This document shows, piece after piece, positions 1 to 37,439 of a stretch of 37,439 nucleotides of DNA (positions within the stretch are counted from its first letter, which is position 1; every line of letters begins with the position of its first letter). Source of the DNA: Burkholderiaceae bacterium. Lineage in GTDB: Bacteria > Pseudomonadota > Gammaproteobacteria > Burkholderiales > Burkholderiaceae_C. The translations under genes were made by a program, and so were the position numbers. The notes under the pieces were generated by a model, which was not told the DNA's origin, did not search any database, and was given only the letters and a program-made list of their open reading frames with translations. The stretch covers positions 1 to 37,439 of the forward strand of contig CAJPFZ010000577.1 in the NCBI GenBank assembly GCA_905339355.1, in the 5' to 3' direction.

Positions 1-203
1 ACGTCACGCAGGGGCATGCGGTAGCCGTAGCGGCGGCTGCCCCACGAGCCATCACCGTCGTAGATGCGCTCGCTGGCCGCATGAAGCCGCACAAACTCTT
101 CGACGTGAGGCGGATCGGCGCGCGACACATCCGCATCTGCGGCACACGCTGCGCCTGCAGCGAGGAAGAGAACACGTGAGCACCATCGCCGGAAGGCAGC
201 CAT
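1..203 (-). CDS. Putative exported protein, incomplete at the window edge
   Basis: An open frame runs on the minus strand from ATG at 203 to the window edge without a stop, giving 67 residues of the N-terminus. It begins with a typical signal peptide: basic residues (RRWCSR), a hydrophobic stretch (VLFLAAGAA), then a likely cleavage site ACA|AD near residue 21. The mature part starts acidic and polar (DADVSRADPPHVEEF), followed by a Gly/Tyr/Arg-rich piece (GSWGSRRYGYRMPL). The sequence GGGAAG lies about 10 nt upstream of the ATG and may be the ribosome binding site. The start is 32 nt after the pirin stop on the same strand, so co-transcription is likely. I do not recognise the family. Only export is supported. 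Confidence 0.6.
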   Translation of the reverse strand, partial: MAAFRRWCSRVLFLAAGAACAADADVSRADPPHVEEFVRLHAASERIYDGDGSWGSRRYGYRMPLRD

Positions 204-235
204 GTGCGCGATTCTTCCCACTCGGAGTGCGGCGC

Positions 236-1111
236 CTAGGCGCGCTCGAAACGGCCTGCCTGGGAGTCCTGCACCGCCTGGAAAATCTCCTCCTTCGTGT
301 TCATCACGAACGGTCCGTGCTGGACGATCGGCTCGTTCAGCGGCCGCCCGGCGACGAGCAGTGCGCGTGCCGGTGCATCGGCGTGCAGCACGACGCCGTC
401 GCCGCCGTTGGCGAGGATCGCCATGCGCTGCGACGGCAGCGGCGAATCGCCGACCCGCAGCTCGCCGCGGTAGACGTAGACGAACGCGTTGTGCGCCGCC
501 GGCAGTGATTGCGAGAAGTGCGAGCCGGCCTCGAAGTGGAGGTCGAGGTACAGCGGCTGCGTCGTCTCGCGCTGCACCGCGCCCGCGATGCCGTGGCTTG
601 CGCCGGCGATGACACGCACGGTCACGCCCTCGGGCGTCTTGAACTCGGGAACGGTGTCGCTCTGGATGTCGCGGTACCAGGGCGCGTTCATCTTGTCCTT
701 GGCGGCGAGGTTGAGCCACAGCTGGAAGCCTTCCATGCGGCCGTCTTCCTGCTCGGGCAGCTCGGAATGGACCACGCCGCGGCCGGCCGTCATCCACTGC
801 ACGCCGCCGTTTTGCAGCAAGCCCTCGTGGCCGGCGCTGTCGCGGTGGCGCATGCGGCCGGCGATCATGTAGGTGATGGTCTCGAAGCCGCGGTGCGGAT
901 GGCTCGGAAAGCCGCCGATGTAGTCCTGCGGGTCGTCGGTGCCGAAGGCGTCGAGCATCAGGTACGGGTCGAGCCGGCGCTGCAGCGACTGGGTCAGCAC
1001 CCGCGTGAGCTTGACGCCGGCGCCGTCGGAAGTCGGCATGCCGGCCACCACACGCTCGACGGTGCGGGGCTGGGTGACGATTTCTCGGGCAAGTTCGGTG
1101 GTGGCGGTCAT
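236..1111 (-). CDS. Pirin family protein (bicupin, quercetinase-like)
   Basis: A 291-residue cytoplasmic protein of the pirin/YhhW family. The N-terminal cupin carries the family signature: HPHRGFETITY (His71, His73), then GRGVVHSELPE (His115, Glu117). These four residues are the usual metal ligands of pirins. The C-terminal cupin (from about residue 150) is less conserved, as in relatives. Some bacterial pirins show quercetin 2,3-dioxygenase activity, while others act as protein partners (for example of pyruvate dehydrogenase), so the substrate here is unknown. Length is normal for the family. It lies downstream of azoR on the same strand, separated by 139 nt that hold a large inverted repeat. 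The association with an azoreductase and a LysR regulator suggests a quinone/flavonoid or electrophile stress response, which is inference. Confidence 0.93.
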   Translation of the reverse strand: MTATTELAREIVTQPRTVERVVAGMPTSDGAGVKLTRVLTQSLQRRLDPYLMLDAFGTDDPQDYIGGFPSHPHRGFETITYMIAGRMRHRDSAGHEGLLQNGGVQWMTAGRGVVHSELPEQEDGRMEGFQLWLNLAAKDKMNAPWYRDIQSDTVPEFKTPEGVTVRVIAGASHGIAGAVQRETTQPLYLDLHFEAGSHFSQSLPAAHNAFVYVYRGELRVGDSPLPSQRMAILANGGDGVVLHADAPARALLVAGRPLNEPIVQHGPFVMNTKEEIFQAVQDSQAGRFERA

Positions 1112-1152
1112 GGTCTCTTTCTCCTTGAATGCGGCCTTGCTGGTGTGCCGGG

Positions 1153-1218
1153 CGGGAGTGGGGCCGTTCGCTGCGTTCCGGGGAATTCTTATTCACTCCG
1201 CGAACGGCCCCACTCCCG
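1153..1218. repeat. 19-bp perfect inverted repeat between azoR and the pirin gene
   Basis: CGGGAGTGGGGCCGTTCGC at 1153-1171 is perfectly complementary to 1200-1218, with 28 nt between the arms. It fills about half of the azoR-pirin gap. A transcript from azoR would form a very stable hairpin here. There is no T-tract on either side, so it is not a standard intrinsic terminator. A dispersed palindromic element or an mRNA-stabilising hairpin are alternatives. Confidence 0.85.
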
Positions 1219-1250
1219 GCCGGGTTGCGTATCGCCGAGGGAATCAGGAC

Positions 1251-1853
1251 TCAAGCGGCGAGCACCTCCTCGATCTGACTTTGCGCCGACGCGAGGGCCT
1301 TCTGCTCCGCGTCCGGTCCCATCGCCAAACCTTCGGCGTAGATGAACTGCACATTGGTCATGCCGAGGAAGGCGAAGACGTTCTGAAGATAGGGCACCTG
1401 CGTGTCGGCCGGTGTGTTGCGGTACAGGCCCCCGCGGGTCAGGGCGACGTACACCTTCTTGCCCTGCACCAGGCCGACGGGGCCCTTGTCGGTGTAGCGG
1501 AAGGTCACGCCGGAACGCGCGATGGCGTCGATCCAGTTCTTCAGCTGAGCCGAGACGCCGAAGTTGTACATCGGCACGCCGAACACGATCACGTCGGCCG
1601 CCTGCAGCTCGGCGATCAACGCGTCGTCCAGCGCGACGCGCGCGGCTTGATCGGGCGTGCGCTGGTCGGCGGGGGTGAAGAGGGCTGCGAGCGCGGCTTC
1701 ACCGAGTTCGGGGTGGGGCGTGCGGCCGAGGTCGCGGACGGTCAGGCTGGCATCGGGGTTCGACTTCTGCAGCCGATCGACGATGTCACGCGCCAAGCGG
1801 GTGGACTGCGACTGGTCGGCCCGGGCGCTGGAGTTGATTTGCAGGATGTTCAT
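1251..1853 (-). CDS. azoR: FMN-dependent NADH-azoreductase
   Basis: A 200-residue flavodoxin-fold protein of the AzoR (AcpD) family. It would reduce azo compounds and quinones by two-electron transfer from NAD(P)H using FMN in the cytoplasm. Family signatures include the N-terminal phosphate-binding stretch [17 protein letters not shown] (residues 1-17), the FMN loop [18 protein letters not shown] near residue 100, the following SGVTFRYT, and the later TRGG. Length matches the family (about 200). It is divergent from a LysR regulator 100 nt away, the usual arrangement for regulator and target, so activation or repression by that LysR protein is likely. The pirin gene follows on the same strand. 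Confidence 0.93.
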
Positions 1854-1953
1854 GGCGGTTCCTTGAAATGGGGTGGCGATGGAACCAATGTAGTTATCCC
1901 GAAATCAATCCGGAAGGTGTTGGAATGGATATGATTGTTCCGTCAATGGGACA
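1854..1953. promoter_or_regulatory. Divergent azoR/lysR control region with inverted repeats
   Basis: This 100-nt region between the divergent genes contains GGAACCAAT (1881-1889) and its near complement ATTGTTCC (1934-1941). The second also forms the dyad ATTG-N6-CAAT (1934-1947). LysR-type proteins usually bind such interrupted dyads, and the placement between regulator and target fits. TATGAT at 1930-1935 could be a -10 box for the lysR gene, but no convincing -35 is visible. The operator assignment is inference. Confidence 0.4.
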
Positions 1954-2931
1954 GTGAGTGACGCCATGACCCTCGAACCCAATGACTTGATGCTGTTTGC
2001 CCGCGTGGTGGAGGAGGGCAGTTTCAGCCGCGCTGCCGAGCGGGTCGGCCTGCCGAAATCGACCGTCTCGCGCCGCCTCGCGATGCTCGAATCGCATCTC
2101 GGTGAACGGCTGCTGCTGCGCACGACGCGCAAGCTCACCGTTACCGACTTCGGCCACAGCGTGCTCGAGCATGCGCAGCAGGTGGCGGCCGAAGTCGATG
2201 CCACGGCGTTTCTCGCGCAGCACCGGCAGGCCGAGCCGAGCGGGCGGCTTCGGGTGTCGATGCCGGGGGATATTGCGACCGTCGTGCTCGGTTCGCTGCT
2301 GGCCGACTTCGTTGCCAAGTACCCGGCGATCACGCTGGAGCTCGACTTGACGCCGCGTCGCGTGGACCTCATCGGCGAGAACTTCGACGTCGCGCTGCGC
2401 ATGGGCGAGCTGCCCGACGACGCCACGCTCGCCGCGCGCCGCGTCGCGACCTTCTCGATCGGTCTCTATGCGTCACCGGACTACCTGCAGCGTCGCGGCG
2501 AGCCGAAGGAGCCCGAGGCGTTGATGGAGCACGACGCGCTGCGCATCCTGAAGCGCAGCGGCGAGCCGGCGCGCTGGACGCTCACGCGCGGCGAGTCGCG
2601 GTGGGAAGGCATTCCGCCGGCTCGGGCGACGGCGAACTCGCCCGAGCTGCTGATCCGCCTGGCTCGATCGGGTGTCGGCATCGCGGCCGTCGCCGACCAC
2701 TTCGCGATGCCCTACGTGAGCAGCGGGGAGCTGGTGCCGGTGCTGGAGGACTGGCGCTTGCCGCCGTCGGACGCCTGGGCGGTGTTCCCCGGGCGCCGCC
2801 TGATGCCGGCGCGCACGCGGGTGTTTCTCGATGCGATCGCGGTGAGCTTCACCGGGCCTGCATGCCAGCAGGCGCAGGAAGAACTGATGCGCGCCAAGCG
2901 CGAACGGCCGAGACTCAGGCCGACTGCCTGA
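1954..2931 (+). CDS. LysR family transcriptional regulator
   Basis: A 325-residue regulator with the LysR layout. The N-terminal winged helix-turn-helix is at residues 5-64 of the GTG-started form (FARVVEEGSFSRAAERVG, then STVSRRLAMLESHLGERLL). The effector-binding periplasmic-protein-like domain starts near residue 95 (GRLRVSMPGDIA) and is followed by typical LysR elements (DVALRMGELPDD). The GTG at 1954 gives this length; an ATG at 1966 (MTLEPNDLML) is an equally good start and would remove four residues. It is divergent from azoR, so azoR and perhaps pirin are the probable targets. The effector is unknown; quinones or aromatic electrophiles would fit the context. The 3' end is 18 nt from the stop of the convergent trpS. 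Confidence 0.9.
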   Translation: MSDAMTLEPNDLMLFARVVEEGSFSRAAERVGLPKSTVSRRLAMLESHLGERLLLRTTRKLTVTDFGHSVLEHAQQVAAEVDATAFLAQHRQAEPSGRLRVSMPGDIATVVLGSLLADFVAKYPAITLELDLTPRRVDLIGENFDVALRMGELPDDATLAARRVATFSIGLYASPDYLQRRGEPKEPEALMEHDALRILKRSGEPARWTLTRGESRWEGIPPARATANSPELLIRLARSGVGIAAVADHFAMPYVSSGELVPVLEDWRLPPSDAWAVFPGRRLMPARTRVFLDAIAVSFTGPACQQAQEELMRAKRERPRLRPTA

Positions 2932-2949
2932 GCGCTCCCGGTCACCGCG

Positions 2950-4158
2950 TCAGTAGAGCAGGCCCATCGCCTCGCGCACGTCGCGCATGGTCTCGCGCGC
3001 GATCGTGCGCGCGCGCTCGGTGCCGACCTCGACGATCCAGTGCACCTGCTTGGGGTTGCTCAGGTACTGCTCGGCACGTTCGCGCCAGGGCTCCTGCTCC
3101 TTCTTGATCGCGTCGATCACCGGCTGCTTGCAGTCGAGGCAGCCGATGCCGGCGGTGGTGCAGCCGGTCCAGACCCATTGCCGCGTCGCATCGTCCGAGT
3201 ACACCTTGTGGAACTGCCACACCGGGCAAAGGTCCGGGTTGCCCGGGTCGCTGCGGTGCACTCGCGCGGGGTCGGTCGGCATGCGCTTGATCTTGCGTTC
3301 GACCTCGGCCGGCTCCTCGCGCATGGCGATTGCGTTGCCGTAGCTCTTGCTCATCTTCGCGCCGTCCAGGCCCGGCAGCTTCGTGACCTCGGTGTGCAGC
3401 GCCGCCGGCTCGGTCAGGATGGTCTTGCCGGTGCCCTTCACGTGGCCCAGCAGCAGCTCGGTGTCTTCGGCGGTCCAGCCGGCAGCGGCGCCCGCCGCTC
3501 GGTTGATCAGCGCTTCGCCCTTGGCGAGCGCTTCGCCCTTGCCGGCTTCCTGGTATTCGCGGCGCTGTTTCTCGAGGTAGCGGGCGTCGTCCTTGCTCAG
3601 CTTGGCGATCGCGGCGGCGACCTTCTGCTCGAAGCCGGGCGGCCGGCCGTAAAGGTGGTTGAAGCGGCGCGCCACTTCGCGCGTGAGCTCGACGTGAGAG
3701 GCCTGGTCTTCGCCGACCGGCACGAAAGCCGCCTTGTAGATCAGAATATCGGCCGCCTGCAGCAGCGGATAGCCGAGGAAGCCATAGGTCGCGAGGTCGC
3801 GGTCCTTCAGCTTCTCGATCTGGTCCTTATAGGTCGGAACGCGCTCGAGCCAGCCAAGCGGCGTGCCCATCGCGAGCAGCGTGAACAGCTCGGCGTGCTC
3901 GGGCAGCCGGCTCTGAATGAAGATCGTCGACTTCTCCGGGTCGAGGCCCGCGGCGAGCCAGTCGATCACCATGTCGTAGACGGTCTTCTCGATTGTCTCG
4001 CGGTCTTCGTAGTGCGTGGTCAGCGCATGCCAGTCGGCCACGAAGTAGAAGCAGTCGTAGTCGGCCTGCAGCTTGACCCAGTTCTTCAGGGCGCCGTGGT
4101 AGTGGCCGAGGTGGAGCGCCCCCGTGGGACGCATGCCGGACAAGACTCTCTGCTTCAT
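2950..4158 (-). CDS. trpS: Tryptophanyl-tRNA synthetase
   Basis: A 402-residue class I aminoacyl-tRNA synthetase that charges tRNA-Trp with tryptophan at the expense of ATP. The HIGH-type motif is HLGH (16-19, in ALHLGHYHG), and KMSKS is intact at residues 268-272. The central Rossmann core includes GYPLLQAADILIYKA (129-143) and VGEDQASHVELTR. Compared with the roughly 330-residue form of E. coli, there is an extra charged stretch of about 65 residues between the core and KMSKS (about 180-262). From memory, about 400 residues is normal for this enzyme in Burkholderiales. The C-terminal part has CLDCKQPVIDAI near residue 344. The start ATG at 4158 is preceded by AAGG, and a TACAAT box lies about 30 nt upstream. 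Confidence 0.96.
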   Translation of the reverse strand: MKQRVLSGMRPTGALHLGHYHGALKNWVKLQADYDCFYFVADWHALTTHYEDRETIEKTVYDMVIDWLAAGLDPEKSTIFIQSRLPEHAELFTLLAMGTPLGWLERVPTYKDQIEKLKDRDLATYGFLGYPLLQAADILIYKAAFVPVGEDQASHVELTREVARRFNHLYGRPPGFEQKVAAAIAKLSKDDARYLEKQRREYQEAGKGEALAKGEALINRAAGAAAGWTAEDTELLLGHVKGTGKTILTEPAALHTEVTKLPGLDGAKMSKSYGNAIAMREEPAEVERKIKRMPTDPARVHRSDPGNPDLCPVWQFHKVYSDDATRQWVWTGCTTAGIGCLDCKQPVIDAIKKEQEPWRERAEQYLSNPKQVHWIVEVGTERARTIARETMRDVREAMGLLY

Positions 4159-4185
4159 CGTGGGAGGCCTTCTGTGAAGGGGCGA

Positions 4186-4207
4186 ATTGTAGGTGGCCCG
4201 CTACACT
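4186..4207. promoter_or_regulatory. Candidate -10 boxes of divergent trpS and purN
   Basis: TACAAT is read on the minus strand at 4191-4186, facing trpS, and TACACT on the plus strand at 4202-4207, 9 nt before the purN ATG. No good -35 hexamer is visible for either. The start codons of trpS and purN are only 58 nt apart, so their promoters must overlap here. Confidence 0.35.
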
Positions 4208-4216
4208 TCGCCCGCC

Positions 4217-4843
4217 ATGAAGAACATCGTGATCCTCATCTCCGGCCGCGGCTCCAACATGGAGGCGATCGTGCGCGCCTGCGCCAGCGAAGGCTGGGAT
4301 GCGCGGGTCGCGGCGGTGGTCAGCAACCGGCCCGATGCCCCGGGGCTTGCCTTCGCGCAGGAGCGCGGCATCGCCACGGCAGTGGTCGATCACACGCTGT
4401 TCGCCGACCGAGATGCCTTCGATGCCGAGCTCGCGCGCGTGGTCGGCGAGTTCTCGCCCGACGTGATCGTGCTGGCGGGCTTCATGCGCATCCTGACGCC
4501 CGCCTTCGTCAGCCGCTTCGAGCGCCGCATCCTCAATGTGCATCCGTCGCTGCTGCCTGCCTTCACGGGGCTGCACACGCACCGGCGGGCGATCGAGGCC
4601 GGCTGCAAGCTCGCCGGGGCGACGGTGCACTTCGTCACCCCCGAGCTGGACCACGGTCCGATCATCATCCAGGCGGTGGTGCCGGTGCTTCCAGGCGATA
4701 CCGAGGCCACCCTCTCCGCGCGCATCCTGGCGCGCGAACACCAGATCTACCCGCGGGCGGTTCGCTGGGTGGTCGAAGGCGTGCTGCGCGAAGACGCGGG
4801 TGTCGTCGTGCATACCGGCGGCGAATCGCAGCTGGTGCTCTGA
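4217..4843 (+). CDS. purN: Phosphoribosylglycinamide formyltransferase (GART)
   Basis: A 208-residue enzyme that transfers the formyl group of 10-formyltetrahydrofolate to GAR, the third step of purine synthesis, in the cytoplasm. The phosphate-binding loop GRGSNMEAI is at residues 10-18. Catalytic residues are visible as Asn107 and His109 (NVHPSLLP) and Asp145 (PELDHGPII). Length is normal. I chose the ATG at 4217 because the protein then starts MKNIVILISGRGSN, as in relatives; an upstream in-frame ATG at 4193 would add eight residues that do not resemble the family. There is no Shine-Dalgarno, and a TACACT box sits just upstream. The methyltransferase gene follows after 12 nt and is probably co-transcribed. 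Confidence 0.95.
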   Translation: MKNIVILISGRGSNMEAIVRACASEGWDARVAAVVSNRPDAPGLAFAQERGIATAVVDHTLFADRDAFDAELARVVGEFSPDVIVLAGFMRILTPAFVSRFERRILNVHPSLLPAFTGLHTHRRAIEAGCKLAGATVHFVTPELDHGPIIIQAVVPVLPGDTEATLSARILAREHQIYPRAVRWVVEGVLREDAGVVVHTGGESQLVL

Positions 4844-4855
4844 ACGGGCGACGCC

Positions 4856-6115
4856 ATGCATCCCAACGCCCTGCTCGAGCTTGCCACCGACCTGCTGCAC
4901 AAGGTGCTGCAGTTCGAGTCGCCGGCCGACGGCGTGGTCTCGGACTTCTTTCGCCAGCACCGCGCGCTCGGCGCGCGCGAGCGCCACACGCTGGCCGAGA
5001 CGACCTACAACGTGCTGCGCCACCGCTCGCTCTATCACCACCTCGCGCAATCGGGCAAGGGCGAGATGGAGCGGCGCCTGGCGATCCTCGGCTGGCAAGG
5101 CAACGAAGGTTTCCTGCGCGCCGCGCTCAACGAGCACGAGCAGCAATGGCTCGAGAAGGTGAAGGCCGTCGACCGCGCGGCCCTGCCCGAGAAGCTGCGC
5201 CACAACCTGCCCGAGTGGCTGGCGCAGCCGCTGCAAGCGGCCCTGGGCGAGGACTTCTGGCCGCTGGTCGACAGCCTCAACCAGCCGGCCGCGCTCGACC
5301 TGCGGGTCAACACCATGAAGGCCAAGCGCGACGACGTGCAGGCCGCACTAGCCCAGGCCGGCATCGAGGCGGTGCCGACGCCCTATTCGCCATGGGGACT
5401 GCGCATCCAGGGCAAGCCGGCGCTCAGCAAGCTCGACGTCTTCTCCGGCGGGCTGGTCGAGGTGCAGGACGAAGGCAGCCAGCTGCTCGCGCTAATGACA
5501 GATGCCAAACGCGGCGAGATGGTGGTCGACTTCTGCGCCGGCGCCGGCGGCAAGACGCTGGCGCTCGGTGCGGCGATGCGCAACACCGGGCGCCTGTATG
5601 CCTTCGATACGTCGGGTCATCGGCTGGCGGCGCTGCGCCCGAGGCTGGCGCGCAGCGGGCTGTCCAACGTCTACCCGGTGCAGATCGCGCACGAACGCGA
5701 CGATCGCATCAAGCGGCTGGCCGGCAAGATCGACCGCGTGCTGGTCGACGCGCCGTGCTCGGGCCTGGGCACCCTGCGCCGCAACCCGGACATGAAGTGG
5801 CGCCAGTCGCCCCAGGCGATCGCCGAACTGAAGGAAAAGCAGGCGGCGATCCTCGACAGCGCGGCACGCCTGGTCAAGCCTGGCGGCCGGCTCGTGTACG
5901 CCACCTGCAGCCTGCTCGACGAGGAAAACGAGGCGATCGCCTGCGCCTTCGGCGAGGCCCATGCACGCGACTTCACGCCGTTGCCGGCGGCCGACGTCCT
6001 TGCGAAAGCTCATGCCGGCAGCCCTCAGTCGCTCGTTCGTGAGCAATATCTGCGTTTGTGGCCGCACCGCCACCTGACCGACGGATTCTTTGCCGCCGTG
6101 TGGGAACGCCGTTGA
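4856..6115 (+). CDS. RsmB/NOP-family RNA (cytosine-5) methyltransferase
   Basis: A 419-residue SAM-dependent methyltransferase of the NOL1/NOP2/sun family that makes 5-methylcytosine in RNA. The SAM loop is visible as DFCAGAGGKTLALGA. Both catalytic cysteines are present: Cys301 in DAPCSGLGTLRRNPD and Cys351 in ATCSLLDEENE. The N-terminal 140 residues are helical and resemble the extra N-terminal part of this subfamily (RHRALGARERHTLAETTYNVLRH). RsmB itself methylates C967 of 16S rRNA, but several paralogues exist, so I give no symbol. It starts 12 nt after purN, giving a probable two-gene operon. Confidence 0.9.
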   Translation: MHPNALLELATDLLHKVLQFESPADGVVSDFFRQHRALGARERHTLAETTYNVLRHRSLYHHLAQSGKGEMERRLAILGWQGNEGFLRAALNEHEQQWLEKVKAVDRAALPEKLRHNLPEWLAQPLQAALGEDFWPLVDSLNQPAALDLRVNTMKAKRDDVQAALAQAGIEAVPTPYSPWGLRIQGKPALSKLDVFSGGLVEVQDEGSQLLALMTDAKRGEMVVDFCAGAGGKTLALGAAMRNTGRLYAFDTSGHRLAALRPRLARSGLSNVYPVQIAHERDDRIKRLAGKIDRVLVDAPCSGLGTLRRNPDMKWRQSPQAIAELKEKQAAILDSAARLVKPGGRLVYATCSLLDEENEAIACAFGEAHARDFTPLPAADVLAKAHAGSPQSLVREQYLRLWPHRHLTDGFFAAVWERR

Positions 6116-6158
6116 AGCTTTGGTGATCTATAGCTGGGTGCGTGAATTGGTGGCGTGT

Positions 6159-6204
6159 ACCCCCGGAGTTTTCGAGGGGTATTGAAGGGAGCCTCCTCTA
6201 CAAT
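6159..6204 (+). promoter_or_regulatory. Upstream region of the desaturase gene: hairpin and TACAAT box
   Basis: An interrupted inverted repeat ACCCC...GGGGT (6159-6180) is followed by a TACAAT -10 candidate at 6199-6204, which would start transcription about 30 nt before the desaturase ATG. No good -35 hexamer precedes it. The hairpin has no T-tract and is not a clear terminator for the upstream operon. Confidence 0.35.
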
Positions 6205-6242
6205 GCACGACCCGCTGTCGGTGACGGCTTTAAGGTAAATCA

Positions 6243-7466
6243 ATGAATTTTTTGACGATGGTCTGGGATGGCCTGGTGACTTGGCTGGCCCATGGCCTGG
6301 TGGACACCGCCTGGTGGCAGGTGGTGCTGTACACCCTGATCACCACGCACCTGACGATCGCCTCGGTGACGATCTTCCTGCACCGCGCCCAGGCCCACCG
6401 CGCACTCGACCTCGGCCCCGTGCCCTCGCATTTCTTCCGCCTGTGGCTGTGGCTGACCACCGGCATGGTGACCAAGGAGTGGGTCGCGATACACCGCAAG
6501 CACCACGCCAAGTGCGAAACCGAAGACGATCCGCACAGCCCGCAGACCCGCGGCATCAAGAAGGTGCTGCTCGAAGGCAGCGAGCTCTACCGCGAAGAGG
6601 CCAAGAACCAGCAGACGCTCGCCAAGTTCGGCCACGGCACGCCCGACGACTGGCTCGAGCGCAACCTGTACAGCCGCTTCAGCTGGCAGGGCGTGGGCCT
6701 GATGCTGATCATCAACGTGTCGCTGTTCGGCGCCATCGGCCTCACCGTCTGGGCCGTGCAGATGCTGTGGATCCCGATCACGGCGGCCGGCATCATCAAC
6801 GGCATCGGCCACTGGTGGGGATACCGCAACTTCGAGGCGGCCGACGCGTCGACCAACGTCTCGCCGTGGGGCATCCTCATCGGCGGCGAAGAACTGCACA
6901 ACAACCACCACACCTACCCGACCTCGGCCAAGCTGTCGGTCAAGCCCTACGAGTTCGACATCGGCTGGATGTACATCCGCGGCCTGGAGCTGCTGGGCTG
7001 GGCCAAGGTGCGCAAGACGCCCCCGATGCTCAAGCTCGGCGCCGTCAAGCCGGTGGCCGACTCACAGACGCTCGAGGCCGTCATCGCCAACCGCTACGAG
7101 GTGATGGCCAAGTACGCCAAGCACCTGCGCCACGCCTGCCGCGCCGAGCTGGCCCGGCTGAAGGCCGAGGGCGCGCAGAACACGGCGCGCTGGAAAGAGA
7201 TGCGCCTGGCCCGGCGCTGGCTGCACCGCGACGAGGACAAGATTCCTCACGAGGTGAAGCCGCACGTCGCCAACGTCTGCGCGCAGAACGCGGCGCTGGC
7301 CAAGCTCGTCGCGATGCGCGAGGAGCTGCGCCAGCTGTGGACGCGCACCAACGTGTCGGCCGAGCAGCTGGTGGCCGACCTGCAGGCCTGGTGCAAGAAG
7401 GCCGAAGACAGCGGCATCGCCGCCCTGCAGGAATTCGCGTTGAAGCTGCGCGCGGCGCACGCCTGA
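6243..7466 (+). CDS. Membrane fatty-acid (acyl-CoA) desaturase with long C-terminal tail
   Basis: A 407-residue integral membrane di-iron desaturase that introduces a cis double bond into acyl chains, probably at delta-9. All three histidine boxes are present: HRAQAH (47-52), HRKHH (84-88) and HNNHH (219-223, in GEELHNNHHTYP). Hydrophobic segments surround residues 25-48, 64-75 and 150-180. After the third box, an extra, mostly helical and charged region of about 150 residues runs to the end, with the terminal motif LQAWCKKAEDSGIAALQEFA. A similar tail occurs in some pseudomonad desaturases, but the eukaryotic/cyanobacterial forms lack it. It is a single gene followed by a strong terminator. 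The role is membrane fluidity and unsaturated lipid synthesis. Confidence 0.92.
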   Translation: MNFLTMVWDGLVTWLAHGLVDTAWWQVVLYTLITTHLTIASVTIFLHRAQAHRALDLGPVPSHFFRLWLWLTTGMVTKEWVAIHRKHHAKCETEDDPHSPQTRGIKKVLLEGSELYREEAKNQQTLAKFGHGTPDDWLERNLYSRFSWQGVGLMLIINVSLFGAIGLTVWAVQMLWIPITAAGIINGIGHWWGYRNFEAADASTNVSPWGILIGGEELHNNHHTYPTSAKLSVKPYEFDIGWMYIRGLELLGWAKVRKTPPMLKLGAVKPVADSQTLEAVIANRYEVMAKYAKHLRHACRAELARLKAEGAQNTARWKEMRLARRWLHRDEDKIPHEVKPHVANVCAQNAALAKLVAMREELRQLWTRTNVSAEQLVADLQAWCKKAEDSGIAALQEFALKLRAAHA

Positions 7467-7489
7467 AGCGTCTCTCCCTCTCATGAAAC

Positions 7490-7513
7490 AAGGCCCTGCG
7501 GGGCCTTTTTCTC
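7490..7513 (+). terminator. Rho-independent terminator of the desaturase gene
   Basis: AAGGCCC (7490-7496) pairs perfectly with GGGCCTT (7501-7507) around the loop TGCG and runs into a T-rich tail (7506-7515). It lies 24 nt after the desaturase stop. Confidence 0.9.
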
Positions 7514-7568
7514 TTGGGGCGCGCGGTGTCCGCTTGGTGTGGTCGCACTGGGCGCACAGGTGGGCAAC

Positions 7569-7600
7569 AAAAAACCCGCCGGATTCACATCGGGCGGGTT
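7569..7600 (-). terminator. Rho-independent terminator of rpmB-rpmG
   Basis: Read on the minus strand, AACCCGCC (7600-7593) pairs with GGCGGGTT (7580-7573) and is followed by six T (7574-7569). It lies just past the rpmG stop. The two converging transcription units therefore have separate terminators. Confidence 0.9.
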
Positions 7601-7619
7601 GGTCGGGAGAGAAGCCGAA

Positions 7620-7787
7620 TTACTTCAGCTTCGTCTCCTTGTACATCACGTGCTTGCGAGCCTTCGGGTCGAACTTCATGATTTCGAGCTTTTCGGGCGT
7701 CGTCTTCTTGTTCTTGTCGGTCGTGTAGAAGTGACCGGTGCCGGCGCTGGATTCCAGCTTGATCTTTTCGCGTCCACCTTTTGCCAT
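7620..7787 (-). CDS. rpmG: 50S ribosomal protein L33
   Basis: A 55-residue ribosomal protein of the large subunit, near the E site. The translation starts [20 protein letters not shown] and ends [13 protein letters not shown], the Cys-free form of L33 usual in proteobacteria. It is very rich in Lys and contains the characteristic [17 protein letters not shown] ribosome binding site sits 7 nt before the ATG. It follows rpmB by 19 nt, and the rpmB-rpmG order is the same as in E. coli. A strong terminator lies directly downstream. Confidence 0.97.
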
Positions 7788-7806
7788 GATCTGCTCCTAG
7801 TGGTGT

Positions 7807-8040
7807 TTACAGAGCGCCTTTGGCGCGCAGGTCGGCGACGACCTTCTCGATGCCGACCTTGTCGATCAGGCGCAGCGCGGCGTTGCTGATGCGCAGGCGC
7901 ACCCAGCGGTTCTCGGTCTCGAGCCAGAAGCGGCGGTACTGCAGGTTCGGCAGGAAGCGGCGCTTCGTTTTGTTGTTGGCGTGGGAGACGTTGTTCCCCA
8001 CCATCGGGCCCTTGCCCGTGACTTGACAGACGCGTGCCAT
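7807..8040 (-). CDS. rpmB: 50S ribosomal protein L28
   Basis: A 77-residue large-subunit protein. It starts [20 protein letters not shown] and has the family hallmark [13 protein letters not shown], then [16 protein letters not shown]. The length is that of E. coli L28. It is the first gene of a two-gene operon with rpmG, with a GGAG site 5-8 nt before the ATG and a good promoter about 130 nt upstream. The intervening leader of about 120 nt is long for such a short operon and could carry regulatory structure, but I recognise none. Confidence 0.97.
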
Positions 8041-8166
8041 GACGCTTCTCCGATTGAATCTGATTTCAGGAGCCGGCTCTCACGACGGGGCAGGATGGAT
8101 CACTGCTTCGTTGGAGGTGCGAGCCTCGCCGTGCAATGCAAGGCGGGCCTTCCGGCAAAGACCGCG

Positions 8167-8195
8167 ATTATAGACAGAAAACCCGGACAGACCAA
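8167..8195 (-). promoter_or_regulatory. Sigma-70-type promoter of rpmB-rpmG
   Basis: On the minus strand, TTGGTC (8195-8190), a 17-nt spacer and a perfect TATAAT (8172-8167) precede rpmB. Transcription should start near 8160, leaving a 5' leader of about 120 nt. This is the best-matching promoter in the window. Confidence 0.8.
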
Positions 8196-8217
8196 AAGGG
8201 CCCGGAGAATCCGTGGC

Positions 8218-9293
<1,076 letters not shown>

Positions 9294-9342
9294 GCCTAAC
9301 AATCGCGACCGTCGCGACAACAACTTGATTGGAGCTCCCCGT

Positions 9343-10011
9343 ATGGCAATGCTTTCGAATCTCGATCTGATCCGCCGTGTGCCGCTGTTTTCCATGCTCA
9401 CCAACGACCAGGCGCAAGGCATTGCCGACAGCGTCGTCAAGCGCCGCTACCGGCGCGGCGAGATCATCGTCGAGCACGGCCGCAAGTCGAACGCGCTGTT
9501 CATCCTGCTGACCGGCCGGGCGCGGGTGCTGACGGCGGACTCGCGCGGCCGCGAGGTCATCCTGGCCGTGTTGCAGCCGGGCGACTACGTCGGCGAGATG
9601 AGCCTGATCGACAACGAGCCGCATTCCGCGACGGTGCGCGCCGAAGTGCAGACCGACATGCTGATCCTCGGCCGCGCCGAATTCGCCCGCTGCCTGCCGG
9701 AGAACTCCAGCCTGTCCTACGCCATCCTGCGCGGCCTGGTGCAGCGCCTGCGCAACGCCGACCGGCAGATCGAGTCGCTCGCGCTACTCGACGTCTACGG
9801 CCGCGTCGCGCGCACGCTGCTCGACATGGCCGAGAACGACGGCGACGTGAAGATCATCCGCAACAAGGTCTCGCGCCAGGATCTGGCCAAGGTGGTCGGC
9901 GCCTCGCGGGAGATGGTCAGCCGGGTCATGAAGGACCTGGAGGAGCGCGGCATCGTCGAGACCCAGGAAAACGGCTCGGTGATCATCAAGGAGCGCCTGA
10001 CCGCCGCCTGA
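9343..10011 (+). CDS. Crp/Fnr family transcriptional regulator
   Basis: A 222-residue regulator. Residues about 12-130 form a cyclic-nucleotide-binding beta-roll (RRGEIIVEHGRKSNALFILLTGRARVL, then GDYVGEMSLIDNEPHSATV). Residues about 150-218 form a Crp-type winged helix (KVSRQDLAKVVGASREMVSRVMKDLEERG). There is no N-terminal Cys cluster, so it is not an oxygen-sensing FNR. The arginine that contacts the cAMP phosphate in E. coli CRP is replaced by His (PHSATV), so cAMP binding is doubtful. The ATG at 9343 is preceded by GGAG eight nt upstream; a second ATG follows at 9349. It lies between trxB and ftsK, where lrp is found in E. coli. Confidence 0.92.
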   Translation: MAMLSNLDLIRRVPLFSMLTNDQAQGIADSVVKRRYRRGEIIVEHGRKSNALFILLTGRARVLTADSRGREVILAVLQPGDYVGEMSLIDNEPHSATVRAEVQTDMLILGRAEFARCLPENSSLSYAILRGLVQRLRNADRQIESLALLDVYGRVARTLLDMAENDGDVKIIRNKVSRQDLAKVVGASREMVSRVMKDLEERGIVETQENGSVIIKERLTAA

Positions 10012-10067
10012 TGGCCGCCTGATTCGACTGGTTGCAGCGCGGCCGGCTCACCCCGGGTGGCTTCGGC

Positions 10068-10073
10068 CACAAT
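10068..10073 (+). promoter_or_regulatory. Putative -10 box for ftsK, six nt before the start
   Basis: CACAAT is followed by six nt (CCGCGC) and the ftsK ATG at 10080, with no Shine-Dalgarno. If active, it would give a leaderless transcript. No -35 match is visible. The alternative is read-through from the regulator gene 68 nt upstream. Confidence 0.3.
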
Positions 10074-10079
10074 CCGCGC

Positions 10080-12461
10080 ATGACGTTTCCGCTCGGTTCG
10101 CTTCGCTCCGACTCCGGGGCCGCTTCGGCCTCGTCCCAGGCCGCCGGCGCCGGCGGCACCTACACCCGCAGCGGCGTGCCATCGTCGTCAGCCGTCGGCG
10201 CCCACCACCCCGGCTGGCGCGAGCAGTCGATGCTGCTCGTGGGCGGGGTTCTGTGGCTGCTCGCGCTGCTTGCCCTCATCACGCACAACGCCGCCGACTC
10301 GGCCTTTTCGACTTCCGGCAGCTCGCCGGTGCCGCACAACAAGGTCGGCACGCTCGGTGCATGGTTCTCCGACCTCGCCTTTTTCCTGCTCGGCTATTCG
10401 GCCTGGTGGCTGATGGCGGTCAGCGCCCGGGCCTGGCTCGGCGGGCTGGCGCGCGTGCTGCGCGGCGACGAGGCGCCCGCGCCGAACAAGCCGCGCTGGC
10501 TGTTCTGGGTCGGCGTGGCGCTGCTGATGGCCGCCAGTTGCTCGCTCGAGTCCACCCGCATGTACCAGTGGGAGACGCGGCTGCCCGGCGGGCATGCCGG
10601 CGGCGTGCTGGGCTACACGCTCGGGCCGCTGAGCCAGGGTCTCCTCGGCTTTGCCGGCTCCGGTGTGCTGTGGATCGCCGCGCTGGTGGCCGGCCTCGCG
10701 ATGGCCTTCCGCTTCTCCTGGGTGCGCTGGGCCGAGGGCATCGGCGCCTGGGTCGATTCGCTGATGGAGCGGCGCGTCGAGCGCATCGAACGCGCCGAAG
10801 ACATCCGCATCGGCGAGCAGGCGCTGCGCGAGCGCGAGCACGTGGTTGAGGTCGAACACCAGCTGCACGAGGACCATGTGCCGATCGTCATCGAGGCGCC
10901 GGTCATCGAGGTGCCCAAGAGCGAACGGGTGGTGAAGGAGCGGCAGAAGCCGCTGTTCACCGAGCTGGCCGACACCAAGCTGCCGCAGGTCGACTTGCTC
11001 GACGCCGCGCCGGCGCGCGTCGAGGCCTCGGTCACGCCCGACACGCTCGAGATGACCTCGCGGCTGATCGAGAAGAAGCTCAAGGACTTCGGCGTCGAGG
11101 TGCGGGTGGTGGCAGCGTCACCCGGCCCGGTGATCACGCGCTATGAGGTCGAACCGGCCACCGGCGTGAAGGGCTCGCAGGTGCTCAACCTCGCCAAGGA
11201 CCTGGCACGCTCGCTGAGCCTGATCAGCATCCGTGTCGTCGAGACGATTCCGGGCAAGACGACGATGGCGCTGGAGCTGCCGAACGCCAAGCGGCAGATG
11301 ATCCGCCTGTCGGAGATTCTCGGCTCGCAGGTCTACAACGACGCCGCCTCGCAGCTCACGATGGGCCTGGGCAAGGACATCGTCGGCGCGCCGGTGGTGG
11401 CCGACCTCGCCAAGATGCCGCACTGCCTCGTGGCCGGCACCACCGGCTCGGGCAAGTCGGTGGGCATCAACGCGATGATCCTCTCGCTGCTCTACAAGGC
11501 CGAGGCGCGCGACGTGCGCCTCATCCTCATCGACCCGAAGATGCTCGAGATGAGCGTCTACGAAGGCATTCCGCACCTGCTCGCGCCCGTCGTCACCGAC
11601 ATGAAGCAGGCGGCCAATGCGCTCAACTGGTGTGTCGGCGAGATGGAGCGCCGCTACAAGCTGATGAGCAAGATGGGCGTGCGCAACCTGTCGGGCTACA
11701 ACAAGAAGATCAGCGAGGCCGCCGAGAAGGGCCAGGCGATTCCCAACCCGTTCAGCTTGACGCCGGAACAGCCCGAGCCGCTGGAGCGCCTGCCCTTCGT
11801 CGTCGTCGTGATCGACGAACTCGCCGACCTGATGATGGTCGTCGGCAAGAAGATCGAGGAGCTGATCGCGCGCCTCGCGCAGAAGGCGCGCGCCGCCGGC
11901 ATCCACCTGATCCTCGCGACGCAGCGGCCGAGCGTGGACGTGATCACCGGGCTCATCAAGGCCAACATCCCCACGCGCCTGTCGTTCCAGGTCTCGAGCA
12001 AGATCGACTCGCGCACCATCCTCGACCAGATGGGCGCCGAGGCGCTGCTGGGCCAGGGCGACATGCTGTACCTCACGCCCGGCGGCGGCATCCCGGTGCG
12101 TGTGCACGGTGCCTTCGTGAGCGACGAAGAGGTGCATCGTGTCGTCAACTATCTCAAGAGCCAGGGGGAGCCCAACTACATCGAGGGCATTCTCGAAGGC
12201 GGCATGCTCGACGGCGAAGGCGACATCATGACCTCCGACATGCCCGGCGGCGGTGGCGGCGAGAACGATCCGATGTACGACCAGGCGGTGGCCATCGTGC
12301 TGCAGCACCGCCGCGCGTCGATCTCGCTCGTGCAGCGGCATTTACGCATCGGCTACAACCGCGCTGCCCGTTTGCTGGAACAAATGGAGAAATCGGGGCT
12401 CGTATCAGCCATGTCCACCAACGGCAACCGGGACATCATCGTCCCCGCCCGCGCCGAATGA
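10080..12461 (+). CDS. ftsK: DNA translocase FtsK
   Basis: A 793-residue inner-membrane DNA pump that couples cell division to chromosome segregation. Four hydrophobic segments fill residues about 40-210 (first [16 protein letters not shown]). A charged linker rich in Glu and Arg follows. The RecA-like motor has Walker [11 protein letters not shown] from residue 453 and Walker [12 protein letters not shown] around Asp579. A C-terminal gamma winged-helix domain (about 730-793, [30 protein letters not shown]) would recognise polar KOPS sequences. The linker is short compared with E. coli FtsK (1329 residues), as in many bacteria. I chose the ATG at 10080; in-frame starts from 10032 would add 16 residues. 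The last 4 nt overlap lolA (ATGA), so the two genes are translationally coupled. Confidence 0.97.
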
Positions 12462-13066
12462 CCAAACTGCTTGCTGCCTGCCTGCTGACGCTCGTTCCGC
12501 TCGCGGCGCGCGCCGACGCTGTCGGCACGCTGAAGGACTTCGTCAACAACGTGAAGACGGGCCACGCGTCGTTCACGCAGACGGTCACCTCGCCGGACGG
12601 CGCGAAGAAGAAGACCTCCAGCGGCACCTTCGATTTCGCGCGCCCGAACCGCTTTCGTTTCGCCTACACCAAGCCGTTCGAGCAACTCATCGTCGCCGAC
12701 GGCGAGAAGGTGTGGATCCACGACACCGACCTGAACCAGGTCAGCTCGCGCAAGTTCTCGCAGGCGCTCGGCTCCACGCCGGCCGCCTTGCTGGCGGGCG
12801 GCTCGCTGGAAAAGGACTTCACGCTCGCGCCGCTGCCCGCGCGCGACGGCCTCGAGTGGGCGCAGGCCACGCCGAAGGCGCAGGACAGCGCCTTCAAGTC
12901 CGTGCGCATCGGCTTCAAGGGCCGTGATCTCGCGGCCGTGGAAATCACCGACAGCTTCGGACAGAGTTCGCTGCTGCAGTTCACGCAGTTCGCCCCGAAC
13001 GCGCCGGTGTCGCCGGAGCTGTTCAAGTTCACGGTGCCGAAGGGTGCCGACGTGATCGAGCAGTAG
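12458..13066 (+). CDS. lolA: Outer-membrane lipoprotein carrier protein LolA
   Basis: A 202-residue periplasmic chaperone that receives lipoproteins from LolCDE and delivers them to LolB. The signal peptide is [19 protein letters not shown], with cleavage after residue 19. The mature protein has the LolA pattern: [11 protein letters not shown], a [17 protein letters not shown] strand pair, [15 protein letters not shown], and a C-terminal [13 protein letters not shown]. Length is that of the family. It overlaps the ftsK stop by ATGA and precedes rarA, the same order as in E. coli. A repeat-rich gap of 168 nt separates it from rarA. Confidence 0.96.
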
Positions 13067-13097
13067 GCAGGCCGGCATTCTCGACAAAACCCCCGCT

Positions 13098-13196
13098 CGC
13101 CCTGAGCTTGTCGAAGGGCAGCGCGGACAACCACCGGGGCTTCGACAAGCTCAGCCCGAACGGGATTGATACTCAGCTCGAACGGGATTGATACTC
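13098..13196. repeat. Palindromic repeat pair plus 22-bp tandem repeat in the lolA-rarA gap
   Basis: CTGAGCTTGTCGAAG (13102-13116) recurs inverted at 13140-13154. I recall this as the core of a dispersed repeat of the CCCTTCGACAAGCTCAGGGC type, common in GC-rich proteobacteria. Its tail runs into two copies of a 22-bp unit (13150-13171 and 13172-13193, one mismatch) containing GAACGGGATTGATACTC. The hairpin lies between lolA and rarA and may reduce read-through. Confidence 0.8.
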
Positions 13197-13221
13197 CGAT
13201 CACCCACACCGCTCGCGCTGC

Positions 13222-13227
13222 GACAAT
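13222..13227 (+). promoter_or_regulatory. Putative -10 box for rarA, seven nt before the start
   Basis: GACAAT is followed by CCGTCGA and the rarA ATG at 13235, without a Shine-Dalgarno. A TTGATA hexamer occurs at 13188-13193, but the 28-nt spacing is too long for a normal -35. This suggests a leaderless or very short-leader transcript. Confidence 0.25.
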
Positions 13228-13234
13228 CCGTCGA

Positions 13235-14542
13235 ATGGGCACCCTCCCTCTGCCGCTCGCCGACGCGCCCGAAGCGCCGCTTGCAGAACGGCTGCGGCCG
13301 AAATCCATCGACGAAGTGATCGGCCAGCAGCAACTGCTCGGCGAGGGCAAGCCCTTGCGCGCGGCCTTCGAGTCGGGCCGCCTGCATTCGATGATCCTGT
13401 GGGGGCCACCGGGAACCGGCAAGACGACGCTCGCGCGCTTGATGGCCGACGCCTTCGACGCGCAGTTCATCGCCATCTCGGCGGTGCTCGGCGGCGTGAA
13501 GGACATCCGCGAAGCGGTCGAGCGCGCGCTCGCCGCGCAGGCGGGCGGTCGCCGCACGGTGGTCTTCGTCGACGAAGTGCACCGCTTCAACAAGAGCCAG
13601 CAGGACGCCTTTCTGCCGCACGTCGAGTCGGGCCTCTTCACCTTCATCGGCGCCACGACGGAGAACCCGTCGTTCGAAGTGAATTCGGCGTTGCTGTCGC
13701 GCGCGACGGTGCATGTGCTCAAGAGCCTCGGCGACGACGACCTGAAGACATTGCTCGCGCGTGCACGCGAGCTGCTGCAGGCGCCGCCGCTCAGCGAGCC
13801 TGCGGCGATGCGCCTCATCGGCTATGCCGATGGGGACGCGCGCCGGCTTCTCAACGCGTACGAGAACCTGGTCCACATGGCCGGCGGCGTGAAGGAGATC
13901 GACGAGCCGCTGCTCGAGAAATCGCTGGGCGAGCAGCTGCGCCGCTACGACAAGGGCGGAGAGCAGTTCTACGACACCATCTCCGCGCTGCACAAGGCGG
14001 TGCGCGGCTCCGACCCGGACGCCTCGCTCTACTGGTTCGTGCGCATGCTCGACGGCGGCGTCGACCCGCGTTATGCGGCGCGGCGGATGATCCGCATGGC
14101 CAGCGAAGACATCGGCCTCGCCGACCCGCGCGCGCTGCGGCTGACGCTGGATGCCGCCGAGACCTACGAACGACTGGGCACGCCCGAAGGCGAACTCGCG
14201 CTCGCGCAGGCGGTGGTCTATCTCGCGATGGCGCCGAAGTCGAACGCCGTCTACACGGCCTACAACGCCGCGCGCTCCTTCGTGGCGCGCGACGGCACCC
14301 GAGCGGTGCCGCTGCGGCTGCGCAATGCACCGACGCAGCTGATGAAAGGCCTCGACTACGGGCGCGGCTACCGCTACGCACACGACGAGGAGGGCGGCTT
14401 CGCTGCCGGCGAACGCTACTGGCCCGACGACATGGAAGGACCGGTGTTCTATGAACCCGTTGCTCGCGGGCTGGAGATCCGCATTGGAGAGAAACTCAGC
14501 GAATTGCGCCGCCTCAACGAAGAAGCGAAGAAAGCGAGCTGA
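13235..14542 (+). CDS. rarA: Replication-associated recombination protein A (MgsA/RarA)
   Basis: A 435-residue AAA+ ATPase related to clamp-loader subunits that acts at stalled or gapped replication forks. Walker A GPPGTGKTT is at residues 57-65, and Walker B with the family sequence VFVDEVHRFNKSQQDAFLP starts near 110. The sensor segment GATTENPSFEVNSALLSR follows. The C-terminal part holds the family-specific tetramerisation region (KAVRGSDPDASLYWFVRMLDGG and MLAMAPKSN-like AMAPKSNAVY). Length is normal. The ATG at 13235 gives the expected N-terminus (PLAERLRPKSIDEVIGQ); the longer frame from 13166 includes repeat sequence and is unlikely. It is the third gene of the ftsK-lolA-rarA block. 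Confidence 0.96.
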   Translation: MGTLPLPLADAPEAPLAERLRPKSIDEVIGQQQLLGEGKPLRAAFESGRLHSMILWGPPGTGKTTLARLMADAFDAQFIAISAVLGGVKDIREAVERALAAQAGGRRTVVFVDEVHRFNKSQQDAFLPHVESGLFTFIGATTENPSFEVNSALLSRATVHVLKSLGDDDLKTLLARARELLQAPPLSEPAAMRLIGYADGDARRLLNAYENLVHMAGGVKEIDEPLLEKSLGEQLRRYDKGGEQFYDTISALHKAVRGSDPDASLYWFVRMLDGGVDPRYAARRMIRMASEDIGLADPRALRLTLDAAETYERLGTPEGELALAQAVVYLAMAPKSNAVYTAYNAARSFVARDGTRAVPLRLRNAPTQLMKGLDYGRGYRYAHDEEGGFAAGERYWPDDMEGPVFYEPVARGLEIRIGEKLSELRRLNEEAKKAS

Positions 14543-14615
14543 AGCGCCCGCGATTTGGTGAGTTGCACTGGTGCGCTAGAGAAAACTCCGCATGTCTTCC
14601 GTGGGTCGCTGCCCC

Positions 14616-14691
14616 TAGAATTTCGCCCGCTCGATGACCTTTCCCGTCCAGCGACGAGCCCGCCACGCAGACTGCAGACGGCGGGCTTTTT
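14616..14691 (+). terminator. Terminator after rarA, preceded by a TAGAAT box
   Basis: AGCCCGCC (14657-14664) pairs perfectly with GGCGGGCT (14680-14687), followed by TTTTT. It lies 115 nt past the rarA stop. TAGAAT at 14616-14621 could be a -10 box with only a weak -35 (TGTCTT, 17-nt spacing). If used, it would produce a transcript of about 65 nt ending at this terminator: a possible small RNA or an attenuated leader of the liv operon. The terminator is well supported, the promoter is not. Confidence 0.75.
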
Positions 14692-14775
14692 GCTAACAGG
14701 AGAAGTTGCACGAAGCAGGGGGCATGCGTCTTGTCCGGGGGGTCATGATTCCTGCTCATCCCTGGGGCGGCGGCG

Positions 14776-14812
14776 TGTTTGAATCGCGCGGTCAAACAAG
14801 AGAACCGAGGAG
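14776..14812 (+). promoter_or_regulatory. Inverted repeat and ribosome binding site in front of livH
   Basis: TGTTTGA (14776-14782) and TCAAACA (14792-14798) form a perfect 7-bp inverted repeat with 9 nt between. It ends nine nt before the GAGGAG ribosome binding site (14807-14812) of livH. An operator for the liv operon or a leader hairpin would both fit. Confidence 0.45.
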
Positions 14813-14822
14813 ACACCGACAA

Positions 14823-15743
14823 ATGGACACCTTCATCCAACAGATCATCAATGGTCTGGTGCTGGGCAGCGTGTACGCGCTGGTCGCGCTCGGCTACACG
14901 ATGGTCTACGGCATCATCAACCTGATCAACTTCGCACACGGCGATGTGCTGATGGTCGGGGCGCTGACCAGCTGGACCGTGGTGACGGCGCTGGAAGGCA
15001 CGATGCCCGGCTGGGCGCTGCTGGGGGTGTCGCTGGTCGCTGCCGTCATCGTCTGCTCGCTGCTCAACTTCACGATCGAGAAGGTGGCTTACCGGCCATT
15101 GCGCGACGCGCCACGCCTCGCGCCGCTGATCACCGCGATGGGCGTGAGCCTGCTGCTGCAGACGCTCGCGATGATCATCTGGAAGCCGAACTACAAGTCC
15201 TACCCGATCCTGCTGCCCAGCGAGCCGTTCGAGATCGGCGGCGCGGTGATCAACACGGTGCAGATCATGATCCTCGTCACCACCGCGGTGACGCTCGCCG
15301 GCCTCATGTACCTCGTCAACAAGACGCGCCTCGGCCGCGCGATGCGCGCGACCGCCGAGAACCCGCGCGTGGCAGGCCTCATGGGCGTCAGGCCCGACAT
15401 GGTGATCTCCGCCACCTTCGTCATCGGCGCCGCGCTCGCTGCGCTGGCCGGCGTGATGTACGCCGCCAACTACGGCTCCGTGCAGCACAGCATGGGCTTC
15501 CTGCCGGGCATCAAGGCCTTCACCGCGGCGGTGTTCGGCGGCATCGGCAACCTGCCGGGCGCGATGCTGGGCGGCGTGATGCTCGGGCTGATCGAGTCGT
15601 TCGGCGCGGGCTACATCGGCGCGCTGACCGGCGGCGTGCTGGGCAGCCACTACCAGGACATCTTCGCTTTCCTCGTGCTGATCCTCGTGCTCACGCTGCG
15701 CCCGAAGGGCCTGCTCGGCGAGCGTGTGGCGGACCGCGCCTGA
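14823..15743 (+). CDS. livH: Branched-chain amino-acid-type ABC transporter permease LivH
   Basis: A 306-residue inner-membrane permease that pairs with LivM to form the channel of a LIV-type (HAAT family) importer. It starts MDTFIQQIINGLVLGSVYAL and has the LivH hallmark GYTMVYGIINLINFAHGDVLMVGA, plus the conserved cytoplasmic loop RAMRATAENPRVAGLMGV. The later GVMYAANYGSV and FTAAVFGGIGNLPGAMLGG are also typical. About eight hydrophobic segments are visible. The ATG at 14823 has a strong GAGGAG site ten nt upstream; the frame extends upstream without resemblance to the family. It is the first gene of the livHMGF operon. The substrate may be branched-chain amino acids or another amide or carboxylate. 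Confidence 0.93.
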   Translation: MDTFIQQIINGLVLGSVYALVALGYTMVYGIINLINFAHGDVLMVGALTSWTVVTALEGTMPGWALLGVSLVAAVIVCSLLNFTIEKVAYRPLRDAPRLAPLITAMGVSLLLQTLAMIIWKPNYKSYPILLPSEPFEIGGAVINTVQIMILVTTAVTLAGLMYLVNKTRLGRAMRATAENPRVAGLMGVRPDMVISATFVIGAALAALAGVMYAANYGSVQHSMGFLPGIKAFTAAVFGGIGNLPGAMLGGVMLGLIESFGAGYIGALTGGVLGSHYQDIFAFLVLILVLTLRPKGLLGERVADRA

Positions 15744-15756
15744 CCGGAGACTCACC

Positions 15757-16860
15757 ATGCTGAAGAACAAACTGGTCGTCTTCATCCTCGCGGGCATCTT
15801 CCTGCTGGTCACGCCGCTGGTTGCGCAGCAGTTCGGCAATGCCTGGGTGCGCATCATCGACGTGGCGCTGCTGTACGTGCTGCTGGCGCTCGGCCTGAAC
15901 ATCGTCGTCGGCTACGCCGGCCTGCTCGATCTCGGCTACGTCGCCTTCTACGCGGTCGGCGCCTACATGTTCGCGCTGCTCGCCGGGCCCCACCTGAGCG
16001 AGACCTTCGAGTTCATCAAGGTGACGTTTCCGAACGGCATGCACATGCCGTTCTGGATCATCATCCCGCTGGGCGCGGCACTCGCCGGGCTGTTCGGCGT
16101 CTTGCTGGGCGCGCCGACGCTGAAGCTGCGCGGCGACTACCTCGCGATCGTGACGCTCGGCTTCGGTGAAATCATCCGCGTGTTCCTGAACAACCTGGAT
16201 GCGCCGGTGAACATCACCAACGGGCCGAAGGGTCTGGCGCAGATCGACTCGATCCGCATCTTCGGGCTCGACCTGGGCAAGCGGCTCGAAGTCCTCGGCT
16301 TCGAGTTCGCCTCGGTCACGCTGTACTACTACTTCTTCCTCGCCCTCGTCGTCGCCAGCGTGATCATCTGCTACCGGCTGGAGCGCAGCCGCATCGGGCG
16401 CGCGTGGATGGCGATTCGCGAAGACGAGATCGCGGCCAAGGCGATGGGCATCAACACCCGCAACCTGAAGCTGCTCGCGTTCGGCATGGGCGCCACCTTC
16501 GGCGGCGTGTCGGGCGTGCTGTTCGCGAGCTTCCAGGGCTTCGTCTCGCCCGAGTCGTTCGCGCTGCAGGAGTCGATCATGATCGTTGCCATGGTGGTGC
16601 TCGGCGGCATCGGGCACATCCCCGGGGTGATCATCGGCGCGCTGCTGCTGGCGGCGCTGCCCGAGGTGCTGCGCTACGTCGCCGGCGACCTGCAGGCGTA
16701 TACCGACGGACGCCTCGACGCCGCGATCCTGCGCCAGCTGCTGATCGCGCTGGCGATGATCGGCATCATGCTGGCGCGCCCGCGCGGGCTGTGGCCTTCG
16801 CCCGAACACGGCAAGGCGGCGCCGACGCCGGCGCCGGCTCCCGCAGCGACCGGCCGATGA
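15757..16860 (+). CDS. livM: Branched-chain amino-acid-type ABC transporter permease LivM
   Basis: A 367-residue inner-membrane permease, partner of LivH. Typical LivM stretches are YVLLALGLNIVVGYAGLLDLGYVAFYAVGAY (residues 44-75), LGAPTLKLRGDYLAIVTLGFGEIIR, the cytoplasmic loop RAWMAIREDEIAAKAMGI, and FQGFVSPESFALQESIMI. The C-terminus ends in an Ala/Pro-rich tail (PTPAPAPAA). The start at 15757 is preceded by GGAG at seven nt; the preceding gene ends 13 nt upstream. Ten nt separate its stop from livG, so the four genes form one operon. Confidence 0.93.
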   Translation: MLKNKLVVFILAGIFLLVTPLVAQQFGNAWVRIIDVALLYVLLALGLNIVVGYAGLLDLGYVAFYAVGAYMFALLAGPHLSETFEFIKVTFPNGMHMPFWIIIPLGAALAGLFGVLLGAPTLKLRGDYLAIVTLGFGEIIRVFLNNLDAPVNITNGPKGLAQIDSIRIFGLDLGKRLEVLGFEFASVTLYYYFFLALVVASVIICYRLERSRIGRAWMAIREDEIAAKAMGINTRNLKLLAFGMGATFGGVSGVLFASFQGFVSPESFALQESIMIVAMVVLGGIGHIPGVIIGALLLAALPEVLRYVAGDLQAYTDGRLDAAILRQLLIALAMIGIMLARPRGLWPSPEHGKAAPTPAPAPAATGR

Positions 16861-16870
16861 GGAGCCCGCG

Positions 16871-17647
16871 ATGAGCGAACCCGTTCTCAAAGTCACTTCG
16901 GTCTCCAAGCGCTTCGGCGGCCTGCAGGCGCTGTCCGATGTCGGCGTCACGATCGAGGCCGGCCAGGTCTACGGCCTGATCGGTCCCAACGGCGCCGGCA
17001 AGACCACCTTCTTCAACGTCATCACCGGGCTGTACTCGCCCGACTCCGGCACCTTCGAGCTCGGCGGCAAGCCCTACAAGCCGGCCGAAGTGCACCAAGT
17101 CGCCAAGGCCGGCATCGCGCGCACCTTCCAGAACATCCGGCTGTTCGCCGAGATGACGGCGCTCGAGAATGTGATGGTCGGCCGCCACGTGAGAACCCAT
17201 TCGGGCCTGATCGGCGCGGTGTTCCGCACGCCCAAGTTCAAGACCGAAGAAGCTGCGATCACCCAGCGTGCGCAGGAACTCCTCGATTACGTGGGCATCG
17301 GGCGCTATGCGGAGTTCAAGGCCCGAACGCTGAGCTACGGCGACCAGCGGCGCCTGGAGATCGCGCGCGCGCTCGCCACCGACCCGACGCTGATCGCGCT
17401 CGACGAGCCGGCCGCCGGCATGAACACCACCGAGAAGATGGTGCTGCGCGAGCTGATCGACCGCATCCGCAAGGACGGCCGCACCATCTTGCTGATCGAA
17501 CACGACGTGAAGCTCGTGATGGGCCTGTGCGACCGCGTGACGGTGCTCGACTACGGCAAGCAGATCGCCGAAGGCACGCCTTACGACGTGCAGCGCGACG
17601 AGAAGGTGATCGAGGCCTATCTCGGCGCCGGCCACAAGGCGCATTGA
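16871..17647 (+). CDS. livG: LIV-type ABC transporter ATP-binding protein LivG
   Basis: A 258-residue cytoplasmic ATPase of the LivHMGFJ type. Walker A is GPNGAGKTT (near residue 38). The LivG-specific segment FQNIRLFAEMTALENVMVGRH lies around 95-115. The signature motif has the variant LSYGDQRRLEIARAL, usual for LivG, and is followed by Walker B LIALDEPAAGMN and the switch His in LLIEHDVKLVMGLCD. GAGGAG overlaps the livM stop and serves as ribosome binding site. It forms a heterodimer with LivF. Confidence 0.95.
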   Translation: MSEPVLKVTSVSKRFGGLQALSDVGVTIEAGQVYGLIGPNGAGKTTFFNVITGLYSPDSGTFELGGKPYKPAEVHQVAKAGIARTFQNIRLFAEMTALENVMVGRHVRTHSGLIGAVFRTPKFKTEEAAITQRAQELLDYVGIGRYAEFKARTLSYGDQRRLEIARALATDPTLIALDEPAAGMNTTEKMVLRELIDRIRKDGRTILLIEHDVKLVMGLCDRVTVLDYGKQIAEGTPYDVQRDEKVIEAYLGAGHKAH

Positions 17648-17682
17648 TCCTTCGGCAAGCGCGAGACTCATCGGAACAAATC

Positions 17683-18396
17683 ATGGCAAACACATTGCTC
17701 AAGGTCAGCGGCCTGAAGGTGGCCTACGGCGGCATCCAGGCCGTCAAGGGCGTGTCCTTCGAAGTGAACGAAGGCGAACTGGTGAGCCTGATCGGTGCCA
17801 ACGGCGCCGGCAAGACGACGACGCTGAAGGCGATCACCGGCTTGCAGCCGGTGGGCGCCGGAACGATCGAGTTCCTCGGCCGCTCCATCAACGGGCAGGG
17901 CCCGTGGGACCTCGTCAAGCAGGGACTCGTGATGGTGCCCGAGGGGCGTGGCACCTTCACCCGCATGACGATCACCGAGAACCTGCAGATGGGCGCCTTC
18001 GTGCGCCGCGACCGCGAGGTCGAGGACGACATGGAGAAGGTCTTCGCCATCTTTCCGCGCCTGAAGGAGCGCCGCCATCAGCTGGCCGGCACGATGTCGG
18101 GCGGCGAGCAGCAGATGCTCGCGATGGGGCGAGCGCTGATGGCGCGCCCCAAGGTGCTGCTGATGGACGAACCGTCGATGGGCCTGTCGCCGATCATGGT
18201 CGACAAGATCTTCGAGGTCGTCAACGACATCCACGGCCGCGGCACGACCGTGCTGCTCGTCGAGCAGAACGCGAGCCGCGCGCTGCAGCTCGCCACGCGC
18301 GGCTATGTGATGGACTCCGGCGAGGTCACGATGAGCGGCGACGCCAAGGCGCTGCTCAACGATCCCAAGGTAAGAGCGGCCTACCTCGGCGAATAG
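17683..18396 (+). CDS. livF: LIV-type ABC transporter ATP-binding protein LivF
   Basis: A 237-residue ATPase, partner of LivG. Walker A GANGAGKTT is near residue 40. The LivF hallmark VPEGRGTFTRMTITENLQMGA follows around 85-105 (typical LivF reads VPEGR.iF..MTV.ENL.mGa). The signature MSGGEQQMLAMGRAL and Walker B VLLMDEPSMGLSP are intact, with the switch segment LLVEQNASRAL. The ATG at 17683 gives the usual length; it has only a weak GGA element upstream, so translation may depend on the upstream gene 35 nt away. The next gene encodes the likely binding protein. Confidence 0.95.
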   Translation: MANTLLKVSGLKVAYGGIQAVKGVSFEVNEGELVSLIGANGAGKTTTLKAITGLQPVGAGTIEFLGRSINGQGPWDLVKQGLVMVPEGRGTFTRMTITENLQMGAFVRRDREVEDDMEKVFAIFPRLKERRHQLAGTMSGGEQQMLAMGRALMARPKVLLMDEPSMGLSPIMVDKIFEVVNDIHGRGTTVLLVEQNASRALQLATRGYVMDSGEVTMSGDAKALLNDPKVRAAYLGE

Positions 18397-18476
18397 CGCG
18401 CCGGCGACCCTGTTCGCCAGCCCTGTGAATTCGTCACGGCTTGCGATCGAAACCCGGCAAACCGAGTCATCCTCAC

Positions 18477-18552
18477 GGCCACTGCGTGTATCTACGCAGT
18501 GGTCGCCCCTGCTGCGTTGGATAGAACTCGCTTCTATCCTCGGGCATCGAGG
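18477..18552 (+). other. Three consecutive hairpins in the leader of the binding-protein gene
   Basis: Hairpin I: CCACTGCGT (18479-18487) pairs with ACGCAGTGG (18494-18502), loop of six, extendable by a G-U and a G-C pair to 18477-18504. Hairpin II: GGATAGAA (18519-18526) pairs with TTCTATCC (18532-18539), loop of five. Hairpin III: CCTCG (18538-18542) pairs with CGAGG (18548-18552) and shares two bases with hairpin II. The set ends 16 nt before the ATG, and the GAGG ribosome binding site (18558-18561) lies just behind hairpin III. No T-tract follows, so it is not a simple terminator. A cis-acting leader, an RNA-processing site or operators are possible. Confidence 0.6.
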
Positions 18553-18568
18553 GCAACGAGGCGACGAC

Positions 18569-19795
18569 ATGGCACGGGTCTTCCTGAATACGGCAGTTGC
18601 CGCACTGGCGCTTGCAGCGCTGAGCGGTGCACACGCTCAATCCACGAGCACCGCCAACGCGGGGCCGAAGCCGGTTCGAATCGGCTTCATCTGCCCGTTC
18701 ACCGGCGGGTCGCAGGACTTCGGCAACAGCGCGCGGCTGGGCGCGGAGCTGGCCGTCAAGGAGATCAACGAAGTCGGAGGTTTCCTGGGCCGGCCGGTCG
18801 AGCTGGTGTCGCGCGACGACAAGGCCGCGCCGGACGAAGGACGCAAACACGCCGAGGAGCTGGTGCTCAAGGAGAGGGTCGACTTCACCGTCGGCTTCTG
18901 CAACACCGGCGTGGCGCTGAAGTCGCTCGAGGTGTTCCAGAACAACCGGCATCTGCTGATGGTGCCGGTGGCCACCGGCTCGGCCGTCACGGCGCAGTAC
19001 CCGGCCAAGGACAGCTACATCTTCCGCATGTCGGCACGCGACACGCTGCAGGCGGCGCACCTGGTCGACGACGTGGTGAAGCGCGGCTACACACGCGTCG
19101 CGCTGTTTGCCGACAAGACCGGCTACGGCGAGGGCGGGTTCAAGGACGTCGAGACCTTCCTGGCCCAAAAGGGGCTCAAGCCCGTCTACAGCGCGCGCTT
19201 CGATCTCGGCGTGAAGACACTCACCACCCAGATGCTGGAAGCCAAGGCGGCCGGTGCCGAGGTGATCATCGGCTACACAGTGGGCCCCGAACTGACAGCG
19301 ATGGCCTTGTCGCGTGCGGAAGCCAAGCTGAGCGCGCCGCTGTACGGGCCGTGGCCGCTGTCCTTCCGCAGCGTCTCGGACAAGGCGGGCGCAGCCGTCG
19401 AAGGCGCCGTCATGGTCCAGACCATCATTCAGGACTTGTCCAACGAACGGCGCTCCTCGTTCATCGCGCGCCTGAAGCGCTATGCCGACAAGCAGACCAT
19501 CGGCTCGCTGATGGCTGCCGCGCAGAGCTATGACGCCGTGCACATGATGCTGCGTGCCGTGTTCCAGACCAAGGGCGACATGTCGGGCAATGCGCTCAAG
19601 CGCGCGCTCGAGAATCTGGAGCGGCCGTACTCGGGCGTCGTGACGACACACGACCGGCCGTTCTCTGCCACCGACCACGATGCCTTCACGCGCAACATGG
19701 TGTGGCTCGGCCAGTGGCGACGCGGCGAGATCCAGTTCTTCTACCCCGAAGACGCCAAGCGCGCCGCCTACATTCGCCGCAAAGAAGCGCCGTAG
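18569..19795 (+). CDS. ABC transporter periplasmic substrate-binding protein (LivK-like)
   Basis: A 408-residue type I periplasmic binding protein (Peripla_BP_6 type). The signal peptide is MARVFLNTAVAALALAALSG followed by AHA|QS, cleavage after residue 23. The mature protein begins VRIGFICPFTGGSQDFGNS and continues GAELAVKEINEVGGFLGRPVEL, both typical for LIV binding proteins, then VGFCNTGVALKSLEVFQ. It probably delivers substrate to LivHMGF; the ligand could be an amino acid, amide or aromatic acid. The ATG at 18569 has GAGG seven nt upstream; the frame continues upstream through the hairpin leader, which is unlikely to be coding. It follows livF by 172 nt containing three hairpins, so its expression may be set separately, as binding proteins are needed in excess. 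Confidence 0.9.
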   Translation: MARVFLNTAVAALALAALSGAHAQSTSTANAGPKPVRIGFICPFTGGSQDFGNSARLGAELAVKEINEVGGFLGRPVELVSRDDKAAPDEGRKHAEELVLKERVDFTVGFCNTGVALKSLEVFQNNRHLLMVPVATGSAVTAQYPAKDSYIFRMSARDTLQAAHLVDDVVKRGYTRVALFADKTGYGEGGFKDVETFLAQKGLKPVYSARFDLGVKTLTTQMLEAKAAGAEVIIGYTVGPELTAMALSRAEAKLSAPLYGPWPLSFRSVSDKAGAAVEGAVMVQTIIQDLSNERRSSFIARLKRYADKQTIGSLMAAAQSYDAVHMMLRAVFQTKGDMSGNALKRALENLERPYSGVVTTHDRPFSATDHDAFTRNMVWLGQWRRGEIQFFYPEDAKRAAYIRRKEAP

Positions 19796-20173
19796 CGCGG
19801 CGCGAGGTTCGCTGGCCTTCTTGCGGCGTTCCTCACTACCTTCCTGAGGCCAGCCGAGCCGCTGCCGGCGTTGCGGCTCGTTCGTTCGCGCCGTGTGAGG
19901 CAGCGCTCGCTTGCCCCGCAAGACAGGTTCATCGAGGCCTCTTCCTCGGCGCGTGCCGCAGCAGCGCGAAGCAGCGCCAGCGCAGCGGTTTTCACGCCGC
20001 GTGACGTGGGCAAACACTCCGTTTTGAGCCTCCGGGATTGCCCCGAAAACCATCGGTACTTTTGCACGACGGCGGAATTTACATCTTGTTTCTTCGCGGC
20101 GCTGGCGACGAACAATGGCGACCACCGGGGCAAATACGAAGCCCGCTCGTCCTCGTCGTTGGAAGGCCATCCG
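19796..20173. other. 378-nt gap before the S8 protease gene, with an 8-bp inverted repeat
   Basis: The gap starts with GCTGGCCT (19811-19818) and its perfect complement AGGCCAGC (19847-19854); inside, CCTCA (19831-19835) can pair with TGAGG (19845-19849), so two alternative stems exist. There is no T-tract. The last 150 nt are less GC-rich (for example AATTTACATCTTG around 20071) and probably hold the protease promoter, but I cannot fix a -35/-10 pair. The protease frame is open back to 19871, but its translation upstream of 20174 looks like non-coding GC-rich sequence. Confidence 0.5.
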
Positions 20174-22414
20174 ATGTTCAACAGCTGTCGCTTCACCGTC
20201 CTCATCGAGCGCCATGTGCGCCATGCCTGGCGCCTGCTGCTGGCGTGCTTCGCGGCGGTTGCATTGTGCGCGCCGCTGGCGCACGCCAGGCCCCATGCCC
20301 CGGTGCCGCTCGCGAAGATGGCGCAGGATCTGCGCGCCGAGATTGCATCGGTCAGACAGGCGTCGGGGCGGTGGTCGCGCGACGTGCATGGCGTGCGCCA
20401 CGTGGAAGCCATCATCATCTACGAGGGCGGCGACGACGAGTTCGCCGACCTCAAGGCGCACGTCAAGCGCGCCGGCGGCAAGGTCAAGCGGCGGCACAAG
20501 GCCATTCACGGCATCACGGTGCAAATGCCGGCCGCGCAGCTGAAGGAGATCGCCGAGCGCAAGAACGTGGTCAGCATCTCGCCCAACCGTACCGTCACGC
20601 GCAGCGCCAGCGCGCTGGAGTCCATCACCGGCAGCACGCATGCGCAGGTTCGCCAGTACTTCAGCGGTTACTACACCGGTCTCGACGGCGTCGGCGTCGG
20701 CGTTGCCGTGCTCGACTCCGGGATCATGAGTTCCCACCGCAGCTTCTTCGACGAGTGGATGGGCTGGCCGCGCGTGTGGCTCAGCGTGGACATGCTCAAG
20801 TCGGGCAAGGGACTGTGGGGCAGCGGCTTCTCCGATGGCTCGATGTCCTACGCGCCCGACAGCGCGGCGATGTGGAATTACGAGAGCCTCGTCGCCAACG
20901 ACGGCAACCCGAATCCTGACCCCTACGGCCACGGCACGTTCGTCGCTTCCATCATTGCCGGCAGCGGCGCCTACCAGGCGCCCGACACCACCGGTGTCGC
21001 ACCGAATGCCGACCTGTTCGACGTGCGGGTGCTCGGCGCGGACGGCACCGGCTCGGTGAGCGATGTCATCGAGGGCATCGAGTGGGTGATCTACCACGCC
21101 AAGGAATACAACATCCGCGTGATCAACCTGAGCCTTGCCGCCGCATCGGCCGAGTCCTGGCGCACCGACCCGCTGTGCCTGGCCGTGCGCAACGCCACCG
21201 CAGCAGGCATCACCGTGGTCGTGGCGGCCGGAAACTTCGGCAAGGACCGCAAGGGACAGGAGGTGTATGGGGCCATCGGATCGCCGGCCAACGACCCGTC
21301 GGTCATCACCGTCGGTGCCGTCAACTACCGCAACTCGCTGGACCGCGGCGACGACACCGTCGCCACCTTCAGCTCGCGCGGTCCGACCCGCGGCAGTTTC
21401 GTCGACGACAACGGCGTGCGGCAGATCGACAACCTGCTCAAGCCCGACATCGTGGCGCCTGGCAACCGCCTCATCGGCGCGGCGGCGACTGGGCCCTTGA
21501 GTTCTCCGCAGTGGAACCGCATCGCCGCCGCCAACCCGGGACTCGTCAGCGCAGCGGGCGGCAGGCAGACCTACGGCCAGACGCTGATGATGCTCAGCGG
21601 CACCTCGGTCGCCGCCCCCGTGGTGACGGGCACGGTGGCCCTGATGCTGCAAGCCAACCCCGGCCTGACGCCGCCGCTGATCAAGGCCTTGCTGCAGTAC
21701 AGCGCACAGCCGATCGCCGGAGCGAATCTTCTGCAGCAGGGCACGGGCATGGTGAACGTGCACGGCGCGGTCACGCTTGCGCGCATGGTGCGTGGAGACA
21801 TGGCGAACCTCATCTCGGCAGGCGCGATCCCGCCGGGTGCCTCGATCCTGCGCAGCGGGAAGACGGTCCCGGTGCCGACTTCCAGCATCGTCGGCAAGGC
21901 GGTCAACTGGTCGCGCATGATCTTCGTCGGTGGCAACCGGGTGGTGGCGGGCACCTCGCTGCTGACGAAGTACCAGCCTATCTACGACCCGCGCATCACC
22001 TGGGCCAACGACACGGTCCGCAAGCGCGCGCCCCAGTATTGGCCGGGCACGACGAGCGTGCCGGCCAACACCTACGTCAAGTCCTTCACCGAGACGGTGC
22101 CGGCCACGCAGGTGCTGCTGAGCGGCCCGATCACCGATCTGACGTCGGTCGCGGGCCGCAGCTCGCTGGTCGGCCGCACGGGGGTGTTCATTCCGACGGC
22201 GACGCTGGCTTCCTGGGCGGCAAGCGGCAGCGGGCTGACGCTGGGCAGCGGCCTGGTGCTGAGCGAAGGCCTGGTGCTCAGCGAGGGTCTGGTATTGAGC
22301 GAAGGTCTGGTGCTCAGCGAGGGCCTCGTGCTGAGCGAAGGGCAGGTGATGAGCGAAGGCGGCGTCTTCGACGCCATCATGAACCGAACGCTGATCCTGG
22401 AAGGCGATCGTTGA
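20174..22414 (+). CDS. Secreted S8 (subtilisin-like) serine protease with C-terminal GLVLSE repeats
   Basis: A 746-residue exported protease. The signal region is long: basic N-part, hydrophobic LLLACFAAVALCAPL, cleavage near AHA|RP (residue 38). An inhibitor-I9-like prodomain follows at about 63-140 (HVEAIIIYEGGDDEFADLKAHVKRAGG in shortened form, ending VVSISPNRTV). The catalytic triad is complete: Asp181 (VAVLDSGI), His253 (GHGTFVASI) and Ser478 (SGTSVAAPVV). A C-terminal region of about 210 residues of unknown fold ends with six GLVLSE-type repeats (693-728). The ATG at 20174 is chosen because of the signal peptide and the GGAAGG site seven nt upstream. The c-di-GMP gene follows 41 nt later on the same strand. 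The substrate is unknown; an extracellular or surface-bound role is likely. Confidence 0.92.
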   Translation: MFNSCRFTVLIERHVRHAWRLLLACFAAVALCAPLAHARPHAPVPLAKMAQDLRAEIASVRQASGRWSRDVHGVRHVEAIIIYEGGDDEFADLKAHVKRAGGKVKRRHKAIHGITVQMPAAQLKEIAERKNVVSISPNRTVTRSASALESITGSTHAQVRQYFSGYYTGLDGVGVGVAVLDSGIMSSHRSFFDEWMGWPRVWLSVDMLKSGKGLWGSGFSDGSMSYAPDSAAMWNYESLVANDGNPNPDPYGHGTFVASIIAGSGAYQAPDTTGVAPNADLFDVRVLGADGTGSVSDVIEGIEWVIYHAKEYNIRVINLSLAAASAESWRTDPLCLAVRNATAAGITVVVAAGNFGKDRKGQEVYGAIGSPANDPSVITVGAVNYRNSLDRGDDTVATFSSRGPTRGSFVDDNGVRQIDNLLKPDIVAPGNRLIGAAATGPLSSPQWNRIAAANPGLVSAAGGRQTYGQTLMMLSGTSVAAPVVTGTVALMLQANPGLTPPLIKALLQYSAQPIAGANLLQQGTGMVNVHGAVTLARMVRGDMANLISAGAIPPGASILRSGKTVPVPTSSIVGKAVNWSRMIFVGGNRVVAGTSLLTKYQPIYDPRITWANDTVRKRAPQYWPGTTSVPANTYVKSFTETVPATQVLLSGPITDLTSVAGRSSLVGRTGVFIPTATLASWAASGSGLTLGSGLVLSEGLVLSEGLVLSEGLVLSEGLVLSEGQVMSEGGVFDAIMNRTLILEGDR
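22250..22357 (+). repeat. Six 18-bp coding repeats (GLVLSE) at the end of the S8 protease
   Basis: Five units encode GLVLSE and a sixth encodes GQVMSE, in perfect register at 18 bp; a degenerate GLTLGS precedes them. Units 2 and 4 use CTC for Leu and GAG for Glu, while 1, 3 and 5 use CTG/TTG and GAA. This alternation suggests duplication of a 36-bp double unit. The nucleotide similarity means the copy number could change by slippage. Confidence 0.95.
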
Positions 22415-22455
22415 GCAGCTGAGCGCTGCCGGTCCTCGCCCAACGAAACCCCTCC

Positions 22456-24657
22456 ATGAACTCCCCCGACAGCAGCCCGGCCAGCGCGGTTCCCGCACCC
22501 TGGTGGGCGCGCCTGCATGCGGCATTGATGCCCGACTACAACCGCACGGCGACTCTCTACTGGTGGTCGGTCGTGGCGCTGGGCGCGCTGACGATCGCCT
22601 TTGCCGTCTGGTCGGTGGCGACGCGGCTGTCGCCGGGCGCCACGCTGCAGGTGGCGATCGGCGTGCTGGTGGCGATGCTGGCGGGGGTCTTCCCGGTGCG
22701 CGTTCCGCGCTCGAAGAACTCGTTCGCCGCCGGCGAGGTGTTCATTTTCAGCCTGCTGCTGCTGCACGGCCCGGCGGCGGCCACGCTGGCATCGGCCGCC
22801 GAGGGGCTGGTCGGTTCGTGGCGCACGTCCAAACGCTGGACCAGCCGCATCGCGAGCCCCGCCATGGCGGCGGTGTCGATGTTCTGCGCCGCCTCGCTGC
22901 TGGAGTTCGGCCTCGCCGCCCTGCGCGGCCGCGGCTGGGATGGCGCCGTGCTGCTGCTCGCCGCGACGACGCTGTTTGCGCTCGTCTACTTCGTCCTCAA
23001 CACGCTGCTCGTCACCCTCGTGTCGAAGCTCAAGCGCAACGAACGGCTGGCGCTGTCCGAGCTGTTCGGCAACTTCGGCTGGATCGGCATTGCCTACAGC
23101 GGCAGTGCATCGGTCGCGGCGCTCGTCTACCTCAGCTACCAGCAATCGGGTGTCGGTGTGCTGCTGGCGGCCATTCCGATCATTGCGCTGCTGCTGTCGA
23201 CGATGCACCTGTACTTCCGGCAGCAGGAGGCCGACGAGGAGGTGCGCCGGGGGCGCCTGGACGCGATGGAGCGCGAGCAGGAGCAGGCGCAGCGCCACAT
23301 GCAGGAGCTGCAGCGCATCGCCTTCCACGACAGCCTGACGGGCCTGCCGAACCGGCGGCAATTTCACGAGCTGCTGGGCCAGGCGCTGCGGCGCGTGGCG
23401 CAGGACCGCGATCAGCAGTTCGGCGTGCTGTTCCTCGACTTCGACCGCTTCAAGCTGATCAACGACAGCCTCGGTCACAGCGTGGGCGATGAATTCCTGG
23501 TGCAGGTCTCGCAGCGCCTGCAGCAGCACGTTCGGCCGAACGACGTGGTGGCGCGCCTGGGCGGCGACGAGTTCGCCATCCTGGTCGAGGGCCACAGTTG
23601 CATCGACGACGCCGTGGTGCTCGCCGAGCGGCTGCTGCACATGCTGCGCCAGCCGCTGCGTGTGGACGGCACGGAGATCAACGCCACGGCGAGCATCGGC
23701 ATCACGTCCAGCGCGATCGCGTACAGCGAGCCGGGTGAGGTGCTGCGCGACGCCGACATCGCGATGTACCGCGCCAAGGCGTCGGGCAAGGCACGTTTCG
23801 CGCTCTTCGACGTCGGCCTGCGCACCGAGATCTCGCAGCGCCTCATGCTCGAAGGCGAGCTGCGCGCGGCGCTGGCCCAGGGTCAGCTCGACGTCGAGTA
23901 CCAGCCGCTGTTCAAGCTCTCGACCGGCGCCCTGATCGGATTCGAGGCGCTCGCTCGCTGGCAGCATCCGCGGCTCGGTGCGATCAGCCCGGCGACCTTC
24001 ATCCCGATCGCCGAAGAATCGGGGCTCATCATCGGGCTCACCGATTTCGTGCTGCGCCAGGCCTGCCACCAGCTCAAACGCTGCCAGGAGTCGCTGGCCG
24101 GCGGGGACATGCTGACCATGCATGTCAACATCTCAGGCAACGACATCGCGCATCCGGCGTTCGTCGCGCGCGTGACGCTCGCGCTGGCCGAGGCGCAGCT
24201 CAAGCCGCATGACCTGACGCTGGAACTCACCGAGAACATCCTGATGTCTCGCCTGGCCGACGCGTTGCCGATGCTCACCGAGCTGCATGCGCTCGGCGTG
24301 CGCCTGAGCGTCGACGACTTCGGCACCGGCAGCTCGTCGCTCAGCCACCTGTCGCGGCTGCCCTTCGACAGCCTGAAGATCGATCGATCCTTCGTGCATG
24401 AACTCAGCCGCGGCTCCAACACGGCCATCGTCAACGCGATCGTCTTCCTTGCGCATGCGCTGGGCAAGAAGGTGATCGCCGAAGGCATCGAGACCCTTGG
24501 TCAGTTCGAGCAGCTGTGTGCCCTCGGCTGCGAGTCGGGGCAGGGCTACCACATGGCGCCGTCGATGAGCTCGGAGCGTGTCGAAGCGATGCTGCTCGGC
24601 TGGTCGGCAGCGGCCCCGCAGGTCGCCACCGGCAAGGCCAGCATGCTGGCGCATTGA
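22456..24657 (+). CDS. Membrane GGDEF-EAL protein (diguanylate cyclase/phosphodiesterase)
   Basis: A 733-residue c-di-GMP enzyme. Residues about 35-255 form a membrane sensor with seven or eight hydrophobic segments. The stretch NSFAAGEVFIFSLLLLHGPAA in this region is reminiscent of MASE-type sensors, but I cannot name the domain. A short coiled coil (EADEEVRRGRLDAMEREQEQ) leads to the GGDEF domain, with GGDEF intact at 369-373 and the RxxD inhibitory site intact (Arg360-Asp363, RPND). The EAL domain has Glu497-Ala-Leu (GFEALARW), ELTEN, DDFGTG and AEGIET, all features of active phosphodiesterases. Both activities therefore look possible. It starts 41 nt after the S8 protease; there is no obvious ribosome binding site (ACCCCTCC precedes the ATG). 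Confidence 0.95.
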   Translation: MNSPDSSPASAVPAPWWARLHAALMPDYNRTATLYWWSVVALGALTIAFAVWSVATRLSPGATLQVAIGVLVAMLAGVFPVRVPRSKNSFAAGEVFIFSLLLLHGPAAATLASAAEGLVGSWRTSKRWTSRIASPAMAAVSMFCAASLLEFGLAALRGRGWDGAVLLLAATTLFALVYFVLNTLLVTLVSKLKRNERLALSELFGNFGWIGIAYSGSASVAALVYLSYQQSGVGVLLAAIPIIALLLSTMHLYFRQQEADEEVRRGRLDAMEREQEQAQRHMQELQRIAFHDSLTGLPNRRQFHELLGQALRRVAQDRDQQFGVLFLDFDRFKLINDSLGHSVGDEFLVQVSQRLQQHVRPNDVVARLGGDEFAILVEGHSCIDDAVVLAERLLHMLRQPLRVDGTEINATASIGITSSAIAYSEPGEVLRDADIAMYRAKASGKARFALFDVGLRTEISQRLMLEGELRAALAQGQLDVEYQPLFKLSTGALIGFEALARWQHPRLGAISPATFIPIAEESGLIIGLTDFVLRQACHQLKRCQESLAGGDMLTMHVNISGNDIAHPAFVARVTLALAEAQLKPHDLTLELTENILMSRLADALPMLTELHALGVRLSVDDFGTGSSSLSHLSRLPFDSLKIDRSFVHELSRGSNTAIVNAIVFLAHALGKKVIAEGIETLGQFEQLCALGCESGQGYHMAPSMSSERVEAMLLGWSAAAPQVATGKASMLAH

Positions 24658-24673
24658 GCCGCACGCGGCGGCG

Positions 24674-25711
24674 TCAATCCCCGTGCTTGTCCGCTTCGGA
24701 CGTGAAGGCGTCGGCGACGAAGTCGTCCTTGGGCAGGCAGCATTGCTCGATGAAGTCGCGCTGCGCCGACTCGACCATGATGGGCGCGCCGCAGGCATAC
24801 ACCTGGTGGCCCGACAGGTCGGGGAAGTCGGCCATCACCGCCTGGTGGACCAGGCCGGTGCGTCCAACCCAGTCGTCTTCGGGCCTGGGCTCCGACAGCA
24901 CCGGCACGTAGCGCAGGTGCGGCATCTCGGCCGCGGCCTGCTCGGCCCAGCCACTCAGGTACAGGTCGGCCTTGCTGCGGCAGCCCCAGTACAGCACGGC
25001 TGGCCGCGTGATGCCCTTGAATTGCATGTGCTCGATGATCGCCTTGATCGGCGCGAAGCCCGTCCCCGAGGCGAGCAGGATCATCGGCTTGTCGGAATCC
25101 TCGCGCAGGAAGAAGCTGCCGAAGGGGCCCTCCATGCGCAGGATGTCCTTCTCCTTCATGGCCGTGAAGACGTGGTCGGTGAACTTGCCGCCCGCCATGT
25201 GGCGGATGTGCAGCTCGACCCAGGGCTTGTCGCCCTGCGTGTGCGGCGCGTTGGCCATCGAGTAGCTGCGCCGCGAGCCGTCGCGCAGGATGAACTCGAC
25301 GTACTGGCCGGCGCGGTAGCGCAGCGGGTCGTTGGCCGGCAGCTGCATCTTGACGATCGCCACGTCGGGCGCCGCGCGGGTGATGGTCATCACGCGGCTG
25401 GGCATCTTGCGCACCGGAAACTCGCCCGCCCCGGGCACGGTGCGCGCTTCGATCACCACGTCGGTCTGCGCCGCGGCGCAGCAGGTCAGGGTGAAGCCCG
25501 CATCTTCTTCCTCGACGCTCAGCGCCTTGTGCTGGTGCGCGCCGTGGATCACGCGGCCTTCGAGCAGTCGGCTCTTGCACGAGCCGCAGGCGCCGTCCTT
25601 GCAGCCGTAGGGCAGACCCACGCCCTGGCGGATGGCCGCCTGCAGGATCGGCTCGTCGCGCTCGACGCTGAAGCTGCGGCCGCTGGGCTGCACGGTGACG
25701 GTGAAAGTCAT
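24674..25711 (-). CDS. 2Fe-2S ferredoxin-type NAD(P)H reductase (AscD/CDP-glucoseen-reductase-like)
   Basis: A 345-residue electron-transfer flavoprotein. The N-terminal plant-type ferredoxin domain holds the four cluster cysteines Cys37, Cys42, Cys45 and Cys77 (GCKDGACGSCKSRLLEG and TLTCC). The FAD domain has RSYSMANAP, and the NAD domain has LLASGTGFAPIKAI and the terminal YACGAPIMVE. This domain order is that of CDP-6-deoxy-delta-3,4-glucoseen reductase, the name usually given to such genes in Burkholderiales. No deoxysugar genes are nearby, so a different electron acceptor is likely (oxygenase or reductase partner). It is divergent from an SDR gene 44 nt away, and its 3' end is 16 nt from the GGDEF-EAL stop. 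Confidence 0.88.
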   Translation of the reverse strand: MTFTVTVQPSGRSFSVERDEPILQAAIRQGVGLPYGCKDGACGSCKSRLLEGRVIHGAHQHKALSVEEEDAGFTLTCCAAAQTDVVIEARTVPGAGEFPVRKMPSRVMTITRAAPDVAIVKMQLPANDPLRYRAGQYVEFILRDGSRRSYSMANAPHTQGDKPWVELHIRHMAGGKFTDHVFTAMKEKDILRMEGPFGSFFLREDSDKPMILLASGTGFAPIKAIIEHMQFKGITRPAVLYWGCRSKADLYLSGWAEQAAAEMPHLRYVPVLSEPRPEDDWVGRTGLVHQAVMADFPDLSGHQVYACGAPIMVESAQRDFIEQCCLPKDDFVADAFTSEADKHGD

Positions 25712-25755
25712 GCTCAGGCTCTCGTAAACTGACCCGCGATTTTGCCCCGCTTCGA

Positions 25756-26649
25756 ATGTCCTTCCCGACCGCCCGCTTCCACCGCCCGCGACTGCTGATC
25801 GTAGGCTGCGGCGACGTGGGCATGCGCGTGGTGAAGCTGCTGCGGCCGCACTGGCGCTTGTTTGCGCTCGCTACCAGCGCCGAGCGCGCCGCGGCGATCC
25901 GCGCGGCTGGCGCGCAGCCGCTGATCGGCAACCTCGATGTGCCGGCGACGCTCGCGCGGCTGGCCGGCCTCGCCGAGCGCGTGCTGCACCTCGCACCGCC
26001 GCCCAACCACGGCACGCGCGATGCACGCACCGCCAATCTGCTGAATGCGCTCGCGCGCAAGGGTGGGGTGCAGCGCCTCGTCTACGCGAGCACCAGCGGC
26101 GTGTACGGCGACTGCGGCGGCGCGCGCTTCGACGAGACCCGGGCGGTGAACCCGGCCACCGACCGCGCCCGGCGGCGCGTCGACGCCGAAGCGCAGCTGC
26201 GCTGGTTCGGCCGCGCGAGCGGCGCGCGGGTGACCATCTTGCGCATCCCGGGCATCTATGCCGGCGACCGCGAAGGCGGCCATCCGCGCGAGCGCCTGGC
26301 GCGAGGCGCGCCGGTGCTGCAGCCAAGCGAGGACGTCTACACGAACCACATCCATGCCGACGATCTGGCGCGAGCCTGCGTCGCGGCGCTGGTGCGCGGC
26401 CGCCCGCAGCGCGTGGTGCACGCGAGCGACGACAGCGAGCTGCGCATGGGCGACTACTTCGATCTGGCCGCCGACCTGTGCGGCCTGCCGCGCCCGCCGC
26501 GCATCACGCGCGACGAGGCGCGCGCGCAGCTCTCGGCGATGCAGCTGAGTTTTATGGGCGAGTCACGCCGGCTGTGCAATCGGCGGCTGAAGACCGAACT
26601 CAAGCTGCGGCTGCGCCACCCGACGGTGCACAGCGGCCTGCTTGCCTGA
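25756..26649 (+). CDS. NAD(P)-binding SDR/epimerase-fold protein (YeeZ-like)
   Basis: A 297-residue Rossmann-fold protein of the extended or atypical SDR type. The nucleotide-binding glycines are LLIVGCGDVGMRVVKLL (residues 14-30). The segment LVYASTSGVYGDCGG carries the Ser and Tyr often present in epimerases, but the Tyr-x3-Lys pair is not conserved: the next region reads RARRRVDAEAQL. The protein NHIHADDLARACVAAL fits the substrate-side motif of NAD-dependent epimerases. The activity is unknown; E. coli YeeZ is a similar uncharacterised protein. Its stop TGA (26647-26649) directly abuts the stop of the convergent HtrA-like gene. Confidence 0.85.
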   Translation: MSFPTARFHRPRLLIVGCGDVGMRVVKLLRPHWRLFALATSAERAAAIRAAGAQPLIGNLDVPATLARLAGLAERVLHLAPPPNHGTRDARTANLLNALARKGGVQRLVYASTSGVYGDCGGARFDETRAVNPATDRARRRVDAEAQLRWFGRASGARVTILRIPGIYAGDREGGHPRERLARGAPVLQPSEDVYTNHIHADDLARACVAALVRGRPQRVVHASDDSELRMGDYFDLAADLCGLPRPPRITRDEARAQLSAMQLSFMGESRRLCNRRLKTELKLRLRHPTVHSGLLA

Positions 26650-27705
26650 TCAGATGCCCTTCGGGCGGCGCAGCGTCTTCATGCGATCTTCCGATTGCAC
26701 CGTCACGGTCTGCTCCACCCCTGCCCGTTCGACCAGCAGGCGCACCTCACGCTCTGGCCGGTCGCCGCGCCACAGCGCCTGGTAGAACGCGGCCAGGTCG
26801 GCGACCGCGACGCCGTCGATGCGCACGATGCGGTCGCCGGGCAGCAGCCCCGCCGCTTCGGCCGGGCCCTCGGCCGCGGTGCGGACCACGCGCACGGTGC
26901 CCTCGACCTCGACGCAGTTCAGCCCCAGCCAGGCGCGGCTGCTGCTGCGCGACGCGCCGCGCTCGCGCAGCTCGGGAAGGATTGCCTTCAGCAGATCGAT
27001 CGGCACGAACATGTTGCCCGGCAGGCGCGGATGGCCGGGGCCCAGCGCGTCCATCACGATCAGCGAGCCGATGCCCAGCAGCTCGCCGTTGGCGTTGAAC
27101 AGCGCCGCGCCGCTGTGGTCGGTGCGCGGCGGAGTGGTGAAGAGGGCGCCCTCGATGTGATATTCCCAGTAGCCCGAGAAGGGCCGGCGCGAGACCATGC
27201 GTGCGAGGCTCAGGTCGGCGTCCTCGCCACCGCTGGCGATCATCAAGGGGTCGTCCGAGTTGACGGCCGAGGAATTGCCGAGCTGTGCCGGCGGCAAGCG
27301 CAGCGGCGTGAGCGCTTGCAGCAGGCCGAAGCCCGAGGCCAGGTCGTAGGCGACCACGCGGGCCGGGACGATTCGCTCGGGCTCGAGCACCAGCTCGACC
27401 CGGTCGGCTTCGAGGATCAGGTAGCCGATCGTCACCACCAGCCCGTCCTCGCCGATCACCACGCCGGTGCCGCGGCGCTCGCGGCCGAGGTTGTCGATGG
27501 AGCGGGCGTCGTCGACGGCGATCGTGTGCACGCCAACGACCGCCGCATTGGCTCGCGCGAGTGCCTGAACCCTCTCCTGCACCTCGGCGGCCGATACCGG
27601 CTCGGCCGCGGGCGGTTCGCCCGCCGCGTTGGCGCCACCCGCGAGGGCCGGCAGCAGCCCGAAGAGGAAGGCGCCGAGAACCCCAAGCCTGCAGATGCCG
27701 CGCAT
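26650..27705 (-). CDS. HtrA/S1C-like exported protein with degenerate triad and PDZ domain
   Basis: A 351-residue exported protein. The signal peptide is MRGICRLGVLGAFLFGLLPA..ANA|AG with cleavage after residue 27. A trypsin-like fold follows: RGTGVVIGEDGLVVTIGYLI corresponds to the HtrA stretch with TNNHVV, but the catalytic His position reads Tyr95. The Asp segment (usually KTDLAVLK) reads SGFGLLQ (124-130), so Asp is lost. Ser198 remains (DHSGAALFNANGELLGIGS), although the oxyanion motif GNSGGP is altered. A PDZ domain spans about 258-330 (AEAAGLLPGDRIVRIDGVA). The protein is probably not a protease but a peptide- or protein-binding factor in the periplasm. The ATG at 27705 has GGAGG seven nt upstream. 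Rhomboid precedes it on the same strand. Confidence 0.88.
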   Translation of the reverse strand: MRGICRLGVLGAFLFGLLPALAGGANAAGEPPAAEPVSAAEVQERVQALARANAAVVGVHTIAVDDARSIDNLGRERRGTGVVIGEDGLVVTIGYLILEADRVELVLEPERIVPARVVAYDLASGFGLLQALTPLRLPPAQLGNSSAVNSDDPLMIASGGEDADLSLARMVSRRPFSGYWEYHIEGALFTTPPRTDHSGAALFNANGELLGIGSLIVMDALGPGHPRLPGNMFVPIDLLKAILPELRERGASRSSSRAWLGLNCVEVEGTVRVVRTAAEGPAEAAGLLPGDRIVRIDGVAVADLAAFYQALWRGDRPEREVRLLVERAGVEQTVTVQSEDRMKTLRRPKGI

Positions 27706-27766
27706 GACAAACCTCCACGCGAAGGCTTCCAGCATGATCCTTTTGGGCCGCCCGCGAAGCCCCAAT

Positions 27767-27795
27767 GGGATTGCGCTGGCGTGCCAGACTGTCAA
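27767..27795 (-). promoter_or_regulatory. TTGACA hexamer and CTGGC palindrome before the HtrA-like gene
   Basis: On the minus strand there is a perfect -35 hexamer TTGACA (27795-27790). The position 17 nt downstream reads AATCCC, a poor -10, so the promoter might need an activator. CTGGC-AC-GCCAG (27787-27776) sits in the spacer and looks like an operator. The region lies between the rhomboid stop and the HtrA-like start. Confidence 0.35.
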
Positions 27796-27813
27796 GTCCG
27801 GCCTGTCAGGGCG

Positions 27814-28419
27814 TCAGCGGCGGCGCCGCCCGAACGGCGCTTGTCCGCGCCAGTAGCGGATCATCAGGAAGGCGCCGAGCATGCCGCCGAGGTGCGCGAA
27901 GTGCGCCACGCCGTCGCTCACGCGCAGGCCCATCCACAGCTCCAGCGCGCCGAAGATCAGCACGTAGGTCTTGGCCTTCAGCGGGATGGGCGGGATCAGC
28001 AGCATGATCTGCCGGTTGGGGAACAGCATGCCGAACCCCAGCAGCAGCCCGTACACGCCGCCCGACGCGCCCAGCGTCGGAAACGGCGAGCCGGTGATGC
28101 CGACCACGATCAGCTGCGTCGCCGCGGCCGCCAGCACACTCGCCCCGTAGAACTGCATGTAGCGCTTGTCGCCCCACAGCCGCTCGAGCTCGCCGCCGAA
28201 CATCCACAGCGCGAACATGTTGAACAGCAAGTGGATGATGTCGCCATGCAGGAAGGCGTAGGTCACCACTTGCCAAGGCAGGAAGCCATGTGCCAGCGGC
28301 CACAGCGCGAACCACCGAACGAACGAGAACCCGGTGGCCATCCGCAGCAGATCGTCGATGAAGAACGCCGCGACGTTGATGATCAACAGCCACTTGGTGA
28401 TGGGAGGGATGGGAGGCAT
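27814..28419 (-). CDS. Rhomboid family intramembrane serine protease
   Basis: A 201-residue membrane protein with six hydrophobic segments, the basic bacterial rhomboid fold. The catalytic dyad is visible as Ser119 in GASG (LGASGGVYG) and His176 in HFAHLGGMLGAF. His63 and Asn67 (HLLFNMFALW) form the conserved HxxxN oxyanion region. It would cleave transmembrane segments of single-pass proteins within the inner membrane. The length is that of compact bacterial rhomboids, with no extra N-terminal domain. The start ATG at 28419 is just after the tRNA gene on the same strand. The HtrA-like exported protein lies 108 nt downstream. Confidence 0.93.
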   Translation of the reverse strand: MPPIPPITKWLLIINVAAFFIDDLLRMATGFSFVRWFALWPLAHGFLPWQVVTYAFLHGDIIHLLFNMFALWMFGGELERLWGDKRYMQFYGASVLAAAATQLIVVGITGSPFPTLGASGGVYGLLLGFGMLFPNRQIMLLIPPIPLKAKTYVLIFGALELWMGLRVSDGVAHFAHLGGMLGAFLMIRYWRGQAPFGRRRR

Positions 28420-28485
28420 CGCGCGATCCTAAACGAGGAACCGCCCAAGCCCGAATTTGAAAGGGGCGAGCACAGCAACGCTTCC

Positions 28486-28572
28486 TGGTGCCGGAGGCCG
28501 GAATCGAACCGGCACGGTGTTTCCACCGGCAGATTTTGAGTCTGCTGCGTCTACCGATTTCGCCACTCCGGC
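28486..28572 (-). tRNA. tRNA-Leu (anticodon CAA)
   Basis: An 87-nt tRNA including the encoded CCA (28488-28486). The acceptor stem GCCGGAG (28572-28566) pairs with CTCCGGC (28496-28490), with discriminator A. The anticodon arm GCAGA-CTCAAAA-TCTGC places CAA at positions 34-36, reading UUG. A long variable arm (CGGTGG..CACCG) and the T arm with GGTTCGATTCC are present, as in class II tRNAs. A CATAAT box lies about 28 nt upstream. Confidence 0.96.
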
Positions 28573-28606
28573 AGTGGATGGGCGTGGGTCGCGCTTGAGG
28601 GGCCGG

Positions 28607-28612
28607 ATTATG
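28607..28612 (-). promoter_or_regulatory. Putative -10 box of the tRNA-Leu gene
   Basis: CATAAT on the minus strand, 34 nt before the mature 5' end of the tRNA, is a plausible -10 element. The -35 position (CGCGAA with 17-nt spacing) is weak. Confidence 0.4.
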
Positions 28613-28638
28613 GCACGCGCCACGCGGCCTTCGCGCCT

Positions 28639-28653
28639 CGGCGACAATCGCCG
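28639..28653. promoter_or_regulatory. Palindrome with GACAAT box directly before cysM
   Basis: CGGCGA-CAA-TCGCCG (28639-28653) is a perfect 15-bp palindrome ending one base before the cysM ATG. It includes GACAAT (28643-28648), which sits six nt before the ATG and could be a -10 box for a leaderless transcript. No Shine-Dalgarno is present. Confidence 0.35.
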
Positions 28654-28654
28654 A

Positions 28655-29572
28655 ATGGCCTCACGCAAGATCCAGTACCCGAGCGTCGAAGACGTGATCG
28701 GCAACACCCCCCTGGTGCGCCTGATGCGGGTGCCGGGCCTCGAGAACGAACAGCGCGGCAACCTCATTCTCGCCAAGCTCGAAGGCAACAACCCGGCCGG
28801 CTCGGTCAAGGACCGTCCGGCGATCAGCATGATCCGCCGCGCCGAAGAGCGCGGCGAGATCAAGCCGGGCGACACGCTCATCGAGGCCACTTCGGGCAAC
28901 ACCGGCATTGCGCTCGCCATGGCTGCCGCGATGCGCGGCTACCGCATGCTGCTGATCATGCCGGAGGACCTGAGCATCGAACGCGCCCAGACGATGAAGG
29001 CCTACGGCGCCGAGCTGATGCTCACGCCGCGCTCGGGCGGCATGGAGTACGCGCGCGACCTGGCCGAGCAGATGCAGCGCGACGGCAAGGGGCGCGTGCT
29101 CGACCAGTTCGCCAACGACGACAACCCGCGCATCCACTACGAGACGACCGGCCCCGAGATCTGGCGCGACACCCATGGCAAGGTGACGCACTTCGTGAGC
29201 GCCATGGGCACCACCGGCACGATCACCGGCGTCTCGCGTTTCCTGAAGGAGAAGAACAAGTCGATCCGCGTGATCGGCGCGCAGCCGAGCGAAGGTTCGC
29301 GCATCCCTGGCATACGCAAGTGGCCCGAGGCCTACCTGCCGAAGATCTACGACCCGACCTGGGTCGACGAGATGATCTACGTGAGCCAGGCCGATGCCGA
29401 GGAGATGGCACGCCGCCTCGCCCGCGAGGAGGGCCTGTTCGCCGGCATCTCGGCCGCGGGCGCGCTGTGGGTGGCGCTGCAGGTCGCCCGGCAGGTGGAG
29501 AACGCGACCATCGTGTTCGTGGTCTGCGACCGGGGCGACCGCTACCTGTCGACCGGCGTCTTCCCCGCATGA
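28655..29572 (+). CDS. cysM: Cysteine synthase B
   Basis: A 305-residue PLP enzyme that makes cysteine from O-acetylserine and sulfide (or S-sulfocysteine from thiosulfate). The PLP lysine is Lys52 (NNPAGSVKDRPA), and the phosphate loop TSGNTG is at 79-84. GTTGTITGVSRFLKE and the C-terminal conserved GISAAGALW follow. The insertion-poor C-terminus and the family-typical EGSRIPGI and RKWP fit CysM rather than CysK. The ATG at 28655 gives the expected start; the frame upstream to 28457 overlaps the tRNA region. The stop overlaps the NUDIX start by ATGA, so these two genes are translationally coupled, and tusA follows, giving a sulfur-linked cluster. Confidence 0.95.
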   Translation: MASRKIQYPSVEDVIGNTPLVRLMRVPGLENEQRGNLILAKLEGNNPAGSVKDRPAISMIRRAEERGEIKPGDTLIEATSGNTGIALAMAAAMRGYRMLLIMPEDLSIERAQTMKAYGAELMLTPRSGGMEYARDLAEQMQRDGKGRVLDQFANDDNPRIHYETTGPEIWRDTHGKVTHFVSAMGTTGTITGVSRFLKEKNKSIRVIGAQPSEGSRIPGIRKWPEAYLPKIYDPTWVDEMIYVSQADAEEMARRLAREEGLFAGISAAGALWVALQVARQVENATIVFVVCDRGDRYLSTGVFPA

Positions 29573-30123
29573 GCGACGCTGCTTCGGCATACCGGTTCTG
29601 CCCCCAGTGCGCGAGCGCGTTGCAATGGCTCACGGCAGAGGAGGACGGCGGCGCGAAGTCGCGGTTGCGCTGCCCGGCCTGCGCATGGACTCACTGGAAC
29701 AACCCGACGCCGGTGCTCGCGGCGGTGATCGAGCTGGCCGATCGCGGCGGCCAGTTGCTGCTCGCCCGCAACGCGGCGTGGTCGGGCAAGATGTTCGGCC
29801 TCATCACCGGCTTCATGGAGGCGGGCGAAACGCCGCAGGAGGGCATCGCGCGCGAGGTGAAGGAAGAGACCTCGCTGACGGTGGACGCCTTGCAGCTGAT
29901 CGGCGTCTACGACTTCCAGCGCATGAACCAGCTGATCGTCGCCTACCACGCGCTGGCGCGCGGCGAGATCGCGCTGTCGCCCGAATTGGCCGAATACCGC
30001 CTGTTCGCGCCCGCGGCCGTGCGCTGCTGGCCCGCGGGCACCGGCTACGCGCTCGCCGACTGGTTGAAGTCGCGCGGCATCGCGCCACAATTCATGGACC
30101 TGCCGCCACGCCCGGCGACTTGA
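29569..30123 (+). CDS. NUDIX hydrolase with N-terminal zinc ribbon
   Basis: A 184-residue cytoplasmic hydrolase of nucleoside-diphosphate derivatives. Four cysteines (Cys11, Cys14, Cys35, Cys38; FCPQC and CPAC) form a likely zinc ribbon, as in NudC-type NADH pyrophosphatases. The Nudix box spans about 81-103 (GFMEAGETPQEGIAREVKEE), with the glycine near the end replaced by Ser. The substrate cannot be read from sequence; it is shorter than NudC (about 257 residues). It starts within the cysM stop (ATGA), and tusA follows 17 nt after its end. Confidence 0.88.
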   Translation: MSDAASAYRFCPQCASALQWLTAEEDGGAKSRLRCPACAWTHWNNPTPVLAAVIELADRGGQLLLARNAAWSGKMFGLITGFMEAGETPQEGIAREVKEETSLTVDALQLIGVYDFQRMNQLIVAYHALARGEIALSPELAEYRLFAPAAVRCWPAGTGYALADWLKSRGIAPQFMDLPPRPAT

Positions 30124-30140
30124 CGAGGGGAGCGCATCCG

Positions 30141-30368
30141 ATGGACGCCCACAAGGAAATCGACACCCGCGGACTGAACTGTCCGCTGCCCATCCTGAAG
30201 GCCAAGAAGGCACTGGCCGACATGGCCACCGGCCAGGTGCTCAAAGTGGTGGCCACCGATCCCGGATCGATGCGCGACTTCCAGGCCTTTGCCCGGCAGA
30301 CGGGCAACGAGCTGCTGGAGCAGACCACCGTCAACGAGGAGTTCGTGCACTTCCTGCGGCGGCGCTGA
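30141..30368 (+). CDS. tusA: TusA-family sulfurtransferase
   Basis: A 75-residue cytoplasmic sulfur carrier of the TusA/SirA/YeeD family. The conserved motif is DTRGLNCPLPILKAKKAL with the sulfur-accepting Cys14. The rest (VLKVVATDPGSMRDFQAFARQTGNELLEQ) is typical. It passes persulfide sulfur from IscS toward tRNA 2-thiouridine or other acceptors. Family members differ in partners, so the tus role is likely but not certain. It follows the cysM-NUDIX pair with 17 nt spacing and has GAGGGGAG upstream as ribosome binding site. Two GC-rich hairpin repeats lie downstream. Confidence 0.9.
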   Translation: MDAHKEIDTRGLNCPLPILKAKKALADMATGQVLKVVATDPGSMRDFQAFARQTGNELLEQTTVNEEFVHFLRRR

Positions 30369-30427
30369 AAGGATGGCGTTGAACGCGCACGTCGCGCCAC
30401 GCGAGGTGTTCCCATCCATCATGCTGG

Positions 30428-30503
30428 AGTCCCCCTCTCGGAGGGGGACTTGGGGGAGCCGTCGAACGAACTGGAGCCCCTTCCTGGAGGGGGCTGGGGG
30501 AGC
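30428..30503. repeat. Two related GC-rich hairpin units downstream of tusA
   Basis: Unit 1: AGTCCCCCTC (30428-30437), triloop TCG, GAGGGGGACT (30441-30450), then GGGGGAGC. Unit 2: AGCCCCTTCC (30475-30484) pairs with GGAGGGGGCT (30486-30495) apart from one G-T pair, then GGGGGAGC (30496-30503). The shared layout indicates a REP-like interspersed element, present twice. It could stop exonucleases on the tusA transcript. Confidence 0.8.
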
Positions 30504-30518
30504 GGTGCGATAAGGCAT

Positions 30519-30537
30519 GCCGTCCAAAGGACGGCTT
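30519..30537. terminator. Hairpin between convergent tusA and galU
   Basis: GCCGTCC (30519-30525), loop AAA, GGACGGC (30529-30535) is a perfect 7-bp stem. It is followed by TT and preceded on the other strand by TTTAA, so neither side has a full T-tract. It may serve as a weak bidirectional terminator. Confidence 0.45.
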
Positions 30538-30591
30538 AAACCACGGACGCATGAAGCCAGCGGTCGTTTGCGCCGCCGGTCGGGCCGCCCC

Positions 30592-31458
30592 TCAGATCTC
30601 CAGATTCTTCAGGTACTCGCGGAAGCCCTTGCCGAGTTCCTCATGCTGCAGCGCGAGTTCGATGTTCGCCTGCAGAAAACCTTCCTTGCTGCCGCAGTCG
30701 TAGCGCTTGCCTTCGTAGCGGTAGGCGAACACCTTCTCGCGGCGCAGCAGGCCCGCGATGCCGTCGGTCAGCTGGATCTCGCCGCCCACGCCGCGCGGCT
30801 GGTTGGCGATCTCATGGAACACGCCGGGCGTCAGGATGTAGCGGCCGGCGACTCCGAGGCGCGACGGCGCATCCTCGGGCGCGGGTTTCTCGACGATGCG
30901 GTTCACGTCCATCACGCGCTCGTTGATCTGCGTGCCGGCGACGATGCCGTAGCGCCGCGTGTGCTCGGCAGGCACCTCCTGCACCGCGAGGATCGATGCA
31001 CGCCATTCAGCGAACTGTTCCACCATCTGCTGCATCACCGGCGGGTCGCCGACCATCAGGTCGTCGGCGAGCAGGACAGCGAAAGGGTTGTTTCCGATCA
31101 GGCGCTGTGCGCACAACACCGCGTGCCCGAGCCCCAGCGCTTGCGCTTGCCGCACATAGATGCATTCCATGTCGTCGGGCTTGACGCTGCGAACGACCTC
31201 CAGCAATTCTTGCTTACCCGCTTGTTCGAGGGCTACCTCCAGTTCGAAAGTCATGTCAAAGTGGTCTTCGATTGGCCGCTTGTGGCGGCCCGTGACGAAG
31301 ATCATTTCGCGCACGCCGGCGGCGTAGGCTTCTTCGACGGCGTACTGGATCAGCGGCTTGTCGACCACCGGCAACATTTCCTTCGGCTGCGCCTTGGTGG
31401 CAGGGAGGAATCTGGTGCCCAGACCGGCCACTGGAAAGATCGCTTTGTTGACCAACAT
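30592..31458 (-). CDS. galU: UTP-glucose-1-phosphate uridylyltransferase
   Basis: A 288-residue nucleotidyltransferase that makes UDP-glucose for surface polysaccharides and related pathways. The pyrophosphorylase motif is FPVAGLGTRFLPATKAQPKEM at the N-terminus (shortened: GLGTRFLPATKA). VDKPLIQYAVEEA and FVTGRHKRPIEDHFD follow, and LADDLM and IVEKPAPEDAPS are typical of GalU. Length is normal. GGAG lies 11 nt before the ATG. It is divergent from a dehydrogenase-like gene. Confidence 0.96.
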   Translation of the reverse strand: MLVNKAIFPVAGLGTRFLPATKAQPKEMLPVVDKPLIQYAVEEAYAAGVREMIFVTGRHKRPIEDHFDMTFELEVALEQAGKQELLEVVRSVKPDDMECIYVRQAQALGLGHAVLCAQRLIGNNPFAVLLADDLMVGDPPVMQQMVEQFAEWRASILAVQEVPAEHTRRYGIVAGTQINERVMDVNRIVEKPAPEDAPSRLGVAGRYILTPGVFHEIANQPRGVGGEIQLTDGIAGLLRREKVFAYRYEGKRYDCGSKEGFLQANIELALQHEELGKGFREYLKNLEI

Positions 31459-31463
31459 TTACT

Positions 31464-31506
31464 TACAATCTCCGGAACCGAGGTTGGATTGGCCAGAGAT
31501 TCTGGC
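31464..31506. promoter_or_regulatory. galU/dehydrogenase divergent region: TACAAT and a 15-bp palindrome
   Basis: TACAAT on the plus strand (31464-31469) could be a -10 box for the dehydrogenase-like gene. GCCAGA-GAT-TCTGGC (31492-31506) is a perfect 15-bp palindrome in the 92-nt gap, a likely operator position. Both are inferred. Confidence 0.35.
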
Positions 31507-31550
31507 ATGAGACCCCCCGTCACCTGCCGTATCTGCGCCACCCCCTCCGC

Positions 31551-32528
31551 ATGGATTTGCTGATCGTCGAACCGCTCGAAGCCGAAGTCACGCAGTGGCT
31601 CGGCGAGCGCCATTCGGTGCAGTACGCGCCGGAACTGGCGCGCGACCCGCGGGCATTCCGGCAGGCGCTGTACAACGTGCGCGCGATGATCATCCCGCCT
31701 TCAGTGACGCTCGACGCACAGGCCTTGCACTATGCGCCGGTGCTGCGCGTGGTGGGCCGGGTGAGCGCGGGGGTCGAGAACATCGACCTCGACGCCTGCG
31801 CGCGCGCGGGTGTCGAGCTGGTGCGCAGCGTCACCGCGACGGCACAGGCCGAGGCCGAGTTCATGATCGGGGCGCTGCTGTCGCTGCTGCGCCGCGTACC
31901 GGTGGTTGGCTCCGACGGCATGCTGGTCGGTCGCGAGCTGAGCGCCTGCACGGTGGGCCTGATCGGCATGGCGCCGGCCGCCCGCTCGATGTCGCAGCTG
32001 CTCGCCGCCTTCGGCTCCAAGGTCGTCGGCTATGACCCGTCGCTGCATGCGAGCGATGCGGTGTGGGAGCGCTGGAAGGTCAGGCCGCTGGGCTTGCGCG
32101 AGCTGCTCGAGGTGTCGGACGCGGTGTGCGTTCAGCTGCACTACTTCACCCGCTACCACGGCTTGCTGGGCGAGCGCTTCCTGCCGTTCTGCAAGCCCGA
32201 CCAGGTGATCGTCAGCATCGCGCATTCGGGCCTGTTCGACGAACGTGCGCTGGCGCAGGCGCTCTCCAGCGGGCGCGTCTCGGCGGCCTGGCTCGACAGC
32301 CTCGAGCCCGGTGCGCTCGACGAGGGCAGGCCGCTGTACGGCATGGGCACGCTGCAGATCACGCCGCGCGTGGCGAGCACGACGCGCGAGTCGCGCCTGC
32401 GCAGCGCCTGGGCGGTGGTCAAGCGCATCGACGAGCTGCTTTCGCTGACGCCGGCAGCTGCCGGCGGATTCAAGTCGACGTCGACAGACGTGCCACTTGA
32501 TCTTGAAGCCGCGCCCGCGTCGCCGTGA
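31551..32528 (+). CDS. D-2-hydroxyacid dehydrogenase homologue with altered active site
   Basis: A 325-residue protein with the fold of NAD-dependent D-2-hydroxyacid dehydrogenases (SerA family): a substrate domain (about 1-98 and 280-325) and a nucleotide domain in between. Expected glycines GxGxxG read GMAPAA (139-144, in [14 protein letters not shown]). The three catalytic residues Arg-Glu-His of SerA align with His225 ([10 protein letters not shown]), Glu252 (DSLEPG) and Arg273 (TPRVASTT), so Arg and His are exchanged. It may be a non-dehydrogenase relative or use another mechanism. It is divergent from galU, and its last 59 nt overlap the 3' end of valS on the other strand. The ATG at 31551 gives a good N-terminus; CCTCCGC precedes it, so no ribosome binding site is visible. 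Confidence 0.85.
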
Positions 32529-35388
32529 ATTCGGCGACACGCTGCTTCTCCTGATCCACCACCGCGGCCGGCGCGCGCGCCACGAAGCTCTCGTTGCCGA
32601 GCTTGGCGTTGGCCTTGTCGATCTCGCCGGTCAGCCGCGCGATCTCCTTGCCCAGGCGCTCGGCCTCGGCCGCCTTGTCGATTTCGACGTGCAGCGCGAT
32701 GCGCACATCGGCCGCCATCGCCACCGGTGACGCGCCGGCAGCGCGAATGAACTCGGCTTCGTCGTCGAACAGCCGGACGTCCGACGAGCGTGCAAGGGAC
32801 TTCAGCAGCGGCGCGGCTGACTCGAGGAACGCACGGTCGCCGATGGCGTAGATCGGCACCTGCTTGCCCGGCTGCAGGCCCATCTCGCTGCGCAGGCTGC
32901 GCGTGGCGCCGAGCATGGCTTTCAGGCGCGACATCCAGGCGTCGGCCTGCGCGTCGATCTTCTCCGGCTGCGCGATAGGGTAGGGCGCGGCCACGATGCC
33001 CAGCGCGTCGCCCGCCGGCTTGCGGCCGGCCACCGGCGCCACACGCTCCCACAGCTCGGCGGTGATGAACGGTGCGATCGGATGCAGCAGGCGCAGACTC
33101 GCTTCGAGCACGCGGATCAACGTGCGGCGCGTCGCGCGCTGCTGCGCCTCGTCGCCGTCGTGGAGCTGCACCTTGGCGATCTCGATGTACCAGTCGCAGT
33201 ACTCGTCCCAGATGAACTGGTAGATGGCGCTCGACACGTTGTCGAGGCGGTACTCGGCGAAGCCCTTGGCGACCTCGGCCTCGACACGCTGCAGCTCGCT
33301 CGCAATCCAGCGGTCGGCCGCCGAGAAGCTCATGTAGCCGTGGAAGGGGCCGCCGGGCGCGCACTCTTCCTTGGTGTGCTCGCGCAGACCGCAGTCGTGG
33401 CCTTCGCAGTTCGCGAGCACGAACTTGGTGGCGTTCCAGAGCTTGTTGCAGAAGTTGCGGTAGCCCTCGCAGCGCTTGGTGTCGAAGTTGATGTCTCGGC
33501 CGAGGCTCGCGTAGCTCGCCATCGTGAGTCGCAACGCATCGGCGCCGAAGGCCGGAATGCCTTGCGGAAACTCTTTCTCCACGCGCTTCGCGACCTTGGG
33601 CGCGTTCTCCGGCTTGCGCAAGCCGGTGGTCGACTTGCGGAGCAGCTCGGGCAGCGCAACGCCGTCGATCAGGTCGACGGGGTCGAGCACGTTGCCCTCG
33701 CTCTTGCTCATCTTGTGGCCATGCGAGTCGCGCACGAGGCCGTGGATGTAGACGTCGCGGAAAGGCACCTGCCCGGTGAAGTGCACTGTCATCATGATCA
33801 TCCGGGCGACCCAGAAGAAGATGATGTCGAAGCCCGTGACGAGCACGGTGGACGGCAGGAACAGCGACAGCTCCTTGGTTTCGGCGGGCCAGCCGAGCGT
33901 CGAGAAGGGCACCAGCGCGGACGAGTACCAGGTGTCGAGCACGTCTTCGTCGCGCGTGAGCTGCGGCCCGGCGGCGCGGCGGTTCTCGAGCAGGCGCAGC
34001 TGCGCCTCGTCGTGGGCGCCGCGGGCGGCGGCGATGCGGTTGTCGAGCGCGAGTTGCCACTTCTGCGCGGCTTCGTGTTCGTCGCGGCCGACGAAAACCT
34101 CGCCCTCCTCGTCGTACCACGCGGGGATCTGGTGGCCCCACCAGAGCTGGCGCGAGATGCACCAGTCCTGGATGTTCTTCATCCACTGGTTGTAGGTGTT
34201 GACCCATTGCTCGGGCACGAAGCGAACGCGGCCGTCCTGCACCACTTCCATCGCCTTTTCGGCGATCGAGCGGCCGTCGCGGCCAGGCCTGCTCATCGCG
34301 ACGAACCACTGGTCGGTCAGCATCGGCTCGATGACCTGCCCGGTGCGCGCGCAGCGCGGCACCATCAGCTTGTGCTTCTTCACCTCGACCAGAAAGCCCT
34401 GCGCTTCGAGGTCGGCGACGACCTTCTTGCGCGCGGTGAAGCGGTCCATGCCGCGATAGGCCGCGGGCGCGTTGTCGTTGATCTTCGCGTCGAGCGTCAG
34501 CACGCCGATGATCGGCAGGCGGTGGCGCTGGCCGACGGCGTAGTCGTTGGTATCGTGCGCCGGCGTGACCTTGACGACGCCGGTGCCGAACTCGCGGTCG
34601 ACGTAGTCGTCGGCGATGACGGGAATCGTACGGTCGCACAGCGGCAGCGTCACCTGCTTGCCGATCAGTGCGGCGTAGCGCTCGTCGTCAGGGTGCACCA
34701 TCACCGCGGTGTCGCCCAGCATGGTCTCCGGCCGCGTGGTGGCGACCACGACCTCGCCCGAGCCGTCGGCAAGCGGGTAGCGGATATGCCACAGCGAGCC
34801 GTCCTCCTCTTCGCTTTCGACCTCGAGGTCGGACACGGCGGACTTGAGCACCGGGTCCCAGTTCACCATGCGCTTGCCGCGGTAGATCAGGCCTTCCTCG
34901 TAGAGCCGCACGAAGGTTTCGGTGACGACGGGCGAGAGCCGCTCGTCCATCGTGAAGTACTCGTGCTTCCAGGCCACGCTCGCGCCCAGGCGGCGCATCT
35001 GCTGGGTGATGGTGGAGCCGCTGACCTGCTTCCACTCCCAGACCTTGGCGACGAAGTTCTTGCGGCCGATGTCGTGCCGCGACTGGCCCTGGTCCTGCAT
35101 CTGGCGCTCGACGACGATCTGCGTGGCGATGCCCGCATGGTCGGTGCCGGGCAGCCACAGCGTGTTGAAGCCGCGCATGCGGTGGTAGCGCGTGAGCGAA
35201 TCCATGATGGTCTGGTTGAACCCATGGCCCATGTGCAGCGTGCCCGTCACGTTGGGCGGCGGCAGCTGGATCGCGAACGAGGGCCGGGTCTCGTCCAGCG
35301 TGGGCTCGTAGACGCCACTGCGTTCCCACAGCGGTGCCCAGCGGGCCTCGATGGCGGCGGGTTCGAAAGACTTGGCGAGTTCGCTCAT
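32470..35388 (-). CDS. valS: Valyl-tRNA synthetase
   Basis: A 972-residue class I synthetase that charges tRNA-Val and edits mischarged threonine. HIGH is HMGH at 52-55 ([15 protein letters not shown]) and KMSKS is intact at 559-563. The editing (CP1) domain lies between them, about residues 190-340. The C-terminal coiled coil (about 905-972, ending [10 protein letters not shown]) stabilises tRNA binding. I chose the ATG at 35388 ([10 protein letters not shown]), the usual start; the frame is open upstream to 35514 without similarity. The 3' end overlaps the dehydrogenase-like gene by 59 nt on the opposite strand. Confidence 0.97.
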
Positions 35389-35452
35389 GGAAAGGCTGCG
35401 TCCGCCGGCGAAGAACGGACCGGCGAAACAGGTGCTGAAAGGGAAGGCTCCG

Positions 35453-35458
35453 ATTGTA
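35453..35458 (-). promoter_or_regulatory. Putative -10 box of valS
   Basis: TACAAT on the minus strand would start a leader of about 58 nt before the valS ATG. The -35 position (CCTAGC with 17-nt spacing) is weak. The 124-nt gap also has to hold the promoter of the divergent S41 gene. Confidence 0.4.
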
Positions 35459-35512
35459 GAGGTGGCCCATCGCCTGCTAGGGTGTTCGCTTCTCGCGGAC
35501 ACAGGGTGTGGC

Positions 35513-36832
35513 ATGGCAGGTCGGGCGGTGGGTAGGCGGTTGGCGGCGTGGCTTGCCGCCGCCGTGGTGGCGGGGTGTGGCGGTGGCGGCGGTTCGAGTA
35601 ACCCGGGGAGCGACAGCTGCGACGTGGCCTCGCAGAACGTCTGGCTGCAGGCCTACATGAACGACCGCTACTTCTGGGCCGGCATCGCACCGAGCCCGGA
35701 CCCTTCAGGCTATGACAGCGTCGAAAGCTATTTCGAAGCCTTGCTCTACCCCGGCGACGGCGTGACGAGCGCCGACCGATGGAGCTACATCACTGACAGC
35801 GAAAGCTACAACCGCTTCTTCGGCGACGGCATGACGCTCGGCTACGGCGTTTTCGTCAACGGGCTCGAAGCGACCCTGCCGCTCAAGCTGCGCTACGTGG
35901 AGCCGCTGTCGCCGGCTGCGGCGGCAGGCCTGCGCCGCGGCGACGAGATCGTCGCGATCAACGGTCGCTCGGCGGCCGAGGTGGTGGCCGCGGACGACTA
36001 CACGATGCTGTCGCCCACGGCGGAGGGCGAACTGCTGACGCTGGAGGTGCGCCAGGGCGGGTTGCCGCGCACGGTGCAACTGGCGGCGGCGATCTATGCG
36101 CTGGTGCCCGTTCCGGTGTCGACGGTGTTCACGCTGCCCTCCGGGTCCAAGGCGGGATACCTCATGCTGAAGGACTTCGTGACGCAGGCCGAGGCGCCGC
36201 TCACGACCGCCATCGCGGAGATCCGCCAGCAAGGCGCGACCGAGCTGATCCTCGACCTGCGCTACAACGGCGGCGGCCGCGTGTCGACGGCCAACGTGCT
36301 GGCGTCGCTGGTGGCTGGGGCGTCGAACAACGGCGAGGTCTTCACGCGGCTCAGGTACAACGCGAAGAACGCGGCGTCGAACACCGATTTCGTTCTCGCG
36401 AACGGGAGCGGCGCGGCGTTCAGTCGCGTGATCGTGCTGACCGGGGCACGCACCTGTTCGGCCAGCGAGATGCTGGTCAACGGGCTCAAGCCTCACGTAC
36501 AGGTGGTGACGCTTGGCGGCACCACCTGCGGCAAGCCCTATGGGTTCAATCCGGTGCAGTCGTGCGGCAGCACCTTCAGCGCGGTGAACTTCGAGACGGT
36601 CAACGCGCTCGGCGAGGGCGGATATGTGGACGGCATCTCCGCAAACTGCGGCGTGGCGGACGACTTCAGCGGCGAGTTGGGGGACGCGACGGAGAAGCTG
36701 GCGGCGGCGGCCCAAGGCTACTTGAGCAGCGGGGTCTGCCCGGCGGTGTCGGACGGCCGCACGTCAGGGTTCGGCGCGAGGCGCGGATTGCGTGATGTGC
36801 CGGGGGAGCGGTTGGACCGGCGGGCGCAGTAG
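35513..36832 (+). CDS. S41 (tail-specific/C-terminal processing) protease, lipoprotein
   Basis: A 439-residue exported protease anchored by lipid. The lipobox VVAG-Cys22 ends the signal peptide (Cys followed by Gly, no Asp at +2, so outer-membrane sorting is expected). A Gly/Ser-rich linker follows. A PDZ domain sits near residues 110-180 ([23 protein letters not shown]). The S41 core has [10 protein letters not shown] and the Ser-Lys dyad Ser316 (TCSASEML) and Lys341 (CGKPYGF), 25 residues apart as in E. coli Tsp. The protein is thus probably active. It is shorter than Tsp and resembles periplasmic/outer-membrane S41 lipoproteins. The ATG at 35513 is chosen because of the lipoprotein signal. 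It is divergent from valS. Confidence 0.9.
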
Positions 36833-36852
36833 TGGCACCTTCGGCAAACTTC

Positions 36853-36957
36853 GCGAGCGGGCATTTAGCCCGCTCGCTCGCCGATCGCTTCGCTGGTCGA
36901 TCCCCTTGAAAGGGGCCCCTCGCCCTTCGCTTCGCGCTCTCCTTCGCTTCGCTCTCT
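36853..36957. repeat. Two hairpins and a 17-bp tandem repeat between the S41 and guaC genes
   Basis: GCGAGCGGGC (36853-36862) pairs perfectly with 36868-36877, loop ATTTA. CCCCTT-GA-AAGGGG (36902-36915) is a second stem. A 17-bp unit starting CCTTCGCTTCGC occurs at 36924-36940 and 36941-36957 with one mismatch; the second copy runs into the guaC stop codon. No T-tract follows. The first hairpin may terminate both converging transcripts. Confidence 0.75.
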
Positions 36958-37439
36958 ACATCAACAGGTGCTCCCCGGCGTTGTCCCCGCCGAGGATCAC
37001 GTAGTTGACCTTGCGGATGTCGGCTAGCTTCGTGCCGCCGGCGTACGAGATCGAGCTCTGCACGTCCTCGCGCATCTCGCGCAGCGTGTCGGCCAGGCGG
37101 CCCTTGATCGGCTCGAGGATGCGCTTGCCTTCGACGTGCTTGTACTCGCCCTTGTTGAAGTCCGACGCGCTGCCGTAGTACTCCTTGAACAGCTTGCCAT
37201 CGACCTCCACCGTCTGGCCGGGCGATTCCTCGTGGCCGGCGAACAGCGAGCCGATCATCACCATGCAGGCACCGAAGCGAACGCTCTTGGCGATGTCCCC
37301 GTGGTCGCGGATGCCGCCGTCGGCAATGATCGGCTTGGTGGCCACGCGCGCACACCACTTGAGCGCCGAGAGCTGCCATCCGCCGGTACCGAAACCGGTC
37401 TTCAGCCGCGTGATGCAGACCTTGCCCGGGCCCACGCCG
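36956..37439 (-). CDS. guaC: GMP reductase, 5' end beyond the window
   Basis: The C-terminal 160 residues of a TIM-barrel enzyme of the IMPDH/GMPR family are present; the frame continues without a start at the window edge. The segment [18 protein letters not shown] and the following [23 protein letters not shown] hold the catalytic Cys region and the substrate loop. [22 protein letters not shown] and [12 protein letters not shown] match the GMP reductase of the short (about 326-residue) bacterial type rather than IMP dehydrogenase. It would convert GMP to IMP with NADPH, recycling purines. It converges with the S41 protease gene. Confidence 0.88.

Follow-up and report, generated by a model that had tools for sequence, protein, structure and literature searches.

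HtrA proteins are textbook protease-chaperones, and the HtrA/Deg group (S1C) is recognized by a trypsin-like domain followed by a PDZ domain. The nearest described HtrA pseudoprotease found is MamO; in PMC4794232 it is presented as a protein of HtrA fold with a degenerate triad, as are inactive copies of MamE in magnetotactic bacteria, and a residue other than glycine at its position 193 is tied to the loss of the oxyanion hole. According to the same paper, MamO carries a bulky tryptophan in loop L1, a TauE-like transporter domain and a di-His metal site (H148/H263), belongs to the magnetosome island, and is needed for MamE activity without catalysis of its own (PMC4794232). A literature search, mostly of openly accessible papers, returned MamO and general work on HtrA, with no description of the family treated below. 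Two Bradyrhizobium “trypsin-like peptidases” appear in PMC9069715, the main text of which is free of the term HtrA. The family is new to the searched literature; HtrA pseudoproteases as such are known, MamO being the precedent.

The gene and its former active site

The window, that is, the whole stretch of 37,439 nucleotides analysed here, contains a gene for an HtrA-fold protein whose coordinates (26650-27705) were given correctly in the earlier note, to which the strand (minus) has to be added. Its parts, and the gene upstream of it, are as follows.

26650..27705 (-): HtrA-fold pseudoprotease gene, 351 amino acids plus stop; ATG at 27705 with GGAGG just 5′ of it
27625..27705 (-): putative signal peptide, residues 1-27 (MRGICRLGVL...GANA); hydropathy 2.33, cleavage site placed by eye
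27070..27471 (-): Trypsin_2 domain, residues 79-212 (Pfam PF13365, E 1.7e-16, above the gathering score)
27421..27423 (-): Tyr95 (TIGYL), where HtrA has its catalytic His; of 208 members, 206 have Tyr, two Phe and none His
27331..27333 (-): Gly125 (SGFGL), where HtrA has its catalytic Asp; Gly in all 208 members
27157..27186 (-): RPFSGYWEYH, residues 174-183, family-specific and near-invariant, at the presumed place of HtrA sensor loop L3
27106..27120 (-): DHSGA, residues 196-200, altered nucleophile loop; Asp196 for the oxyanion Gly, Ser198 kept
26698..26928 (-): PDZ domain, residues 260-336 (Pfam PDZ_2, PF13180, E 4.8e-14, above the gathering score)
26653..26688 (-): conserved tail DRMKTLRRPKGI, residues 340-351; R341 in 206 of 207 members
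27814..28419 (-): rhomboid-family gene on the same strand, upstream; adjacent here, but the pairing is not conserved

The N-terminus, MRGICRLGVLGAFLFGLLPALAGGANAAGE, with R2 and R6, a hydrophobic stretch and then ANA (25-27), resembles a Sec signal peptide, judged by eye and by its hydropathy of 2.33. Residues 174-183 are taken by us to correspond to the sensor loop L3 of HtrA, following the DegP loop numbering, and WLG at 259-261 is presumably the carboxylate-binding loop of the PDZ domain; there, W259 is found in 205 of 207 and G261 in all 207 family members. A scan of 26400-28900 for promoters and terminators gave nothing above shuffled sequence.

Both by Pfam and by fold match the protein has the trypsin-like domain followed by PDZ that marks HtrA/Deg (S1C); its triad positions read Tyr95, Gly125 and Ser198. 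In HMMER alignments to solved DegP-type chains the His of TNNHV falls on Tyr95, the Asp of the SD stretch on Gly125, and GNSGG on DHSGA, with the nucleophile Ser on Ser198. These alignments bear out the earlier note, which had read a Tyr at the His position, SGFGLL as the Asp segment and Ser198 as kept; the PDZ domain, which it had called intact, is recovered at 260-336 above the Pfam gathering score. A further loss, unnamed there, concerns the oxyanion-hole glycine (193 in chymotrypsin numbering), which is Asp196 in the window protein. Three other HtrA genes of the window's genome (L002-L004) have His, Asp and Ser all intact, and the identity of the window protein to the true HtrAs of its own genome is 25-28% over the protease part. 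All 17 NCBIfam families listed for the protein score under their cut-offs, among them TIGR02037 (69.7 bits against 416.2) and the DegS model TIGR02038 (51.6 bits against 422.95).

The structure prediction that the earlier note had proposed as a check yields an HtrA fold, with a pLDDT of 92.4 and a pTM of 0.88 for the window protein (AlphaFold2, monomer); a non-exported member of the family is modelled with 89.9 and 0.87, respectively. Among solved structures, those of plant Deg1 and DegP come nearest to the window model: the first aligns over 289 residues with Z 26.3 and an rmsd of 5.9, the second over 277 residues with Z 26.1 and an rmsd of 8.6. DegS and mycobacterial HtrA structures are also near (Z about 25-26); the model of the non-exported member fits Deg1 with Z 25.3 and an rmsd of 5.6 over 281 residues. 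The protease domain of the window model alone fits DegP (3mh5_A) at a lower rmsd (3.0 over 185 residues, Z 23.1), so the larger values for the two domains together may stem from a PDZ domain positioned differently in the model. Structures of MamO were absent among the 50 structural matches listed for the window model, an absence to which no weight attaches.

A family with fixed replacements

A scan of the genome collection with the window protein returned 62 loci; of 40 genomes, 14, among them that of the window, had a match at E up to 1e-20. When 398 Pseudomonadota genomes were searched with a profile, members scored below E 1e-90 in 35; after a wide gap, the best of the remaining matches, at 6.7e-35, was an HtrA with intact triad. 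With a broader profile (threshold E up to 1e-50), the window's own family had members in 44 of 150 genomes, always as a single copy, and its order in 74 of 300. The class of genome G074, alphaproteobacterial to judge from its named relatives Rhizobium, Neorhizobium and Azospirillum, had them in 65 of 289 genomes, and the order of genome G394 in 2 of 117. Class and order names are deduced from named relatives in general; all genome searches were made within the phylum Pseudomonadota. G394 and G697, both single-contig genomes of 1.2 Mb, harbour exported-looking members with Ala at the Ser position (L128 and L226); the GC content of the locus in G394 is 31%. In a tree built from 102 members together with six true HtrAs, calculated by a quick method with SH-aLRT support only, the family forms one clade on a long stem (support 100). 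By these sequence comparisons it is an old, widespread and conserved family, apart from the six true HtrAs tested.

Of 210 distinct members kept, the 208 with an assignable start were counted. The orthologue alignment called for in the earlier note finds both Tyr95 and the missing Asp conserved: position 95 is Tyr in 206 members and Phe in two, with His in none, and position 125 is Gly throughout (208/208). The same holds for the first alignment, restricted to 81 sequences of Burkholderiales, in which Tyr is present in 79/79 and Gly in 80/80 ungapped rows (gaps in two rows at position 95 and in one at 125), and for 44 further loci, all with Tyr and Gly, three of which (L272, L278 and L291) repeat members already counted. 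The oxyanion glycine is lost in 206 of 208 members, position 196 being Gly in only two. Position 198, on the other hand, drifts; Ser in 76 of the 81 Burkholderiales sequences (Gly in three, Ala in two), it is Ser in 103, Gly in 87, Ala in 10, Gln in six, and Thr and Pro in one each of the 208, and has changed at least 19 times on the tree described above. Such frequent change next to fixed neighbours can hardly be that of a catalytic nucleophile. Changes in the old nucleophile loop appear coupled: 80 of the 82 members with His197 have Ser198, and 80 of the 117 with Trp197 have Gly198. No His column is conserved family-wide among the 208 members, the best reaching 97, and no replacement base is therefore in sight. 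Since His and Asp have given way to a fixed Tyr and Gly, the oxyanion Gly is gone and the Ser drifts, catalysis of the Ser-His-Asp type would be impossible as far as sequence can show.

Other residues are kept as strictly as those of an enzyme site; L73, G74, R77, T92, E99, D121, F176, W180, E181, Y182, G199, S214, L215, N231 and R341 are each found in at least 206 of 207 or 208 members. Within the loop 174-183, F176, W180, E181 and Y182 are present in 208/208 and G178 in 206/208. The most conserved residues (T92, Y95, E99, D121, G125, F176, W180, E181, Y182, G199, S214 and L215) lie in what was the active site and in the loop taken as L3, and for this reason the site seems to have been rebuilt rather than eroded. 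Ratios of dN/dS, calculated from the dN and dS values of the window gene against four relatives, are about 0.24, 0.29, 0.37 and 0.41. Intact triads in the other HtrAs of the same genome, together with the fixation of the changes in relatives, argue against chance or decay. The earlier view of an exported pseudoprotease that keeps its fold is thus upheld by the confident HtrA-fold model, the family-wide Tyr and Gly, and the lack of a conserved substitute His; what could not be seen from the single gene is, judging from the relatives, that the family is old and widespread, that about half of it has lost the Ser, and that it has non-exported paralogues.

Gene neighbourhoods were compared in blastp clusters at 101 loci (98 of the family and three of true HtrAs) and again in a second set of 95 family loci, and no partner gene shared across the family was found in either. 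A convergent epimerase-like gene lies near 34 of the 98 family loci and a rhomboid gene near 12, all close relatives; these counts are lower bounds, many flanks being short and divergent neighbours falling under the clustering threshold. The rhomboid protease that had been pointed out as a neighbour consequently carries no weight, and an operon or partner deduced from neighbourhood was rejected as functional evidence, the synteny being only at the level of lineages. Because the neighbourhood is not conserved across the family, it points to no client. The role suggested in the earlier note, that of a periplasmic chaperone or regulator of true DegP/DegS, is thus no more than a guess; no HtrA genes are among the immediate neighbours of the window gene. 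Elsewhere, four members from one Burkholderiales family (L245, L249, L250 and L263) were seen by eye to adjoin oppositely oriented ATP synthase-like genes. The window further contains a tRNA-Leu (caa; 28486-28572, minus strand) between the rhomboid gene and a cysM-like gene, a tRNA-Thr (ggt; 20921-21008, minus strand) further off, a second PDZ-bearing peptidase, of family S41 (35351-36832, plus strand), and an open reading frame (6243-7466, plus strand) with matches to fatty acid desaturase (24-227) and an ISL3 transposase domain (280-404), which may be a fusion, an insertion or a chance match.

Exported and non-exported members

Many members have no signal peptide and begin like MSDNTDWEIPEEARPLPSDYRFDLDQALSSVV; for two rhizobial members, the RefSeq starts agree with such an N-terminus. 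Signal peptides were called by a strict home-made rule (charged start, hydrophobic window of ten residues, small residues at the cleavage site), which misses cases that are clear by eye (L232, L274, L282 and L303). Two or three members are present in 52 genomes (32 of the 300 of the order and 20 of the 289 of the class; 109 copies in all), and by this rule exactly one copy has a signal peptide in 48 of them, none in four, and two in none; the 52 share ancestry and are not independent. In the four genomes with none (G028, G468, G509 and G639), one copy has, by eye, a hydrophobic N-terminus ending AxA-like. Exported and non-exported members are mostly separate on the tree; the exceptions are L123, inside the exported clade, and L209, at its base, neither of which has a signal peptide by the simple label (start site and hydropathy) used there, which is noisier than the strict rule and whose 9 changes over-count. 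The split is mainly an old paralogy kept in pairs. The pair is not obligatory, as single-copy genomes exist, including that of the window, where only the exported copy was found.

In Burkholderiales there is also a third, non-exported type; its N-terminus resembles MTLPLFTAAFACWRA and its loop reads HSGA, and its members (L231, L236, L238, L243, L248 and L261; support 100) stand beside the exported clade of the window protein, the joining branch having a support of 88. This placement suggests a formerly exported copy that may have lost its signal peptide and come back inside. One could imagine, as a conjecture to which we give little credence, a two-sided system in which one pseudoprotease on each side of the inner membrane would read the same kind of tail or unfolded segment, the inner one on clients still to be exported and the outer one on clients already exported. 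In genomes that lack the old cytoplasmic copy, the inside post would then have fallen to a copy grouping beside the exported branch, apparently after loss of its signal peptide. The repeated outside/inside pairing makes a clear prediction for localisation and double-deletion tests.

Possible functions and comparison with known systems

The window protein is probably a non-catalytic scaffold of the exported branch that binds clients via its PDZ domain and the rebuilt cleft. In such a scaffold, the cleft and the retained PDZ domain would bind segments of a client without cutting; the PDZ domain would grip the C-terminus of the client, and the segment next to it would be held by the invariant loop at the L3 position and the Tyr-filled cleft, giving the protein a periplasmic role as adaptor, regulator or holdase. 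The non-exported sister branch might do the corresponding job in the cytoplasm of many species. However, an intact PDZ domain and fold are no proof of peptide binding, and the invariant Y95, E99, D121, E181 and R77 could equally form a pocket for a small ligand or for new chemistry. The latter, a rebuilt pocket of Tyr95, Glu99, Asp121, Glu181 and Arg77 with a new activity or a small ligand, accords with the invariance or near-invariance of these residues in 208 members, which is stricter than loose binding of clients may need; we nevertheless think it quite unlikely, as the family has neither a conserved His nor a classical nucleophile, nor any conserved metabolic gene neighbours. It is unlikely, too, that the protein modulates the true DegP/DegS-type proteases of its own cell by joining or touching them. 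The shared fold and the three intact HtrA genes in the window's genome speak for such a partnership, as does the non-catalytic activation of MamE by MamO, but the activating part of MamO is its TauE-like domain (both according to PMC4794232), which the window protein lacks. Moreover, non-exported members that are the only ones found in their genomes (e.g., those of G082 and G367) cannot partner a periplasmic HtrA, and the protease part is 25-28% identical to that of the genome's own true HtrAs.

A metal-binding pseudoprotease after the manner of MamO would agree with the shared fold, the residue other than Gly at the oxyanion position and the W197 of 117 of 208 members; with the best His column at 97/208, so that no common di-His site is in sight, and with no TauE domain, this is improbable. 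Still less credible is a remaining protease in which an unusual base serves Ser198. The first, Burkholderiales alignment has this Ser in 76 of its 81 sequences, and His197 pairs with it in 80 of the 82 members bearing that His; yet 105 of 208 members have another residue (Gly, Ala, Gln, Thr or Pro) at position 198, 206 are without the oxyanion Gly, and a His directly adjoining the Ser would be an unlikely base. That the gene is functionless and decaying can practically be dismissed: the loss of the triad would fit, and one of the 35 strong profile matches (in G161) has an internal stop, but none was found among the listed matches from the family, order and class searches, the same replacements are fixed in 208 members, and dN/dS ranges from 0.24 to 0.41.

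A large non-cutting family with a strictly conserved fold would be a natural experiment separating binding from cutting. Its members may be catalogued as proteases; of 20 plasmid records listed for a relative, three bear the label “S1C family serine protease” and the other 17 are unannotated at the match.

With the HtrA/Deg proteins (S1C: DegP, DegQ, DegS, AlgW, MucD and plant Deg1) the window protein has in common the order of Trypsin_2 and PDZ; unlike them, its family has His, Asp and the oxyanion Gly replaced, a drifting Ser, and a loop of its own, FxGxWEY. DegS is similar in combining one protease domain with one PDZ domain in the cell envelope, whereas the window protein is without the triad and its N-terminus looks, by eye and hydropathy, like a signal peptide and not an anchor. 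With MamO it shares the degenerate triad and, by the criterion given in PMC4794232, the residue other than Gly at position 193. It differs in matching only the Trypsin_2 and PDZ families, with no TauE domain. As to the di-His site, no conserved counterpart is apparent in the alignment of the 208 family members, in which no His column is kept family-wide. In contrast to MamO, the family is marked by its fixed pair of Tyr and Gly and by its wide spread in two proteobacterial groups.
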